A DNA stretch of 64,000 bases, taken from positions 1 through 64,000 of the forward strand of contig JARBTX010000004.1 in the NCBI GenBank assembly GCA_029239975.1, given 5' to 3'. Under the pieces are notes generated by a model. That model saw nothing but the letters and a program-made list of their open reading frames with translations. It did not search any database and had not been told where the DNA came from. This DNA is from Anaerocolumna sp. GTDB taxonomy: Bacteria; Bacillota; Clostridia; Lachnospirales; Lachnospiraceae. This document shows, piece after piece, positions 1 to 64,000 of this stretch. Numbering within the stretch: position 1 is the stretch's first letter; each line of letters opens with the position of its first letter. A program made the translations under genes and the position numbers.

Positions 1-435
1 AGAATAGATCATGATGTGACAGCTACCATCGAATCCTGTTTAGCAGTAGAAGAAATGCTTGAAATAGAAATATGCAAGAATTTATTTTTATGCAATTCAC
101 AAAAAACTCAGTTTTATCTCTTAATGATGCCAGGTAATAAAAAACTTAAAACTGGTGAATTAAGTAAACAAATTGGTTCATCTAGATTATCCTTTGCTTC
201 TGCTGAGTATATGGAAGAATTCTTAAAATTAACACCTGGTTCTGTTAGTATCTTAGGATTAATGAACGACCAGGAATCAAAAGTAAAACTACTAATCGAC
301 CGTGATGTGCTACGCGATGAATACATTGGATGTCATCCATGCATAAATACATCCAGCTTAAAAATTAAAATAACTGATATTATAGAAAAATTTTTACCTT
401 TTATAAAACATGATATAACAATTGTGGATTTATAA
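1..435 (+). CDS. YbaK/PrdX-like aminoacyl-tRNA (Ala-tRNA(Pro)) deacylase, 5'-truncated by window edge
   Basis: Frame is open from base 1 (RIDHDVTATIES...); KLKTGELSKQIGSSRLSFAS and LTPGSVSILGLMND motifs typical of the YbaK/ProX family. Confidence 0.75.
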   Translation, partial: RIDHDVTATIESCLAVEEMLEIEICKNLFLCNSQKTQFYLLMMPGNKKLKTGELSKQIGSSRLSFASAEYMEEFLKLTPGSVSILGLMNDQESKVKLLIDRDVLRDEYIGCHPCINTSSLKIKITDIIEKFLPFIKHDITIVDL

Positions 436-586
436 ATGATAAAGTTGTCATATTACTGTTAAGTTAACGGTATAATAAGATAGTACAATCATTACTTCAA
501 AAAATTGCACAAAAGATTCAGATGGAATTTTAAATTAAATGAAATAATAAAAAAGGATAGATTGCTTATAATGCAAAGGTGGGATT

Positions 587-1045
587 ATGAAAATATTAGT
601 AGATGCTGATGCTTGCCCAGTAAAACAAATAGTAGAACGAATTGCGAAACAACTTGATATACCTGTTATTATGGTTATAGATACTAGCCATATATTAGAA
701 TCTGAATATAGCAAAATAATTCAAGTTAGCAAAGCTCCTGATGCAGTTGATATCGCATTGATTAATCGTACAGAATCTGGAGATATTGTTGTAACACAAG
801 ACTATGGGGTAGCATCTATGGCTTTGGGGAAACGTGCTCATGCTATTAATCAAAATGGAAAATATTATACGGAAGAAAATATAGATTTATTAATGTTTGA
901 ACGCCATATATCTAAAAAACAAAGAAGAGCCGGTGGTCGCACCAGCTCTATGAAAAAACGCTCTAAATTAGATGATGAACATTTTGAAGCTGCATTTTTT
1001 GATCTGTGCAAGCGGAATCAAAGGGTAAAATCAGCTGAAGTATAA
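587..1045 (+). CDS. DUF188 (YaiI/YqxD) family protein
   Basis: MKILVDADACPVK start, VTQDYGVASMAL, RHISKKQRRAGGRTSS motifs; SD aaggtggg upstream. Confidence 0.9.
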   Translation: MKILVDADACPVKQIVERIAKQLDIPVIMVIDTSHILESEYSKIIQVSKAPDAVDIALINRTESGDIVVTQDYGVASMALGKRAHAINQNGKYYTEENIDLLMFERHISKKQRRAGGRTSSMKKRSKLDDEHFEAAFFDLCKRNQRVKSAEV

Positions 1046-2775
1046 GTTAATGCAGCATCTAATAGTTTTTTGCTATAAGGATGTTTTGGACTATTGTATA
1101 ATTCCTCTATTTTAGCATACTCCACGATTTTTCCTTGATACATAACACATACTTCATTACACATTTCTCTTATTACATTCAAATCATGTGATATAAATAG
1201 ATACGTTAATTTGTATTCTTTCTGCAGTTTCTTAAGCAGTTCTAAAATCTGAGCTTGAACAGTGACATCTAAGGCAGATACAGGTTCATCTAATACAATA
1301 AACTTAGAATTCTGTATGAGTGCTACTCCAATTGCAACTCTCTGTCTTTGTCCTCCACTTAATTGGGACAAGTATCTATCTGCATGCTGATTTGTCAAAC
1401 CAATTTCATTTAAAATGGATTGTACTTTCTTTTGTCGATCAGATTTGGCTATACCTGCTAATTTTAAGGGTTCTTCTAATATCCATCCTACTTTTTTAAC
1501 AGGATTTAAACTTCCATAAGGATCTTGGAATACCATCTGTGGTTTTAAATCTTTGCATATAATTTCACCTGATTTATCCTTTATTAGTCCTACCACAGCC
1601 TTAGCAAGTGTAGACTTTCCACTTCCACTTTCCCCTACAATTCCAAGTATATCCCCTTCTTTTATGGAAAACGAAACTTGATTTACCACTTCTTTTTTAT
1701 ATTTTTTAGAAAATAGCTTTCTTGATTTCTCGTAATAAAAGACGCTTAAATCTTTTACAGTTAGTAAAAAATTTCCATCTAGTTTCTCAGCTGTAATGTT
1801 ACTTTTATTTATGGGGGCTTCGTTCCTAATAAGGTCTTTGTCTTTATTAATTAAAAACTCTTTATTATTTATAAGTTCTTTATTATTTATAAGTTCTTTA
1901 TTGTCTATAAGTTCTTTATTGTCTATAAGTTCTTTATTATCTGTATCACCATTATTAGTATTTACTTTTGTTCTTTCTTTATTAAGATATGATGCTTCGA
2001 TTAACTTTTTTGTATACTCATTCGATGGTGATGTAAATAATTCACGAACCCCTTTATCTTCCACAATATGACCATTTTGCATTACAATGGCTCTCTCACA
2101 AATATGTTTCACTACACCCAAATCATGTGAAATAAGTATTACAGCAGTATTATAGGTTTCATTCATAGTCTTAATTAATGTAAGGATTTTTGCTTGTGTC
2201 GTAACATCTAATGCAGTCGTTGGCTCATCTGCAATCAAAAGTTTTGGCTTACAAATCATCGCCATAGCTATCATCACTCTTTGACGCATGCCACCTGATA
2301 ATTGATGCGGATACTTAAAATATAGGTTTTCTGTGTCGTTTAAGCCGGCTTCTATTAGGGCATTTAATACTTTCTTCTTTCTCTCTGCCTGGCTAAGATT
2401 TGGTTCATGTAACAACAACATCTCTTCCACTTGATAACCGACAGTCATCAACGGATTAAGTGAAGTCATTGGCTCTTGGAATATCATCGCCATCTGAGTG
2501 CCTTTTAGTTCCCTGTAGTCTTTCGAATCTATTTTAGATAAGTCTTTTTTATCAAACATTATAGTTCCATTTAAAATAATTGCTTCTTTTGATAATAACC
2601 CCATAATTGATAGAGCTGTCATTGTTTTACCTGAACCCGATTCACCAACAATACCAATTATTTCACCTGTATTTACTTGAAAGGATATAGTATCAACTAC
2701 CTTTGTTATTTCTTCGTTTTGTCTAAAACCAATAGATAACTGATTGACATTTAGTAACGTATTTTCATAATCCAC
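1018..2775 (-). CDS. Peptide/nickel-type ABC transporter, fused dual ATP-binding protein (DppD-DppF-like)
   Basis: Two complete ABC domains (GESGSGKT/LSGGMRQR and GESGSGKS/LSGGQRQR) joined by a low-complexity NKELI-repeat linker; GTG start. Confidence 0.92.
   Translation of the reverse strand: MDYENTLLNVNQLSIGFRQNEEITKVVDTISFQVNTGEIIGIVGESGSGKTMTALSIMGLLSKEAIILNGTIMFDKKDLSKIDSKDYRELKGTQMAMIFQEPMTSLNPLMTVGYQVEEMLLLHEPNLSQAERKKKVLNALIEAGLNDTENLYFKYPHQLSGGMRQRVMIAMAMICKPKLLIADEPTTALDVTTQAKILTLIKTMNETYNTAVILISHDLGVVKHICERAIVMQNGHIVEDKGVRELFTSPSNEYTKKLIEASYLNKERTKVNTNNGDTDNKELIDNKELIDNKELINNKELINNKEFLINKDKDLIRNEAPINKSNITAEKLDGNFLLTVKDLSVFYYEKSRKLFSKKYKKEVVNQVSFSIKEGDILGIVGESGSGKSTLAKAVVGLIKDKSGEIICKDLKPQMVFQDPYGSLNPVKKVGWILEEPLKLAGIAKSDRQKKVQSILNEIGLTNQHADRYLSQLSGGQRQRVAIGVALIQNSKFIVLDEPVSALDVTVQAQILELLKKLQKEYKLTYLFISHDLNVIREMCNEVCVMYQGKIVEYAKIEELYNSPKHPYSKKLLDAALTYTSADFTL
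1845..1940 (-). repeat. In-frame ~18-bp tandem repeat encoding (DNKELI/NNKELI)n linker
   Basis: Repeated 'tataagttctttattatt/gtc' units; translated NKELIDNKELIDNKELINNKELINNKEFLI. Confidence 0.9.
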
Positions 2776-2796
2776 TCTATCACTTCCTTTCCTTAT

Positions 2797-3585
2797 CTAC
2801 TTATGCTCATTTACCAAACTAAAACCTAACACTGTTAATACAATCATAATACCAGGTGCTAATGCATACCAAGGTGCTGTTAATAGGAACGATTGGGCTT
2901 CTGACAACATTCTACCAAGACTTGCATCTGGTGGCTGAACACCTAATTGCAAATAACTCATGCCAGATTCCGCCAATACTGCATTATTAAATCCGATTGT
3001 TATAGCTGATAAAAGAATTGGTTTGGTATTAGGGAATATATGCACAAACATAATTCGAAGGTCACTTGCTCCCATTAGCTTTGCATTTTTTACAAAATCC
3101 ATTTGCTTTAATGTGATATATTCACTACGTACTACCCTAGCAAAACTAGGGATAAAAATAATGCCTAATGCAATGATAACATTATATTTACCAGGTCCTA
3201 ATATACTAACCATAACCAAAGCTAATAAAATACTTGGAAATGAAGTTAAACCATCATTGATTCTCATAAGCACTTCATCTAACCACCCACCATAGTAACC
3301 TGTAATTGCTCCAACTATAGTTCCACCGATTGCACCGATTGCTACCGTTAAAATAGCAACAAAAAAAGTGGTTTTTGCACCTGTCATAACACGACTTACA
3401 ATATCCCTTCCAAAATTATCAGTTCCAAAAGGGTGTTTTAAGCTTGGTGCAGCATTTTTAATTGCTCCGTTCATTTCATTGGGATCATAGGGTGTATAAA
3501 ACATTCCTACTAATACAAAGAGAAGAACTAAGCTTAATATTATGATACCTATTAAAAAATTACTATTTAATTTTCTATTTCTCAC
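2797..3585 (-). CDS. Oligopeptide ABC transporter permease (OppC/DppC-like)
   Basis: HPFGTDNFGRDIVSR and FARVVRSE BPD motifs; likely GTG start at 3585 after SD aaggag rather than TTG at 3609. Confidence 0.9.
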   Translation of the reverse strand: MRNRKLNSNFLIGIIILSLVLLFVLVGMFYTPYDPNEMNGAIKNAAPSLKHPFGTDNFGRDIVSRVMTGAKTTFFVAILTVAIGAIGGTIVGAITGYYGGWLDEVLMRINDGLTSFPSILLALVMVSILGPGKYNVIIALGIIFIPSFARVVRSEYITLKQMDFVKNAKLMGASDLRIMFVHIFPNTKPILLSAITIGFNNAVLAESGMSYLQLGVQPPDASLGRMLSEAQSFLLTAPWYALAPGIMIVLTVLGFSLVNEHK

Positions 3586-3610
3586 GCTTTTCTCCTTATG
3601 TATCCACAAT

Positions 3611-4549
3611 TTAAACTCGAACTCTAGGATCTATCCACTGATATATCATATCAACGATAAAGTTAACCACAATTACTACTGCTGCAATATATAGAATAAT
3701 GGTTTGAACCACCGCATAATCACGGTTAGATATGGCAAGAACCAATAAATTCCCTAATCCAGGTAATGAAAAAACTTGTTCTATAATGATACTACCAGCA
3801 AGGACATCAGCAGTAATCATTCCTAAAAATGTAATAACAGGTATAAATGCATTTTTTAATACATGACGATACAAAATTACATTTTCCAAATTACCTTTAC
3901 TTCTAGCAGTACGAACATAATCTAATTTTAATTGTCTTAATAAGGAACTTCTTAAGAATTTTACTACCATGGCAATTTTAGGGATGGCAATTGCAAAAGC
4001 AGGAAACATCAGGTATCTTATGGAACCTATTATATCATCCTTTGGATTTACAAATCTTCCTGGAATAAACCATTTTAGTAAAATACCAAAAACCAATGTT
4101 ATTATTATTCCTAGAAAAAATGGTGGTATTGCCATTGCTGCGTGTGTAAACAATGTAATGATTCGGTCTATACTTCCTTCTTCTTTCTTCGCAGATACTA
4201 TACCTAAAGGAATGGATATTACCACAATAATTATCATAGAAAGTACTGCAAGCCAGATAGTAACTGGTAATCTGTCTTGTATCAACTGGCTAACTGGCAT
4301 ATTAAATCTTGCTGACTCACCAAAGTCACCATGTAAAGTTCCACCAATCCAGTTAAAATATCTTACTATTACATTCTCATTTAATCCCATTTGCTCTCTT
4401 AATGCTTCGATTGCTTCTTTTGTTGCTGATGTACCAAGTGACGTAACCGCACTATCCCCTGGAATAATCTGAAATGCAAGAAATGTAATAAACGTTACAA
4501 GTAAGAGAGTGATTATTAATGTTGCTATTTTTTTAACTATGTACTTCAA
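3611..4549 (-). CDS. Oligopeptide ABC transporter permease (OppB/DppB-like)
   Basis: PGD, YFNWIGGTLHGDFGES, FLRSSLLRQLKLDYVRTARSKG; TTG start with SD ggagat. Confidence 0.9.
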   Translation of the reverse strand: MKYIVKKIATLIITLLLVTFITFLAFQIIPGDSAVTSLGTSATKEAIEALREQMGLNENVIVRYFNWIGGTLHGDFGESARFNMPVSQLIQDRLPVTIWLAVLSMIIIVVISIPLGIVSAKKEEGSIDRIITLFTHAAMAIPPFFLGIIITLVFGILLKWFIPGRFVNPKDDIIGSIRYLMFPAFAIAIPKIAMVVKFLRSSLLRQLKLDYVRTARSKGNLENVILYRHVLKNAFIPVITFLGMITADVLAGSIIIEQVFSLPGLGNLLVLAISNRDYAVVQTIILYIAAVVIVVNFIVDMIYQWIDPRVRV

Positions 4550-4624
4550 CTAAAAATCTCCTTTCATGTAACATAATATATTTTTGACGTTTACGAAACT
4601 ATAAAGTTTATCAAATTGATTATA

Positions 4625-5107
4625 CAACATATACGAATTTTCTAGCTTCAGATGCTCAAACCGGCAAGATTCAGCTAGAAACAAGTATATATTGTATAAG
4701 CAATAAGTACATCTATGATGTTTCGCAATAAAAACATAATACATTTGACAATTATGAAACGATAAAGATATTACAAATAACCTTTACCGTTTTATAATAG
4801 CCAAAGTTTTATATCATACTCAAAGACTAGGTTTTATATATCGTGCAGTTAATATAATTTTCAAGCTAAATCTTGCCCGTAGGGCAACTGAAGCTTGAAA
4901 ATTCATATTAACCGTATGATATATTCAATAAACTACATTGTTTCACAATAACCAAACATTACATGGCACTTGTGAAATTCAAAGACTTGGTTTTATATAT
5001 CATGCAGTTAATATAATTTTCAAGCTGAATCTTGCCCGTAGGGCAACTGAAGCTTGAAAATTCATATTAACTACATGATATATTCAATAAACTACATTAT
5101 TTCACAA
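4625..5107. repeat. Three copies of a large palindromic repeat between oppB-like and oppA-like genes (two direct copies, period 159 bp, plus one degenerate inverted copy)
   Basis: Copies at ~4821-4948 and ~4980-5107 near-identical; core cttgcccgtagggcaactgaagct; 4644-4676 agcttcag..ggcaagattcagct is the reverse-complement form. Confidence 0.9.
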
Positions 5108-5123
5108 TTGCCAACCAACACCT

Positions 5124-6692
5124 CTATTCAGTGAAATACACACTTGCCATATCTTGTACATAAACAGGATAGAATGTATATCCACCTAATTTTTTGTTCA
5201 CTGCAACCAATAATGCTGGGTCTTGAATATAAACGGATGCTGCATCATTTGCAAGAATAGTTTGTAAATCCTTATAATAATTGACTTTTTCTTCCTCATT
5301 TACTGTTGCAATTGCTTTATTAAATACATCATCAAACTCAGGATTATTATAATTTAAGAAATTATTATCTGCTTTCGAATTATATCTTTCTAAAACATCT
5401 CTTGCAGCTAATTTTGCATCCAAACCTATGATGGTAGCTTCATAATTTCGTCCAACATATACATCACTAATCCAGCTAGCCCATTCAACCTGGCTAATCT
5501 TTGCAGTAATTCCAACTTGTTTTAATTGCTCTACAATTACCTGAGCAGTATCTACGTGGAATTTATAGTTAGATGGAACTGTGATTGTAAAAGTAAATCC
5601 ATCCGCATATCCAGCTTCTGCTAACAAATCTTTTGCTTTTTGTACATCATATGGATACAAATTCTCTAAGCCTTCTTTAAAATATTTTGTAAATGCAGTA
5701 AACATATTACTGCCGATTATACTACCTTTACCACCAGCTACCATATCAATGATTGCTTGTTTATCAATTGCATAACTTAATGCTTGGCGAACCTTTGGAT
5801 TATTAAATGGCTCTACTTTATTATTTAAAAATAATGCTTGAACAAGGTTCATATTACCTTCTAAAATATTAAAGGTTCCTGATAATTGTGTTGCTTGATT
5901 ATCTGTAAGATAAGGGAATATATCAAGGGATCCAGCTTGCAATTCTAAGATTGCGGAATCTGCATTGGATACAATTTTAAAGGTTACCTTATCTAAGTAT
6001 GCTTTTCCTGCACCATAATAGTCTTCATTTTTTTCTACCACAAAACTTTCTAGTGGTGTATAGGATACAAATTTGAAAGGACCTGTTCCAACAGGCGCCT
6101 TGTCTTGATTTTCATAATTCATAGGAATAATAGCAGAAGTTAAATAACCAATTAATTCTGTATCTGCTTCCTTTAAAATTACTTCCACAGTAGATTCATC
6201 CACTTTTTTAACGTCTGAAACGTTAGAAAGCGCCGATTCCACTACAACAGAAGGGTCTGTTGCTTCTAGTAAACCGGCGCATCTTTTTAATGAATATGCG
6301 ATGTCGTCAGCTGTTACTAATTGTCCATTATGAAACTTAACATCTGGGCGAAGTTTAAATGTATAAACTTTACCATCTGTTGATATCTCATAACTTTCTG
6401 CAACAGCCGGAACTAAATTACCATCTTTGTCAGGCTTAACTAGGCCTTCAAAAACATTGAATAAGACTTCTTTAGTTCCTGCCGCAACTGCTTTGTGTGG
6501 GTCAAGACTATCTAGATCTTGTGAAATTCCTACAACTACGGAACCACCATTTATTGGTTCCTGTGAAGACGTATCATCTGCAGGAGTTTTCCCATCATTC
6601 GTGCTGCTCTTATCACCTCCACATCCGTAGAGTGTAATAGATAGTAATAGAATCATGAGTATGAACAAAGTGAAATGGTTTCTCTTCTTCAT
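5124..6692 (-). CDS. Oligopeptide ABC transporter substrate-binding lipoprotein (OppA/DppA-like, SBP_bac_5)
   Basis: Lipobox LYGCGG; DLDSLDPHKA, FKLRPDVKFHNGQLVTADDIAYSLKR. Confidence 0.92.
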   Translation of the reverse strand: MKKRNHFTLFILMILLLSITLYGCGGDKSSTNDGKTPADDTSSQEPINGGSVVVGISQDLDSLDPHKAVAAGTKEVLFNVFEGLVKPDKDGNLVPAVAESYEISTDGKVYTFKLRPDVKFHNGQLVTADDIAYSLKRCAGLLEATDPSVVVESALSNVSDVKKVDESTVEVILKEADTELIGYLTSAIIPMNYENQDKAPVGTGPFKFVSYTPLESFVVEKNEDYYGAGKAYLDKVTFKIVSNADSAILELQAGSLDIFPYLTDNQATQLSGTFNILEGNMNLVQALFLNNKVEPFNNPKVRQALSYAIDKQAIIDMVAGGKGSIIGSNMFTAFTKYFKEGLENLYPYDVQKAKDLLAEAGYADGFTFTITVPSNYKFHVDTAQVIVEQLKQVGITAKISQVEWASWISDVYVGRNYEATIIGLDAKLAARDVLERYNSKADNNFLNYNNPEFDDVFNKAIATVNEEEKVNYYKDLQTILANDAASVYIQDPALLVAVNKKLGGYTFYPVYVQDMASVYFTE

Positions 6693-6783
6693 GAAAACTC
6701 CTCCTTATGAAATTTTATACTTTATATTATACGCAATTTTTAATATTTGCAAGGCGTAATTTAATTTTTTTTAATTTTATATT

Positions 6784-8103
6784 CTATTTTACCATGCCTC
6801 TTCTAAGTAAAATGCTATCATTCGGAAAATTTGTACTAGTTACTGCTAACAAATAATCCTCATAACTTAATAATCCATTCCAGTTACTGCAATACCCATC
6901 TGGAGTATCAAAAGGACTCGTACTAGGCAAAAACTCAGTTCCAGCATTATCCGTTGATATCATTACTTTCATTTTCGAATAACCGTCTCCTGTAAGTGTT
7001 GCATCTTCATCTGTTTGGAATGAAACAGCTAGTTTTCCATTGTTTAATTTTACTATGTATGGCGCTCCTGCTTTTTTAGTGAGTTTATTTGGCACATAGA
7101 TATTTTCTAATTTATCACTCCAATCTTTTCCATCAGGTGATGTTTTCATCTGAATAATAAACTCATAGGAAGGATGTAGTGATGTTGATTCAATTACCAT
7201 TGCGTATGTATGATCATCAAGCTCACACCACACCGGCATACCATCTCGTGAATAGGTTTTGGTGCCATCTGACGCAATTATTTTTTCACTCCATGTTTTT
7301 CCACCCCATACCTTAAATTCTATATTTTGTTGTCTATTATTCTTAACTACGTTTAAACTGTCATTGGCATAAAATACCGCAACTTCTTTGCCGATGAATC
7401 CAATCTGTGGTTCATAAACACCACCAATTCCACTCTCTTCCGCCACAATGGAATGAGGTTCCCAGGTTTCTCCACCATCTTTACTTACATTAATTCGTAT
7501 AGATGAATAATATTCTTCTCCATTTAAAACATTTGCACGATATGCGAGCCAGATGTCACCATTATCTAATTCTATAAAATTAGCATTGGCACAATCATAT
7601 TCCGGATAATTTGTTCCTTTTATTGCTTTTTCACTCCAGGTTATCCCTCCATCTTTGCTTGAAACAATCTTTATAACTGCTCTTCCACCGTCTTCGTTGG
7701 TATCAAAGCCACAAAGAATTGTTCCATCTTTTAACTTGTACATTCTTGGATACCAAACTCCACCCTTATTCGGTTTATATACCGTAATTGTTTCTTTCTC
7801 CCACTTTATTCCTGTCTCTAACATAGTATCACTCTCATCCTTTTTATCATTTATTATTGAATTGCTTTGTTCTTTATCTTGCTGTTTATTGTCTTTTTGT
7901 TCTTCGACTTGTTGTTCTTTGTCTTGTTCTTCATCTTGTTGTTCTTTCTGATTTATTATTCCATCTGTCTCTTGGTTAACAATATTATTGTTTAAAGAGC
8001 TCTTCATCTCTTTATTTGCACTTTTATTCCTACTACAACCGAAAAGAAGGACAACTATGGAACAAATTAACATTATTATATGTAGCTTTTTCGGTAATTT
8101 CAT
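6784..8103 (-). CDS. BNR/Asp-box (sialidase-fold) lipoprotein; possible GH93-like exo-arabinanase
   Basis: Lipobox LLFGCS; Asp boxes SSKDGGITW, VSKDGGETW, TSPDGKDW; Q/E/K-rich N-terminal linker. GH93 assignment is from neighbourhood only. Confidence 0.7.
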   Translation of the reverse strand: MKLPKKLHIIMLICSIVVLLFGCSRNKSANKEMKSSLNNNIVNQETDGIINQKEQQDEEQDKEQQVEEQKDNKQQDKEQSNSIINDKKDESDTMLETGIKWEKETITVYKPNKGGVWYPRMYKLKDGTILCGFDTNEDGGRAVIKIVSSKDGGITWSEKAIKGTNYPEYDCANANFIELDNGDIWLAYRANVLNGEEYYSSIRINVSKDGGETWEPHSIVAEESGIGGVYEPQIGFIGKEVAVFYANDSLNVVKNNRQQNIEFKVWGGKTWSEKIIASDGTKTYSRDGMPVWCELDDHTYAMVIESTSLHPSYEFIIQMKTSPDGKDWSDKLENIYVPNKLTKKAGAPYIVKLNNGKLAVSFQTDEDATLTGDGYSKMKVMISTDNAGTEFLPSTSPFDTPDGYCSNWNGLLSYEDYLLAVTSTNFPNDSILLRRGMVK

Positions 8104-8174
8104 TAGGTTCTACCTTTCTATATGACCAAATGTTTAAACACTTTATTGTTTCCTTTATACTGTAGTTATTAACG

Positions 8175-10322
8175 TTATAATGTGAATTTTTCAATTGCAT
8201 CCTTAAGAGATACCATTGTTGTAGCAAGATTATTAGATAATTCATAAAGGCTCTCTGTTGCTATTTTTTGACCTTCGCTTAAAGCACATACTTCTTGTGT
8301 TGAAGCTGCTGATTCTTCTATCACTGAAGCAATATTATCCACTTTTTCAACCATATTATCCTTTAATACTTTCATTCCTACCGTTTGTTTATTCATAACA
8401 TCTAATTCATTATCCACTAATTTTAAGGTTTCAAAAACATGAAGAAACGCGTTAGAAGCCTTTGTTAATACCTGATTTTGGTTTTCAAATATTTCATTGG
8501 ATTTATCCACTAACTCTACCGTTTCTCTTGTTTTTGTATCAATTGAATTTAATGCTTCTTTTACATTTACAACTGAAGCTTTGGATTGGTCAGCTAATTT
8601 TTTTACTTCATTGGCCACTACTGCAAATCCTTTTCCCGCGTCTCCTGCTCTAGCAGCTTCGATACTTGCATTGAGTGCCAAAAGATTGGATTCCTCACTA
8701 ATACTTTCAACTAAATTCATAATTGCTTCAATATTCTTTGAAAGATTGCTTAATTCATTTATACTAGTACTGATAGTTTTTGCAATCTGTGTAGAAGTAA
8801 TCATACTTTTATTTAGTAATTCCATATCTACTTTTGCTATATTAATTTGTTCCCCAACCAATTGATTGCTTTTTAGTATATTTTGTATCTTTTCAAGTAC
8901 AGTCTGTATACTATCCGCTAAAGAGGCCATTGTTACAATACTATTTTGAGTATCTTCCGCTTGGTGCATATTTCCTTGCGCTATTTCATTCATAGTATAA
9001 GTCAATTGTTCAATCGTCTGTACTGATTGCTGTGTAGAATTTTTAAGTAATTGACTATTATCTAAAGTGTAAACTATTACCTTTTTCGTTTCACCTAATA
9101 ATTTTCTCATATTTAATAACATTTGATTAAAGCTAATGCAAACTTCCGTTGTTTCATCATTACCCTTAACCTCACATTCTACAGATAAATCACCTTCTTC
9201 TGCTAATTTCATTAACTTTTTAAGCTTAATAATCGGATTCGTATAATTTTTTGCAACGATACTTCCAGATACAAAAGCAACTAGTCCAAATAATCCAATT
9301 AACGCTAGTACATTTATATTAAAATCAGTCAATTCTTTTGTTAGAATACTTTCTGGTAAATTCATTACTATACTCCATCCATTGGAAAGCACAGAGTAAT
9401 TAACGATTTCCTTGTCATCCGTGATACCAGTACCATCCGTACTTTGTTTATCGTTTATTACTGCACTACTCTTTGTATCAGTTTTTGTACCTACCTTAGT
9501 TTTTTGATTCAATATTTTAATAACATTCTTATCTAATTCGTTTAATTTTTCATCGGTTGAAAATAACACACTACGTTCTTCTGAAACTAAACTTAAGCAA
9601 GCTTTATCTAATAGTTGTATACTTCCCATATTATTAAATATGCTATGAATGCTCACTTCTGCTACCATGACAACCACTTTATCTTGTAATTCCTTATTAC
9701 TAAAAATATAAGGAATTTTTTTCATTACTATCATGGAATCCTTATTTTCTGGTGATTTTTTACTCCAGACAAAAGCATTTGAATCTTGAATGGTTTTATT
9801 GCTTAACACCCATTCCACATCCACTGAAAGTTCAGAGCCAAATGTCTCTTCACTTGATAATATCAAAGTAACCTTTTTTATATTTTTATCGGTAGTTGGT
9901 ACGGTTACTAATTGTTGATTAATACTTCTTTCTGCTTCATAACTTATTAATTCATCTTCAGAATAAAAATTATTAATTAATCCACTTGTCATAGATAAAT
10001 TCGTACCTAAATTATTAATTGAAGTTTCAACCTGTGTTATAAAATAGTCTGCATTAACTGCAGTTTGTTTTACCATTTCTGATGCCAAACGTCCACTTGT
10101 TTTTTTCATAATCTGAGTTGAAATATTAGTTGAGACCAAGCTAACGATACTAACTGGTAATATAGCAAAAATCATAAAATACATAATCAGTTTAACTTTT
10201 ATAGGAACATGACGTTTTTTCATAGATTGTCTTGAGTTTTTGTTATTATCGGGTTTATTTTTTATCTCTAAAACGCTAGAAGATTTTAATTTTACCTGTT
10301 TTTTCCTAACAAATATTTTCAT
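8175..10322 (-). CDS. Methyl-accepting chemotaxis protein
   Basis: [37 protein letters not shown] signalling hairpin, HAMP, two TM segments; start likely at 10322 after SD gaggag. Confidence 0.95.
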
Positions 10323-10387
10323 AATATTTGACTCCTCTAATTGTATAAGGTTGTTCAATAATTTACCGTTCCAATTGCTTCGTTATA

Positions 10388-10480
10388 ACAAAAGCCTTCC
10401 ATTTGAAATTATTATTATAAGCTAAAATGATCCGTCACTTTAACTAACTAATTATATTCAAATGGAAGGCTTTTCTTTTT
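10388..10480. terminator. Long inverted repeat, probable terminator with ~55-nt loop
   Basis: AAAAGCCTTCCATTTGAA ... TTCAAATGGAAGGCTTTT perfect 18-bp arms between an operon 3' end and the MCP gene. Confidence 0.6.
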
Positions 10481-10548
10481 TATGAATGGACTTTATATTT
10501 ATAAATTATTATAGCATCATCCTGTAAAAACCTTGATTACTATTATAA

Positions 10549-11412
10549 TTACTTAATACCAGAATGTGCCATTGTGTTCATTACCTTACTTTGCAATAAT
10601 ACAAACAGCAAAATATTTGGTAAAAACATAAATAATGCTCCAGCGGCCGCTATACCTTGCCCTGCTACCGTATTGTTCGTATTAACCAAAGTACTCATAT
10701 AAAAGGCTAATGTCTTCATACTTTCTTTTGTTGTAAACATATTGGAAGTTTCTAAGTTACCCCAAACTTGTTGGAATGATAATATACATACTGTTGCTAT
10801 TGCAGGTTTAATTAATGGAAGAATAACTTTATAATAAATTCTAAAGGTACTTGCTCCATCTACAACCGCAGCTTCCATCAATTCATCTGGCACTTGATCA
10901 ATAAACTGTTTTAGTAAGAATAATCCAACAGGCATTGCAAGTAATGGTAATATATGTGCTAGATATGTATCCATAATACCGATTTTATCAATTGTTAAAT
11001 ATCTTGGAATTAAAACCGCTGCAGGTACAAACATCATAGATAATGTATTAATTTCAAATATAATAGCTTTACCCTTAAACTTTAATTTAGATAAAGCAAA
11101 TCCTGCCATGGAGCCGATAATAACTGTTAGCAATACCACGGCTATCGTTACTATCAAAGTATTAAATATATAACGGCTTAAGGCTATCGTCGATGTCTGT
11201 GTTGTCCTAGATAACTTCGTAAAATTATCCAAAGTAGGATTCACAGCAAAAAACTTAGGTGGAAAAGCAAACAACTCTCCTAAAGGTTTGAATGCATGAT
11301 TCACAATGTATACAATTGGTAATGCCATAAATAATGCCAGTGGAATTAAAAAGGCATAAAACTTTATTTGATCTTTATGAAAACCTTTCGGATTAATTGA
11401 TATACTTTTCAT
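10549..11412 (-). CDS. Carbohydrate ABC transporter permease (MalG/UgpE-like)
   Basis: ELMEAAVVDGASTFRIYYKVILPLIKPAIAT EAA motif; multiple TM. Confidence 0.92.
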   Translation of the reverse strand: MKSISINPKGFHKDQIKFYAFLIPLALFMALPIVYIVNHAFKPLGELFAFPPKFFAVNPTLDNFTKLSRTTQTSTIALSRYIFNTLIVTIAVVLLTVIIGSMAGFALSKLKFKGKAIIFEINTLSMMFVPAAVLIPRYLTIDKIGIMDTYLAHILPLLAMPVGLFLLKQFIDQVPDELMEAAVVDGASTFRIYYKVILPLIKPAIATVCILSFQQVWGNLETSNMFTTKESMKTLAFYMSTLVNTNNTVAGQGIAAAGALFMFLPNILLFVLLQSKVMNTMAHSGIK

Positions 11413-11433
11413 ATTAAAACCTTCCTTTTTGGA

Positions 11434-12891
11434 TTAATTTTGTGGCATATTCGCTAACCACTCATCCTTAAATTCATTTGCTTTTTCAGTTAAGGTATCT
11501 GCTATTTCAGCTGGTGTAATTTCTCTTGCATCAAGCTGTGCCCAGATTCCATTTTCATTCATCCAAGTATCAAATTGACCCCAACCTGGCGCAACAGATC
11601 CAACGGTTGGAACGATATCTGTTAATTTCGCATAAACTGCTTTGATATCTTCTCTATCTGTATAACTTGATACAGCATCCCAAACTTTTGTATTATTAAT
11701 AACTGGCATACGGCTTACGATGGAAACACCTGCTTCTTTATAACCTTCTAAACGATTTAAACAAGCTTCTTCACCCCAAGATGTCCATTTTTGAAGTTCC
11801 CATGCTTCTCTTGGATGTTCTGTTGTTGCTGAGATTACACCATAGTCTACAACTGCCATTTGTCTTCCGGATGGTCCAGCAGGTTGTGGGTAATATAAGA
11901 ATTCACAACCAGATTGTTGTTTTACTGCATCTTCAAAATATGCAATCGTCCATGTCCAATCAAAATGCATTGCACTTCTACCAAATCCTGGAGGCCAAGC
12001 ACCTTCATCACCTAACCATTTTAACTTATCTTCTGCAGATTCCCATTCAACAATATCATTATCAATGAAATCATATTTCATATTTAAAGCATCAATCCAG
12101 GTTTGATCAAATGCATAGTTACTTCCATCCCATCCACGCATAGATTGGGTTGCACTATATTGTGCTGGGAAATAATCTGGGTAATTTGGATTTGATGTAC
12201 CAAAATTAAAGTCTTCTGGATGAGACATCCTTGTAGCTATTTCTTTAAAATCTTCAATTGTCCAATCATAGGATGGCAATGGTTCATTATACTTTTCAAA
12301 TAATGTTTTATTTACAAAAGTTAAGTATGGAAACATTACTGTAGGCATACTATATAGTTTTCCATTAATTCTTGAATTATCAATCATAGATGGGTATACT
12401 TCTTTTGCGTCAGGATCATTTGCATAAAAGTCAGTTACATCTAATGCCCATTCATTCATAATAGAATCTGTTACAGAAAAAGTCCAAAATACATCTGGTA
12501 AAGAACCTGTTGCTGCTAATGAAGTTAATCCATCATTCCAAGTTGCTTGGTCTATTGTTACGAATTCTACTGTAATATTAGGGTATGCTTCCATAAAAGC
12601 TTCAATTTGCTTATTCTTTGCTTCAATTTCACCTTTTTCGCCTAATCCCCAACAAGCATAAGTAAGAGTGATTTCATCTGTAGTCATTGGAGCCAATCCA
12701 CTCTCTTCGGTAGCGGTATTTTCTGTTGCATCTGCATCACCTGAGGTATCATTTGCATCGCTACTAGTTTCTGTTACTGCTGTACTATCTGTATCAGTAC
12801 CAGCTTCTTTTTTGCTACCGGAACAACCAGTAAGCATTGATAGCATCAATGATAGAGTCAATAATGCTGCCAATATTTTCTTTGTCTTCAT
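11434..12891 (-). CDS. Carbohydrate ABC transporter substrate-binding lipoprotein (SBP_bac_1)
   Basis: Signal/lipobox LTGCSGS; ITLTYACWGLGEKGEIEAKNKQIEAFMEAYPNITVEF; start at 12891 after SD aggagg. Confidence 0.9.
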   Translation of the reverse strand: MKTKKILAALLTLSLMLSMLTGCSGSKKEAGTDTDSTAVTETSSDANDTSGDADATENTATEESGLAPMTTDEITLTYACWGLGEKGEIEAKNKQIEAFMEAYPNITVEFVTIDQATWNDGLTSLAATGSLPDVFWTFSVTDSIMNEWALDVTDFYANDPDAKEVYPSMIDNSRINGKLYSMPTVMFPYLTFVNKTLFEKYNEPLPSYDWTIEDFKEIATRMSHPEDFNFGTSNPNYPDYFPAQYSATQSMRGWDGSNYAFDQTWIDALNMKYDFIDNDIVEWESAEDKLKWLGDEGAWPPGFGRSAMHFDWTWTIAYFEDAVKQQSGCEFLYYPQPAGPSGRQMAVVDYGVISATTEHPREAWELQKWTSWGEEACLNRLEGYKEAGVSIVSRMPVINNTKVWDAVSSYTDREDIKAVYAKLTDIVPTVGSVAPGWGQFDTWMNENGIWAQLDAREITPAEIADTLTEKANEFKDEWLANMPQN

Positions 12892-13046
12892 ATAAATATC
12901 CTCCTCTAATAATATTTGCAGAGCATTCATAAAAATTATATCCTCTGCGTAAATAATAAATATCCTATTTTAAACTTAAGCACTCGCCCCAAAAATTGTG
13001 TACTTAAGTAAAAAGGCAAACCAAAACTGATTAAAACTAAAAATTT

Positions 13047-14054
13047 CTATTCACCGGTAATACCAGTTCGATCTATTCCCTCTACAAAATACTTCTGCAA
13101 ACAGAAATAGATTAGTAACAACGGAGAAATTGTTATTACAGTTGCAGCCATTTTAATTGCCTCATTTGCAACAGATTCTCCCATTACTGAGGCACCCCAA
13201 CCTGATACAGCTTGAATGTGTTGTTTATAACTTGCTTCAAAATTTTGCAATTCCAATAGCATAGTTCTGACTACATTCGTATCGGTAGCACTTGTTATAC
13301 CCATATACAAAGCTGTAAAATATGTATCATTCCAGTACCAAACAAATGAAAATAAGAAACTAATAATGTAAGCTGGAATTGCAAGTGGAACTGCAATACC
13401 GAAAAATATCCTAAATTCAGATGCACCATCCACTCTTGCAGCTTCATCTAATGACTTCGGTGTTTGTTTGAAAAACTGCATAAATATTAATACAAATATT
13501 GCACTCTTTGTTCCTTGTCCTAGTAATGCTGGATAAATCAGTGTTTTTAAACTTCCAATCATCTTATAGTCTGAGAACATGGTGTACTTAGGAATCATAA
13601 GCACATAGGGTGGAACGATAAATGTAATTAGGATAAGTGCAAGAAGTAATTTCTTAAAAGGAAAATTATATTTTGCTAACCCATAACCCGTTAATCCACA
13701 TACAAAAGTTTGAGCTAATGCTGGTAACAGCGCACTAAGTATCGTATTACCCACTGTGGTTTTCACCTTCATTACGTCAAAGGCATCTTTATAATTATCA
13801 AAGGTTATGGATGTTGGTACCCATTTCACGGATGCATCTAACAAATCTGGAAGTGACATAAAACTAGTTACAAACATGTCCAATATAGGATATAGATAAA
13901 CGAACCCCATTGCGATTAGCATGATATAGATACAAGCCATGTATAATGACCCTCTGCGATTTGGTCTACCCCATAATCTTGATTTTGTTTTAGAATAGAG
14001 AGCACTATATTTCACACGAGAATCAATTACTGTTTTGTTACTATTTGATTTCAT
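13047..14054 (-). CDS. Carbohydrate ABC transporter permease (UgpE/AraQ-like)
   Basis: KSLDEAARVDGASEFRIFFGIAVPLAIPAY EAA motif; start 14054 after SD agagagg. Confidence 0.92.
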   Translation of the reverse strand: MKSNSNKTVIDSRVKYSALYSKTKSRLWGRPNRRGSLYMACIYIMLIAMGFVYLYPILDMFVTSFMSLPDLLDASVKWVPTSITFDNYKDAFDVMKVKTTVGNTILSALLPALAQTFVCGLTGYGLAKYNFPFKKLLLALILITFIVPPYVLMIPKYTMFSDYKMIGSLKTLIYPALLGQGTKSAIFVLIFMQFFKQTPKSLDEAARVDGASEFRIFFGIAVPLAIPAYIISFLFSFVWYWNDTYFTALYMGITSATDTNVVRTMLLELQNFEASYKQHIQAVSGWGASVMGESVANEAIKMAATVITISPLLLIYFCLQKYFVEGIDRTGITGE

Positions 14055-14055
14055 T

Positions 14056-14967
14056 TTAATAGCCTCTCTTTCTAGTAATTTGTGCATGTTTCACTTTATC
14101 TTTTGGTTCTCTGCCAAACATGAAATAACTAATTAGCAATAGTAATGCAATACTGATTGAGTAAATCCAAGCTGCTGCTGATGCTATACCAAAGCCTCGA
14201 TTCGAAGCATCTAACATACTCTCTCGTATCCAGATAATAACTTCATTTATTTCTGAAGTTGCTAAAAATACAATAATATAAATCGCATTAATTAAAATCA
14301 TCCCTTTGATTGCCGGCATTACTATCTTCCAAAATGAAATCCAGGAGGATGCACCATCGATTGACGATGCCTCATACAATGCAATATCAATCTTTTGAAG
14401 ACCTGCAAAAAATATTAAAATTGGTACCCCTGAATACCACAAAATTAAGATAAGTTGATTAAATAATGTGGTAATCGGTTCAACTAAAAAACCCGGGAAA
14501 TTATTATTTATAATATTAAATATCCCATATTGTTCAATGAGTGGTATGGTTGATGACCCTTCATTTAGAAGCATATTCATAACTGGTCCACTAACAACAA
14601 TGATTGGTAAGAAAAACAAGGTACGAAACAAGCCTTTTAATTTAATTTTTTGATTAAGCAACAATGCAAGTGTTAATGAGAATACTAGAATTAAAGGAAC
14701 CTCTAGTATAATACCTTTGAAAAACTCTAATAAACGTTCTATAAAGTATGGATCCTTCGAGAAAAAATATTTAAAGTTTCTCAATCCGCTAAAAGATACA
14801 TTTCTTCCTTTTGCTGTTATGGTTACCTTACTAAAACTAAATACAATCGATTGATACAAAGGATAAAGAAAAAATATAATAAAACCCAATATCCACGGGG
14901 TTACAAATATAAGCCCTGTTATGCTATGCTTAAAAGCCATATTAAATATTTTTTTTCGTTTTATCAT
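14056..14967 (-). CDS. Sugar ABC transporter permease (UgpA/MalF-like)
   Basis: IALYEASSIDGASSWISFWKIVMPAIKG EAA motif; SD ggagt supplied by adjacent repeat. Confidence 0.92.
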   Translation of the reverse strand: MIKRKKIFNMAFKHSITGLIFVTPWILGFIIFFLYPLYQSIVFSFSKVTITAKGRNVSFSGLRNFKYFFSKDPYFIERLLEFFKGIILEVPLILVFSLTLALLLNQKIKLKGLFRTLFFLPIIVVSGPVMNMLLNEGSSTIPLIEQYGIFNIINNNFPGFLVEPITTLFNQLILILWYSGVPILIFFAGLQKIDIALYEASSIDGASSWISFWKIVMPAIKGMILINAIYIIVFLATSEINEVIIWIRESMLDASNRGFGIASAAAWIYSISIALLLLISYFMFGREPKDKVKHAQITRKRGY

Positions 14968-14970
14968 AAA

Positions 14971-15083
14971 ACTCCATTCTGTCTGCTTTAGCAGACATTT
15001 AAATCAAGATCTGTGAAATTACTTTTTCACAATACTCCATTCTGTCTGCTTTAGCAGACACTTAAATCAAGATCTGAGAAATT
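14971..15083 (-). repeat. Two tandem ~63-bp intercistronic hairpin+SD repeat units (second truncated at upstream stop codon)
   Basis: actccattctgtctgctttagcagacatttaaatcaagatctgtgaaattactttttcacaat followed by near-identical second unit. Confidence 0.9.
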
Positions 15084-17315
15084 CTACTGTATTTCATTAA
15101 CTATGAATGACATGGTAGGAATTATGGTATCACCAAGTTCATAATCCTCGTTTGAATAGTTTATGATAATCTGAACTCCATTCTCATAGACAACGGATAC
15201 AACATTATTATCAACATAGTTATGAGACTGAATTGAAACCCCTTCTACCAAACGAAGAACATCTCCAATCTCCGTATAATACTTTATAATCGTACCTTTT
15301 AAAACATCATACTCTGAGGTATAAATATAAGATGAATTTGTATTTCTTAAAAGATTCGGTGACTCTTCAGTTAATATAAAACTTGGGTAAGCACCATACT
15401 CTATCATTTTCAAGAAAAATTGTTTCTCATTTGCCTCAAAATTGCTATAGGAAGCCCAGTAAGGAATATAACCTTTTAATACCATTGGTATAAAGGGAAC
15501 TTCTTCACTAAGGTAACTATAATTAGAAGTTGATAAAGGCATATCAAAATATTTATTTGCATATTCCCATGTATAATCGGCTGGTTGCTCTAAGGAGAGG
15601 TTTACAGTATCAAATGTTTCCAAGGTTTCAAGCATTTTACTTGCCGTATCCCCTCTAGAGTAGATATCACCACCGGAGTAATAAGAAAACAGTGTATTTG
15701 ATACCTTTGATAAAGCAACATTCTTCACTACAGTATCTTCATATCTTTTCATAAATCTTTTTGCAAACTCAAACGATCTTGATGGTGTAAGATAATACAT
15801 ACTATCAAAAACCCAAGCATTTGTTGGTTCTTCTACTATGATTTGATTAATTCCTTTTACGATATCGGATGATGTATTATAAAATCTTTTCGGATTTGCC
15901 CACAACAGATCTTGATTAAGCACTAAGTCAATATCTTGTTTATTAAGTTTTTCTATTAGCGCAAATAGTTCTCTTTGACTTCCAAGTTTTCTCTCAACTT
16001 TAAAGTTACCACTTCCATAGTTTAGCGATACACCTTTTGTTTGCCACCCAGTATAAACCGGAAGTATATCCTTAACGTCATCTTTGGTTAAATCAGTAAT
16101 AATAGAATCCATTTGACCTACTGTTGTCATAGGGACAACAACATCAAATATAAACCACTTTTTCGAATCTGCACCAAAGAAATCTAATTTTACTTCAAAT
16201 TTATCTTCTTGTTTTTGTAAATCACCTTTACCAATAAGATAATCTTGATAGGTTTTAGCTAATCCTGTATAATTTGCTGCATCACCTGATACAAATTGAT
16301 AACGTATACCAATGTCTCTTATGTAAGGTGTTTTTTCAAAGGTTGGTACACCCGACGACTCCGCTGTTTGCATAGTATAGATTTCTCTAAAATTAAATTT
16401 AGCTGATAACCAGTTATATTCAGTTGTCACGCCATTCGGGTATGCTAAAATTTCCGCATTGTATTGTCCATCTGTAACAATTCCAAGAAACCCTTGTGCC
16501 TTTTTGGTGTAAACCATTCCAAATACAGGTACTGTTATTTTCTCTGGTTCTGTTACCGCTGGTCGGTAGGATTCGCTAACTTGAAATTTATCAATTCCAA
16601 CATTAGCTCCATATATCTTTTTAATATAAGGAGTTTTAAATTTACCGTGGTTATCTTTTAAATCAATTAATGCACCTGCACCTTCTGGCACAAACATATA
16701 TCCAGCTTCCGAGTCCTTACTTGTTGCGCCAAACATAGGATAAAGATAAATGGAACCAAGTTTATAGGTTTCCCCTTCTTTCATGCTATCTTTTTTTACG
16801 TTGGCAGTCATACCACTTTCTTGTAACCTTACTTCTAAACACATACTAAATTCATAATTCTTGTAATTAAGTGTTACATCAAAACCATCTTTATAAAAGA
16901 GAAATGTTTTCTCTGGATTACCTTTTAATAAATCAACACGTTCTGGCATAGTGGAACGCTGACTATAAAACTCAACTGAAACTCCAGAATTTAAAAATCC
17001 TTTCCAGGATTCATTAGAACTCTCGTCCTGTTTTGTTGACTCATATATGAAACCTGTTTTTTTATCCTTAATTTCAACCCCAAGAGTTGTTTCGTCCAGA
17101 TACATTATGTATTCGTCATTTTCAAACGTTACATTTCCTTCACTATTTCTAATTGCAGCTTGGGGGTCTATCACTGGATTATTCGTATCTGCACTCTCAA
17201 AAGTGATTAAACGATCTGATTTATTCGCTAAAACCATAACACTTATGCTAGTAAGTAATGTAATCGTAAGAATACCTGTTACAATCCCTAGGACTATACG
17301 TTTTCTATTTGCCAC
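15084..17315 (-). CDS. DUF5696-like membrane-anchored extracytoplasmic protein
   Basis: N-terminal TM then ~700 aa extracellular region; YIMYLDETTLGVEIKDKKTGFIYES, GYMFVPEGAGALIDL. GTG start at 17315 with SD aaggagg. Confidence 0.7.
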   Translation of the reverse strand: MANRKRIVLGIVTGILTITLLTSISVMVLANKSDRLITFESADTNNPVIDPQAAIRNSEGNVTFENDEYIMYLDETTLGVEIKDKKTGFIYESTKQDESSNESWKGFLNSGVSVEFYSQRSTMPERVDLLKGNPEKTFLFYKDGFDVTLNYKNYEFSMCLEVRLQESGMTANVKKDSMKEGETYKLGSIYLYPMFGATSKDSEAGYMFVPEGAGALIDLKDNHGKFKTPYIKKIYGANVGIDKFQVSESYRPAVTEPEKITVPVFGMVYTKKAQGFLGIVTDGQYNAEILAYPNGVTTEYNWLSAKFNFREIYTMQTAESSGVPTFEKTPYIRDIGIRYQFVSGDAANYTGLAKTYQDYLIGKGDLQKQEDKFEVKLDFFGADSKKWFIFDVVVPMTTVGQMDSIITDLTKDDVKDILPVYTGWQTKGVSLNYGSGNFKVERKLGSQRELFALIEKLNKQDIDLVLNQDLLWANPKRFYNTSSDIVKGINQIIVEEPTNAWVFDSMYYLTPSRSFEFAKRFMKRYEDTVVKNVALSKVSNTLFSYYSGGDIYSRGDTASKMLETLETFDTVNLSLEQPADYTWEYANKYFDMPLSTSNYSYLSEEVPFIPMVLKGYIPYWASYSNFEANEKQFFLKMIEYGAYPSFILTEESPNLLRNTNSSYIYTSEYDVLKGTIIKYYTEIGDVLRLVEGVSIQSHNYVDNNVVSVVYENGVQIIINYSNEDYELGDTIIPTMSFIVNEIQ

Positions 17316-19341
17316 GATAATATACCTCCTTAAAGATTGATACAACGAAATCCATTACTTGCTTAATTAATGCAAATAGGATAAAACCTGCTGCTAGTAA
17401 AATAATCATTGTAAAAGCAGTTAAGAAAATACTACGAAAAGTCTCTTTCACGGTATAGGCCTGTATTTCCTTAATCATTATAATGATAAATATTGCGATT
17501 GCTGCAAATATAAAAAAGTTAAAAAATGATATAATAAAACTTTCATTAAAGGTTAAAACATGACTTAATAAAATCACAATTGGCTTTAACATAATATATG
17601 GCATTAAGCAATATGCTACAGAGCAATAGATGTTTTTAAAGGAACCTTCACCATCTTTAATGGAGCATATTAGATTATTACAAATAAGAAAAAGAGCCAA
17701 TAGTCCAAATACAAATATAAAATCGGTACCTATTTCGTAAAACCCGTCTTCCACTGTTTTAAATAAAAATCCACTATAATATTTATTAATTACATAAATA
17801 ATAAAAAATAAAACGTAGAGTATGGTGGATGATACAATAGAAACTTTTCCTTCAAACTTGATTCCATAGAAAGCATCTGCTGGATTTTTAGGCATGTAGT
17901 TTAGAAATGCTAATTCCTTCATTAATTTCTTGTTTCTTATAACTCTAATCCCTCTTGTAATGCTCTTTATTCCTGGTGCTTTATCTTTTATCTTCCTTAC
18001 TATTCTCCATATAATCGAAAGTAAGATAAGTCCAAAAAATATGTTGATTATATGTTCTCTAATCCATGTATTTCTTAGTTCCCAAAATGCATCAGAATAA
18101 CCTTTGTAATCACCACCAAGTCTTGCGGATTCTAAGGCTAAGTCATACTTTTCTAGTCGGTAGAATGCTTTTCCGATACCTCTCCTTGCATAATCAAATA
18201 AACTATTTTTTCTCAAAACTTCTTGCCATGGTTCATGGCTTTCTATGTAAAATCCTTCTTGAAACAGATAAAGAGCTTTATGTACCGTTGTTGCATATTC
18301 TGTTTGTTCCAAAACAGTAATATTAGCTAATTCTGAGTCTAAAATATAGAGTTTTCCATCGTTATCTACCTCAATTGCCGTTGGAGATACAAATAAACCA
18401 GTTCTATTATTACCATCATCTTTTCCGCCAAACATAAATAACAACTCTTGTTCTCTTGTATATTCACATATAAATCCTTGTGCTGATACCGTATAAATAT
18501 TTTCAATATCGCCAACTGCTACATCAACAACTAAATCATCTACATACCCATTGGAAAGCATATTCTTTCCAGCCATATTAAACTTCTTTAACCCATCACT
18601 TAACGATCCTTGTGTTACCGTATAGATAAGTCCATTGGCATCGATATCAAGATTCAGTGATGCGGCTGGTACATTTTGTTGTAGTGAGTTTTTCATTTCT
18701 TCTGTAAATGCAAGTCTTCTTAGAATCTGTGTAAAGCTAATGGAAGTATTATTAGCTCCAAAATATCCATAGAAATCGCCTACACTACTAAAGGTTAAAA
18801 TACCATTGGCATTACCTTCTGATATAGAGTAGATACTTCCTGCACTGTTAACAACCAATTTACTTGGAGCATACCTGTCATTTGGTGCAAACAGTGGACT
18901 TACTGGCGTTTCGTATGTTTTAATTAAAACTCCTTGCTCAGAATACACTAAAATCTTTTTTAGTTTAGGATCTGCTACATAGATAGTTCCTTCTTCATCT
19001 ACATATAGCCCCGTTGGCCCCTTTAACTCATCTTCTATAGTAAATAGTAAGTTGCCTTTCTTATCACAAATTAGCACTCGTTTATTGCCTGTATCTGCAA
19101 TATACATTTTCCCATCTTTCGTAATAAATAAATCAGATGGATTTTTTAACTTTTCTTCTCCAAATTTATCTAATACAGTTAGTGGTGTATAACCATCTTG
19201 TGTATTTACAAAATAACCATCTTTATCAATTGTTAATGTGGTATATGGTGCATCTGCAGCGTATGCAGTGGCAGGATGTGTAAAAAGAGCAATAAGTACA
19301 ATCGTAAATACTACTTTTTTTATGAATTGATTTAAGTACAT
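17305..19341 (-). CDS. NHL-repeat protein with C-terminal YIP1-like membrane domain
   Basis: Signal peptide; NPSDLFITKDGKMYIADTGNKRVLI / GPTGLYVDEEGTIYVADPKLKKILVY NHL repeats; C-terminal multi-TM region. Confidence 0.75.
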   Translation of the reverse strand: MYLNQFIKKVVFTIVLIALFTHPATAYAADAPYTTLTIDKDGYFVNTQDGYTPLTVLDKFGEEKLKNPSDLFITKDGKMYIADTGNKRVLICDKKGNLLFTIEDELKGPTGLYVDEEGTIYVADPKLKKILVYSEQGVLIKTYETPVSPLFAPNDRYAPSKLVVNSAGSIYSISEGNANGILTFSSVGDFYGYFGANNTSISFTQILRRLAFTEEMKNSLQQNVPAASLNLDIDANGLIYTVTQGSLSDGLKKFNMAGKNMLSNGYVDDLVVDVAVGDIENIYTVSAQGFICEYTREQELLFMFGGKDDGNNRTGLFVSPTAIEVDNDGKLYILDSELANITVLEQTEYATTVHKALYLFQEGFYIESHEPWQEVLRKNSLFDYARRGIGKAFYRLEKYDLALESARLGGDYKGYSDAFWELRNTWIREHIINIFFGLILLSIIWRIVRKIKDKAPGIKSITRGIRVIRNKKLMKELAFLNYMPKNPADAFYGIKFEGKVSIVSSTILYVLFFIIYVINKYYSGFLFKTVEDGFYEIGTDFIFVFGLLALFLICNNLICSIKDGEGSFKNIYCSVAYCLMPYIMLKPIVILLSHVLTFNESFIISFFNFFIFAAIAIFIIIMIKEIQAYTVKETFRSIFLTAFTMIILLAAGFILFALIKQVMDFVVSIFKEVYYRGK

Positions 19342-19359
19342 AATTACTGCTCCTTTCTA

Positions 19360-20247
19360 CTAATCGTCCTTAAATATTTTCCTTGAAACCTTAGAAATAC
19401 TATATATGATGACCAAAAGTACTAACGATACTGCGGAAGCATATCCCATTTCATACCTTATAAACCCGTAATCTTCTATGTGATTAACCATAAGTTGTCC
19501 AGCATAATTTGGTGTTGGGTTACTACCACTTAATTGAACTCCGATTGCACCAACTGAAAATGTATTGACTACAGCCATAACTGCTGCGAATAACATCTGG
19601 GGTTTCATCATTGGTATGGTGATATAAAACATTTCCTGAAATCTGTTACGTAATCCATCAATGGATGCAGCTTCATAAACTTGTGTATCTATATTTAAAA
19701 TACCTGCAAGTATGGCTAAAAAACCAACACCCATACTACTCCATAATGATACAACTATCATGATAAGAAGTAGGTATTTTCCATCTGTTAAAAAGAGTAG
19801 TGGATCATTAATTATCCCCATATCCATAAGTAGATAATTAATATATCCCATCTGATCTCCAGCAAAAATGATTTTCCAAACTACAGCCATTGCTACACCG
19901 GATGTTAAGGAAGGAGAATATATTAATAATGCCAATATCGTTCTTGGTATCTTATCAATTTGTGCTAACATCCATGCCAATAGAAAGGATAGAGCATATC
20001 CTACTGGCCCAACTATCAATGCAAATATACATGTATTAGGTAAGACTTTCTGCATAAAAACATCATCTTGGGTTAGTAAGTTTATGTAATTTAACAGTCC
20101 AATAAATTTAGGTGTTTGTACTGCATCGTAATTAGTAAAACCTAATATAATAGCTGCTCCAATTGGTATTACTATAAAAACTAGGAACAATAGGAGATAT
20201 GGTAGCAAAAAATAATAAGCTACATTTATTTTAAATTTGTTTTTCAT
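19360..20247 (-). CDS. Sugar ABC transporter permease (UgpA-like)
   Basis: [33 protein letters not shown] motif; start at 20247 preferred because gggag at 20252-20256 is the SD. Confidence 0.92.
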
Positions 20248-20251
20248 TGCA

Positions 20252-20306
20252 ACTCCCATCAGCCTCTTTTAGGCGATTCAATCAATAAGTTGAAACTAGG
20301 GTTCAA
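20252..20306 (-). repeat. Third, diverged copy of the hairpin-TTGATT-hairpin-SD intercistronic element
   Basis: Minus strand: GTTGAACCCTAGTTTCAACTTATTGATTGAATCGCCTAAAAGAGGCTGATGGGAGT, ending in the SD of the downstream permease. Confidence 0.7.
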
Positions 20307-23185
20307 CGCAACCAATCTTTTATCATATTAATATCAGGTATTATAAGTTCTTTTACTGTGTTACCTTTACTATCAATATAACCGAACTCTTCTAACTTCC
20401 GCCCAAGTTCTCGATTAATTTTTTTCTCGGCATCATCTACAGCACTTCTAATATTGACATTTTGGGTAACCACTTTAATTAGTATGTTTCCTAATTCACG
20501 TTCGATAATATAACTACCCGGAACTTTAGGTGCTTCATATGTCCACTCTATTTGTTTCATAATAATTTCTTTATGTTTTGTACTCCATGGAGAAGCCATA
20601 ATAGCATCAAGATTGGCAGAATTCCATAAGTACTCATTTCCAAGTGTTGATTGTAGCGTATAAGCAAATTCAGTTTGAACTTCGGTTGATGTCCACCAAT
20701 CAAGGAATTTCCAAGCTGCTTCACTTTTATTACTAGAACTAAACACGACACAACTCTCCGCTGCACCAGATGTATATCTTAGAACCTCTCCATCTTGATT
20801 TTTAATTCCTGGATATGGAGCAATTGCCCAAGAGTCAGCAAGTTCTGGCGCTGCATTGATTAATAAATTAAAAGTGCCATAGTCTGAAGTACCAATTGGC
20901 ATACGTCCATCTCGAAATGCTTGATAAAAGCTGAGTACTTCATAGTCCATATCATAAATGGTAAAATTCTCTGTTAAGGTTTTTAACCCTTCAATTACTT
21001 CAGGGGAATCTAAATTTGCTCTTGTTTCACCACTTTTTATTAACTCACCACCACTTTGAAATATAAAAGGAGTTGTTGTATTAAAGTTTTTAACAAGGAA
21101 ATTCGATACATGGGTATTAAAACTTAAACCACGCCTAGCTAATTCTGGTAACATCTCTCTTACTTCATCCATGGTGTCAGGAACTTCTAACCCAATTGCA
21201 TCCATAATATCTGTACGATAGAATAAAACATAAAAATTAAATGTTTCAGGTATTGCATAAACACCATCATCACAAACACCTGGTATGAGCATACCCGGGG
21301 CAAACCGATTACCTATTGCCTTAAAGGTATCAAATTCACGCATATTGGCCAAAGCGCCTCTTAGGGCTAAGTCATATACATAACCTGAACTAATTCCAAT
21401 TGCTGCATCTGGAGCTTTTCCTGAAGCATTGGCTAGAATTAACTTTTGTTGATCTGGAACAATGGATAAATTAACATTAATTCCATATTCCTTTGTGAAA
21501 TCGGAATCAGCCATTCTCTGCATGATTTCAAGATATTGTCTTGGACGTGCAACCCAGATTTGTAAAGTTTCACTTTCTGCATCATAATCTGGTGCATAGT
21601 CTTGCTTGGAAAAGGATGCAAAAAAGTGCTTAACATTTAATGACAATCCTTTAAAGAATCCTGTTTTATCTGGTAATTTTGCATCATCTTGATAAAACAA
21701 AATTTTATCAAGTCCTAATTGACTCACACTTATATTTTCAATTACATTGTTTATATTCTGTCTAACCGAACTGGTTCCATAGGAAAATTGATTCAGCTTT
21801 TGTGGTAACTCATTTGGTTTTTCAGCTAAACGTCTAAGTCCTGTAGATGCCACCTTTAACTGTGCTATTTCACCAATATTTTTTTCACCTGCGTTTAATG
21901 TGGCAAGTGCTCCATATACTAAATCTACACTGCCTGCCCATCTAAGAAGTTTTTCATCAATTTCAAATCCATAGTCTTCTAATTTAAAATCTCTGTATTT
22001 ATCTGTATTACCACCAGTTATCTTATTAATAGATAATGCCAAATCATTAATCTCAGCATTTATTTTATTTAAAATTTTAATACTATTTCTCATGTAATCT
22101 AGCGAAATTTCAACGGTAAGTAAATGAGTACCTTTTGTCAGATAAACCGGCGTTTTCGCCACTGTACGGTCAAATTTTTTGGAGTAAGGAAACTCCATGT
22201 TTTGATAAGATTCTGAAGGAATTTCACCATCAATATAGATATTACGATAAACCGAAAAATTAGCTTTTGTACTTTGTCTATAATCAAAGCCTAGATTATA
22301 AAATCCATCTTCTAGCACTTCAAACTCATATTCTATTTTAGTACCACCAGTCTTAAAGGAAGCCTCAGAAATCATGTTTAACGTTTTTTTCTTTGGATCA
22401 TATGGAGTAATATCCGTATTAAACTCTGCTTCTGCACGAATATTAGGAGAATTTCTATAGGTTACATTCTCGGCTTCTATCACAATCAACTCGTCTCCAA
22501 TAGCTTTCTCTGCAATATCCTTAGAAATGGTTGCTTCTTCCGATAAATATAGGTTTCCTAATTGTATAGAACCTTCATTTGCTTTAAAGACTAGTGTATT
22601 TACACCTTTATCTAAATAAATTAGCATAGGTTTACTAAATAAAAAGGCGGTATCGTGTAAGTAAGATGTTTTCCATACCTTTTCTTTTATGGGCATTGCA
22701 ATACATTCATTACCATATCGATCATACTGAACTTCACCCGAGACCCACGTATCACTTACGAATAATCTTTTTAACTCATCGTATGGATATTCACCATTGA
22801 CTTTAAGTGACATATTAGTCGGTAAAATATTATCACCCAATGTCTTATAGTCAAAACCAAATACATAAGCTGCTGCTTCTTTCACTTCAACAGTTAACTT
22901 AATTTCCCTACCTTCTTGAAGAATTAAGTCCTCTGAACTTAAATCTTTCGCTAAATAGGTAATCGTATCACCAGAATATATAGTATCTTTATATTTATTA
23001 AGATATTTTTGATAATCTGTATCTGGCACATTTCCAGCAGATAAATAAGCATCATAAAGTTCATCTAATGTCGTTACATTTGCTGCCATAGTCATCCTCA
23101 GCCCATTACTACCGGAGAACATATTGGTTTGAAATATCAAAGTTATTATTAATATTAGTAAAGCCAGTTTTTTTAATTTCCTCAT
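20303..23185 (-). CDS. Large extracellular protein: N-terminal carbohydrate-binding-like modules fused to a SBP_bac_1-type solute-binding domain
   Basis: Signal-like MRKLKKLALLILIITLIFQTN without a lipobox Cys; C-terminal half WVARPRQYLEIMQRMADSDFTKEYGINVNLSIVPDQQKL...; start 23185 after SD. Confidence 0.8.
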   Translation of the reverse strand: MRKLKKLALLILIITLIFQTNMFSGSNGLRMTMAANVTTLDELYDAYLSAGNVPDTDYQKYLNKYKDTIYSGDTITYLAKDLSSEDLILQEGREIKLTVEVKEAAAYVFGFDYKTLGDNILPTNMSLKVNGEYPYDELKRLFVSDTWVSGEVQYDRYGNECIAMPIKEKVWKTSYLHDTAFLFSKPMLIYLDKGVNTLVFKANEGSIQLGNLYLSEEATISKDIAEKAIGDELIVIEAENVTYRNSPNIRAEAEFNTDITPYDPKKKTLNMISEASFKTGGTKIEYEFEVLEDGFYNLGFDYRQSTKANFSVYRNIYIDGEIPSESYQNMEFPYSKKFDRTVAKTPVYLTKGTHLLTVEISLDYMRNSIKILNKINAEINDLALSINKITGGNTDKYRDFKLEDYGFEIDEKLLRWAGSVDLVYGALATLNAGEKNIGEIAQLKVASTGLRRLAEKPNELPQKLNQFSYGTSSVRQNINNVIENISVSQLGLDKILFYQDDAKLPDKTGFFKGLSLNVKHFFASFSKQDYAPDYDAESETLQIWVARPRQYLEIMQRMADSDFTKEYGINVNLSIVPDQQKLILANASGKAPDAAIGISSGYVYDLALRGALANMREFDTFKAIGNRFAPGMLIPGVCDDGVYAIPETFNFYVLFYRTDIMDAIGLEVPDTMDEVREMLPELARRGLSFNTHVSNFLVKNFNTTTPFIFQSGGELIKSGETRANLDSPEVIEGLKTLTENFTIYDMDYEVLSFYQAFRDGRMPIGTSDYGTFNLLINAAPELADSWAIAPYPGIKNQDGEVLRYTSGAAESCVVFSSSNKSEAAWKFLDWWTSTEVQTEFAYTLQSTLGNEYLWNSANLDAIMASPWSTKHKEIIMKQIEWTYEAPKVPGSYIIERELGNILIKVVTQNVNIRSAVDDAEKKINRELGRKLEEFGYIDSKGNTVKELIIPDINMIKDWLR

Positions 23186-23211
23186 TTTTCCTCTATCTCC
23201 TTCACAAAACA

Positions 23212-25437
23212 TCAATCATAATAAACAGAGAAATTATCAAATCCAAAGCCTTCACCCGTAGCACTAAGTCCTATTTTTCCGAACATAAATGCGGCAGGAT
23301 CGACATAAGTAATAACTAGTTGATTATTTAAAAATACATTTATAGTAGAATCTTTTACATGAATCTTCAATTCTAGCTTTGTTGATATCTTATCTTGAAT
23401 AGAATAAAACGCTAGATGTTCTTCTCCATACTGCACGCGGTATAAGTGAATACCCTCATAAGAAACTTTGATACAGTAACCAAATAAGGATTCTTTAACT
23501 TGAGCAGGAAACCAGGATTCTTTTGTTGCACGTACATAGATAGATACATCGCCAGTCGGTTTATGATTCCGATTAATAGATGCCACTATATTATAATCAC
23601 TTAAACCATCTTCTCCAATAAAAGCCATTCCTAAATTCTCAGCACAGGTAAACCCAGAATATTTATGTATCATGCTTTTTGATCCTTTATGACCAATCAC
23701 TTTTAACTGATCTGTTACCAAGTTTCCGTCTTTAATTACAGTCAGAGCATGTAATGAAGAATGTTCAACAAACTCAAAATAATCAATTGTTATATCACTA
23801 TTCTCTGACATAAATATAATACAATCTAAATCCTGTGTAATTACTAAGGTTCCAAGTGAGATGATTTCATATCCTTCTTCATCCTTTACGCCAGAAAGTA
23901 TTCCATCTAATGTGATTACTGTTTCATTTACGACTGCTTTTATACTAATTCGATCCCTTGACCCTAAAACTCTAGCTATTACCTTATAATATCCAGTCTT
24001 TTTCACATTTACTTTATAGGTATATCTCTGATCCTTTTTATAGACAGCACTGTAAATTTCCATTCCTGCATCAGTAAAGGCACGAGTCTCAATTTCTTCT
24101 TCACAATGTACTGCATCAAATCTACCAGGAATAGCTTTCTTTGCATATTTATCTTCATTTCCATCAACACTTACGGAATAACCAATAAATCCAATTTCTT
24201 GATTTGAAGTTTCTTGTATTCCTATATAACCACTCGTTAACTTACTTTTGTAAGTGCAAAGAAACATATTATTGATAAAAACATCAACATAGGAATCAGA
24301 TTTTTTTACAAATCGTAGTGTAACAATAGCATGCCTACTAACTGCATGGTTTATAGCTCCAGTTTTCAAAAGACATCCATCTTCTTTAATCTCATATGTT
24401 AAATCAGTTTTTAACAAAACCGTGCCATATCGGTTATCCTTATAACCATAAAGGAAACAGATATCTTCTCCTTTTGCATTAACATTAATCTCAGCTGTAA
24501 AAAATTCTTTGGTTTCCATTGGTGTAATGAAGTAATTTGTTTGCTCTACCATACACAAGTTAAGCTTTTCATTGCCTCTACAACAAAATTCTGGCATTTT
24601 ATGAGCATCTTGTTCCCACCAAATAGGATTACAATACATTCTAGCTCCATTAAAAAATAACCGATCAATGTTTGCACTTCTTTTTCGTGGATTGCTATCC
24701 AAATCAAAATTATGATACGCGATACAATAACTATCTAAATCAGGTGCTAAAAAACTAGAGCTATGACCAAGACCATGAAATTCTGGTCCTGTTTCTAAAA
24801 GTAATGTCTGATTCTTTAGGTTAACATAACCACTTGTTGGACTCGTCTTTGAAACACTATATGCAACCCGGTATCCTTTACTATGTAAGTGGTTACCTGT
24901 GTAGGTTAGATAATAATAACCATTTCTCTTAATAATCATGGGACCTTCTGTCCAGTAATTTAAATAACTTTCTGGGATTAACATTCCATTTACATCAATC
25001 TCATCAGGGGACGGCATAATATGAATGATAATTCCATTATGTCCAGCTCGTAACATGTATTGTTTCCCATCATCATCAATGTAAAAACTACCGTCAATTA
25101 ATAACCCATAGTTATCGCTGATCAGATGAAACGGTCCAGTAGGTTTATCAGATTTAAGCAGATAATGACCACTTCCAACCGGTGATGTAATCATATAAAA
25201 ATTCCCATTATAGTAACAAACCTCTGGTGCATACGCTCCAAAAATTTCTGCCTCGTCACACACGCTGCCTACATAATCAAAGTCAATTAGATTTTCAGAA
25301 ACCCAACACTTTATATGGTCCCCTGCACTAGAACAGTATAAATAGTAGAACCCATTAAATCGCATAATAAATGGGTCGCCAAACTCATTTTCAGACCATT
25401 GATTTTTAAGAGCAAATGGATTTTTATATGTTTTCAT
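23212..25437 (-). CDS. Glycoside hydrolase family 43-like protein with C-terminal beta-sandwich modules
   Basis: FGDPFIMRFNGFYYLYCSS, IFGAYAPEVCYYNGNFYMITSP, YWTEGPMIIKRNGYYYLTYTGNH five-blade propeller motifs; no signal peptide. Confidence 0.8.
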   Translation of the reverse strand: MKTYKNPFALKNQWSENEFGDPFIMRFNGFYYLYCSSAGDHIKCWVSENLIDFDYVGSVCDEAEIFGAYAPEVCYYNGNFYMITSPVGSGHYLLKSDKPTGPFHLISDNYGLLIDGSFYIDDDGKQYMLRAGHNGIIIHIMPSPDEIDVNGMLIPESYLNYWTEGPMIIKRNGYYYLTYTGNHLHSKGYRVAYSVSKTSPTSGYVNLKNQTLLLETGPEFHGLGHSSSFLAPDLDSYCIAYHNFDLDSNPRKRSANIDRLFFNGARMYCNPIWWEQDAHKMPEFCCRGNEKLNLCMVEQTNYFITPMETKEFFTAEINVNAKGEDICFLYGYKDNRYGTVLLKTDLTYEIKEDGCLLKTGAINHAVSRHAIVTLRFVKKSDSYVDVFINNMFLCTYKSKLTSGYIGIQETSNQEIGFIGYSVSVDGNEDKYAKKAIPGRFDAVHCEEEIETRAFTDAGMEIYSAVYKKDQRYTYKVNVKKTGYYKVIARVLGSRDRISIKAVVNETVITLDGILSGVKDEEGYEIISLGTLVITQDLDCIIFMSENSDITIDYFEFVEHSSLHALTVIKDGNLVTDQLKVIGHKGSKSMIHKYSGFTCAENLGMAFIGEDGLSDYNIVASINRNHKPTGDVSIYVRATKESWFPAQVKESLFGYCIKVSYEGIHLYRVQYGEEHLAFYSIQDKISTKLELKIHVKDSTINVFLNNQLVITYVDPAAFMFGKIGLSATGEGFGFDNFSVYYD

Positions 25438-25505
25438 AATTCCCTCTATCTTTCTAAAGAATTGTTGTTAGTAGTTCCTATCTAAGTTCTTATTAATAAA
25501 ACGTA

Positions 25506-27242
25506 CTATTTATTGTTAATTTTCTTAATTGCTTCTATATTCACTTTTGGTTCACGATTCATCGTATAAAGACCATTAATCTCTTGTTGAACATCAGTTA
25601 ATTGGGTGTAGCAATAGCCACATACATAGTTAAGTTTTTTGATTGCCGAAGTTATACTATCAAAACGTTCAATTAAGTCGTCTTCTGATTTTACTTGTTC
25701 CCCATATCCCCAACCACTGTTATTCGTAAGAGCAATACCACCATATTCACTAATAATTACAGGCTGTCCTTTGTATTCGTAGCCTTCTGCAAAAGCATAA
25801 CGTGAAAGGTTAAAAGGTATTACATTATGGAGTATCTCTTCCTTATTCTCATATCGAAGTAAAAATTCTTCCCCTCTCTCAACATAATCATGAAGAGTTA
25901 TAATGTCAGAAACTGTATGTTCCCATCCATCATTTACAATAACCGGTCTCATACTATCAAAAGCCTTAGTTAAATGATAAATAGCTTCCGTAAATTTCTG
26001 TTGCTTTTTATCAGAGAAAATTCTTTCAATACCCCAACTTTCATTAAATGGTGTCCACGTAATGATACTTGGATGATTATAAAATTCTTCTACAATTTCC
26101 ATCCACTCATTTGTGAATACTTTCATGCCGTCATCGGTAAACGAATATTGTGATGCCATCTCAGACCAAACTAATAATCCTTTTTTATCGCACCAATATA
26201 AGAATCGTCTATCTTCTGTCTTTTGATGCTTTCTTAACCCGTTGTAACCAGCTTCTAATATTAAATCGATATCTTTAATAATTGCTTCTTCTGATGGTGG
26301 TGTTAAGTGTGATTCTTCCCAATATCCTTGATCTAGTATTAACTTTTGATAGATTGGTAAATTATTTAACAATATCTGATTCCCTTTTATAGAGATTTTA
26401 CGCATACCAAAATATGATTTAACATTATCTTTATTTACTCCATCTTCTAAAATACTAAATTGTATATCATAAAGTCTTGGAGAATGTGGAGACCATATCG
26501 CAACACTCCATGGTTCGTCTTCACTTGCTACTTTTATAGTGATGTCAACGTATTCTTCTTTTACTTGTGCCGTTACCTTGCGAACGAAATTGCCGTCAAG
26601 GGAAATTTCACATTGAAGTTCTGTTAGAACATCTAATCTTCTTCCTGCCACTTTAGCAAAAATATGTATTTCACCTTTATCTATATCAGGAGTCATTTTC
26701 ACATTTTTTATATAACATTTATGAACACTTTCCATCCATACGGATTTCCATATTCCAGTTGTTTGTACATACCAACAACCAAAGTTCTCTTTTTTCCATC
26801 TTTGTTTTCCTCTTGGTTGTTCACAGCTCATGCTATCTTCTACTCGAACTGTAATATCATTTTCACCGTCCACTACAAATTCTGTAATATCAAATGAAAA
26901 TGCTGCATAACCACCTTTATGTAATCCAACAAAATTACCGTTTACCCATAATTTTGTTTCATAATCTACACCTTCAAAATTTATAATGTTGTTATACTCT
27001 AAATCTTTATTGATCGTAATTTTTTTATTGTACCAAATCACATCATGTCTTGTTTGATCATTAATTCCGCTTAAAATCGTTTCATAATTATATGGAACCA
27101 TTATTTTTTGTTTCGTTGGAAAATTGAAATACCACTTATCTGTTTCTCCCTTCTTAGTATCATCAAAGGAAAAATTCCATTCCCCATTCAGGTCGATCCA
27201 ATCAGTTCTTTCAAATTGCGGTCTTGGATATAGATTAAGCAT
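25506..27242 (-). CDS. Glycoside hydrolase family 2 protein
   Basis: WIDLNGEWNFSFD, acid/base TPFNESWG, nucleophile ISEYGG. Confidence 0.9.
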   Translation of the reverse strand: MLNLYPRPQFERTDWIDLNGEWNFSFDDTKKGETDKWYFNFPTKQKIMVPYNYETILSGINDQTRHDVIWYNKKITINKDLEYNNIINFEGVDYETKLWVNGNFVGLHKGGYAAFSFDITEFVVDGENDITVRVEDSMSCEQPRGKQRWKKENFGCWYVQTTGIWKSVWMESVHKCYIKNVKMTPDIDKGEIHIFAKVAGRRLDVLTELQCEISLDGNFVRKVTAQVKEEYVDITIKVASEDEPWSVAIWSPHSPRLYDIQFSILEDGVNKDNVKSYFGMRKISIKGNQILLNNLPIYQKLILDQGYWEESHLTPPSEEAIIKDIDLILEAGYNGLRKHQKTEDRRFLYWCDKKGLLVWSEMASQYSFTDDGMKVFTNEWMEIVEEFYNHPSIITWTPFNESWGIERIFSDKKQQKFTEAIYHLTKAFDSMRPVIVNDGWEHTVSDIITLHDYVERGEEFLLRYENKEEILHNVIPFNLSRYAFAEGYEYKGQPVIISEYGGIALTNNSGWGYGEQVKSEDDLIERFDSITSAIKKLNYVCGYCYTQLTDVQQEINGLYTMNREPKVNIEAIKKINNK

Positions 27243-27638
27243 CGTTATAACTCCTTGTCTTAATTAGTGTTGATTGCGTTTATACATATTTTTTGTATAT
27301 AAAGTTTATTGATTTATATAATTTTTATGTATTAATATTTTATTACGCAATTATTTTTGCCATTAGTTTAGTTATAATATACTACTATTCTATAATACTG
27401 TCAATATAATTGTGCGTTATTTTATATTTTTTATTATTTTAAATACAATTTTTATGTACTAATAAATTTAGTGAATAAATTAATTCTCCTTTCTACATTT
27501 TTAATGTATTAATTATTATTGATTTATTTATAAAAAAATGGTAAAATATATTTTAGGTTAATATAAAACATTTTAATAGAAGCAAAATACATCAAGCCAC
27601 AAAAGATGAGACCTAAAGTAAATAGGAGGAGTATAAAA

Positions 27639-28568
27639 ATGAAATCCGAATTAAAAATAAAATTAGACGATAAGGAAGTGTTAGTTAATGTAGGTAAAGC
27701 TCTATCGTCTCCAATGCGAATTGATATTCTTGAGTTTTTATCAATGAAACCAGCAATTATATCTGATGTTGCAACACATTTTTCCATTCCATTATCAAGC
27801 GCTGCTCTTCATATTAAAACACTAGAAATAGCAGGTTTGATTTCAGTCCAACCAATACCTGGTTCAAAAGGAGCCCAAAAACTATGTGGAGTTTTAGTTT
27901 CTAAAGTTGATATTGATATATTGAGAGAAAATATTATCAACCCACATCTATTATTTCACGAAGATATGCCCATTGGTTGTTACTTTGATTATGAAGTTTC
28001 ACCTCCTTGTGGTATCGTGTCAGAGATTTCTGATTTGGGTGCAGAAGACAGTATCAGTGGATTTTTTAGCCCAGAACGTTATAAAGCACAATTAATCTGG
28101 TTAACCCACGGATATCTGGAATATCGCTTTTCTAATACGATTCTAAAATCAACTCCTGCGAATAAAATCCAGTTCACCTTTGAGATTTGTTCTGAAGCGT
28201 TGGGTTATAACCATAATTGGAGATCTGATGTAAGCATTTGGATGAATGGTACAGAGATTGGATTAATAGAATGCCCCGGTGATTACGGTGGAAGAAAAGG
28301 TAAGTTAAATCCATATTGGTGGAATGATTCTTCTACTCAATACGGAGACCTAAGAAAAATATGGATTACAGACAATGGATGTTTTATCGATGAAATGAAA
28401 GTTTCTAACCACACCATAACCTCCTTAGGCTTAAATAAAGGAAACTTTATGACATTTAAAATCGGTGTTAAAGCCGACGCTGAATATATGGGCGGATTAA
28501 ATCTATTTGGTGAAAAGTTTGGTGATTATCCTCAGAATATTGTAATGGAGATATTCAACGAAATATAG
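27639..28568 (+). CDS. ArsR-type winged-HTH regulator with ~200-aa C-terminal domain
   Basis: GKALSSPMRIDILEFLSMKPAIISDVATHFSIPLSSAALHIKTLEIAGLI HTH; start 27639 after SD aggagg; divergent from GH2. Confidence 0.85.
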   Translation: MKSELKIKLDDKEVLVNVGKALSSPMRIDILEFLSMKPAIISDVATHFSIPLSSAALHIKTLEIAGLISVQPIPGSKGAQKLCGVLVSKVDIDILRENIINPHLLFHEDMPIGCYFDYEVSPPCGIVSEISDLGAEDSISGFFSPERYKAQLIWLTHGYLEYRFSNTILKSTPANKIQFTFEICSEALGYNHNWRSDVSIWMNGTEIGLIECPGDYGGRKGKLNPYWWNDSSTQYGDLRKIWITDNGCFIDEMKVSNHTITSLGLNKGNFMTFKIGVKADAEYMGGLNLFGEKFGDYPQNIVMEIFNEI

Positions 28569-28587
28569 AGTATTTTATATAAAACAT

Positions 28588-28761
28588 AATTACATCATTA
28601 TAAAAAGTTTAATTGTTTCATTATAAAAGTTTAATTACTTCGCTATAAAATTTAATTGCTTCATCGTAAAAAGTTTAATTACATCATGATATAAATCTTA
28701 TTTACTTCATTTATAAAGTATAGCACTTCATGATATTAGCATAATACTTCACTAAAAAAAC
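28588..28761 (+). repeat. Eight degenerate ~20-23-bp direct repeats upstream of the arabinanase gene
   Basis: aattacatcattataaaaagttt / aattgtttcattataaaagttt / aattacttcgctataaaattt / aattgcttcatcgtaaaaagttt / aattacatcatgatataaatctt / ... Confidence 0.85.
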
Positions 28762-28774
28762 AGTTCGGAGAATA

Positions 28775-30358
28775 ATGATGAAAAATAATAAAATTACCTT
28801 ATATAAGTTAATACGTATATTTTTAGTTGCTTTAACAATTATTACTCTTTCTGGATGTAAGAAACCCCATGACAAAGAAATCAGTCCCACGATAACAAAT
28901 GATGACATTACAATCACCGTAACTCCAGGTAATACTGACACATCAATTGATTACGATGTTAGTAAAGAAAAATTAGTTTATGATATATTAAAAGATGGTG
29001 CTATCTATAAGATTACGAACAAAGCATCCGGGCGATCTTTAAACATGCAGCTGAGTGGTATGGTTAATGGCTCTACTGTTATACAATATGCAGATACCAA
29101 TATGTTAGATGAACTTTGGAGAGTGGAACGTAGTGGTGATTATTATACAATACAGTCTTTACTTACACCACGTAACATAGCAGTTCGTAAAAATTCAGAT
29201 AAAGTAGGATCTATTATAGAAGTTAGAATACCAGATAAACAATATAATTTAGCAGAATTATGGACATTTAAGAAAAATAATGATTCCATTCAAATCATTT
29301 CTGCAAAAACTAATTTGACAATTGGACTAACTGAAAATACAAAAAAATCTTCTTCCTTGCCACAGTTACTGGAATTTCAAAATGAAGATTGGCAGCTGTG
29401 GAACTTTGAAGAGGTAAATCTCCAGGATGAATTACCATATCTTCTTCCAGTCGATGGTGCTCTCTTTCACTCATCTTGTCCTGAGATAGTAAAATACGGT
29501 GATACTTATTATATGTATATCATGGCACCAAACATAAGTATTAAAGCATCCAAAGATTTAATAAACTGGACTTCTGTCGGAACTGTATTTAAAGGCGGTG
29601 ATCCTTCTTGGTTAGCAAACGAAGTTCCTGGCTATGGAATATGGGCACCTGGAGTATATAAAATTAAGGATAAATATTATCTATATTATTGCATATCTAC
29701 TTCTGGTAGCCAAAATTCCGCAATTGGTATTGCTGAGAATGTAACTTTGGATCACTTATCACCTGATTACAAGTGGGTAGACAAAGGAATGGTAATACGA
29801 TCAAACACAGGCGATGATTATAATTGTATCGATCCAAATATAATAACGGATGAAAATGGTGATGTATGGCTTACGTTCGGTTCTTACTGGAATGGAATCT
29901 ATCAACGTCAGATTGACCCTGACACAGGTCTACTCCTAGAGGATAACGCAAAAACCTACCATATAGCCAAACGTTTTGCAAATAACGGGGCAATAGAAGC
30001 TCCTTATATCATAAAACGAGATAATTATTACTATTTATTCACTGCTTTTAACCCTATGAACAACTCTTACCACAACCGCGTCGGACGTTCAACCAGTATA
30101 CATGGCCCTTTTGTTGACAAGGATGGAAAACCTATGTTAGAAGGCGGAGGGACTCCATTTACGCAAGGTCTTTCTGAATTACTTATGCCTGGTCATGCTT
30201 CTATATTTAAAGATGATGATGGCCAGTATTATCTAGTAAGTGAATACTTTAGAAAAAATAGTCCAAGTATTATGTTAATAGGGACAATAATATGGGATAA
30301 AGATGGATGGCCAATATCTCCTTTAACTCCTGAAATCACAACTATATTGCAGCAATAA
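28775..30358 (+). CDS. GH43 endo-arabinanase-like lipoprotein with N-terminal RICIN/beta-trefoil-like domain
   Basis: Lipobox TLSGCK; DGALFHSSCPEIVKYGDTYYMYI, GYGIWAPGVYKIKDKYYLYYCIS, CIDPNIITDENGDVWLTFGSYWNGIYQ, APYIIKRDNYYYLF. Confidence 0.9.
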   Translation: MMKNNKITLYKLIRIFLVALTIITLSGCKKPHDKEISPTITNDDITITVTPGNTDTSIDYDVSKEKLVYDILKDGAIYKITNKASGRSLNMQLSGMVNGSTVIQYADTNMLDELWRVERSGDYYTIQSLLTPRNIAVRKNSDKVGSIIEVRIPDKQYNLAELWTFKKNNDSIQIISAKTNLTIGLTENTKKSSSLPQLLEFQNEDWQLWNFEEVNLQDELPYLLPVDGALFHSSCPEIVKYGDTYYMYIMAPNISIKASKDLINWTSVGTVFKGGDPSWLANEVPGYGIWAPGVYKIKDKYYLYYCISTSGSQNSAIGIAENVTLDHLSPDYKWVDKGMVIRSNTGDDYNCIDPNIITDENGDVWLTFGSYWNGIYQRQIDPDTGLLLEDNAKTYHIAKRFANNGAIEAPYIIKRDNYYYLFTAFNPMNNSYHNRVGRSTSIHGPFVDKDGKPMLEGGGTPFTQGLSELLMPGHASIFKDDDGQYYLVSEYFRKNSPSIMLIGTIIWDKDGWPISPLTPEITTILQQ

Positions 30359-30384
30359 GACTTAGATAAACACATTAAGATAAA

Positions 30385-30430
30385 CAAAAAAACGACAGCG
30401 AGAAAAACTTTCCGCTGTCGCTTTTTTTAT
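30385..30430. terminator. Bidirectional Rho-independent terminator between convergent genes
   Basis: AAAAAACGACAGCG..CGCTGTCGCTTTTTTT. Confidence 0.9.
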
Positions 30431-30448
30431 ATATAATATAATTTATGA

Positions 30449-32887
30449 TTAGCCTAAAACAACTTCAACTTCATGTACCTTACCATCACCAACTGTTGGA
30501 ATGACATTTCCAGAAACTTCTTTGCCATCTACTGTTAATTTAGAAACACCTTTTGACACATGATTTGGATTCTTAATCGTAATCTTATAAGTATCCCCTC
30601 TGAATTGTCTTGTTACTTGATATCCATCCCAAGATGCTGGAATTGCTGGATTAACCATAAGTCCATCATAATCAGGAATAATACCTAAAATAAATTGTGA
30701 AATCGCAACAAAGTTCCAAGAAGCAGTTCCTGTTAACCAAGAGTTTTTCGCTTCACCAAAACGTTTCGCATCTTTACCTGCAACCATTTGTGAATATACA
30801 TATGGTTCCATTCTATGAATTTCACTATATTCTTCAGTATAAGCTGGAGCAATTCTTGTATAGTAATCAAACGCTTTATCTCCACGTCCAACTACAGCTT
30901 CTGCACACATAATCCAAGCATTGTTATGACAGAAGATACCTGCATTTTCTTTATAACCAGCTGGGTAAGTTGAGATTTCACCATATTCTACATAGTATTT
31001 TGTAAAGGCTGGGTTATTAAGAACCAAACCATATTTTGTTCCTAACCTCTCTTCTACAGCATCAAGAGCTTTGATTGCTTTACCATCTTCAATACCACAA
31101 CCACCCATTACGCAGAAACCTTGAGATTCAATGAAGATTTTTCCTTCTTCACATTCATCGCTACCGATTTTTTTACCGAAATCATCATAAGCTCTTAAGA
31201 ACCATTCTCCATCAAAGCCATGTTCCATAATAACGTCCATCATATTATTAACTTCTTTGATCGCTCTATCTGCTTCTGCTTTATTTCCGATTTTCTCCAT
31301 TAATGCTACATATTCTTTACCAATGTATACGAACATACCAGCAATCATAACGGATTCGGCTACTCTACCATCTTTACTAGTAGTAGTTTGGAAGGATTCA
31401 CCTGGTTCCATTGAGAAACAGTTAAGATTTAAACAGTCATTCCAGTCAGCTCTACCAATTAATGGTAGTCCATGTGGTCCTAAATTATTGATAACATGGT
31501 CAAAGGATCTCTTAATGTGATCAGCAAGTGGAGTTGCTTTACTCATATCATTATCAAATGGAGTCATAACATCAAGAATACTATAATCCCCTGTTTCTTT
31601 GATATATGCAACAACCGCAAGGATTAACCATAATGGATCATCATTAAAGTTACCACCGATTTCATCATTACCTCTCTTAGTAAGTGGTTGATATTGATGA
31701 TATGCACCACCATCTTCTAATTGGGTAGATGCTAAATCAATAATTCTTTCTCTAGCACGGTCTGGAATCTGATGTAAGAATCCAAGTAAATCTTGGTTAG
31801 AATCTCTAAATCCCATACCTCTACCGATTCCAGATTCAAAATAAGATGCACTTCTTGATAAGTTAAATGTGACCATACATTGATATTGGTTCCAAATATT
31901 AACCATTCTATCTAATTTATCATCATGTGAATTGATTGTGTATTTTGATAATAATGTATCCCAATAAGCAGCTAATTCAGCTAAAGCAGCATCTACTGAT
32001 TCAGTAGTAGCAAACTTACCAATCATTTCTTCTGCTTTTTTCTTATTTATAACGCCTTTTGATTCAAACTTTTCTTCGAGAGGATTTTCAACATATCCTA
32101 AAACAAATACAAGTTCTTTTGATTCACCTGGTTCAAGAGAAATCTCTAAACAGTGTGAAGCAATTGGTTGCCATCCATCCGCTACTGAATTACTTGATTT
32201 ACCAGCTATTACAGCTTGCGGATTCTCGAAACCGTTATAGGTTCCAATAAAACTTTCTCTATCTGAGTCATAACCTGCAATAGGTGCATTTACTGAGAAA
32301 AATGCGTAATGATCTCTACGTTCTTTGTATTCTGTTTTATGATAAATTACAGATTCTTTGATTTCTACTTCGCCTGTATTATAATTTCTTTGGAAGTTTG
32401 TTTGGTCATCTTGTGCATTCCATAAACACCATTCGATAAAGGAGAATAATTTTACTTCTTTCTTAATGTCACCAGTATTTTTAACTACAACCTTGTGTAC
32501 TTCACCATTATAATTTAATGGTACAAAGAAAGTAACTTCTGTTTCAATGTTATTTCGTTTACCAGTAATCTTTGTGTAACCCATACCATGACGGCATTCG
32601 TAACTATCTAATTCTTTTTTTGCTGGTGCCCAGCCTGGAGACCAAAAATCACCATTATCATATAAATAATAATAACGTCCACCACCTAAATCTAAAGGCA
32701 CATTATTGTAACGATAACGAGTTATTCTTCTTAACTTGGCATCCTTATAAAAGCTATAACCTCCAGCTGTATTGGAAATTAATGAGAAAAATTCCTGAGA
32801 ACCTAGATAATTAATCCAAGGATAAGGAGTCGTTGGTGTAGTTATTACATATTCTTTTTTTACGTCATCAAAAAAACCGTATTTCAT
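30449..32887 (-). CDS. GH94 cellobiose phosphorylase-like
   Basis: [79 protein letters not shown] motifs. Confidence 0.95.
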
Positions 32888-33394
32888 TCTAATCTCCTCT
32901 TCTACGGGTGCTTAACTAATACCTATGCTATACTTTTATAGCTACATCCGTTACTTACTAAAATTTTCGTAATAAAAATTACTTTTACTCAAATCTACAT
33001 TTTTATTATTCTTAATATTTTCAAAAGCTTTTTATTAAACAAAATAAAAATGTACTTTTGCACATACCCTAACTTTTGTACAATCCATTGTTTCATTATA
33101 TAATATCTGATGTTTCATTTCAACTATTAATATGAACAAATTTATTCAAATAACCTTGTGAAAATCACTACACATTTCAACGAAATGTTTCGACCAATAC
33201 GGTCGTAACACCAATACATGCTAACGAAATATTTTCGTAACTTCTTTTGTGGTTAAACTTTTTATTTTTACGCATATATTCTTCATGTGCCATATTTATC
33301 ATGCATTTCTAATGCAATTCTAATTGACTTTCTTTTATAATTTTGCTACCATTTTACTGTTACTTTATATTAAAAAATAGAAAGAGGTATAATA

Positions 33395-35170
33395 ATGGGA
33401 GATATGAATAATTCTACGAATGATAATCAAGATTTTGATAATATACCGGATCAAAATCCATTATCAAGTAACAACGAAACTGATTTTAAGGATACTGAAC
33501 TTGATTTTGGCAAGGACACTGAACCTGAATTTGTTCAAGATAGTGAACAGCACTCTGAAACACCAAATTCAGATCCATATGAACAACCTTATGAATATAA
33601 TATGGATACTCAAGTAAAAACACCAAGAAAAAAATTAAAAGGTGGCATCGTAGCTGCTATTATAATTGTTGCAGTTATTTTAACCGGTTCTATCTTAGCT
33701 TATGCGAATAGGAATACTCTTTCCAACAGCTTAGCTTTAATGACTAAAAGTCCAACTGATTATTACGCTTACATTGAGCAAAAAAATCTAAAGTCTGGTA
33801 TTGATAAATTATCGAATTCTTATGATAACTATTTAGACTTATATCAAAAACAATCAGAAACTGGCATAGCTCAGGATGCTAAAATTAACTTATCTGTTAA
33901 CCCAGAACTAGGTGGCCTACTAGGATTAGGCGAAATTAAAGATTTCACAATAACTGCTTCTTCTTCATCCAACGCAGAAAAAGCAAAATCCATAATAGGA
34001 CTTAGTTATAATGGAACTTCCTTAGCTACAATAGAAGCTTATATGGATACTACACTTAGTAATTTATATATGAAAATACCTGAATTAAGTGGTGCATACT
34101 TACTCTTTTCAATGAATGAATTATCTGATTTAGAAGGTAGTGATATGAACTATTCTGACCTTCAAACAGATATACAGGATTTCTTTAAGAATAGAACTTT
34201 ATCCCCAGAATTATTGAATTCACTATTAACTAGATATTCAACAATTATGGTTGATCATATTAACACCGTTGAAATGGAAAAAAATATCACTTTAAATGCA
34301 TCTGATATTAGCAGTGATTATACAAAATTAATCTGTACCATTAGCAGTAAAGATGCAAATGATATGGCTATGGCTATATTAAATGAAGCAAAAACAGATA
34401 AAGATTTAAAGAATCTTCTTACTTCTACAGAAACAATGACAGAAGAAGAATACCTAAATGGTATTGATGAAGCCATTAATGGGTTAGCTTCTGTAATAGA
34501 TACAACAAACGAATCAGAATCCATTCAAATGGTTGTATACGTAGATAAATCCGGACGTATCATGGGTCGTGAATTTAACTCAAATCAAGTTGATACTAAT
34601 TCATCTCTTGGTTATTTTATTACCAGAAACGGTAACGACCTTGGATTTTCTGGTTGGGTTGCTGAAAATGAAGTTGATACTCTTAAAGTAGGTGGTAAAG
34701 CTACCTATACTAACGGTAAAATTAGTGGTAGCGCTGATATTACTTATTCAGAGTATAATGAATTATACGGTGATAATTCTAATTACACATTTACTCTTGA
34801 TTTTAATGACGTAAGTCTAGTAAATGATAAAGGTTATATGAATGGAAAGTTCTCAATTACTTCTGCATCTTTAATGGGAATGGAATTAAATTTTGATTTT
34901 ATAGCTGATGAAGCTGAACAACAAGTAATATTTAAATTATTATACGGTGGTGTTGATGCAGTTACATTAGACATAGTAGGAAAAGAAACAACCTATCAAG
35001 ATTTTGAATTACCATCTAATACTGAAGAAGTTTATGATGGAGTAAATGAATTAGAATCTTATATAGCAACTATGGATTTAGAAGGATTTATGGCTAATCT
35101 CGAAAGTGCACTTGGTGTTGATTTAGGTTCTTTATTTGGTGGTTTATTAGGAAGTGGCGCTTTTTATTAA
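33395..35170 (+). CDS. Membrane-anchored hypothetical protein with acidic N-terminus (DUF6583-like)
   Basis: Acidic low-complexity N-terminus, one TM (GGIVAAIIIVAVILTGSILAYA), long extracellular region; SD aaagagg. Confidence 0.7.
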   Translation: MGDMNNSTNDNQDFDNIPDQNPLSSNNETDFKDTELDFGKDTEPEFVQDSEQHSETPNSDPYEQPYEYNMDTQVKTPRKKLKGGIVAAIIIVAVILTGSILAYANRNTLSNSLALMTKSPTDYYAYIEQKNLKSGIDKLSNSYDNYLDLYQKQSETGIAQDAKINLSVNPELGGLLGLGEIKDFTITASSSSNAEKAKSIIGLSYNGTSLATIEAYMDTTLSNLYMKIPELSGAYLLFSMNELSDLEGSDMNYSDLQTDIQDFFKNRTLSPELLNSLLTRYSTIMVDHINTVEMEKNITLNASDISSDYTKLICTISSKDANDMAMAILNEAKTDKDLKNLLTSTETMTEEEYLNGIDEAINGLASVIDTTNESESIQMVVYVDKSGRIMGREFNSNQVDTNSSLGYFITRNGNDLGFSGWVAENEVDTLKVGGKATYTNGKISGSADITYSEYNELYGDNSNYTFTLDFNDVSLVNDKGYMNGKFSITSASLMGMELNFDFIADEAEQQVIFKLLYGGVDAVTLDIVGKETTYQDFELPSNTEEVYDGVNELESYIATMDLEGFMANLESALGVDLGSLFGGLLGSGAFY

Positions 35171-35194
35171 AATAAGTACTACTTTACGTAGCTT

Positions 35195-35226
35195 TTGGGC
35201 TGTTGCGTAAGCAACAGCTCTTTTTA
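35195..35226 (+). terminator. Rho-independent terminator
   Basis: GGGCTGTTGCGTAAGCAACAGCTCTTTTT. Confidence 0.85.
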
Positions 35227-35397
35227 TGTATAAATATCCTAGGATTAAACCAAAATAGAACATTATTATTTTAGGAATATTTAAGAATTAATTTCTTTTT
35301 TTTGAGCTATTAATATGATAAACTATCCTATAGTTAAATGGATAAAGAATTACTATATAATTAATCTACTAAACCAAAATGCAAAGGAGGATTATCC

Positions 35398-36126
35398 ATG
35401 ATTAAGGATAGTCGTTTAAATGAATCTGCTCTTGACGATACCGCTGATATATACAAACCGCGAGACCAAAGATCAGAAAAAGAAAAATTAAGCGAAATGA
35501 CATTCAAAGAAAAGATGGCTTATTTTAATAGCTATTATAAATATAAAACTCTTGCAGTTATTGCTATTCTAGCTTTTATTATTTACGGTGTGTATAGCAT
35601 ATTAACACCTAAACCAGAAACAGTATTGTATACAGCAGTTATTAATTATGCACTTAATGATGAGTCTGCAGCAACGCTCCAAGAAGATATGAGTAGAATA
35701 TTAAATATCAATTCTAAAAATCAAGAAGTTTTAATTGATACGTCATTTTATATTGGAACAGAAGGTGACGTTTCACAATTTTCACTTTCAAATGAGCAAA
35801 AATTATCTACTTATTTTTATGCAGGAGAAATTGATGTTGTTATAGCACCTGAGTCAGATTTTTCTAGATATGCTTATTATGGTAACTTTAGTAAAATATC
35901 AGATCAGTTACCTACCGATTTATATTCCTCGTTAACAGATGCATTTTATTTTTCTGATCAAGAAGATGATCCAACAAAAAATGCTTATGGGATATATTTA
36001 GATGGTGCAAAAATTTATAATAATGCAGGTGAATTAATCGATAAGCCAGTACTAGGAATAGTTGCTAATTCAAAACACAAAGAAAATGGAATTGAATTAA
36101 TACGTCATCTGTTCGATTTATATTAA
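35398..36126 (+). CDS. Hypothetical single-TM protein
   Basis: SD aaaggagg, coding-like ORF with TM (LAVIAILAFIIYGVYSIL). Confidence 0.7.
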   Translation: MIKDSRLNESALDDTADIYKPRDQRSEKEKLSEMTFKEKMAYFNSYYKYKTLAVIAILAFIIYGVYSILTPKPETVLYTAVINYALNDESAATLQEDMSRILNINSKNQEVLIDTSFYIGTEGDVSQFSLSNEQKLSTYFYAGEIDVVIAPESDFSRYAYYGNFSKISDQLPTDLYSSLTDAFYFSDQEDDPTKNAYGIYLDGAKIYNNAGELIDKPVLGIVANSKHKENGIELIRHLFDLY

Positions 36127-36175
36127 TTGGGACTTATAATTTAAATAAACTTTAACTATTATTATGATAATCGAA

Positions 36176-36218
36176 TAAAAAAACAGGATACCTTACACAC
36201 AGGTATCCTGTTTTTTTC
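36176..36218. terminator. Bidirectional terminator
   Basis: AAAAAAACAGGATACC..GGTATCCTGTTTTTTT. Confidence 0.9.
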
Positions 36219-36253
36219 TATATTTATAGTACCATTCATTTTATACTTAAAGC

Positions 36254-37336
36254 CTATTTTGCCTCAATATATCCTTGAGCCTTTAATAATTCAGCGATAA
36301 GAACTGCACCACCTGCTGCACCACGAACGGTATTGTGTGATAATCCAACGAATTTGTAATCGTAAACAGTATCTTCACGTAATCTGCCGAAAGATACTCC
36401 CATTCCATTTTCATAATCTCTATCTAGTTTAGCTTGTGGACGATTATCATCTTCTAAATACTGAATAAAATTCTTAGGAGCACTAGGTAGATTTAACTCT
36501 TGTGGTAAACCTTTAAATTCTCTCCAAGCTTTTATTATTTCTTCTTTCGTTGGCTTTTTATCAAAACTTACGAAAACTGCTGCTGTATGGCCATCTGTTA
36601 CAGGAACACGGATGCATTGTGTTGTAATAAGAGGAGCACTTGCTTTTACAATCTGTCCATTTTCAACTTTTCCCCAAAGTCTTAGTGGTTCTTGCTCGCT
36701 TTTTTCTTCTTCTCCACCAATATAAGGAATTACATTGTCTAACATTTCTGGCCAATCTTTAAAGTTCTTTCCGGCTCCTGATATAGCTTGATAAGTAGTT
36801 GCAACAACCACTTTAGGTCCAAACTCTTTTAAGGCATGTAACGCTGGAGTATAACTTTGTATAGAACAATTTGGTTTTACAACAATAAATCCTTTTGTTG
36901 TACCCAAACGTTTCTTTTGATCTGCAATTACTTCAAGATGTTCTGGGTTTATTTCTGGAACTACCATTGGAACATCTGGTGTCCATCTGTGTGCACTATT
37001 ATTTGAGACTACAGGAGTTTCTGTTTTTGCATAAGCTTCTTCGATAGCCTTGATTTCATCTTTTGTCATATCAACTGCACTAAAAACGAAATCTACTGCT
37101 TTACTTACTTCTTCCACTTCGTTAACATTTTTAACGATCATACCTTTCACAGCTTCTGGCATTGGAGTACTCATTTTCCATCTGTCACCAACTGCTTCTT
37201 CGTAAGTTTTACCAGCACTTCTTGGACTAGCTGCAATTGCAACTACTTCAAACCATGGATGATTTTCTAACAACGCAACAAAACGTTGACCTACCATTCC
37301 GGTACCACCTAAGATACCTACTCTTAATTTACTCAT
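36254..37336 (-). CDS. asd: Aspartate-semialdehyde dehydrogenase
   Basis: RVGILGGTGMVGQRFVALLENHPWFEV, KPNCSIQSYTPALHAL, ATTYQAISGAGK; start 37336 after SD gggagg. Confidence 0.92.
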   Translation of the reverse strand: MSKLRVGILGGTGMVGQRFVALLENHPWFEVVAIAASPRSAGKTYEEAVGDRWKMSTPMPEAVKGMIVKNVNEVEEVSKAVDFVFSAVDMTKDEIKAIEEAYAKTETPVVSNNSAHRWTPDVPMVVPEINPEHLEVIADQKKRLGTTKGFIVVKPNCSIQSYTPALHALKEFGPKVVVATTYQAISGAGKNFKDWPEMLDNVIPYIGGEEEKSEQEPLRLWGKVENGQIVKASAPLITTQCIRVPVTDGHTAAVFVSFDKKPTKEEIIKAWREFKGLPQELNLPSAPKNFIQYLEDDNRPQAKLDRDYENGMGVSFGRLREDTVYDYKFVGLSHNTVRGAAGGAVLIAELLKAQGYIEAK

Positions 37337-37375
37337 GTTAATCCTCCCGTTGATCTTAAATATATCAAATGCTAA

Positions 37376-37434
37376 CACTAGATGACACTTACCATACATA
37401 TGTGCGTGTACTGCGTACATTTGTCTTCCTAGTG
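37376..37434 (-). promoter_or_regulatory. Candidate structured 5' leader of asd
   Basis: Minus strand CACTAG-gaa-GACA ... TGTC-at-CTAGTG closing stem enclosing TGTAC-GCA-GTACA hairpin. Confidence 0.45.
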
Positions 37435-37537
37435 AATATATTACTATTTTTATACATAAAAATCAACTATTTTCTATTATTTATTCATTTTTTGTGAAAT
37501 ATGATTAATTAATTACTATGATTACATCAATGTTTGG

Positions 37538-37999
37538 TTATTTTTCTTTTCCTAGAAAACGCATCTTACCCAGCTTTTTCTTTGGAACGTCTCCAATTTG
37601 TTCATCATCAAAATCCATTTCTTCTCTCATTGCAGTACTTAACTTTCTTGCACATTCAGAACATAATCTACCTGAACGGATATCAATTCTGCATTTTTCA
37701 CACTTTATAAAAATCGGAGATTCTTCAGGTATTTCGAGCCTTCCTTCCCTTAAATACTGCTCTATGGTTTTTAAGCTAACACCTGTCATGTCAGAGACTT
37801 CCGTGGCAGAAGCAACACCATGATCATATATATAATTTTTAACTCTTGAAAAATCTTCTTCATCTAACTTCTTACAGGATGGACAATAATAATGACCAAA
37901 ACCTAAATAGGTAAACATTTTTTTACAACGCACGCATACCTTCGTAACACCCATAACATCATCATTATGCATATTCAATGATTTTTTTATCTTTGCCAT
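37538..37999 (-). CDS. YvyF-like flagellar operon protein (zinc-ribbon/HTH)
   Basis: CVRCKKMFTYLGFGHYYCPSCKKLDEEDFSRVKNYIYDHGVASATEVSDMTGVSLKTIEQYLREGRLEI. Confidence 0.8.
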   Translation of the reverse strand: MAKIKKSLNMHNDDVMGVTKVCVRCKKMFTYLGFGHYYCPSCKKLDEEDFSRVKNYIYDHGVASATEVSDMTGVSLKTIEQYLREGRLEIPEESPIFIKCEKCRIDIRSGRLCSECARKLSTAMREEMDFDDEQIGDVPKKKLGKMRFLGKEK

Positions 38000-38200
38000 A
38001 GGCCGCTCTCCTTTGATATTAGTTTATGTTATTCAATATGAAACGATATCGTTCACCTGATTTTACTAATAACTTTTATTTATAATTATTGTTACTCTTA
38101 TATTGCAATAGACTTAGTTTATCTCTATATATACATTATAACTTGTTTTAATCCATAATTGAATAGTAAATAATTACAAGTAAAATACATTGCTTTTATG

Positions 38201-38228
38201 TTGATATTTTACCTATATATGCTATAAT
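38201..38228 (+). promoter_or_regulatory. Sigma-A-like promoter of the GH26 gene
   Basis: TTGATA-16 bp-TATAAT, ~32 bp before the start codon. Confidence 0.6.
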
Positions 38229-38259
38229 TCAAACAGATAATACTCGTTAGGAGGAAAGA

Positions 38260-39531
38260 ATGAATAACACAAATACTAATTTAATTACACACATGTTGCT
38301 TGATAGTTCACGTTTACAAGTATCCTTTCGTATAAATTTAAGCAGCTGGTATCGTATTAATATACAATATCGTAATCTACAGGATGCAGCTAAGTCTTCC
38401 GTTTATATAGATGGAATACCATATGGAGAAACTTGGTTTGTAACTGCCAAAGAAAAAAATACGATAGACTTACTTGATCTTCCATTTTCAGAAGGCGATC
38501 ATACTCTTGTTATTGAATTTATCCATAAAACTGTAGTAGTAGATCATATAACAATGGAAGCTATAGATGAACCAAAACACACGACCCCTTCCTTTACCTT
38601 AAATAATCCTAACGCATCACAAGAAGCGAACGATTTGATGTCATATTTAAAAAGCATCCATGGTAAAAAGATTTTATCTGGGCAGCAAACAACTTATACT
38701 ATTGCAACTGAATTAGCTGCTATAAAAAAAATAACTGGTAAGTTACCTGCAGTACGTGGTTTTGACTTATTATCCTACTCCCCTGCTTGTGATACTCCAA
38801 ATCAATCAGAACATTGCACAGAAGAAATAGAGAATAATCAAGGTGCTATTGAAGCAGCAATTGATTGGGCTAAAAATAAAAAAGGAATTGTTACCTTCTG
38901 TTGGCACTGGTTTTCACCTATAAAAGGAGAAGATAAAAGCTTTTATTCTAAGTTTACTAATTTTAATGCATCTAAGTCTGTCATTCCAGGTACTGATGAA
39001 TTTAAAGCTTTAATCCATGATATTGATTGTATTGCTGTCCACCTAAAGAGATTAGAAGAAGAACATATTCCTATCTTATGGAGACCGCTTCACGAAGCAG
39101 ATGGTGATTGGTTCTGGTGGGGTGGCAATCCAGATACCTTTAAGAAGTTATATCGATTATTATATGACAGGCTTACTAACCATCACAAGATGAATAATCT
39201 AATCTGGGTATTAAATGTATTAGGTGATGACTATTATCCAGGGGACGAATATGTGGATTTGGTAAGTGCTGACCAATATCCACCAGCTTATCAATATGGC
39301 CCATTATCTTGTGTATATAATCATATATCTTCCTATAATCCTGACAAAGCTGCTGCACTAGGAGAAATTGGTACATTTCCAAATCCCGATTTAATCTTTG
39401 CTAACAAAACGCCTTGGCTTTGGTTTGTAACTTGGTGTGGTGGATTTATCACATCAGAGGACTATACAAAACACGAATATGTAAATTATGTATACAATCA
39501 TCCACATGTAATAACCTTAGAAGATTTATAA
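38260..39531 (+). CDS. GH26 beta-mannanase-like, without signal peptide
   Basis: HGKKILSGQQTTY, VTFCWHWFSP, PILWRPLHEADGDWFWWG (acid/base), GEIGTFPNPD. Confidence 0.88.
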   Translation: MNNTNTNLITHMLLDSSRLQVSFRINLSSWYRINIQYRNLQDAAKSSVYIDGIPYGETWFVTAKEKNTIDLLDLPFSEGDHTLVIEFIHKTVVVDHITMEAIDEPKHTTPSFTLNNPNASQEANDLMSYLKSIHGKKILSGQQTTYTIATELAAIKKITGKLPAVRGFDLLSYSPACDTPNQSEHCTEEIENNQGAIEAAIDWAKNKKGIVTFCWHWFSPIKGEDKSFYSKFTNFNASKSVIPGTDEFKALIHDIDCIAVHLKRLEEEHIPILWRPLHEADGDWFWWGGNPDTFKKLYRLLYDRLTNHHKMNNLIWVLNVLGDDYYPGDEYVDLVSADQYPPAYQYGPLSCVYNHISSYNPDKAAALGEIGTFPNPDLIFANKTPWLWFVTWCGGFITSEDYTKHEYVNYVYNHPHVITLEDL

Positions 39532-39552
39532 TTTTCTATTCCATTGTAAAAT

Positions 39553-39656
39553 ATAAAACAGAAGTTTTAGAATCTATTATTCCTAAAGTCTATATATGGC
39601 AACCTGTCCTTATAAAACAATGATTTTAGGTAATAGATTTGCAACTTCTGTTTTAT
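39553..39656. terminator. Long imperfect inverted repeat between convergent genes
   Basis: ATAAAACAGAAGTT.AATCTATTA.CCTAAA ... TTTAGG.TAATAGATT.AACTTCTGTTTTAT. Confidence 0.6.
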
Positions 39657-39680
39657 TTATATTTATTATTTGGATTTTCT

Positions 39681-40655
39681 TTATCTAGCAATACTAATTA
39701 AATATTCCTGTAACAGTTCCTCTAATTCCTGATAACTTTCAATTTCATTGACACGATTTCTAAGCTTTGCAGCCAGCGGATAACCTGTTGTGTACCAGGC
39801 TACATGTTTTCTCATTTCACGGATACCAGTAAATTCACCTTTGTATTCAATAGCCATTCTTGCATGACGTAACATCATATTAACCGCTTCATCTACAGTA
39901 GGTTTTTCAGGATGTGTACCAGTCTTAAAATATTCTTTTAACTGGGAAAATATCCACGGATTTCCCATAGCACCTCTAGCTATCATGATTCCATCACATC
40001 CAGTTTCCTGAATCATTCTAAGGGCATCCTCTGCAGTTAATACATCTCCATTCCCGATAACCGGTATAGAAACTGCATTTTTTACTTCTCTGATAATATT
40101 CCAATCTGCTTTTCCACTATAATATTGCTCTCTTGTTCTTCCATGAACTGCAATTGCTGCTGCACCAGCTGCTTCTGCAATCTTTGCTATTTCAACTGCA
40201 TTTACACTAGACTCTGTAAATCCTCTTCTAATTTTAACTGTAAAAGGTTTTTTAATGGCGCTAGATATCGCTTTTACAATTTCACCAACAAGTTTAGGTT
40301 CCTTCATAAGAGCGGACCCTTCTCCGTTATTAACTACCTTAGGTACTGGACAACCCATATTTAAATCTAATATATCAAAGTTTCTATGTTCAATACGTTT
40401 TGCAGTTTCACTTAATATATAAGGGTCAGCTCCAAATAATTGTAGAGAGACTGGTCTTTCCTCTTCCTCTACCATAAGTAAACTTTCCGTATTTTTATTA
40501 TTAAATTGTATACCCTTAGCACTAACCATCTCCGTATATATAAGGTCTGCTCCTTGTTCTTTACATAGAAGACGAAATGGCAGGTCGGTTACACCTGCCA
40601 TAGGGCCTAATACTAAATTTCCCTGTATTTTAACATTTCCAATGTTTAAACTCAT
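39681..40655 (-). CDS. dusB: tRNA-dihydrouridine synthase B
   Basis: GPMAGVTDLPFRLLCKEQGADLIYTEMVSAKG, DLNMGCPVPKVVNNGEGSALM, GNGDV. Confidence 0.95.
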   Translation of the reverse strand: MSLNIGNVKIQGNLVLGPMAGVTDLPFRLLCKEQGADLIYTEMVSAKGIQFNNKNTESLLMVEEEERPVSLQLFGADPYILSETAKRIEHRNFDILDLNMGCPVPKVVNNGEGSALMKEPKLVGEIVKAISSAIKKPFTVKIRRGFTESSVNAVEIAKIAEAAGAAAIAVHGRTREQYYSGKADWNIIREVKNAVSIPVIGNGDVLTAEDALRMIQETGCDGIMIARGAMGNPWIFSQLKEYFKTGTHPEKPTVDEAVNMMLRHARMAIEYKGEFTGIREMRKHVAWYTTGYPLAAKLRNRVNEIESYQELEELLQEYLISIAR

Positions 40656-40734
40656 TCTAACTCCTAACTAATAAACACTATAGGTAATTGTAAACTTTAA
40701 ATAATAATGCTTTATCTTATTATTTTACATTTAC

Positions 40735-41508
40735 CTATTTTCCTTTGCACTTGTTATAAATAATACGTAATCCTTTTAATGTTAAAGTAGGATCGTATAT
40801 TTGTATTACATCCGTTGCATCTGCAATAATTTTTCCTAATCCACCTGTTGCAATAACTTTCATGTTTTGAATACCAGACTCTTCAATAATCTTTTTAACA
40901 ATGTATTCTGTTTGTCCTATATATCCATAAACTAGACCTGCTTGCATACTTGATATAGTCTCTTTGGCTAAAATTGATGCTGGTTTCTTAATTTCTATTT
41001 CTGGTAATTTAGCTGTTTCATTCCACAAAGCATCAGCACATATACGGATACCTGGACTAGTAATCCCTGCTAGGAAGGATGCATCTTCTGATATCAAATC
41101 GTAAGTTGTAGCTGTACCAAAATCAATAACAATTAGTGGTCCACCATAGATTTCATATGCTGCCACTGCATCAACGATACGATCTGCCCCAATTTCTTTT
41201 GGATTTGGGGTAACTATTTTAATACCTGTCTTTGTTCCAGTTCCGATTTCAAATGGAGTTTTATTTAAATATTTAATTATACTGTTTTTTAAAGAATGCA
41301 TAATGCCTGGTACTACAGAAGCCATAATTACTGCCTCTATTTCATTCACAGCTACATTTCTGCTATTTAATAAATTACATATGGTAATACCATATTCATC
41401 TGAAGTTCTTGGGGTTTTTGTAGTCATACGAAAACTAGCTACTAATTCTTCTGCTTTAAAAATTCCTAATGTTATATTCGTATTTCCTACATCTATAACT
41501 AATAACAT
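40735..41508 (-). CDS. coaX: Type III pantothenate kinase
   Basis: [48 protein letters not shown]. Confidence 0.95.
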
Positions 41509-41611
41509 ATGTTTCCTCACTTTCTAACTTGTATAAAGCAATTATAAAATAATTGAATTGCTAATCATATACTATATACGTAATCGAATTTTAATTATTT
41601 AGGTAAAAGCT

Positions 41612-41944
41612 TTATTCCATTTCTTCACCTAATACAAATACTTTATAATATAATTCAAGAGATTCTAATAATTCTTCTTTGTCTCTTTGCAATTGTTTAA
41701 TCTTTAGTACACTGCCTATTTCGTCAAATAATAAATCTTCTTCATCACTTGTTACATTTAACATTAAAGTACCATCTTCATCAAATTCAAGGGTTAAAAT
41801 CCCCCCCACATCTTCAGTAAATAGTATACACATAATTTGTAGCTCTTCTTTTATTTGTTCTGGAAGCGCTTTAAAATCTTCATTTAAATAGTATTTTTGT
41901 TCATATGCACTACTAGCACATAGAACGACTTTATCGAAATACAT
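41612..41944 (-). CDS. Conserved hypothetical protein (DUF6145-like)
   Basis: SD ggagg, compact acidic 110-aa ORF in a housekeeping cluster. Confidence 0.65.
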   Translation of the reverse strand: MYFDKVVLCASSAYEQKYYLNEDFKALPEQIKEELQIMCILFTEDVGGILTLEFDEDGTLMLNVTSDEEDLLFDEIGSVLKIKQLQRDKEELLESLELYYKVFVLGEEME

Positions 41945-41968
41945 ATTAATCCTCCACGTTGTAACTCT

Positions 41969-42895
41969 TTATTTTACTACCACACCACCTAATATACAGG
42001 TGCCATTTATAAAAACAGTATAACTACCAGTACCATTATCATACGGTGGAATCGCCTTATTGTCCACGCCGCCAAGGATTGGAGTGCAATTTACCATTAC
42101 TCTTACATTAGCTGGTACAAAAATATCGATTCCGCCAAGGATACATGTAGTATCGATAACAGCATCACCATTAAAGATAGCTTTTCTCAAATCCAATTGC
42201 ATATTTCCTAAAATCGAGCTGATCACTGCACCAGTAAAAACCTCATCAGAATACTGTACATTTCTTCCACCTAAAATAGAAGAAAAATGATTATTTCCAC
42301 CATGGTTTGTACTACCTGCAGAAGTATGATAATTACCAGAATAATAATTATTTGAATTATAATTATTTGTATCATTATTATCTGTGCTGTTATTATTTGT
42401 GTTATAATTATTGGTTTCGTTGTTATTTGTATTATAATTGTTCGTATTATAACTGTTTGTATCGTTGTCATTTGTATTATAATTGTTCGTATTATAACTA
42501 TTTGTATCGTTATTATTTGTATTATAATTATTCGAGTTACTATTCGATGAATCAGAATTTTGGTACTTGTTGTAATCTTTTCTTGATCCTCTTGTAATAA
42601 TTGAATATCCTAAGACTATAAATAGTAACGCTATAAAAAGTCTTGAGAACATGTACCAATGAAAGATACCTTGAGCCGATAACAATAATAAAATACCAAC
42701 ACCAAGTCCTATCAAACTTGCAGAACGATTTCTCTTTTCTGATAATCCAATGATACATGGTATAATTATAAATAATGTCCACCAACCACTAAAAAAGATA
42801 TTAAACTCTATTATTCCAAAAGCTTTTCCAGCAAAGAATAAACCTAGTAAAACAAAAATTGAACCCCATGTAGCTCTGGCCACTGTATTTTTCAT
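41969..42895 (-). CDS. LiaF-like/cell wall-active antibiotic response membrane protein with Asn/Thr/Tyr-rich linker
   Basis: N-terminal TMs (IFVLLGLFFAGKAFGI), C-terminal ILGGIDIFVPANVRVMVNCTPILGGVDNK motif. Confidence 0.8.
   Translation of the reverse strand: MKNTVARATWGSIFVLLGLFFAGKAFGIIEFNIFFSGWWTLFIIIPCIIGLSEKRNRSASLIGLGVGILLLLSAQGIFHWYMFSRLFIALLFIVLGYSIITRGSRKDYNKYQNSDSSNSNSNNYNTNNNDTNSYNTNNYNTNDNDTNSYNTNNYNTNNNETNNYNTNNNSTDNNDTNNYNSNNYYSGNYHTSAGSTNHGGNNHFSSILGGRNVQYSDEVFTGAVISSILGNMQLDLRKAIFNGDAVIDTTCILGGIDIFVPANVRVMVNCTPILGGVDNKAIPPYDNGTGSYTVFINGTCILGGVVVK
42340..42540 (-). repeat. Low-complexity tandem repeat encoding (NTNNNDTNSYNTNNY)n
   Basis: Repeated attattgtattataattgttcgtattataac units within the LiaF-like CDS. 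Confidence 0.85.
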
Positions 42896-43016
42896 AAGAT
42901 AACCCCCATCTAGGATAAAATCGTAAAACAATATTGTTTTACAAAACTATTTAAATACATCAATTACTATACTACATACTATCATAAATGTAAAAAGTAT
43001 TTTTTTCAAGAGTAGA

Positions 43017-43862
43017 TTAAACATATCCGTATATGCCTCTGACAGAAACTTCTCCCGATACAACGCCCTTTATTATAGTGATTTCTCCATCTTCCACAGT
43101 TTCTACTGTTTTAACAAGTAATACGCCTGTTTCATTAATACCTAATGCAATCCCTGCGTACTCCATGTCTTTTTCTAGAATACGTACTTGGCGATTTAAG
43201 TTGACCAAATTCTCATTATACAAATCCTTAAGCTTAATCAAGTTCTCCGTTTTTAAAAATACATCATAATAAAACTCAAAGTGCTTCATAATATCTGCAA
43301 TTAAATCAATTCGATCGATACTTCTTTTCCCTTCCAGCAATATAGACGTAGCAGTGTCTTTTAACTCCTCTGGAAAATTATCTTGATTTACATTTACTCC
43401 GATACCAATTATGGCATACTCTAATTTTTCATTTATAGTATTCATTTCTGTTAATATACCGCAAACTTTTTTACCATTTACTACAATATCATTAGGCCAC
43501 TTAATAAAACTGTCTAGTCCAGTTATATTACGAATAGCATTATTTACCGCTAAAGCTGCAACTATTGTCAGCATGGAAGCATGTCCTGGATGTAAATTCG
43601 GTTGTAATACTAATGTCATCCATATTCCATTGCCACTTGGTGAATTCCAATTACGACCCAAACGTCCTCTACCTGCATTTTGCTGTTCTGCAAGTACCAA
43701 TACTCCGTGATTTCCTGGCACCTTTCCTAATTCTTTTGCAATACGATTCGTTGAATCAACTTCAGAATAATATTGTATTCTTTTAGCAAAGTATTTAGTT
43801 TCCATTCTTTTTTCAATGATTGTTTGATCTAATTGATAGTGCTGATTGTTGTATTCACCCAT
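43017..43862 (-). CDS. birA: Biotin-[acetyl-CoA-carboxylase] ligase, no N-terminal HTH
   Basis: EVDSTNRIAKEL, AEQQNAGRGRLGRNWNSPSGNGIWMTL, IKWPNDIVVNGKKVCGILTE. Confidence 0.93.
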   Translation of the reverse strand: MGEYNNQHYQLDQTIIEKRMETKYFAKRIQYYSEVDSTNRIAKELGKVPGNHGVLVLAEQQNAGRGRLGRNWNSPSGNGIWMTLVLQPNLHPGHASMLTIVAALAVNNAIRNITGLDSFIKWPNDIVVNGKKVCGILTEMNTINEKLEYAIIGIGVNVNQDNFPEELKDTATSILLEGKRSIDRIDLIADIMKHFEFYYDVFLKTENLIKLKDLYNENLVNLNRQVRILEKDMEYAGIALGINETGVLLVKTVETVEDGEITIIKGVVSGEVSVRGIYGYV

Positions 43863-43865
43863 AAA

Positions 43866-44060
43866 CTATTTCCTACCTTTACGTATCCAATTAAGAACAT
43901 TCATAATAACACCTAACAAAAATACAATTGCTAATAAATATTGCTTATCTGGATTTAAAAATAACAATATAATCAGTATTACAATTATGAATCCTATTAC
44001 AACATTCATAATATCAAGTATTAACTTATTTTCTTTAATTATCTTTAAAAAATTCTTCAT
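43866..44060 (-). CDS. Small membrane protein
   Basis: SD agaaggcagcaag before ATG at 44060; two hydrophobic segments; tightly linked to birA. Confidence 0.6.
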   Translation of the reverse strand: MKNFLKIIKENKLILDIMNVVIGFIIVILIILLFLNPDKQYLLAIVFLLGVIMNVLNWIRKGRK

Positions 44061-44309
44061 CTTGCTGCCTTCTTTTTTATTTATTCTGTTCAAAAACTGT
44101 TCTTTTAGCTTTTCGTTTTACCTGTTCAAAAGCTTATTCATTATTGTTATTTTAATTTATTCTTTAGTCTGACTTATAAATTATTCTTACATACTGTTCT
44201 ATTAAATAATATTTAAACTGTACCTTAGTATATTGTTCTTTAAAATCCCATTAAGATTGTCAAAATAATCCACGAAATCTTTATTTAACTTTATAAGTTT
44301 AATAATATA

Positions 44310-44357
44310 GAAAGGCTGTTACAGAGTCAAGTTTATTTGTTCTGTAACAGCCTTTCT
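44310..44357 (-). terminator. Terminator-like hairpin 3' of argF
   Basis: AGAAAGGCTGTTACAGA ... TCTGTAACAGCCTTTCT. Confidence 0.6.
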
Positions 44358-44395
44358 TATTCTTTTATTAACATTCTAACAATCTATAACTATAT

Positions 44396-45331
44396 TTATT
44401 TTCCTAATGTAGCTACCATTACCGCTTTAATCGTATGCATTCTGTTTTCCGCTTCATCAAAAATTACATCCGCATGTTTTTCAAAAACATCTTCTGTAAT
44501 TTCATTCCCTTTCACGGCAGGCAAGCAATGTAGGAATATAGTTTCCGGTTTACCGGTTTTATCCATTAATTGTTGATTTACTTGATATGGTTTTAATAAT
44601 GCAACTCGCTCTGATGCCAGCGCCTCTTCTCCCATGGAACACCAAACATCTGTATATATTGCATCTGCACCTTTTACAGCATCTAAATCTTCACTAAAAG
44701 TAATTGAACCACCAGATTCTTGTGCATATGTTTTACACGTCGCTACTAAACTATCTTCTGGCCATAAAACCTTTGGTGCAAGTATGGTAAAATGTAATCC
44801 CAATTTACTTGATCCAATCATTAAACTATTAGCCATATTGTTGCGACCATCTCCAGCATACACTAAATGTAACCCAGATAGTGTTCCGAATTGTTCTTTT
44901 AATGTTAAAAAGTCTGCTAAGATTTGAGTAGGATGATACGTATCCGTTAATCCATTCCAGACTGGAACCCCACTGTAACTCGCTAATTTCTCTACTGTTT
45001 CGTGCTTAAATCCACGAAACTCTATTCCATCAAACATTCTTCCTAAAACTCTAGCTGTATCTTCAATACTTTCCTTATGGCCTAATTGAATGTCATCTTT
45101 ACCTAAATACTCTGGGTGCCCACCTTCATCGATACAAGCTACTGTAAATGCACATCTTGTTCTGGTGGATGGTTTTTCAAATATTAATGCAATATTTTTA
45201 CCTTTTAAGCTTTCTCCTGTAATACCGGATTTTTTTTTCGCTTTTAATTCAGCTGCTAAATCTATAAGATACATGATCTCATCTGGAGTAAAATCTTTTA
45301 GTGTCAAAAAACTACGGCCTTTTAAATTCAT
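44396..45331 (-). CDS. argF: Ornithine carbamoyltransferase
   Basis: [41 protein letters not shown] aggagg. Confidence 0.95.
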
Positions 45332-45354
45332 ACTATATACCTCCTAGCGAACAT

Positions 45355-45429
45355 TGTTTATTTATACATATTATATTATTTTTATACATATGTCAATATA
45401 TCGCTGGTAGTTTTTTGTATATTTATTCA
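45355..45429 (-). promoter_or_regulatory. Candidate ARG boxes (ArgR operators) upstream of argF
   Basis: tgtatatttattca (45416-45429), tgtttatttataca (45355-45368); resemble ARG-box TGAATwwwwATTCA. Confidence 0.45.
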
Positions 45430-45518
45430 TATTCAACTTTGCATTTCGTAGTATTTTCCAAGCTTTATCAAGTCAACTCTATATTTATACACAACGTTCT
45501 AATATATATTAATATATG

Positions 45519-46712
45519 CTACTCATGAATTGTTATCATTTTTAATACCAATTCGTGAAACAATGGAAATCGATAGCCTTTTTTCATCATACGGTAGTAT
45601 CTTTCCTGAATCATGTTTAGCATTTGATTTACTGTATAAACTTTATACTTTGGTATTTGAAGGCTTTTTGCGCATAGTTCTACTAAACTAATGTATAAAT
45701 CCAAATAAGTCCACTCTTTTCCTAGACGTAAGGATGTTGCTAGATTGGAACATACTTGTTCCAAGAAACGTCTAGTTAATAATTTTGTATTTAAATAATC
45801 TAGTTTATAGTACTCAAGAAAAGCCATTTTAACTGCTTCTGCTACATTTACAAAGCATTCAGCACAACGTTCTTCTGTCATATCAGATTCGATGTAATAG
45901 ATTTTACCCTTTAAAGACTTCAAACATCTAAGCCCATCATAATAACCAATGTTAATATTTCGTCGTATTTTATCTGTATTGAATTCTAAAATCCCACCAA
46001 GATCAATACGCGGTGCTATTTGGATTATATTCACATCCTTTGGAATCTTAACTGGCTTCTCTAATCCTATTCCATAAATTCGAACAACGATAATGTCTTT
46101 ATATCCCCTATTTATTAACATATCCACTGGCACATTATTAAACATTCCACCATCTAAGTACTTTTTACCGTGAAGCTTTTCATTTCTGAAAGCTGGCAGA
46201 TAAGCACTGGCTAATAGATAATCTTTCAAATAGCTGCTTTCAGCTTCTTTTGCACTTATTTCCACTTCCTTTAATTTTGAGACTAAGAAAGTACCCATAA
46301 TAAACTCTATTTCAGAATTCTTAATCTTTTCTTCATCTACCCAGGTATCTATTAGGTTTCTTAGCGGTGTAATATCAATCCCACCATCTGATATTACTTT
46401 GGATGCATCCTTAGTGATTTCTTTTATATTTAAATCTTTTAAATTTCGACTCATCAGTTTATCCATTTGTTCATCATTTACGCTCATAATATCTGAATAG
46501 GTTAAATTACTCCAAAGATTTTCTGCATCTTCATAATTTCCCATACACATAAGAGCTCCATTTAATGCACCTACAGAAACACCTGACACTACTTTAATCT
46601 TAACTCCACACTCTATAAATGCTTTCCATACTCCGATTTGATAAGCACCTTTTGCTCCGCCACCTTCTAAAACAACTCCATATTCTTTATTAAAATCAAA
46701 ATCCTTATCCAT
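45519..46712 (-). CDS. Patatin-like phospholipase family protein
   Basis: GVVLEGGGAKGAYQIGVWKA, nucleophile elbow GVSVG, catalytic DGG (KYLDGGMFNNVP). Confidence 0.92.
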   Translation of the reverse strand: MDKDFDFNKEYGVVLEGGGAKGAYQIGVWKAFIECGVKIKVVSGVSVGALNGALMCMGNYEDAENLWSNLTYSDIMSVNDEQMDKLMSRNLKDLNIKEITKDASKVISDGGIDITPLRNLIDTWVDEEKIKNSEIEFIMGTFLVSKLKEVEISAKEAESSYLKDYLLASAYLPAFRNEKLHGKKYLDGGMFNNVPVDMLINRGYKDIIVVRIYGIGLEKPVKIPKDVNIIQIAPRIDLGGILEFNTDKIRRNINIGYYDGLRCLKSLKGKIYYIESDMTEERCAECFVNVAEAVKMAFLEYYKLDYLNTKLLTRRFLEQVCSNLATSLRLGKEWTYLDLYISLVELCAKSLQIPKYKVYTVNQMLNMIQERYYRMMKKGYRFPLFHELVLKMITIHE

Positions 46713-46804
46713 AATCCCTCCTAAAACTATTATAAAAAGAACGGGAGAATAGATTATAATGATAACCTTTTCTCCCTTCCTTTTTACTAAACATATATCT
46801 CAAC

Positions 46805-48661
46805 TTAATTAGTCTGGTTTGTCTCTTTATTGTATCCAGCAATTAAATCCTGTTCTAGTATCTCTTTCGATAATCGCTTTAGCATAATAGCACGATTGTA
46901 GTCATCTTCATATTTAGAAGCATCCAGCGGCTTATTCGTATCAATTTCCCAAGCTCTACTACCATCAAAAACACCCTCTCTTGATATTTCAAACATAGCA
47001 TTATTAGATACAAATGATCCTTCAAATAAATATGCAGTAAAAGCAACAAAACCATCTTTTGCATTTACTAAATCTTGTCCTAAAATATATGGTTGTTCTA
47101 AGTCTATATTCATAATATTTGCTATGGTCGGAAGAAAATCAACCTGACCACCTGTTGTTGAAATAGTTTCATTAACACCACTGTTAGGAATATGAATCAA
47201 TAAAGGTACATTTAACATTTCATCATAATCATAAGGTCTACCTAAGTATTCTCCCATTATCTCCTGATTATTATCCATTCCACTATTTAAACCATGATGG
47301 TCACCATAAAACACAAGTATGGAATTATCATATAAACCTTCTGCTTTTAATTGCTTAATAAATTGTCCTATCGCTTCATCTGTATATCGAACCGTTTGCA
47401 AATAAGAACCAAACTTCGTTTCTTTATGTTCTTCTTTTAAAGATAAAGTTGCATCTTTTGGATCTAGCAAAAATGGATGATGATTCGTTAGAGTAACAAT
47501 AAAGCTAAAGAATGGTCCATCTTCTTTCTTTAAAATATCAATCGCTTGTTTAAACATAGATTTGTCTGAGATACCCAACCCTATTGTTTCCGACATGTCT
47601 AGATCTTCCATACTATAAAATTCTCTAAAGCCCTGACCAGGATAAGCTACTTCTCTGTTCCAAAAATCACCTTTATAACCATGTATGGCAAAAGCATCGT
47701 ACCCTTTATCTCTTAGAAGCCAAGGAAGCCCCTTAAATGTATTATTAACATATAACGTATAGCATTCACGATCAATTACAGGATAAAGACTATTTAAGGT
47801 AGAAAATTCTGCGTCTACCGTATTTCCTTTACCAATATTGGAATAATAGTGATCAAAATATAAGGTATCTTTTTGTAAAAGTGAATTTAGATTAGGTGTA
47901 ATTTCTTGTCCATTGTAATTTGCATTTAGTACGAAATTTTGAAGTGCTTCTACCTGAACAAGAATTAGATTTTTACCTTCACCTATACCATGTAATCGAT
48001 TTCCAATCGGTTTATTTTTTACTTCTTCCATGTTTTTTAACACATCTTCCACCGACATTTTTTCTATATTAATATTATCTGTAATGGCAGTATATATGTC
48101 ATTTACATGATTTGAAAAAAATTCAACACTGTTTACTTTTTCTATAGCAACACTGTTGATTGGATTTACTACCAACCAGACAAACATTACACATAGACCT
48201 GCTAAAAAATACTTTAATTCTTTTTTAAAACTCCAGCTGTTCTTTTCTTTATTTTCAACCGTATGTTTTTTAAAATAGTAATGCATAAATGGAATGTCTG
48301 CAAACAATAAAAAACTTGCTGGAATTAATGTAGCGATAAAACTACTTGGTACAGCAGCTACATTTGCCGCCTGCCATAATTGTTTAATAGAAACAGTTTG
48401 ATTGTAGTAATTATAATACATTGCATCTGCAAACATTAAAAGGCTTAATAAGCTATATACAACTAAGAAAATTGCTTTTTTTCTCTTTAATCTACATCTA
48501 CTGAAACTTAGAAAAATCGCTCCCATAGCCAAGGTGCTAACAATTATTAGTGTTATATCATTAATGCTTACTCCAATCAATCCATAATACACCACTAGTT
48601 TGAAAGCAACTAGCAATATAATCATATATGGAGATTGTAATATCATCTTTATTTGTTTCAT
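46805..48661 (-). CDS. LTA synthase family protein (sulfatase domain)
   Basis: N-terminal TMs; VQVEALQNFVLNANYNGQEITPNLN, YYSNIGKGNTVDAEFSTLNSLYP, VFYGDHHGLN. Confidence 0.92.
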   Translation of the reverse strand: MKQIKMILQSPYMIILLVAFKLVVYYGLIGVSINDITLIIVSTLAMGAIFLSFSRCRLKRKKAIFLVVYSLLSLLMFADAMYYNYYNQTVSIKQLWQAANVAAVPSSFIATLIPASFLLFADIPFMHYYFKKHTVENKEKNSWSFKKELKYFLAGLCVMFVWLVVNPINSVAIEKVNSVEFFSNHVNDIYTAITDNINIEKMSVEDVLKNMEEVKNKPIGNRLHGIGEGKNLILVQVEALQNFVLNANYNGQEITPNLNSLLQKDTLYFDHYYSNIGKGNTVDAEFSTLNSLYPVIDRECYTLYVNNTFKGLPWLLRDKGYDAFAIHGYKGDFWNREVAYPGQGFREFYSMEDLDMSETIGLGISDKSMFKQAIDILKKEDGPFFSFIVTLTNHHPFLLDPKDATLSLKEEHKETKFGSYLQTVRYTDEAIGQFIKQLKAEGLYDNSILVFYGDHHGLNSGMDNNQEIMGEYLGRPYDYDEMLNVPLLIHIPNSGVNETISTTGGQVDFLPTIANIMNIDLEQPYILGQDLVNAKDGFVAFTAYLFEGSFVSNNAMFEISREGVFDGSRAWEIDTNKPLDASKYEDDYNRAIMLKRLSKEILEQDLIAGYNKETNQTN

Positions 48662-48840
48662 TCTTTAATCTCTCCTTTATAGTGCGAGAATAAGTTTCAT
48701 TATCTCCCCTTTGTTCTCCTATATCATAGCTTATACTCTTTTTATTATCAATAAAGGATTTCTTAAGTTTATCTTAATAAAAACTATCGTCATACTACTT
48801 TTTATTAATTACATACTAAATGATGATTTCGCAAAATTCT

Positions 48841-49066
48841 AAAACTTTACTATGTAAAACCGCTCCTTGCTGTTTATTTCTAACTGCATTTTGATGTTCT
48901 TAAATTAAAAATTTAATAATGATACTGCTCCTTGTCTTTTGTTTTCTAACAGTATTTTGATGTTCTTAAATTATAAATTTTACTATGTAATACTGCTCTT
49001 TATCTTTTGATTTCTAACAGTATTTTGATGTGCTTAAATAATTTTACAATATAAAAGCTCCCTATC
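48841..49066. repeat. Degenerate ~65-bp tandem repeat, three copies and a partial fourth
   Basis: tactatgtaataCtGCTCcttgtcttttgttttctaacagtattttgatgttcttaaatta repeated with gctc at 48862, 48927, 48995, 49057. Confidence 0.8.
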
Positions 49067-49080
49067 TTACGATAGGGAGC
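49057..49080 (-). terminator. Hairpin terminator after the SPFH gene
   Basis: GCTCCCTATCGTAAGATAGGGAGCTTTT on minus strand. Confidence 0.7.
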
Positions 49081-49105
49081 ACTTTATATAACAAGGTTTT
49101 CTTAT

Positions 49106-50032
49106 CTATTTAGGATCTTCTTTTCCAACTTCTACTAAAGATTTTGCTAAACCAGCAAGGCCTTGTATTTCAGATGGAATAATAATCTTAGTTGCTTTTC
49201 CGTCTGCTGCTTTTGCAAATGCTTCTAAGCTCTTTAATTGAATTACTGCATTACCTGGATTGGATTCATTTAAGAATCTAATACCATCAGCATTTGCTTG
49301 CTGTACTGCAAGAATTGCTTGAGCTTGACCTTCTGCTTCACGAATTGTTGCTTCTTTTTTTGCTTCTGCGCGAAGAATAGCTGCTGCTTTTTCTGCTTCT
49401 GCTTCAAGAATTGAAGATTGTTTTTTACCTTCTGCAACGAGAATTGCAGATGTTTTTTCACCTTCTGCACGAAGGATAGCTTCTCTTCGTTCACGTTCTG
49501 CTTTCATCTGTTTTTCCATTGCATCTTGAATTGCTGCAGGTGGTATAATATTTTTAAGTTCTACACGATTAACTTTAATACCCCATGGATCTGTAGCAAC
49601 ATCTAGGGAAACTCTCATCTTTGTATTAATGATTTCTCTGGAAGTTAAAGTCTGATCTAATTCTAAATCACCTATAATATTTCTTAGAGTAGTAGCTGTT
49701 AAGTTTTCTATCGCCATAATAGGACGTTCTACACCATAAGCAAATAATTTTGGATCGGTTATTTGAAAAAATACAACCGTATCAATTTTCATTGTTACAT
49801 TATCTTTTGTGATAACGGGTTGTGGTGCAAAATCAACAACTTGTTCTTTTAAAATTACTTTTCTTGCTACTTTATCAATGAACGGATATTTAAAATGAAT
49901 ACCTACATTCCAAGTAGCTTGGTATCCACCAAGTCTTTCAACAACATATGCTTGCGCTTGTGGTACAATTTTAACACAAGATGCAATTACTAATAATAAA
50001 AGTACAACTGCTCCAATAATTACTATTTCCAT
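49106..50032 (-). CDS. SPFH/band 7 (stomatin-like) protein
   Basis: VPQAQAYVVERLGGYQATWNVGIHFKYPF, DPWGIKVNRVELKNIIPP, AERERREAILRAEGEK. Confidence 0.95.
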   Translation of the reverse strand: MEIVIIGAVVLLLLVIASCVKIVPQAQAYVVERLGGYQATWNVGIHFKYPFIDKVARKVILKEQVVDFAPQPVITKDNVTMKIDTVVFFQITDPKLFAYGVERPIMAIENLTATTLRNIIGDLELDQTLTSREIINTKMRVSLDVATDPWGIKVNRVELKNIIPPAAIQDAMEKQMKAERERREAILRAEGEKTSAILVAEGKKQSSILEAEAEKAAAILRAEAKKEATIREAEGQAQAILAVQQANADGIRFLNESNPGNAVIQLKSLEAFAKAADGKATKIIIPSEIQGLAGLAKSLVEVGKEDPK

Positions 50033-50055
50033 ACTAAATTTCCTCCTTATTTAGC

Positions 50056-50523
50056 TTAAGCTTGATTTATTGTTTGATTTTCTTTCTTTACATTTTCTTT
50101 CACATCAACAATTAATTTAACACCAATAATATTTTTTACTGTTACTCGTTCACCTGGCTCAATGATTAAGTTATCATCAACAGCTCTGGCAGTCCATTCC
50201 TGCCCATTAAGTATTACTTGGCCCAAATTATTAAAATTATCAATTCTTTCCAATACTTTAGCATCTACCCCTATTAAACTTTGGTAATTTGTTTTGACCC
50301 TTTGAGTATTAAAAAATCGTGCTGCAATAGGCCTAGTAAAAAATAATAGAAGAAATGATACAATAAGAAATACTGTAATTTCTAATAATAGATTATCCAC
50401 AGCTAGTGACAGCAAGAAAGCAATTAATGCACCACCTGCAAACCAAATTGTGGTTAACCCAAGTGTAATGATTTCAATAACTAAGAAAACAGCTATTGCT
50501 ATTAACCAATAAATTGAATTCAT
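50056..50523 (-). CDS. NfeD family protein
   Basis: TMs plus GVDAKVLERIDNFNNLGQVILNGQEWTARAVDD OB-fold motif; next to the SPFH gene. Confidence 0.92.
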   Translation of the reverse strand: MNSIYWLIAIAVFLVIEIITLGLTTIWFAGGALIAFLLSLAVDNLLLEITVFLIVSFLLLFFTRPIAARFFNTQRVKTNYQSLIGVDAKVLERIDNFNNLGQVILNGQEWTARAVDDNLIIEPGERVTVKNIIGVKLIVDVKENVKKENQTINQA

Positions 50524-50706
50524 GTTATATCCCCTCCTTCCAATTACCGATAAATAAATTTTACTTCATATTACTAGAATTTACAAGGAATGTTTAAACA
50601 ATTTCCAATTTTTAATCGGCTTTTAATATAATATAGTTTTTCTAATAAATACTTAATGTTATCTATAAATATAAACTATATAAAACAAAATGTCATTACG
50701 ACAAAA

Positions 50707-50737
50707 GGACTATTACATTCTTTGATTGTAATAGTCC
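50707..50737 (-). terminator. Terminator-like hairpin after the SpoU methyltransferase gene
   Basis: GGACTATTACA..TGTAATAGTCCTTTTG on minus strand. Confidence 0.7.
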
Positions 50738-50760
50738 AATGAATAATTTTATGAATTGTT

Positions 50761-51549
50761 TTATTTTTTTCTTCTTTGCCTATAAACTTCATACATTAAA
50801 ATAGCTGCTGCAATTGCCGCATTTAAGGATTCCACATTACCTTCCATAGGAATTTTAATATACTTATCCGCCAGATTACTGATTTCATCACTTAAACCAT
50901 TTGCCTCGTTGCCTATCAAAATGGCAGTTTTATCTATAAAATCAACTTCATCATAATTTTCAGTAGCTGATAAATGAGCTGCATATATTTTAACACTGTG
51001 TTTTTTTATCTGATTAATAGCCTCTGTAAAGTCATCAACGTAGATAAAAGGCATTCGATAGATTGCCCCCATTGTTGACCTAATCACTTTTGGGTTATAC
51101 ATATCAACCGATGTTTTACTTAAAATGATGCCAGTAACACCTGCACCTTCAGCGGTTCTTACAATTGTACCAAGGTTTCCTGGATCTCTAAGATCTTCTA
51201 ACAACACTAGATTTGCATTAGTGTCTGAAATCATACGTTCAAAGTTATATTCTGGCTTTTTTACAATTGCCATAATACCTTGTGGTGTAAGGGTATCCGC
51301 TGCTTCCTTTAACACAGAATCCAATACAATCTCATGAGAAAATCCTTCGAAATATCTAGGCTCTTCATTCATTTTCTCCTGGTAAAAACTTTCAGAAACG
51401 TAAGCTTTTATTAAATAACCACCATCTCTAGATTCTTCAAACATCTTAATACCTTCTATTACGAAAGCACCTTGTTCATTTCTAGCTTTTGATTTTTTCT
51501 GTAGTTGTATTAAGTTTTTAATCTGTGAATTGGAAGTACTACTTATCAT
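50761..51549 (-). CDS. TrmH/SpoU family RNA methyltransferase
   Basis: LLEDLRDPGNLGTIVRTAEGAGVTGIIL, LIGNEANGLS, IPMEGNVESLNAAIAAAILMYE. Confidence 0.93.
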   Translation of the reverse strand: MISSTSNSQIKNLIQLQKKSKARNEQGAFVIEGIKMFEESRDGGYLIKAYVSESFYQEKMNEEPRYFEGFSHEIVLDSVLKEAADTLTPQGIMAIVKKPEYNFERMISDTNANLVLLEDLRDPGNLGTIVRTAEGAGVTGIILSKTSVDMYNPKVIRSTMGAIYRMPFIYVDDFTEAINQIKKHSVKIYAAHLSATENYDEVDFIDKTAILIGNEANGLSDEISNLADKYIKIPMEGNVESLNAAIAAAILMYEVYRQRRKK

Positions 51550-51571
51550 AGGGTTTACCACCTACTTTATC

Positions 51572-52645
51572 TTACTCTTCTTGCATTTTACTTAATTTTG
51601 CTGCTTGGTCGGCTGCAATTAAACTATCAATCACTTCATCTAAATCTCCATCTAAGATGGCATCTAATCTATGAAGAGTTAATTTTATTCTATGATCTGT
51701 TACACGTCCTTGTGGGAAGTTATACGTTCTTATCTTCTCGGAACGGTCTCCAGTACCAACTTGACTCTTTCTAGCTTCTGCTTCTGCTGATTGAGCTTTT
51801 TGTAATTCTAACTCATATAATTTAGAACGTAATACTTTTATCGCTTTATCTCTATTCTTTAACTGAGATTTTTCATCTTGACAGGAAATAACGATACCAG
51901 TTGGTATATGTGTTAATCGAACAGCAGAGTCAGTTGTATTTACACATTGTCCACCGTTACCAGAAGAACGGAATACATCAAATCTACAGTCATTCATATC
52001 TAGTGTAACATCCACTTCTTCTGCCTCAGGCATAATTGCTACTGTGGTTGTCGAAGTATGAATACGTCCGCCTGATTCTGTTACTGGAATACGTTGTACA
52101 CGGTGAACTCCTGATTCATACTTCATTTTAGAGTATACACCTTTACCATTAATCATAAAGATAACTTCTTTGAATCCACCTAATCCATTTTCATTAAGAT
52201 TCATCATATCAATCTTCCAACGTTGTCTTTCAGCGTATTTAGAATACATACGGAATAATTCAGCTGCAAATAAAGCTGCTTCATCACCACCTGCACCGCC
52301 TCTAATTTCAACGATAACATTTTTTTCATCATTAGGGTCTTTGGGTAATAAAAGAACCTTAAGGTCATTTTCAATTGTAACAAGATTTTGTTTACATTCT
52401 GTTAATTCTTCTTTTGCTAATTCACGTAATTCTTCATCACTTTCTTCTTCTAACATAAATAAGCTATCTTCAATACGCGTTTTTGTCTCTTTGTATTCTT
52501 TATATTTATCAACGATATCCGTAAGATCATTTTGTTCTTTCATCAATTTACGGAACTTATTTTGATCATTGATAACACCTGGATCATTTAATTCATCCAG
52601 CAATTCTTGATATCGTATTAATAGGTCCTCTAATTTATCAAACAT
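51572..52645 (-). CDS. prfA: Peptide chain release factor 1
   Basis: [26 protein letters not shown] (GGQ) motif; [14 protein letters not shown]. Confidence 0.97.
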
Positions 52646-52770
52646 GAGTTATTCCTCCATTCATAACACAAAAAACATTTATTTCTATTCATTATATTTA
52701 CATGTATAATTGTATAGGTCTTTATAAGGGATTATTACCAAAACTAGACATCCAAAAATTTACCAATACG

Positions 52771-53622
52771 CTAAGTAAATGGCTCCATAGCTTTAAAATA
52801 TCTACCTTTTACCACACGGTCTAGTCCTGCTAAATCTTTTATAATTTCAACTTCATTTACTCCAGCATCCATCAAAAGAGACTTTATATCTTCCCCTTGG
52901 TTATAACCGATCTCAAAAAAGATATAACCACCATGTTTTAAATAATGATTTAATTCCTTTATAATTAATTTATAAAAATACAAGCCATCTTCTTTTCCAT
53001 CTAGTGCTATAAAAGGCTCGTGTGTTTTTACTTCTTCCATCAAATCTAGAATATCCTTCGTTGGAATGTAAGGTGGATTTGATACGATAATGTCAAAGCT
53101 TCCATTTACATTAGTAAACATATCACTTTGAATAAAAGTTACATCTGCCTTAAGATAATTCGCATTCTCTTTCGCAATCAATATTGCATCTTCCGATATA
53201 TCAACACCAATTCCTGATTTTATATCTCCCAATTTAGACAAACTAATTATAATACAACCAGATCCCGTACATAAATCTAGCACCTCAGATCCTTTTGATA
53301 CTTTCATTACTTCTTGAACAAGAATCTCTGTATCTTGTCTTGGTATTAATACATCTTTTGAAACTCGGAAATTAAGCCCCATAAATTCTTGTTCACCAGT
53401 AATATATTGTAACGGAATGTGTAAACTTCTCTTTTCAACTAATTTAAGATAGTCGTCAAATTGTTCCTCTGATATCTGCATAGATGCTTCAGAGAAATAT
53501 TTAGCCCGGGTTATACCAAAAAAGTGTGACAACAAATACCATGCATCCAAGTCTCCATCTACTATATTCTTTTCTTTTAATATAAGCCTTCCAGCTTGTA
53601 ATGCATTTTCTAATGTTCTCAT
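52771..53622 (-). CDS. prmC: Peptide chain release factor N5-glutamine methyltransferase
   Basis: VLDLCTGSGCIIISL, SNPPYI; directly downstream of the DUF1385 gene and upstream of prfA in the operon. Confidence 0.95.
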   Translation of the reverse strand: MRTLENALQAGRLILKEKNIVDGDLDAWYLLSHFFGITRAKYFSEASMQISEEQFDDYLKLVEKRSLHIPLQYITGEQEFMGLNFRVSKDVLIPRQDTEILVQEVMKVSKGSEVLDLCTGSGCIIISLSKLGDIKSGIGVDISEDAILIAKENANYLKADVTFIQSDMFTNVNGSFDIIVSNPPYIPTKDILDLMEEVKTHEPFIALDGKEDGLYFYKLIIKELNHYLKHGGYIFFEIGYNQGEDIKSLLMDAGVNEVEIIKDLAGLDRVVKGRYFKAMEPFT

Positions 53623-53628
53623 CTTAAA

Positions 53629-54915
53629 TCAATCCTTGTTATTACTCTCATTTTCATCAATTAAATAACGATCTAATGCTCTTAATATCTCATCATCTTC
53701 TTCGCCAAAGATTGCAGTAGGTGTTGGTCCTACTACTTTTTCTTTCGTTACAGCAGTTTCTTCGGATACAAGATTAATTTCATCTGCTTTATTTTGTGAA
53801 GTTTGACTTCTTGATCTATTGTTACTATTTTTTGAATTGTTTCTATTATTGCTTTTATTTTTGTTATTTGAATTGGTACCTTTTTTGTTGTTATTAATTT
53901 CAGTATCGAAGGAATCTTCACTATATAAAGCTTCATCTGTGGATATATCCGCTTGTGTAGATGACTTGATCTCATCTCCACGTTTCTTAGTCGTGTCATT
54001 ATTTAAGAATTCTCTCCAATTAAATACCGCTTCTACAGACTGAATTGCTACCTCTATCATCTCATCTTCTGGTTCTTTCGTAGTAAGTCCTTGTAACCAC
54101 ATACCAGGAGCACTTAAAATATTTACAATAAGTGAATTGCTTCTTCCTGCCAAACGAATAAATTCGTAGGATACACCTGCAATAATTGGTACCAATAAAA
54201 CTCTAGTTAATGCACGTAACCATATTGTATCAACCTTAATAAAAATGAAAAATATAATACTGATAAACATTACAAAAAACATAAAGCTAGTTCCACATCT
54301 TTTATGTTGTTTGGATTGCCATCTTACATTCTCTACAGTTAATTCATAACCTTGTTCTAAACAATTTATGGTTTTATGTTCAGCACCATGATACATAAAC
54401 ATACGTTTAATATCTTTGATTTGAGATATCGCTACAATGTAAGCAATAAAGATAAATATACGAATAAAGCACTCTATTAATGTTAGTACTATATCAGACT
54501 CAATATGTTTTGTTAATAAATTGGCTGCAAATAACGGTAACAGCATAAAAATTCCTATTGCTAAGGCTAATGATAACAATAGGGTTAATCCCATTGCTAC
54601 TGCTTCTGCTTTTTCTTTAAATACTTTCGAAAATGCAGTATCTACCTTAGAAGGTTTCGTCTCTTCCTCTTCTTCATAAAAAGAAGCTGAAAATGTTAAC
54701 GTTTTTGTTCCAATTAACATAGATTCAACAAATGCAAGCATTCCACGAAAGATAGGTAACTTAAATAATTTTACTTTTTCCGCAAAACTTACATAAGTAT
54801 TTTTTTCTATTACAATTTCATTATTCGGTTTTCTAACTGCAACGGCGTATTCATCTTTATTCTTCATCATTACGCCTTCAATTACCGCCTGTCCACCTAT
54901 TCCTGATGGTTTCAT
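53629..54915 (-). CDS. DUF1385 (YqhQ-like) membrane protein
   Basis: IGGQAVIEGVMMKN, MYHGAEHKTINCLE, KRCGTSFMFF. Confidence 0.93.
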   Translation of the reverse strand: MKPSGIGGQAVIEGVMMKNKDEYAVAVRKPNNEIVIEKNTYVSFAEKVKLFKLPIFRGMLAFVESMLIGTKTLTFSASFYEEEEETKPSKVDTAFSKVFKEKAEAVAMGLTLLLSLALAIGIFMLLPLFAANLLTKHIESDIVLTLIECFIRIFIFIAYIVAISQIKDIKRMFMYHGAEHKTINCLEQGYELTVENVRWQSKQHKRCGTSFMFFVMFISIIFFIFIKVDTIWLRALTRVLLVPIIAGVSYEFIRLAGRSNSLIVNILSAPGMWLQGLTTKEPEDEMIEVAIQSVEAVFNWREFLNNDTTKKRGDEIKSSTQADISTDEALYSEDSFDTEINNNKKGTNSNNKNKSNNRNNSKNSNNRSRSQTSQNKADEINLVSEETAVTKEKVVGPTPTAIFGEEDDEILRALDRYLIDENESNNKD

Positions 54916-55021
54916 AAAAACCACATCCCTTCCTTAATTCTGACTTCAGAATTGAAATGCTAAACAATTAGTTTAAATTTATATAATTTGTAAAAATTGA
55001 AAACAATGTACAAAATTGGAT

Positions 55022-55056
55022 TTAAAAATAGGTTGAGATTATGAAACCTCAACCTA
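55022..55056 (-). terminator. Rho-independent terminator after rpmE
   Basis: Minus strand TAGGTTGAGgtttcataatCTCAACCTATTTTTAAA. Confidence 0.8.
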
Positions 55057-55084
55057 ATTTTAACATTGATATGTTATCGTCATT

Positions 55085-55294
55085 CTATTGTTCTTGACTA
55101 AGGCCATATTTACGATTGAACTTATCAATAGCACCACGAGCTGCAGCAGCTTTCTGCTGTCCAGTGTAAAATGAATGGCACTTAGAACAAATTTCTACGT
55201 GAATATCATTCTTTGTTGAACCTGTAACGAATTCATTACCACAGTTGCAAACAACTTTTGCTTGGTAATATTTAGGATGGATTGCTTCTTTCAT
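55085..55294 (-). CDS. rpmE: Ribosomal protein L31 (zinc-binding type)
   Basis: [27 protein letters not shown]...[13 protein letters not shown]. Confidence 0.97.
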
Positions 55295-55378
55295 TCTTTT
55301 CACCTCTTTACAAACGAATGTAATGTTTTATAAAGTTGACCTAAGTCAAACTATTATTATCTCTTAAACAGCTCTCTA

Positions 55379-55407
55379 ATTATAGCATAGCTTCATAGTG
55401 AATGCAA
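55379..55407 (-). promoter_or_regulatory. Sigma-A-like promoter for rpmE
   Basis: Minus strand TTGCAT-17 bp-TATAAT in the rho-rpmE gap. Confidence 0.75.
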
Positions 55408-55410
55408 TAC

Positions 55411-57066
55411 CTAAAAAACAATTTTTGTCTTTTTAATGGTTTCAACAAATTCACTATTTGTCTTCGTTTTAATGAACATTTCAATAATTCTCTCAACTGC
55501 ATCATCTGACTTTAGACTATTAAATGCTTTTCGCATTAAATAAGTAGCTTCTATTTCAGGTTGGCTGAGTAATAAATCGTCTCTTCTTGTACTAGATTTT
55601 GTTAAATCTATGGCTGGGAATATTCTTTTTTCAGATAAGTTACGATCAAGAACTAATTCCATATTACCAGTACCTTTAAATTCTTCAAATACTACGTCAT
55701 CCATTCTACTACCAGTCTCAACAAGAGCAGTCGCTAATACAGTTAAACTGCCACCTTCTCTCATATTTCTAGCTGCACCGAAAAATCTTTTTGGCATATG
55801 AAGTGCTGCAGGATCCAAACCACCGGACAGTGTTCTACCACTTGCTTGTACCGTTAAGTTATAAGCACGTGCTAATCTCGTAATACTATCTAGTAATATA
55901 ACAACATCTTTTTTATGCTCCACAAGTCTTTTCGCACGTTCAATAACCATTTCAGAAACACGTTTATGATTATCTGGTAATTCATCAAAGGTGGAATAAA
56001 TTACTTCTACATTCTTACCTTCAATAGATTCTTTTATATCTGTTACTTCTTCTGGACGTTCATCAATTAATAAAATAATTAAACTCATGTCTGGATGATT
56101 TTTTGTGATTGCCTTGGCTATTTGTTTTAAAAGAGTAGTTTTACCTGCTTTCGGTTGAGAAACTATCATTCCTCTTTGACCTTTTCCAATCGGTGAGATT
56201 AAATCTACCATTCTCATAGAAACATTAGTCCCTGGAGTCTCTAAATGAATTCTCTCATTTGGAAAAATAGGTGTTAAATCTTCAAACTTTTTACGTCTTT
56301 GTGCTTCAGACGGATGAAATCCATTTACACTTTTTACATAAAGTAGGGCACTAAACTTTTCACCTTGGTTTCGGATTCTAGTATTACCAATTACAATATC
56401 ACCTGTTTTAAGTGCGAATCTTCTTATCTGAGCAGGTGATACATATACATCATTTTCACCAGGTAAGTAATTATCACAACGGATAAATCCATATCCATCT
56501 GGCATTACTTCTAAAATCCCCTCTTTTGTTTCACCACTATCTAATTGTTCCGCTTCTCCGGTTGTTCCATTATTTCTTCTATCTGTATCCTGTACAGACA
56601 TTGCATTTCTCTTATATTCTGTATCGTTTTGATTCACGTTATTCCTTCTATTATCAGGTTCTGACCCAGTATAGTTTCGTCTAGTATCTTGTTCAAAAGT
56701 AGAAGCACCAGCTCGTTTCACATCCGTATCTTGCACCAAATTACTTCTTTTTCCTTCTAAATCTTGACCTAGAGTTACATTTCTTTTTCTTTCACCTGAA
56801 TTCACTGTTGTTTTATCTTGTTCAATTGTGTTTCCTGATATGTCCTTATTTGATTCACTATTAGTAAATATTGTTTTAGGACTTGAATTTTCCTGCTTAT
56901 CGTCTGCCCTTTTTTCATCCCCCATCGTTTTATCAATTGATGTATCATAGGTAATCAGGGCATCAATCAGTTCCTGCTTTCTTAAGGAAGTTACACTTTT
57001 TATCCCTTTGTTTTTTGCCACTGTTCTAAGCTCCGCTAAGGACATTTCATTGTACTGTGCTTCCAT
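55411..57066 (-). CDS. rho: Transcription termination factor Rho
   Basis: [62 protein letters not shown]; variable polar N-terminal insertion. Confidence 0.97.
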
Positions 57067-57300
57067 GTATTTTGCTCCTTTACATGTATAGAATTATTTT
57101 TTTAACTTCAATGGGAATGGATATCGATATGATCTAGACAGTTCTTATGAATTAGCTACCCAAAATGTATTAATTTCTATTATACACCTAACCTATTGGA
57201 AATAAAAGCTTTTTTTGATTTTTGTATTATTTACATAATTCTATTTTCATGTTTTTATACATTTTGCCTTATGATGTTAATCTCATTCCTTGTTTTTCTC

Positions 57301-57329
57301 TTGATTTACCAATTCTTAAGTGATATGAT
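57301..57329 (+). promoter_or_regulatory. Sigma-A-like promoter for the malic enzyme gene
   Basis: TTGATT-17 bp-TATGAT. Confidence 0.55.
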
Positions 57330-57386
57330 AATTTTAGTTTTATAAAACACACCCTTACTCAAGGTTCTGGCAAAATGGAGGATTAT

Positions 57387-58535
57387 ATGACAAATAATGA
57401 AAAAGCTTTGAAATTGCATGAAGAATGGAATGGAAAATTAGAAACAACCTCTAAATGTAGCGTAAAATCCAGAGAAGATTTAGCACTTGCTTACACACCT
57501 GGTGTAGCTGAACCTTGCAAGGTTATTGCTGATGATTCCTCAGCTGCTTATAAATATACTTTAAAAGCCAATACCGTTGCTGTAGTTTCTGATGGAAGTG
57601 CTGTACTTGGTTTAGGTAATATAGGACCGTATGCTGCTATGCCAGTTATGGAAGGAAAAGCGGTACTTTTCAAAGAATTCGGTGGAGTTAACGCCTTTCC
57701 AATTTGTTTAAATACACAAGATACGGATGAAATCATTAAAACGGTAGTAAATATTGCACCAGCATTTGGTGGCATTAATTTAGAAGATATATCTGCTCCA
57801 CGTTGTTTTGAAATTGAAGAAAAATTAAAATCTTTATTAGATATTCCTGTTTTCCATGACGACCAACATGGTACTGCTATTGTAGTTTTAGCTGGAGTAA
57901 TCAATGCACTTAAAGTTACTGGAAAAATGAAAGAATCTTGTAGGGTTATTGTGAATGGAGCTGGTTCAGCTGGTATCGCAATCACGAAGTTATTATTAAC
58001 CTATGGTTTTAAAAATATAATATTATGTGATAAAGTCGGAATTCTCTCCAAAAAATCAGAAAATTTAAATTGGATGCAAGAAAAAATGATGGATGAAACC
58101 AATTTAACAGGCATGGAAGGTTCTTTGTCTGATGCTTTAAAAGGAGCCGATATCTTTATAGGCGTTTCTGCTCCTAATATTGTAACTGCTGATATGGTTA
58201 CTTCAATGAATAAGGATGCAATTATTTTCGCAATGGCGAATCCTGTGCCAGAAATTATGCCAGATATAGCAAAAGCTGCAGGTGCTAAAGTCGTTGGAAC
58301 TGGTCGCTCTGATTTTCCAAATCAAATCAATAATGTAGTTGCATTTCCTGGAATTTTTAAAGGCGCACTCGAAGGCCGTGCAACACAAATTACGGAAGAA
58401 ATGAAATTAGCTGCTGCTTTAGCAATCGCTAGTTTGGTTGATGATAATGAACTAAATGAAGACAACATTATGCCACAGCCTTTTGATCCACGAGTATGTG
58501 AAGTTGTAAGCAATGCTGTAAAAGCGCATATATAA
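57387..58535 (+). CDS. NAD(P)-dependent malic enzyme
   Basis: DLALAYTPGVAEPC, DGSAVLGLGNIGPYAAMPVMEGKAVLFKEFG, FHDDQHGTAIVVLAG. Confidence 0.95.
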   Translation: MTNNEKALKLHEEWNGKLETTSKCSVKSREDLALAYTPGVAEPCKVIADDSSAAYKYTLKANTVAVVSDGSAVLGLGNIGPYAAMPVMEGKAVLFKEFGGVNAFPICLNTQDTDEIIKTVVNIAPAFGGINLEDISAPRCFEIEEKLKSLLDIPVFHDDQHGTAIVVLAGVINALKVTGKMKESCRVIVNGAGSAGIAITKLLLTYGFKNIILCDKVGILSKKSENLNWMQEKMMDETNLTGMEGSLSDALKGADIFIGVSAPNIVTADMVTSMNKDAIIFAMANPVPEIMPDIAKAAGAKVVGTGRSDFPNQINNVVAFPGIFKGALEGRATQITEEMKLAAALAIASLVDDNELNEDNIMPQPFDPRVCEVVSNAVKAHI

Positions 58536-58560
58536 TATTCTTATGTTTGGAGAATTCATT

Positions 58561-59582
58561 TGAGGAATACAAAATTTTGGGGTGATAAACGTTATTACTC
58601 CTTGGATTATTATTTAAAAGAACAATTTGGTAAGAAGATATATAAGTTATCCATTAATGGTGGAATGACATGTCCAAATCGTGATGGCACCATAGACAAT
58701 CGGGGCTGTATATTCTGTAGTGCTGGTGGTTCAGGTGATTTTTCCACCCCAGCTACATTAAGTATTACTGAACAGATTGAAGAAGCAAAAAAACTTGTAT
58801 CCAAAAAGATAAATAGCAAGAAAATTGACGCAGCTCATGTTACTCATGAACATAATATCACTAAAAACGGTTTAGCCGGTGAAAATAGTAATGATCATGG
58901 TTTCCCTAATCTTGGGTCTTCTGGTCAGTATATTGCTTATTTTCAAGCATATACGAATACCTATGCCAATATTAATTACCTTCGTAAAATTTATACAGAA
59001 GCAATTAATCACAAAGATATCGTTGCATTATCGATTGCAACCAGACCTGATTGTCTTGGAGATGATGTATTAGGACTATTAGCTGAGTTAAATCAGATAA
59101 AACCTATCTGGGTAGAATTAGGACTACAAACAAAACATGAAATAACAGCAGAATTTATAAGAAGGGGTTATCCTTTATCAGTTTTTGAGAAAGCTGTTCA
59201 TGATTTAAATAAGATAAACTTAAATATAATAGTACATGTAATTTTAGGGTTACCTGGTGAGAGTCGAGATAATATGCTTAGTACCATATCTTATGTATCT
59301 TCTTTACGGGTTCAAGGTATTAAGTTACAGCTATTACACATACTAAAAAATACTGATTTGGCTGATTACACTTTCACCGTTTTATCCATGGATGATTATA
59401 TTGATATTTTGATATCAGCGTTAGAATTAATACCAAAAAATATTGTGATTCATCGAATTACTGGGGATGGTCCTAAAGATCAATTAATTGCACCGATGTG
59501 GAGTGCAAATAAAAAGAAAGTATTAAATACAATCAATCAAGAACTAAAGTTAAGAGATACTTGGCAAGGAAAATTATTATGA
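58561..59582 (+). CDS. TIGR01212-type (YhcC-like) radical SAM protein
   Basis: KLSINGGMTCPNRDGTIDNRGCIFCSAGGSGDFS; YIAYFQAYTNTYA; TTG start. Confidence 0.93.
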
Positions 59583-59596
59583 GAGGAGCTGCCGAT

Positions 59597-60124
59597 ATGC
59601 AAACCGATGCATTTACCCTTTATAAATTAATTATATTATTTTTGTTGGATAAGGTAGAATTTCCTTTAACAAATGCTCAGATTTCCAATTTTATTTTAGA
59701 AAAAGATTATACAAATTACTTTAACATACAACAATCCATATCAGAATTAATTGAAGCTGATTTTGTTACTGTGGAAACCGTTGGTCATAGTTCCCATTAC
59801 CGCATCACCCCTGCAGGGAGAGAAACACTATCCTTTTTTGATTACATGATATCTGCTGCTATACAAGGAGATATTCTGGATTACTTAAGGAAGAATCAAT
59901 ATTCACTAAGAGATGAAGTTTCTACTCTATCTGAATATTTTGAAGCTAAGAAAGGTGAATTCATGGTACGACTTCGTGTAATGGAAAAGGAAGACTCCAT
60001 CATTGACCTTAGTATTGCTGTTCCAACAGAAGAAGATGCAACTAGAATATGTAATAATTGGCGTTCTCAAAGCCAAAAAATTTATGCCTATGTTTTAAGT
60101 AACTTACTAAAAGAAGATGATTAA
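59597..60124 (+). CDS. DUF4364 family protein (wHTH-like)
   Basis: TLYKLIILFLLDKVEFPLTNAQISNFILEKDYTNYFNIQQSISELIEADFV; SD gaggag. Confidence 0.88.
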   Translation: MQTDAFTLYKLIILFLLDKVEFPLTNAQISNFILEKDYTNYFNIQQSISELIEADFVTVETVGHSSHYRITPAGRETLSFFDYMISAAIQGDILDYLRKNQYSLRDEVSTLSEYFEAKKGEFMVRLRVMEKEDSIIDLSIAVPTEEDATRICNNWRSQSQKIYAYVLSNLLKEDD

Positions 60125-60183
60125 GAAGAAGTAAAAGCAATAGATATACAAGAAATAGAAATTATGTGATAGAGATAAAATTT

Positions 60184-60240
60184 AAGCCGACGTGTTGATA
60201 CATTAATTTATAACTTACCAACACATCGGCTATTATTTTT
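60184..60240. terminator. Terminator between convergent genes
   Basis: AGCCGACGTGTTG ... CAACACATCGGCTATTATTTTTATTTTT. Confidence 0.75.
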
Positions 60241-60886
60241 ATTTTTCACTTTCTGTATCTTCTGTAGCATTTTCTGAAACAAACTCATCATTTGATTCTG
60301 CTTTGATCATGACTTCTTCAATACACTCCCAAATCTCATCTCTACCTTGTTTTGAAAGGGAAGAAAATGGAATAATTTTTGTGCCTGGTTCCGTTTTCAA
60401 CCCGTTTCGAATCATTTTTATATGTTTATCTTTTTGACTACGATTAATTTTATCAAACTTCGTAGCGATGATAATAGGATGATAACCATTATACACAACC
60501 CATTCATACATATTTCGATCATTCGCAGATGGTTCATGCCTGATATCAATTAAGAGAAAAATAATCTTTAATTGTTTGGATGTTGTAAGATATTTTTCGA
60601 TTAATTTACCCCATTTTGCTTTCAATTCTTCTGAGACTTTGGCATAGCCATAACCTGGCAAGTCAACAAAATATAATTCTTCATTAATATTGTAAAAGTT
60701 TATAGTTTGGGTTTTCCCTGGTTGTGCAGATGTTCTTGCATAAGCTTTACGATTCATTAATGCATTGATTAGAGATGATTTACCAACATTTGATTTGCCA
60801 GCAAATGCAATCTCTATTTTATCATTCTCAGGTAAAACACTGGTTACACCACAAACCGTTTCCAGATTAACACTCTTAACATGCAT
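60239..60886 (-). CDS. engB: Ribosome biogenesis GTP-binding protein EngB/YsxC
   Basis: FAGKSNVGKSSLINALMNRK, FVDLPGYGYAKV, TKFDKI. Confidence 0.96.
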   Translation of the reverse strand: MHVKSVNLETVCGVTSVLPENDKIEIAFAGKSNVGKSSLINALMNRKAYARTSAQPGKTQTINFYNINEELYFVDLPGYGYAKVSEELKAKWGKLIEKYLTTSKQLKIIFLLIDIRHEPSANDRNMYEWVVYNGYHPIIIATKFDKINRSQKDKHIKMIRNGLKTEPGTKIIPFSSLSKQGRDEIWECIEEVMIKAESNDEFVSENATEDTESEK

Positions 60887-60890
60887 AAAA

Positions 60891-61042
60891 ACTCCCGTCT
60901 GCCTGCTTTGCAGGCATTAAAATCAAGACTGTGAAGTACTTTTCTTCACATACTCCCGTCCGCCTGCGTTAGCAGGCATTTAAATCAAGACTGTGAAGTA
61001 CTTTTCTTCACATTATCCCAGTCTGCCTGAGTAAGCAGGCTC
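60891..61042 (-). repeat. Tandem ~61-63-bp hairpin+SD repeats (two full units and a partial third) between lon and engB
   Basis: Units at 60891-60951, 60952-61014, 61015-61042; actcccgtctgcctgctttgcaggcattaaaatcaagactgtgaagtacttttcttcacat. Confidence 0.92.
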
Positions 61043-63358
61043 TTATTTTACTAGCGCATTTTCTAATACTTCATCCATAGAATCTGCAAAAATTATTTGA
61101 ATTCCATCGGTTATTTCATTTGACAATTCATCAATATCTTTTCTATTTTGCTTTGGTACGATTACCAGCTTAATTTTAGCAGCTTTCGCAGCAAGTACCT
61201 TTTCTTTTAGTCCACCAATTGGAAGTACTCTACCTCTTAGCGTGATTTCACCTGTCATAGCAACATCCGCACGAACTTCTTTTTTAATAATTGCTGAAAG
61301 CATAGCGGTCGCCATGGTAATACCTGCAGATGGGCCATCTTTTGGAACTGCACCTTCAGGGATATGAATATGAATATCGTGCTTTTCAAAATAATCTTCC
61401 GGTATTTGGTATTTTTCACTTACTGAACGAATATAACTAATACCTGCTCTAGCAGATTCCTTCATAACATCCCCGAGTTGCCCAGTTAGTTCAAATTTTC
61501 CTTTACCTGGCATAACATTTACTTCAATTTGTAAAGTGTCTCCACCAAAACTTGTCCAAGCAAGTCCTCTTACAATTCCAATTTCATCTTTATCGTTTGA
61601 CATTTGGAATGTATATTTTTCTTTACCTAGATATTTTTCTAAGTTCTTATCATTAATACGTATTTGTACTTTTTCTTCGGTGATTAACTCTTTTGCGGCT
61701 TTTCTACAAACTTCACTTATCTTACGTTCTAAATTACGAACACCAGCTTCCTTTGTATAACCTAAAATAATACGAGTTAACGCTTTATCTGATATTACAA
61801 GCTGTTTATCCTTTAATCCATTTTTCTTCATCTGCTTTGCCACTAGGTGTTTCTTAGCTATATGAAGTTTTTCATTCTCTGTATAACTAGTTACTTCAAT
61901 TAATTCCATACGATCTAATAATGGTCTTGGAATCGTTTGAATCGAATTAGCAGTTGCTATAAATAGCACTTCAGATAAATCAACTGGTATTTCAATATAA
62001 TGATCCACAAATTTACTATTCTGTTCTGAGTCTAAAACCTCAAGTAGTGCTGCCGAAGTATCACCTTTATAATCACTACTTACTTTATCAATTTCATCTA
62101 ATAACATAAGTGGATTCTTAACACCAGTATTTTTCAAACCATTCACAATACGTCCTGGAAGAGCACCTATATAAGTTCTTCTATGTCCTCTTATTTCAGC
62201 TTCATCTCTTACTCCGCCTAAACTAATACGCACATATTCTTTATCTAAAGCTTTTGCAACAGAACGTGCAATGGAAGTTTTACCTGTTCCAGGTGGTCCA
62301 ACTAGACAAAGTATAGGACTATCTCCTTTTTCAGTTAAGGTTCTTACTGCTAAAAATTCAAGTATTCTGGTTTTCACTTTTTCTAAACCATAATGGTCTT
62401 TATCCAATATTTTTTCAGCATTTTTAATATCTGATTTGTCTTTACTGACTTTATCCCAAGGTAATGCCAATAATGTTTCGATATATCCCCTTGATACACT
62501 ACTTTCTGATGAATTACCAGTCAAATTTTTAAATCGGTCTATTTCTTTTAAGATTTTATCTTTTACATCTTGTTTCGCTTCTAATTCATACACTGCACTG
62601 GTGTAATTTTCTGCATCAGTAGCTGTATTGGTTTCACCGAGTTCTTCTCGAATTACTTTCAATTGCTCCCTTAAAAGATACTCTTTTTGGTTTTTATCTA
62701 CTTTTTCTTTTACTTTGTTTTGTAACTCTCTTTTTATTCGTAAAATATCTATTTCTTCTGTTAAAATAACAGTAATCGTTTGATAACGTTCAATGATATT
62801 AGCAGCTTCTATTATACTTTGTTTTTGTTCAATGGTTAAAGGAATATTTATAGCTATTTGGTCAACTAATTCTTGTACATCATCTATTTTCATAAGTTGC
62901 TTGATCACTTCTTTTGCAATCTTAGAATTTTCTATGGAATATACCTCTAATATATCTTTTAATCCCCTAATCATAGCTTTTTTTTCTAATTCATTTAAAC
63001 GTATTTCATTATGTTGTTCTAAACTTTCAATTTCTCCGAATAAAAAGGATTGCTCATCAATTAATTCAAGAACCTTCGCACGTTCCTTACCCGTTACTAA
63101 AACTCGGATTACATTTCCCGGTAATTTTACCATCTGCTTAATTTCAGCTAAGGTACCAACTTGATATAAATCGTCTATACTTGGATTTTCGACTTCAGAA
63201 TCTTTCTGTGTTAATAATAAAACAGTCTGATCATTTTCCATTGCATTTTCAACTGCATCAATGGATATTTTACGATTCACATCAAAATGAATTAACATAC
63301 CTGGAAGAACTGCCATCCCTCTTAAAGCTACAACCGGAACTCTTCTATTATCACTCAT
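61043..63358 (-). CDS. lon: ATP-dependent protease Lon
   Basis: [33 protein letters not shown] catalytic Ser. Confidence 0.98.
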
Positions 63359-63408
63359 TCTAACCTCCAGTTAGTTTAATCTAAACTTAAAATTATATAA
63401 TGAATAAG

Positions 63409-63496
63409 GACTGCCTTAAAATGCCTCATTTATATATTCCACAACTTCAATAAACCTAAAGTCATATGGAACAATAAAGGAATTTTAAGACAGTCC
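63409..63496 (-). other. Long imperfect stem-loop in the clpX-lon gap
   Basis: Minus strand GGACTGTCTTAAAAT ... ATTTTAAGGCAGTCC (15-bp outer stem). Confidence 0.6.
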
Positions 63497-63511
63497 CGTG
63501 TCTATAAAGAA

Positions 63512-64000
63512 TTAAGCAATTTCATTGCTATTTTTTTTTGCTATCCGCTTTGTTATCGGTTTTCTTGGTAGATTATCCTCTGTGCTTATTAATGTTGGTT
63601 CCGAATTACCTTCGGCAGCATCTTTGGTAATAATACATTTCAAGATATGTGTATCCGATGGGACTTTATACATAGAATCCATCATTACAGATTCCATAAT
63701 TGCTCGTAAACCTCTTGCTCCTGTCTTTCTTTCAAGAGAACGTTTTGCAATAACACGTATTGCTTCCTCTTCGAATTCCAGTTCAACTCCATCTAATTCA
63801 AACAATTTTTTGTATTGTTTCATAATAGCATTTCTTGGTTCTGTAAGAATACGAACTAAGGCTTCTTCGTCTAATAAATCCAAAGCTACACATACAGGAA
63901 CACGGCCAACAAATTCTGGGATTAATCCAAACTTAACAAAGTCTTGAGGCATTGCCTGTCTGAATAATTGTCCAACATTTTGTTTATTGCCATGAGCTAT
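63512..64000 (-). CDS. clpX: ATP-dependent Clp protease ATP-binding subunit ClpX, C-terminal part (5' end outside window)
   Basis: Open in frame to window edge ([36 protein letters not shown]...); [22 protein letters not shown]. Confidence 0.95.

Follow-up and report, generated by a model that had tools for sequence, protein, structure and literature searches.

A dispersed, tandemly arrayed two-hairpin RNA element ending in a Shine-Dalgarno sequence at gene starts of Anaerocolumna and close relatives

The window, by which we mean the whole 64,000-nt stretch of Anaerocolumna sp. DNA analysed here, carries a sugar-transport operon in which the intergenic space that separates a DUF5696 gene (15084-17345) from the gene of a UgpA-like permease is filled wholly by two tandem units of ~63 nt on the minus strand, each with the layout hp1 (first hairpin), RTCYTGATTT linker, hp2 (second hairpin) and GGGAGT (Table 1). 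The upstream stop codon TAG (15086-15084) touches the first of these units and is overlapped by its degenerate hp1. In the transcript, the second unit consists of hp1 UUGUGAAA-AAGUAA-UUUCACAG, AUC, the linker UUGAUUUAAAU, hp2 GUCUGC-UAAA-GCAGAC, AGAAU, GGAG and UUUU, and is followed by AUG. The original prediction had placed two tandem units of hairpin and Shine-Dalgarno sequence (SD) at 14971-15083 and had assigned to them the SD of the permease gene; both units were indeed recovered there, with 62 and 66 bits, by R1, a covariance model of linker, hp2 and SD, and the last GGAG was located 4 nt before the ATG. The best NCBIfam match of the permease ORF was UgpA at 3e-11, which is under the curated cut-off of that family. 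A consensus scan of the minus strand of 14800-15300 returned neither promoter nor terminator.

Table 1. Units of the element and the adjoining permease gene in the window
Feature	Position	Strand	Parts	Basis
ugpA array, unit 1	15034..15095	-	degenerate hp1 ~15095-15078; linker; hp2 15059-15044; internal SD GGAG 15038-15035	R1 match 15080-15034, 62.4 bits; sequence
ugpA array, unit 2	14971..15033	-	hp1 15032-15011; AUC 15010-15008; linker UUGAUUUAAAU 15007-14997; hp2 14996-14981; SD GGAG 14975-14972	R1 match 15017-14971, 66.0 bits; hp1 of 8 pairs
UgpA-like ABC permease gene, SD from unit 2	14056..14967	-		NCBIfam UgpA; ORF list
lon-engB array, leading half unit	61021..61040	-	hp2-like hairpin 61040-61025 and AGAC, then SD-like TGGGA	sequence; engB orthologues in G003, G004
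lon-engB array, first full unit	60952..61012	-	hp1 61012-60992; linker; hp2 60977-60962; SD	R1 match 60998-60952, 66.1 bits
lon-engB array, second full unit	60891..60950	-	hp1 60950-60930; linker; hp2 60915-60901; SD of engB (ATG at 60886)	R1 match 60936-60891, 63.2 bits
Third, degenerate copy, sugar operon, 5' of second permease	20252..20307	-	hp1 GTTGAA/TTCAAC (20307-20289); linker; shortened hp2; GATGGGAGT; then permease ATG 20247	R1 23.8 bits, E 9e-5; sequence

An array of the same family lies between lon and engB, where a half unit situated after the lon stop codon precedes two full units; R1 matches of the window units were far above chance (E ~1e-16 to 1e-17). Stem pairs of the two arrays change together as had been described (GCCUGC/GCAGGC vs GUCUGC/GCAGAC; GUGAAG/CUUCAC vs GUGAAA/UUUCAC). 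The third copy holds the TGA stop of the upstream gene (20305-20303) inside its hp1, and the permease encoded downstream of it is GlcT-like. The true start of this permease is likely the ATG at 20247, the ATG at 20259 chosen by the ORF caller sitting within GATGGGAG; an ATG in that position can yield wrong start calls. This pitfall, met at 20245-20259 of the window, recurs at many element-bearing genes.

The genome from which the window comes is a 4.8-Mb draft, 92% complete and with 6.5% contamination, and R1 returned five matches in it at three sites, all on one 84-kb contig (G000, contig C101). The G+C content of this contig agrees with that of the other contigs, and a single engB was found in the genome. 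The location of the three sites on one contig may reflect either a lineage-specific cluster or an artefact of binning (misbinning).

That these copies belong to one repeat family was borne out genus-wide by the covariance model, with R1 matches present in 14 of the 15 genomes of Anaerocolumna and close relatives. The best 150 candidates per genome at most were scored and high counts may thus be lower bounds, the most populated genomes having at least 105 (G008), 86 (G011), 80 (G010), 62 (G012) and 53 (G014) matches. Outside the genus, matches at E <= 0.001 were obtained in 4 of the 148 other Lachnospiraceae genera sampled, and a broader sample of the order yielded single weak matches only, in two further Lachnospiraceae genera; a pattern scan of GTDB genomes returned Lachnospiraceae matches only. 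Carriage by viruses was considered and rejected, the pattern scan of viral contigs being without match. Membership of a known RNA family was rejected as well, for Rfam 15 gave no match above gathering score in the window and only sub-threshold chance matches at five element loci. We found no description of this repeat family in open-licence full texts; a keyword search of the paper on transcription start sites of Clostridium phytofermentans (PMC5171806) did not return the word 'repeat', and the passages of that paper retrieved by it contained no such element.

Position and structure were analysed in 169 units from 106 arrays, taken from 98 fetched regions and the window; the sampled copies represent the top of the R1 score list and, as R1 includes the SD, weaker and SD-less copies are under-counted among them. 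In 95 of the 106 arrays an ORF of 50 or more codons, counted if starting 2-11 nt after the last GGAG, began just behind the array on the same strand, at 4-6 nt in 91 cases; several of the remaining 11 still had a nearby start codon or additional SD, and one was at a contig end. A codirectional gene precedes 81 of the 95 sites (median distance 32 nt) and a divergent gene nine. The proteins encoded downstream are unrelated, with 139 Pfam families distributed over 81 proteins and the commonest family present in five, and the element is therefore not the leader of one pathway. A functional regulon or a metabolite riboswitch leader was rejected on these same figures, which reveal no functional enrichment downstream. 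Of 43 arrays that an ORF closely precedes, 25 have the stop codon of that upstream gene within the hp1 zone (e.g., L112, L120, L127, L158 and 20303-20305 of the window), so that terminating ribosomes could open hp1.

Selection on RNA structure, which the original prediction had proposed from the co-changing stems, gained support from the larger set: in an alignment of 130 distinct units, 97.8% of the cells of hp2 remain paired, and five of its six pairs show compensatory changes. Beneath hp2 lies P1, a stem of three pairs (AUC/GAU), and the joint covariation score of hp2 and P1 was 0.295 vs 0.144 in shuffles, none of 500 reaching it, although these shuffles ignore relatedness. The first pair of P1, counted with one unit per site, was A-U in 61, G-C in 11, A-C in 6 and G-U in 3 cases (Fisher p 3e-7, relatedness ignored); P1 rarely forms in thermodynamic folds, where its mean probability was 0.03. 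Few parts of the aligned units vary as little as YUGAUUU, the loop that connects P1 with hp2. For hp1, 68% of copies scored 7 or more as a stem, compared with 2.5% of shuffles, which likewise ignore relatedness, and a recognisable hp1 is missing in some copies. Sequestration of the SD by the linker was rejected as well: the consensus folds so, but SD openness was 0.34 vs 0.35 with shuffled linkers, and the SD-covering alternative pairing UCYUG-A-UU/GAYGGGA had no pair with compensatory change.

On the 5' side, hp1 was clear in the first unit of 51 arrays, and 32 of these carry an SD-like tetramer no more than 14 nt upstream of it, 4.8 being expected from control stretches; the median anti-SD energy was -6.0 kcal/mol at this site, -6.8 kcal/mol at the element's own SD and -1.4 kcal/mol in controls. 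A start triplet begins the hp1 arm in 92 of the 106 copies having hp1 (73 TTG, 13 ATG and 6 GTG) and is absent from the other 14. In predicted folds (n=54) this triplet had an openness of 0.05, compared with 0.58 at the gene start, and by these folds the unit has the look of a closed initiation site with an open one behind it. The SD-like sites left of hp1 are partly remnants of earlier units and partly native-looking sequences such as AAAGGAGAAT; such a site is often an earlier-unit remnant, and not surely the native SD of the gene.

Mean divergence of units was 6% within a locus, 20% between loci of the same genome and 24% between genomes (permutation p<0.001), which points to local tandem growth together with genome-wise similarity. 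Stretches of ~75 nt or more that take in the hp1 loop are nearly identical before unrelated genes in different species, in concordance with the spread of the element that had been suggested from its unrelated host operons. Arrays gain and lose units at their loci. At recG, arrays of 4, 4 and 1 units are present in three sister species and none in the other readable genomes; at yaiI, one species has three units and another the same number from a different family; at the place of the engB array of the window, the sister species G003 and G004 possess just a hairpin resembling hp2 and AGATAGGAGT. There are element-free orthologous sites at all three genes, the flanks there being too diverged for a clean outline of insertion. 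Over 11 orthologous pairs, identity was 90% in the core, 86% at third codon positions, 71% in the hp1 region and 68% in the upstream flank, the last figure to be read against a shuffled alignment baseline of 58%. The difference between core and flank argues for constraint on the core, to the identity of which homogenisation between copies could also contribute.

A second family, seen at yaiI of G009 (L226) and at L233-L262, has the same hp1 (GTTGAAAAA/TTTTTCAAC), the same layout and a similar linker, with hp2 formed by a longer GAATATC-type stem (GAATATCAAATC..GATTTGATATTC) and with AAAGRGG as SD. BLAST matches to it numbered 60 in G009, 39 in G011, 25 in G014 and 23 in G012, and one matching genome was found outside the genus among 200 of Lachnospiraceae. 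At 16 fetched sites a gene start lies directly behind the SD, at one of them behind an array with eight matched copies, and one pair of hp2 shows an A-U/C-G exchange (nine and six sequences).

We read the element as a dispersed and tandemly expandable RNA cassette that replaces the translation-initiation site of a gene, a reading to which we attach moderate confidence. Read as mRNA, the unit of ~63-75 nt would sit between an older SD and the downstream start codon; hp1 would enclose the start triplet, for the most part UUG or GUG with AAA behind it, 5-7 nt past the older SD and so shut that site, while hp2, standing on the short P1 (AUC/GAU) with the near-invariant internal loop YUGAUUU, would be followed directly by the new SD GGGAG, at a distance of 4-6 nt from the real start. 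As to the effect on translation, we infer that ribosomes should initiate at the last SD-AUG, with the inner SDs of arrays acting as decoy or standby sites that may hold 30S subunits. The ribosome or a trans-acting factor probably recognises the conserved internal loop, and units would multiply via local tandem duplication and be copied to other genes. The cassette reading builds on the location of most arrays before an ORF start and behind a codirectional gene, on compensatory changes in hp2 and in the first P1 pair, on an hp1 stem beyond that of shuffles, on the SD-like site 5' of hp1 and the buried start triplet, on a core that outlasts its flanks, on the varying unit number at recG and on the second family repeating the layout. 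It is weakened by a P1 of three pairs that rarely forms in folds, by SD-like sites 5' of hp1 that often stem from an earlier unit, by the lack of hp1 or its triplet in some copies, by the use of a model that contains the SD and by the confinement of the three sites to one contig.

Part of this evidence would also suit a purely selfish mobile repeat of the MITE or REP kind, which brings no benefit to the host and inserts on the 3' side of purine-rich GGAG; intergenic GGAG are mostly SDs, and only copies whose own GGGAG restores initiation would persist. It would account for the near identity of copies that stand before unrelated genes in different species, for the variation of copy number within the genus from a few to at least 105, and for tandem arrays and patchy occurrence over genera. 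Pure selfishness is nevertheless unlikely in our view, because the core at orthologous genes is conserved approximately like third codon positions while the flanks decay. Moreover, hp2 pairing is maintained through substitutions, the Y1 transposase is missing from the element-rich G010 and G011, and terminal repeats were not identified except for an SD-NTGAAA likeness.

Quite unlikely, too, appears an intercistronic module of RNA processing or stability, comparable with the 5' stabilizers of Firmicutes, in which a nuclease would cut the AU-rich linker, with hp1 protecting the upstream mRNA end and hp2 with the SD-bound 30S subunit protecting the downstream end: the closeness of 81 sites to a preceding codirectional gene, the two hairpins flanking a U-rich linker and the SD directly after hp2 are as it would predict, but linker conservation is sequence-specific (TC-TGATTT), beyond the needs of an AU-rich cut site, and nine sites stand behind a divergent gene. 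The near-invariant YUGAUUU loop, closed by P1 and hp2 and adjoining the SD, invites the notion of a global regulatory switch, with a protein or another factor binding the loop and turning many genes on or off; we hold this for very unlikely, an ordinary regulon being disfavoured because the downstream genes lack functional coherence, and copy numbers differing greatly among congeners, while the SD-sequestering pairing is without compensatory change and the SD is as open as with shuffled linkers. Least credible of all is a leader mini-ORF device, with a start at the inner SD-UUG, a short ORF and re-initiation at the next SD. An NUG-AAA a few nucleotides past an SD-like site occurs in most hp1 arms and upstream ORFs often stop inside the hp1 zone, yet the frame, the length (from 1 to >40 codons) and the peptide are all unconserved, and the start triplet is buried within hp1.

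With at least 105 matches in one genome and 106 arrays at mostly unrelated genes, the element takes its place among small interspersed repeats. Bacterial interspersed repeats are usually discussed as intergenic, sometimes altering transcription or mRNA decay; this family is concentrated at translation-initiation sites and, in the best-populated genomes, brings an SD to dozens of unrelated genes. The 5' mRNA stabilizers and intercistronic stem-loop plus SD elements of Firmicutes are single gene-specific sites with a stem-loop directly upstream of the SD; the position of the stem-loop is shared by our element, which, unlike them, is a dispersed repeat family. The Gram-positive BOX repeat (boxA-boxB(n)-boxC), which is described as having multiplied across the chromosome of Streptococcus pneumoniae, is likewise small, interspersed and structured, has tandem inner modules, and is co-transcribed with genes, the expression of which it can alter (PMC3049150); the consulted sections of that paper do not describe BOX with the SD of the downstream gene, whereas our element has one orientation at the SD, an SD ending every unit and other module sequences. 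TAACTGA repeats of Beggiatoaceae likewise immediately precede numerous start codons, for the most part in a single orientation, and were proposed to act on translation, but have 7-nt units, no predicted RNA structure and little SD character (PMC4679880), in contrast to ~63-75 nt, two hairpins and an own SD. REP/BIME are also short dispersed palindromic repeats, some of them arrayed; our element differs from them in its strand-specific placement at the SD and in a copy number uncorrelated with Y1 (RAYT) transposase. REP/RAYT palindromes carry a GTAG or CGTC tag at one end (PMC3733652). This tag is absent from the consensus of the aligned units, in which hp1 is flanked by TTAGG/TAAG and RTC, and hp2 by WAT and AGAT. 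The Y1 transposase was rejected as a driver, with no PF01797 match in G010 and G011 (at least 80 and 86 element matches) and 17 in G002, which has seven element matches.

More tentatively, and as a proposition that we regard as possible though on the whole doubtful, the element may belong to a class of mobile elements specialised for the ribosome-binding site, which places copies of itself beside the SDs of unrelated genes, shuts the old start within one hairpin, supplies a new SD behind the other and tunes each gene by unit number, the second family being an independent dialect of it; if so, the genome would re-wire the initiation of dozens of genes in this way. Should the element act on translation, the 4/4/1 arrays at recG would constitute a natural copy-number series for the protein output of dispersed RNA modules, and the invariant loop points to a candidate factor worth seeking.

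Two further observations concern variants and neighbours of the element. A subfamily of G008 (L082, L084, L085, L087 and L088) has the hp2 loop enlarged by ~15 nt (GTGTGCAAGTGC...GCACAC). At L131 and, more clearly, at L138 (GTGGCAGTGCCACATCTGTAAGCAGATGCGACATACAATGGGAG), a longer repeat upstream of the element likewise ends in an SD-like GGGAG; ~97 nt of upstream sequence are common to two unrelated loci, and a third SD-ending repeat family is thus likely.

Follow-up and report, generated by a model that had tools for sequence, protein, structure and literature searches.

The permease junction and element C

The DNA analysed here, referred to as the window, is a 64,000-nt stretch of an Anaerocolumna sp. 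contig (Lachnospiraceae; GenBank assembly GCA_029239975.1, contig JARBTX010000004.1, positions 1 to 64,000). On its minus strand, an ORF for a solute-binding protein is followed by the gene of an ABC sugar-transporter permease, and a short structured unit, element C, occupies the junction between them (Table 1). Read along the minus strand from 20307 to 20245, the junction consists of hairpin 1, the linker UUAUUGAUUGAAUC, hairpin 2, the segment UGAUGGGAGU, UGCA and AUG. This is the layout given in the initial annotation, provided that it is read from the minus strand; only the edge of hairpin 1 had to be moved, from 20306 to 20307. The element lies on the sense strand of the permease gene, with 4 nt separating its end from the ATG at 20247, and hairpin 1 indeed holds the UGA stop codon (20305–20303) of the upstream ORF, as had been noticed earlier.

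Table 1. Coordinates of element C, the flanking genes and the other copies in the window
Feature	Position	Strand	Description
Element C	20252–20307	minus	Single unit: hairpin 1, UGAUU linker, hairpin 2, GGGAGU
Element C hairpin 1	20289–20307	minus	GUUGAA CCCUAGU UUCAAC (sequence and fold); stem equals family consensus
Element C linker	20275–20288	minus	UUAUUGAUUGAAUC, 14 nt, with near-invariant UGAU
Element C hairpin 2	20262–20274	minus	GCCU AAAAG AGGC, 4 bp (sequence and fold)
Element C Shine-Dalgarno segment	20252–20261	minus	UGAUGGGAGU; contained AUG (at 20259) is in frame but a false start
ABC sugar-transporter permease	19360–20247	minus	BPD_transp_1; true start ATG 20247 by ortholog comparison
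Upstream solute-binding-protein ORF	20303–23215	minus	SBP_bac_8/SBP_bac_1 in C-terminal half
Locus A unit 1	60891–60950	minus	Directly before ysxC/engB (YsxC) start (60886); R2 70.6 bits
Locus A unit 2	60952–61012	minus	R2 71.7 bits
Locus A remnant	61015–61040	minus	Hairpin 2 (GCCUGC..CAGGC) and GACUGGGAU, 2 nt past lon stop (sequence); weak R1 match, 12.2 bits
Locus B unit 1	14971–15031	minus	Before start (14967) of second permease; R2 64.5 bits
Locus B unit 2	15034–15097	minus	Degraded hairpin 1 with upstream UAG stop (15086–15084); R2 49.2 bits

The start of the permease was resolved by comparison with its ortholog in a close relative (genome G009), which is 86% identical and has no element; there, the permease ATG overlaps the stop codon of the upstream solute-binding protein (GAATGGTTAAAATGAAG). 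The permease N-termini align at a matching methionine (MKKKSRIN against MKNKFKIN), and the tails of the solute-binding proteins also match (..KDWLR followed by the stop in the window, ..EEWLK followed by the stop in G009). The window junction is about 60 nt longer, and the extra stretch runs from the stop codon to ATG 20247. Since the ortholog without the element has its start overlapping the upstream stop, the element fills the stop-to-start gap. The earlier proposal that the permease starts at 20247 rather than at 20259 is therefore supported, the ATG at 20259 being part of the family motif GAUGGGAG. Such an in-frame AUG, 12 nt before the real start, is present in 31 of 130 arrays of the family, so that gene callers would pick a start four residues early, and the motif accounts for these misannotations. 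With both flanking genes intact, the junction is filled in the window genome (G000) and empty in G009; a contrast between two species would fit gain or loss alike. Junctions that are filled in one species and empty in another provide natural test pairs.

Two further loci in the window carry the element. Locus A, between lon and ysxC/engB, consists of two units plus a remnant, and locus B precedes a second permease gene. The genome is copy-poor, with seven units at E ≤ 0.05, five of them in the window. At some unit junctions, the sequence SD-AUG-UGA places a stop codon right behind a start codon (about 60945–60956 in the window; also L100, L107 and L178). This start-stop mini-ORF (GGGAGU AUG UGA) was rejected as a family feature, as it is confined to locus A and a few arrays (3 of 77 junctions in a scripted count that overlooks junctions with ATG directly after a unit).

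Membership of element C in the family

Two covariance models were used, both trained with element C left out, and the E-values of both are rough. R1 was trained on three units of the two other window loci, whereas R2 was trained on 123 units, all from other genomes. In the R1 search of the window, run with all filters off, element C scored 26.6 bits (E = 0.0014) and ranked fifth behind four units of loci A and B, the next match reaching 17.9 bits. In the R2 search, it scored 28.0 bits (E = 1.1e-4) against 19.9 bits for the next match, with a whole-genome E-value of about 0.008. Because these scores exceed the background, element C is a member of the family, though a weak one. The initial annotation had called it a third, diverged copy and had named a model built from the other two loci as the check; both models bear this out. 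Its remark that the stem sequence differs holds in that the copy is diverged, yet hairpin 1 of element C is nearer to the family consensus than those of loci A and B, the commonest hairpin 1 in other genomes being exactly GUUGAA..UUCAAC.

The hairpins, the UGAU linker and GGGAGU are all present in the family order. However, all other copies in the window are stronger than element C, whose hairpin 2 is shortened from 6 to 4 bp and whose helix between linker and Shine-Dalgarno (SD) sequence contains one mismatch. Its folding energy does not differ significantly from that of shuffled sequence (z = −0.57; other copies, −3.2 to −4.8). Folding energy was thus dropped as evidence for element C; stability above that of shuffled sequence is a trait of strong copies without being part of the model's definition. 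A search of the genome with exact sequence patterns missed element C. The case for this copy rests on sequence, layout and position, not on stability.

Anatomy and covariation of the family

The anatomy of the family was derived from 207 units in 130 arrays. The consensus reads GUUGAAAAA..UUUUUCAAC, aUCYUGAUUU, GYGUGC UAAA GCACRC, AGAYGGGAGU, 3–5 nt and AUG, which corresponds to a GUUGAA..UUCAAC hairpin, a linker, a GC-rich hairpin, an SD segment and the start codon. In 177 of the 207 units, UGAU occupies its expected position, the GG of the SD sequence is near-invariant, and GGAG is retained in 90% of last units and 91% of internal units.

Both stems covary strongly, with standard pairs in 95% of the alignment cells and changes on both sides at 12 of 13 pairs. 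The covariation scores are 0.33/0.64, compared with 0.12/0.20 for shuffled and at most 0.10 for slid alignments; although the alignments had been made to fit the structure of the model, compensation can also be read directly from the raw sequences, e.g., in hairpin 2 as GUGUGC/GCACAC, GCGUGC/GCACGC, GUGCGC/GCGCAC, GCCUGC/GCAGGC and GUCUGC/GCAGAC.

A third pairing is possible between UCYUG of the linker and YGGGA of the SD segment. Of the UGAU-anchored units, 94% allow at least four of its five pairs, the figure for slid registers being 11% at most. Where positions of this helix vary, the changes mostly stay within pairing classes; the linker and SD sequence are too invariant to show true compensatory changes. 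However, the predicted accessibility of GGAG is 0.31 with real linkers and 0.31 with shuffled linkers (p = 0.95). Since shuffled linkers give the same accessibility, the energetics lend no support to masking of the SD sequence by the linker, and this masking was abandoned as a firm claim.

Distribution and novelty

R1 matches 13 of the 14 other genomes of the same genus, with many tandem arrays, and R2 yields at least 629 matches in 15 Anaerocolumna genomes, with the highest count in G008 (at least 140, among 150 candidates scored). A strict consensus match was found in records of Anaerocolumna, Clostridium sp. KNHs205, L. phytofermentans and another Lachnospiraceae bacterium. A sample of Lachnospiraceae contained the element in 21 of 397 genomes and 19 of 334 genera, often with 13 or more copies, whereas in a search of 391 genomes of the class, a single one beyond Lachnospiraceae, an incomplete assembly, gave a match at 1e-5.

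At the gathering cut-off, Rfam 15 gave no matches in the window or in 20 strong loci, and the matches that appear at permissive E-values (T-box, microRNA, RAGATH) were rejected, as their scores are far under the cut-offs. No description of the element was found in the open-licence literature, and a prior account may exist elsewhere; the C. phytofermentans TSS paper (PMC5171806) does not contain the words 'repeat', 'hairpin' or 'Shine'. The element is a Lachnospiraceae-specific, previously uncatalogued family of structured RNA units.

Other repeated or start-adjacent elements were observed during the same analysis. An element resembling an H-type pseudoknot (GAGUGAAAGAA..UGCCACA..UUCUUUCGCUC..UGUGGCA, then a hairpin and GCGAUGGGU) lies within the last 120 nt or so upstream of the gene start at L223 (G005), L240 (G012), L241 (G014) and L243 (G011), where it precedes two unrelated genes, DUF188 and hemC. 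Upstream of a DUF188 gene in G009 (L228), a tandem array follows the plan of hairpin 1, UGAUU, hairpin 2 and SD, with a different hairpin 2 (AAUAUCCAAUCG..) and SD sequence (AAAGGGGU), and is probably a subfamily. The window itself also contains three units in tandem, each about 67 nt long (48856–49042; ACAAGGAGCAGUAU-type on the minus strand, with AUACUG/CAGUAU arms) upstream of the gene at 46805–48661, two 139-nt copies that are 93% identical, 159 nt apart and each a long palindrome (4820–5117, in the intergenic region 4550–5123), and fourteen 15-nt in-register repeats (42296–42580) within the ORF at 41969–42931.

Position relative to genes

At loci that were chosen by the model and not by position, the array ends 2–7 nt before an ATG in 98 of 130 arrays, compared with 2.6% of random positions in the same loci. 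This adjacency holds for 71 of 87 arrays in the genus plus one outlier genome and for 27 of 43 in other genera; several of the remaining arrays are followed by a GTG or TTG start or by an undetected unit.

The genes behind the element are functionally diverse and include ysxC/engB, hemC and those of recG-type helicases, response regulators and ABC transporters. A set of 67 downstream proteins matches 103 Pfam families, the commonest of which occurs in only four. A pathway-specific riboswitch was rejected because the downstream genes are unrelated, and the gene content suggests no common regulator or ligand. Since the element precedes such diverse genes, any factor common to them would affect a large part of the cell.

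An upstream sense ORF is present for 105 arrays; in 24 of these, the upstream stop codon lies within −4 to +6 of hairpin 1, and in seven of the 24 it is a UGA at the same place as at element C. Where the stop does fall in hairpin 1, as at element C, the unit would constitute the entire intercistronic spacer. Of 85 element genes, 60 have a co-directional upstream neighbour and 25 do not; of 176 other genes, 108 have one. The role in translational coupling suggested in the initial annotation is hypothetical: most arrays have no upstream stop at hairpin 1, and those 25 genes have no such neighbour to be coupled to. As co-directional neighbours are not clearly enriched, a strictly intercistronic element was rejected as a general rule.

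Proposed role and alternatives

Element C is tentatively regarded as a diverged member of a set of Lachnospiraceae-specific structured units that may serve as ribosome-binding-site cassettes, a reading given just short of an even chance. Judged from sequence and position, the most likely role is that of a structured cassette governing translation. The unit would act in the RNA and set the rate at which translation of the gene behind it starts; hairpin 2 may insulate the SD sequence from upstream RNA, UCYUG of the linker may pair with YGGGA and reversibly mask it, and a protein, a ligand or temperature may shift the balance between the masked and open states. Control of translation initiation is favoured because the SD sequence is welded to hairpin 2 and to the start codon, with or without an upstream gene. 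The occurrence of the element both between genes and without a co-directional neighbour is more readily reconciled with translation control than with intercistronic processing. A CsrA-type site was rejected, as the GGA lies outside any hairpin loop.

In a bolder and more doubtful extension, the unit would be a portable initiation cassette in front of at least 100 unrelated genes per genome, gained and lost exactly between stop and start codons, and would define a global post-transcriptional regulon in Lachnospiraceae that answers to one trans-acting factor, whether protein, ligand or nuclease, with other folds at the same position in sister species. Whatever its mechanism, a strongly covarying RNA family that adjoins start codons, reaches about 140 detected copies in one genome and is missing from Rfam would add a layer of gene control, hitherto undescribed, to bacteria that include gut inhabitants and biomass degraders.

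The main rival, though rather unlikely, is an mRNA-processing site, at which RNase Y or a similar endonuclease would cut UG^AUUU between the hairpins. Hairpin 1 would then shield the upstream 3′ end and hairpin 2 the new 5′ end directly before the SD sequence, so that neighbouring cistrons would differ in mRNA stability. UGAUU is the most conserved unpaired motif and lies in an AU-rich linker with a stable hairpin 3′ of it, the RNase Y gene is present in 13 of 15 genomes of the genus, and in about a quarter of cases a stop codon at hairpin 1 is combined with the SD sequence after hairpin 2. The published preference of RNase Y is for GA in an unpaired, AU-rich stretch that is followed by structure (PMC11780869), and UGAU(U) 5′ of hairpin 2 fits this description. 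However, 63% of the RNase Y sites in B. subtilis lack the GA motif (PMC11780869), and the GA match is therefore weak evidence. In addition, processing would not need the strict fusion to the SD sequence and start codon, and co-directional upstream genes are not clearly enriched.

It is less probable still that the element is a selfish or drifting REP/MITE-like DNA unit, which would spread and expand in tandem and be tolerated because it brings its own SD sequence and stop codon. The many copies, the tandem arrays with array-specific spacers, the varying unit number at orthologous loci (one at L092 against three at L102, two at L095 against three at L101) and the presence or absence between close species, including the filled and empty pair at the element C junction, are consistent with such a unit. 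However, the element nearly always lies in sense orientation with constant spacing to the start codon, and the stems differ among loci of one genome yet stay paired, which points to selection on structure. Repeat-like spread may explain the growth of the family even if the element is functional.

A chance look-alike, i.e., a genuine family with element C being two short hairpins beside a good SD sequence, would fit its low thermodynamic z, its modest genome-wide E-value and a 28.2-bit match in the same genome (L148) that does not adjoin any start, but is the least probable reading, given the right strand, the exact hairpin 1 stem, the 14-nt linker with UGAU, the perfect GAUGGGAGU, the 4-nt distance to the true start and the precise stop-to-start fit relative to G009. 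Furthermore, four of five other matches at 20–31 bits in the genome (L147, L150, L151 and L152) end 4–5 nt before an ATG, suggesting that even matches in that score range are mostly real.

Comparison with known systems

SD-masking leaders, riboswitches and RNA thermometers (Rfam Cis-reg) resemble the element in their covarying stems next to the SD sequence and in a possible anti-SD strand. Unlike them, the element has no Rfam match, occurs in tandem units and precedes genes that share no pathway, and it is built of two simple hairpins rather than a conserved multi-stem ligand-binding core. The best, weak Rfam match at locus A is the T-box leader (RF00230), with 20.3 bits against a cut-off of 93.

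Dispersed structured repeats such as REP/BIME, ERIC and the pneumococcal BOX are short palindromic units present in many copies, with tandem arrays and differences between species, all of which they share with the element. In contrast to these repeats, the element occurs almost solely on the sense strand, 3–5 nt from the start codon, carries its own SD sequence and has stems that diverge with compensation.

RNase Y sites such as cggR-gapA of Bacillus (PMC11780869) are alike in the GA dinucleotide, the AU-rich unpaired linker, the downstream hairpin and a possible location between cistrons. However, cleavage of the present element is putative, and, unlike such sites, it forms a repeated family with a conserved layout fused to the SD sequence and the start codon.

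Follow-up and report, generated by a model that had tools for sequence, protein, structure and literature searches.

A Dispersed, Tandemly Duplicated RNA Module Carries the Shine-Dalgarno Sequence Between lon and engB in Anaerocolumna and Has Relatives in Some Lachnospiraceae

Introduction

Dispersed bacterial repeats are usually taken to be neutral, or else to influence recombination, DNA structure, or 3' ends. The lon-engB gap of Anaerocolumna sp. raises a different question, namely what kind of element places the ribosome-binding site of a gene inside a repeated pair of hairpins, and whether this arrangement is peculiar to engB. The locus was examined within the window, the whole 64 kb stretch of DNA that was analysed, and then in related genomes. 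Comparative sequence analysis establishes that the feature is a structured, dispersed, and tandemly duplicated RNA module bearing a Shine-Dalgarno (SD) sequence, and it probably acts as a portable ribosome-binding site. In this case the ribosome-binding site itself comes from a covarying RNA element, whose tandem copy number differs between sister species. If the module does tune translation, it would give a major gut family an evolvable means of setting protein output throughout the genome, and would be a candidate portable part in the engineering of Lachnospiraceae; if it is mobile, the SD would represent a safe insertion niche.

The Element Between lon and engB

The gap is wholly occupied by two full units of 61/62 nt and one partial unit which starts right after the lon stop codon (Table 1), as proposed in the initial annotation, whose sequence, coordinates, and strand for the element are right. 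The GGGAG of unit 1 is separated from the engB ATG by 5 nt, the spacing given at the outset, and these coordinates agree as well; the identity of the neighbours as Lon and an EngB-type GTPase has Pfam support. Units 1 and 2 share 92% identity over 51 nt. The window units are composed of hairpin 1 (UGUGAAG/CUUCACA), the linker GUCUUGAUUU(U/A)AA, and hairpin 2 (UGCCUGC/GCAGGCA), followed by GACGGGAGU. With the exception of the diverged copy at 20252, they fold better than dinucleotide shuffles (z about -3.5), and the fold of the entire gap reaches a z of -4.7.

Table 1. Coordinates of the module, its copies, and the adjoining genes in the window.
Feature	Positions	Strand	Remarks
Unit 1	60891-60951	-	Adjoins engB; hairpin 1 at about 60950-60930, hairpin 2 at about 60916-60900
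Linker of unit 1, GUCUUGAUUUUAA	about 60929-60917	-	
SD of unit 1, GGGAG	60896-60892	-	
Unit 2	60952-61013	-	Layout as in unit 1; its GGGAG is followed by unit 1, not by a gene
Partial third unit	61014-61042	-	Hairpin 2 (GCCUG/CAGGC) and AGACUGGGA with a GGGA stretch; no hairpin 1, no linker
Full unit	14971-15032	-	Ends 3 nt from the start (ATG, 14967) of an ABC-permease-like gene
5'-truncated unit	15034-15085	-	Directly 3' of a DUF5696 gene (stop at about 15084)
Diverged unit	20252-20306	-	Ends 4 nt from the start (ATG, 20247) of an ABC permease gene
engB (GTPase)	60239-60886	-	Starts at 60886; SD supplied by unit 1
lon (protease)	61043-63358	-	Upstream cistron; ends at 61043

A DNA search with a single unit gave good matches to the window copies only, so that a covariance model was needed. 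Three models were used: R1, trained on the five window copies; R2, built from 84 diverse copies; and R3, derived from 40 copies which all belong to other genera and serving as a held-out test of the window. R3 returned exactly five copies in the 64 kb (those starting at 14971, 15034, 60952, 60891, and 20252), with E-values from 2.6e-13 to 6.2e-7, and the best non-element site had an E-value of 0.079. Since the held-out model recovers it (E 6.2e-7), the 20252 copy is real, though weak; it is located between a solute-binding-protein gene and the permease gene, and its SD serves the ATG at 20247 and not the in-frame ATG at 20259, which overlaps the SD.

Structure and Covariation

The unit plan, of about 60-70 nt, consists of hairpin 1, a single-stranded linker AUC[C/U]UGAUUUNNAU, hairpin 2 (GNGUGC-UAAA-GCACNC), and a 3' end CAGAUGGGAGU. 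The near-invariant positions are the UGAUU of the linker, the GC/GC pairs atop hairpin 2, and GA-GGAG. Both hairpins covary strongly, and covarying stems had been predicted from the window. In particular, in 84 diverse copies hairpin 2 is paired in 93% of cells and undergoes two-sided changes at five of seven pairs; its covariation score was reached by none of 500 shuffles and collapses in slid registers. The covariation is similar in 136 copies from the genus, and over the two sets the paired fraction is 93-94%. The arms of hairpin 1 are variable (91 arm pairs, including GUUGAAAAA/UUUUUCAAC, GUGAAUU/AAUUCAC, UACGAAU/AUUCGUA, and GGCGGAAAG/CUUUCCGCC), and the 5' arm is not alignable by MAFFT; partner swapping was used instead. 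A stem of at least 6 bp is formed in 167 of 219 copies, compared with 59 of 219 when the 5' sides are shuffled, and runs of at least 7 bp occur in 65% of cases with own partner arms versus 23% with swapped ones.

Two further pairings, mutually exclusive, involve the region around hairpin 2: AUC-GAU, possible in 78% of cells and with weak covariation (G13-C47 association, p 0.002, uncorrected for ancestry), and UCYU-GGGA, possible in 92% of cells and without informative covariation. The former would leave the SD free and the latter would mask it, so that together they could give an on/off choice; this two-state pairing of the linker is put forward as a hypothesis. At 37 °C the SD is unpaired with a probability of 0.50 against 0.45 in shuffles, and its pairing probability with the linker is small (0.08; ViennaRNA); the SD being barely more open than in shuffles and the linker pairing so little, thermodynamics alone predict neither a strong switch nor a strong SD presentation. 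Folding lends no support to simple SD sequestration, since strong self-masking is not predicted.

Distribution and Copy Number

In a set of 146 relatives, R1 matched 13 of the 15 genomes of the window's genus and one genome outside it. R2 located the element in 20 of 397 Lachnospiraceae genomes and in 18 of 334 genera, and outside the family it found only two weak sites among 394 genomes of the class; in these family and class scans the copy count of a genome levels off at 15 scored candidates. When 85,488 species genomes were scanned with a pattern, at least 80 loci were returned, and among the matches listed nearly all come from Lachnospiraceae (Parablautia intestinalis, Kineothrix alysoides, Eisenbergiella, a Roseburia MAG, and Anaerocolumna), the other titles being one 'Clostridium sp.' MAG and one 'uncultured bacterium'.

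The window's own genome contains five copies only, all inside the window, and the claim of a large family therefore rests on the relatives. With R2, the complete congener genome G008 holds 117 copies in 92 arrays, G333 has 35 copies, and G176, from another genus, at least 152; among congeners the number ranges from 0 or 1 up to more than 100. The arrays are head-to-tail direct repeats of up to eight units. The 117 homologous copies at unrelated genes of one genome support the early description of the module as propagating, and the further copies sought by a covariance scan were found in the genomes of relatives.

Some loci deserve separate mention. L252 (G008:C1:3296980-3297516) is composed of eight near-identical units with an exact 70-nt period and is likely a copy-number-variable locus. 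In the same genome L240, L241, L244, L248, L250, and L263 are variants in which a 15-30-nt insert lengthens hairpin 2, several of them adjoining start codons. One unit (L324, 893-941, minus strand) lies on the viral contig IMGVR_UViG_3300048925_000596, 4 nt before an N-acetylmuramoyl-alanine amidase-like ORF, and its hairpin 1, although paired, departs strongly in sequence. In Parablautia and related genomes (L123, L127, L129, L147, L152, L168, L177) an additional hairpin (GGTTGAAAAATAGGCCTGATGGCC..) and CACAAATTTGTGCC-type repeats come after the unit, which suggests larger composite elements.

Position Relative to Start Codons

The positions of the copies were determined independently of genes. 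In G008, 61 of the 84 arrays for which context is available have their end 3-5 nt from the ATG of a downstream ORF of at least 50 codons, versus 1.3 expected of the same 84 when the loci are slid over distances of up to 300 nt. Genus-wide, 68 of 83 have this placement. The initial expectation had been of copies ending 4-6 nt ahead of start codons, and the observed positions agree with it. Roughly one array in four is not adjacent to a start codon. In a sample from GC-richer relatives approximately half of the arrays are start-adjacent, and many of the rest have another hairpin behind them, as units in G176-like and Parablautia genomes often do. Some upstream ORFs terminate within a unit, as lon does in G001 and G006.

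The genes downstream encode unrelated products, including FliS, peptidyl-tRNA hydrolase, porphobilinogen deaminase, the exonuclease VII small subunit, CheW, ATP synthase D, an aldehyde dehydrogenase, a peptidase of family S11, and permeases, and no common pathway or coherent function was found among them. A pathway-specific riboswitch was rejected on account of these scattered functions. An upstream ORF was also considered and rejected: SD-AUG-UGA or SD-UUG can be read in some units, with a frame and a start codon that vary from one unit to another.

From position, a role in translation initiation can be strongly inferred. The initial interpretation is supported in part, as regards propagation, start-codon placement, and the distinction from a terminator; the effect on translation and the part in mRNA processing that it envisaged are putative.

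Comparison with Known Repeats and Leaders

In the window no Rfam 15 family exceeds its gathering cut-off; at permissive thresholds the elements have only sub-threshold, mutually unrelated matches, and four copy-bearing loci of relatives gave no credible Rfam 15 match overlapping the element. A full-text literature search yielded no description of the repeat, and the main text of two large ncRNA surveys contains no Lachnospiraceae motif. Like the translational riboswitches and ribosomal-protein leaders of Rfam, the module is a covarying RNA structure which includes the SD and conserved unpaired bases; unlike them, it has no match in Rfam 15, serves no common pathway, forms arrays of up to eight units, and exceeds 100 copies per genome.

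Correia, ERIC, BOX, and RUP-type repeats are dispersed intergenic hairpin repeats able to alter mRNA. They are not known to supply an SD at fixed spacing.

The nearest described case is that of the TAACTGA direct repeats of marine Beggiatoaceae and Cyanobacteria, 7 nt in length and organised in numerous sets in each genome (one draft genome contains 169), which are located close upstream of start codons of unrelated genes, have an unknown carrier, and for which translational regulation has been proposed (PMC4679880). The Lachnospiraceae arrays resemble them in ending within several nt of start codons (3-5 nt in most G008 arrays) and in their scattered target genes. In contrast, the heptamers have little SD character and SDs are rare beside them (PMC4679880), whereas the unit described here is structured, about 60-70 nt long, contains an SD, and ends in GGGAG.

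REP, BIME, and REPIN are short extragenic palindromic repeats, present in high copy and often clustered, which are associated with RAYT (Y1) transposases (PMC3116915, PMC6006769). The present repeats are likewise short, extragenic, hairpin-forming, abundant, and often clustered, but their units are arranged head-to-tail rather than as inverted pairs around a spacer, and their position at start codons is fixed. Moreover, the Y1 transposase (PF01797) is absent from G176, with its at least 152 copies, from G010, and from G000, and a REP/RAYT mechanism is disfavoured because these copy-rich genomes do without it.

Origin, Rival Explanations, and Proposed Function

Mean identity is 91% between units within an array, 85% between orthologous sites of three sister species, and 69-75% between different arrays of the same genome, with a few pairs of different arrays up to 95% identical. 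These levels indicate that arrays grow by recent tandem duplication, that many sites are old and inherited, and that some dispersal is recent. Copy number changes also at inherited sites: at apgM the sister species G012, G014, and G011 have two, one, and two cores, respectively.

A selfish miniature DNA element, for which SDs are the insertion target and are regenerated so that insertion is harmless, with hairpins that matter as DNA in transposition, is a possible but tentative reading. SD-targeted insertion would directly yield the fixed spacing, the orientation, and the head-to-tail arrays. Of 99 first units, 53 also have an SD-like motif in the 15 nt 5' to hairpin 1, compared with about 13 of 96 (range 9-17) in control stretches further up; 17 of the 53 resemble remnants of an earlier unit. 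The motif fits insertion into, or duplication of, an SD, and hints at SD-targeted insertion. The copy on a viral contig points the same way. On the other side, no transposase is linked to the element and PF01797 is missing from the copy-rich genomes named above, the dispersed copies are mostly old, and a clean empty/filled insertion site was not found at engB, recG, or apgM, where the flanks are too diverged between genomes.

It is rather doubtful that the units are operators of a global, CsrA-like post-transcriptional regulon, in which one RNA-binding protein or small RNA would read the UGAUU linker and hairpin 2 and control the translation of dozens of genes. The conserved unpaired linker and the orientation at start codons are consistent with such a regulon, as is the retention of sites across species at recG, a hisF-like gene, spoIIIAB, and apgM. 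The target genes, however, have no coherent function, and no partner was identified. The range of copy numbers among congeners would be unusual for a regulon, as would the turnover of sites: G000, G001, and G006 carry the element at engB, G003 retains a remnant of hairpin 2 plus SD, and in most congeners the element is missing and another SD-bearing sequence precedes the gene.

An element of mRNA processing or stability, cut or bound at its hairpins by RNases and so tuning the segmental stability of operon mRNAs, is improbable. The hairpins are stable, and at least 35 of the 61 start-adjacent G008 arrays have a same-strand gene no more than 150 nt upstream, so that most are intercistronic; however, 14 of the 61 have no same-strand gene within 400 nt, and neither the fixed SD-AUG spacing nor the conserved unpaired linker would be explained. 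Ordinary intrinsic terminators or operon attenuators can be set aside, as the initial annotation had done: the hairpins are GC-rich and occupy intercistronic gaps, but hairpin 2 is followed by CAGAUGGGAGU (GGGAGU-N3-5-AUG) and not by a U-tract, and conservation extends outside the stems and is coupled to the AUG.

The portable ribosome-binding site remains the preferred reading. The gene-proximal unit supplies the SD of its gene at a near-fixed 3-5 nt from the AUG; in the mRNA, the two self-contained hairpins may insulate the initiation region from the upstream cistron and expose GGGAG for the 30S subunit, and the unpaired linker, with its near-invariant UGAUU, is probably read by a trans-acting factor, a component proposed here as a hypothesis. 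As DNA, the element would spread into existing SDs, or via their duplication, and later expand in tandem, the SD-targeted step being likewise hypothetical. A more far-reaching proposal, advanced with reserve, joins these steps: a mobile element would insert into SDs, regenerate an SD at its own 3' end, become the translation start of the target gene, and multiply head-to-tail, rewiring the translation of dozens to more than 100 genes per genome, possibly under a single linker-reading trans-acting factor.

Other Repeats in the Window and the Genus

A second, unrelated-looking repeat of the form ATGGCAGTATCGCAGG..CCTGCGATATGCAATGGGTG-NNNN-ATG likewise terminates right before start codons in the genus, at engB of G008 (L108) and at apgM of G007, G006, and G005 (L314, L316, and L322). 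In the window, a tandem hairpin repeat of three units of about 67 nt (AUACUG..CAGUAU, changed in one unit to AAAAUGC..GCGGUUUU) is located at 48856-49057 on the minus strand, between a terminator-like hairpin, which it closely follows, and the 46805-48661 gene farther downstream, and its stems appear to covary between units. A long, MITE-like, near-perfect palindrome (TATATCATG...GCCCTACGGGC...CATGATATA) occurs twice in the intergenic region 4820-5117, in copies of 139 nt that are 93% alike. Finally, a 15-nt repeat array at 42296-42580, within the ORF 41969-42931, probably encodes a low-complexity Asn-rich stretch.
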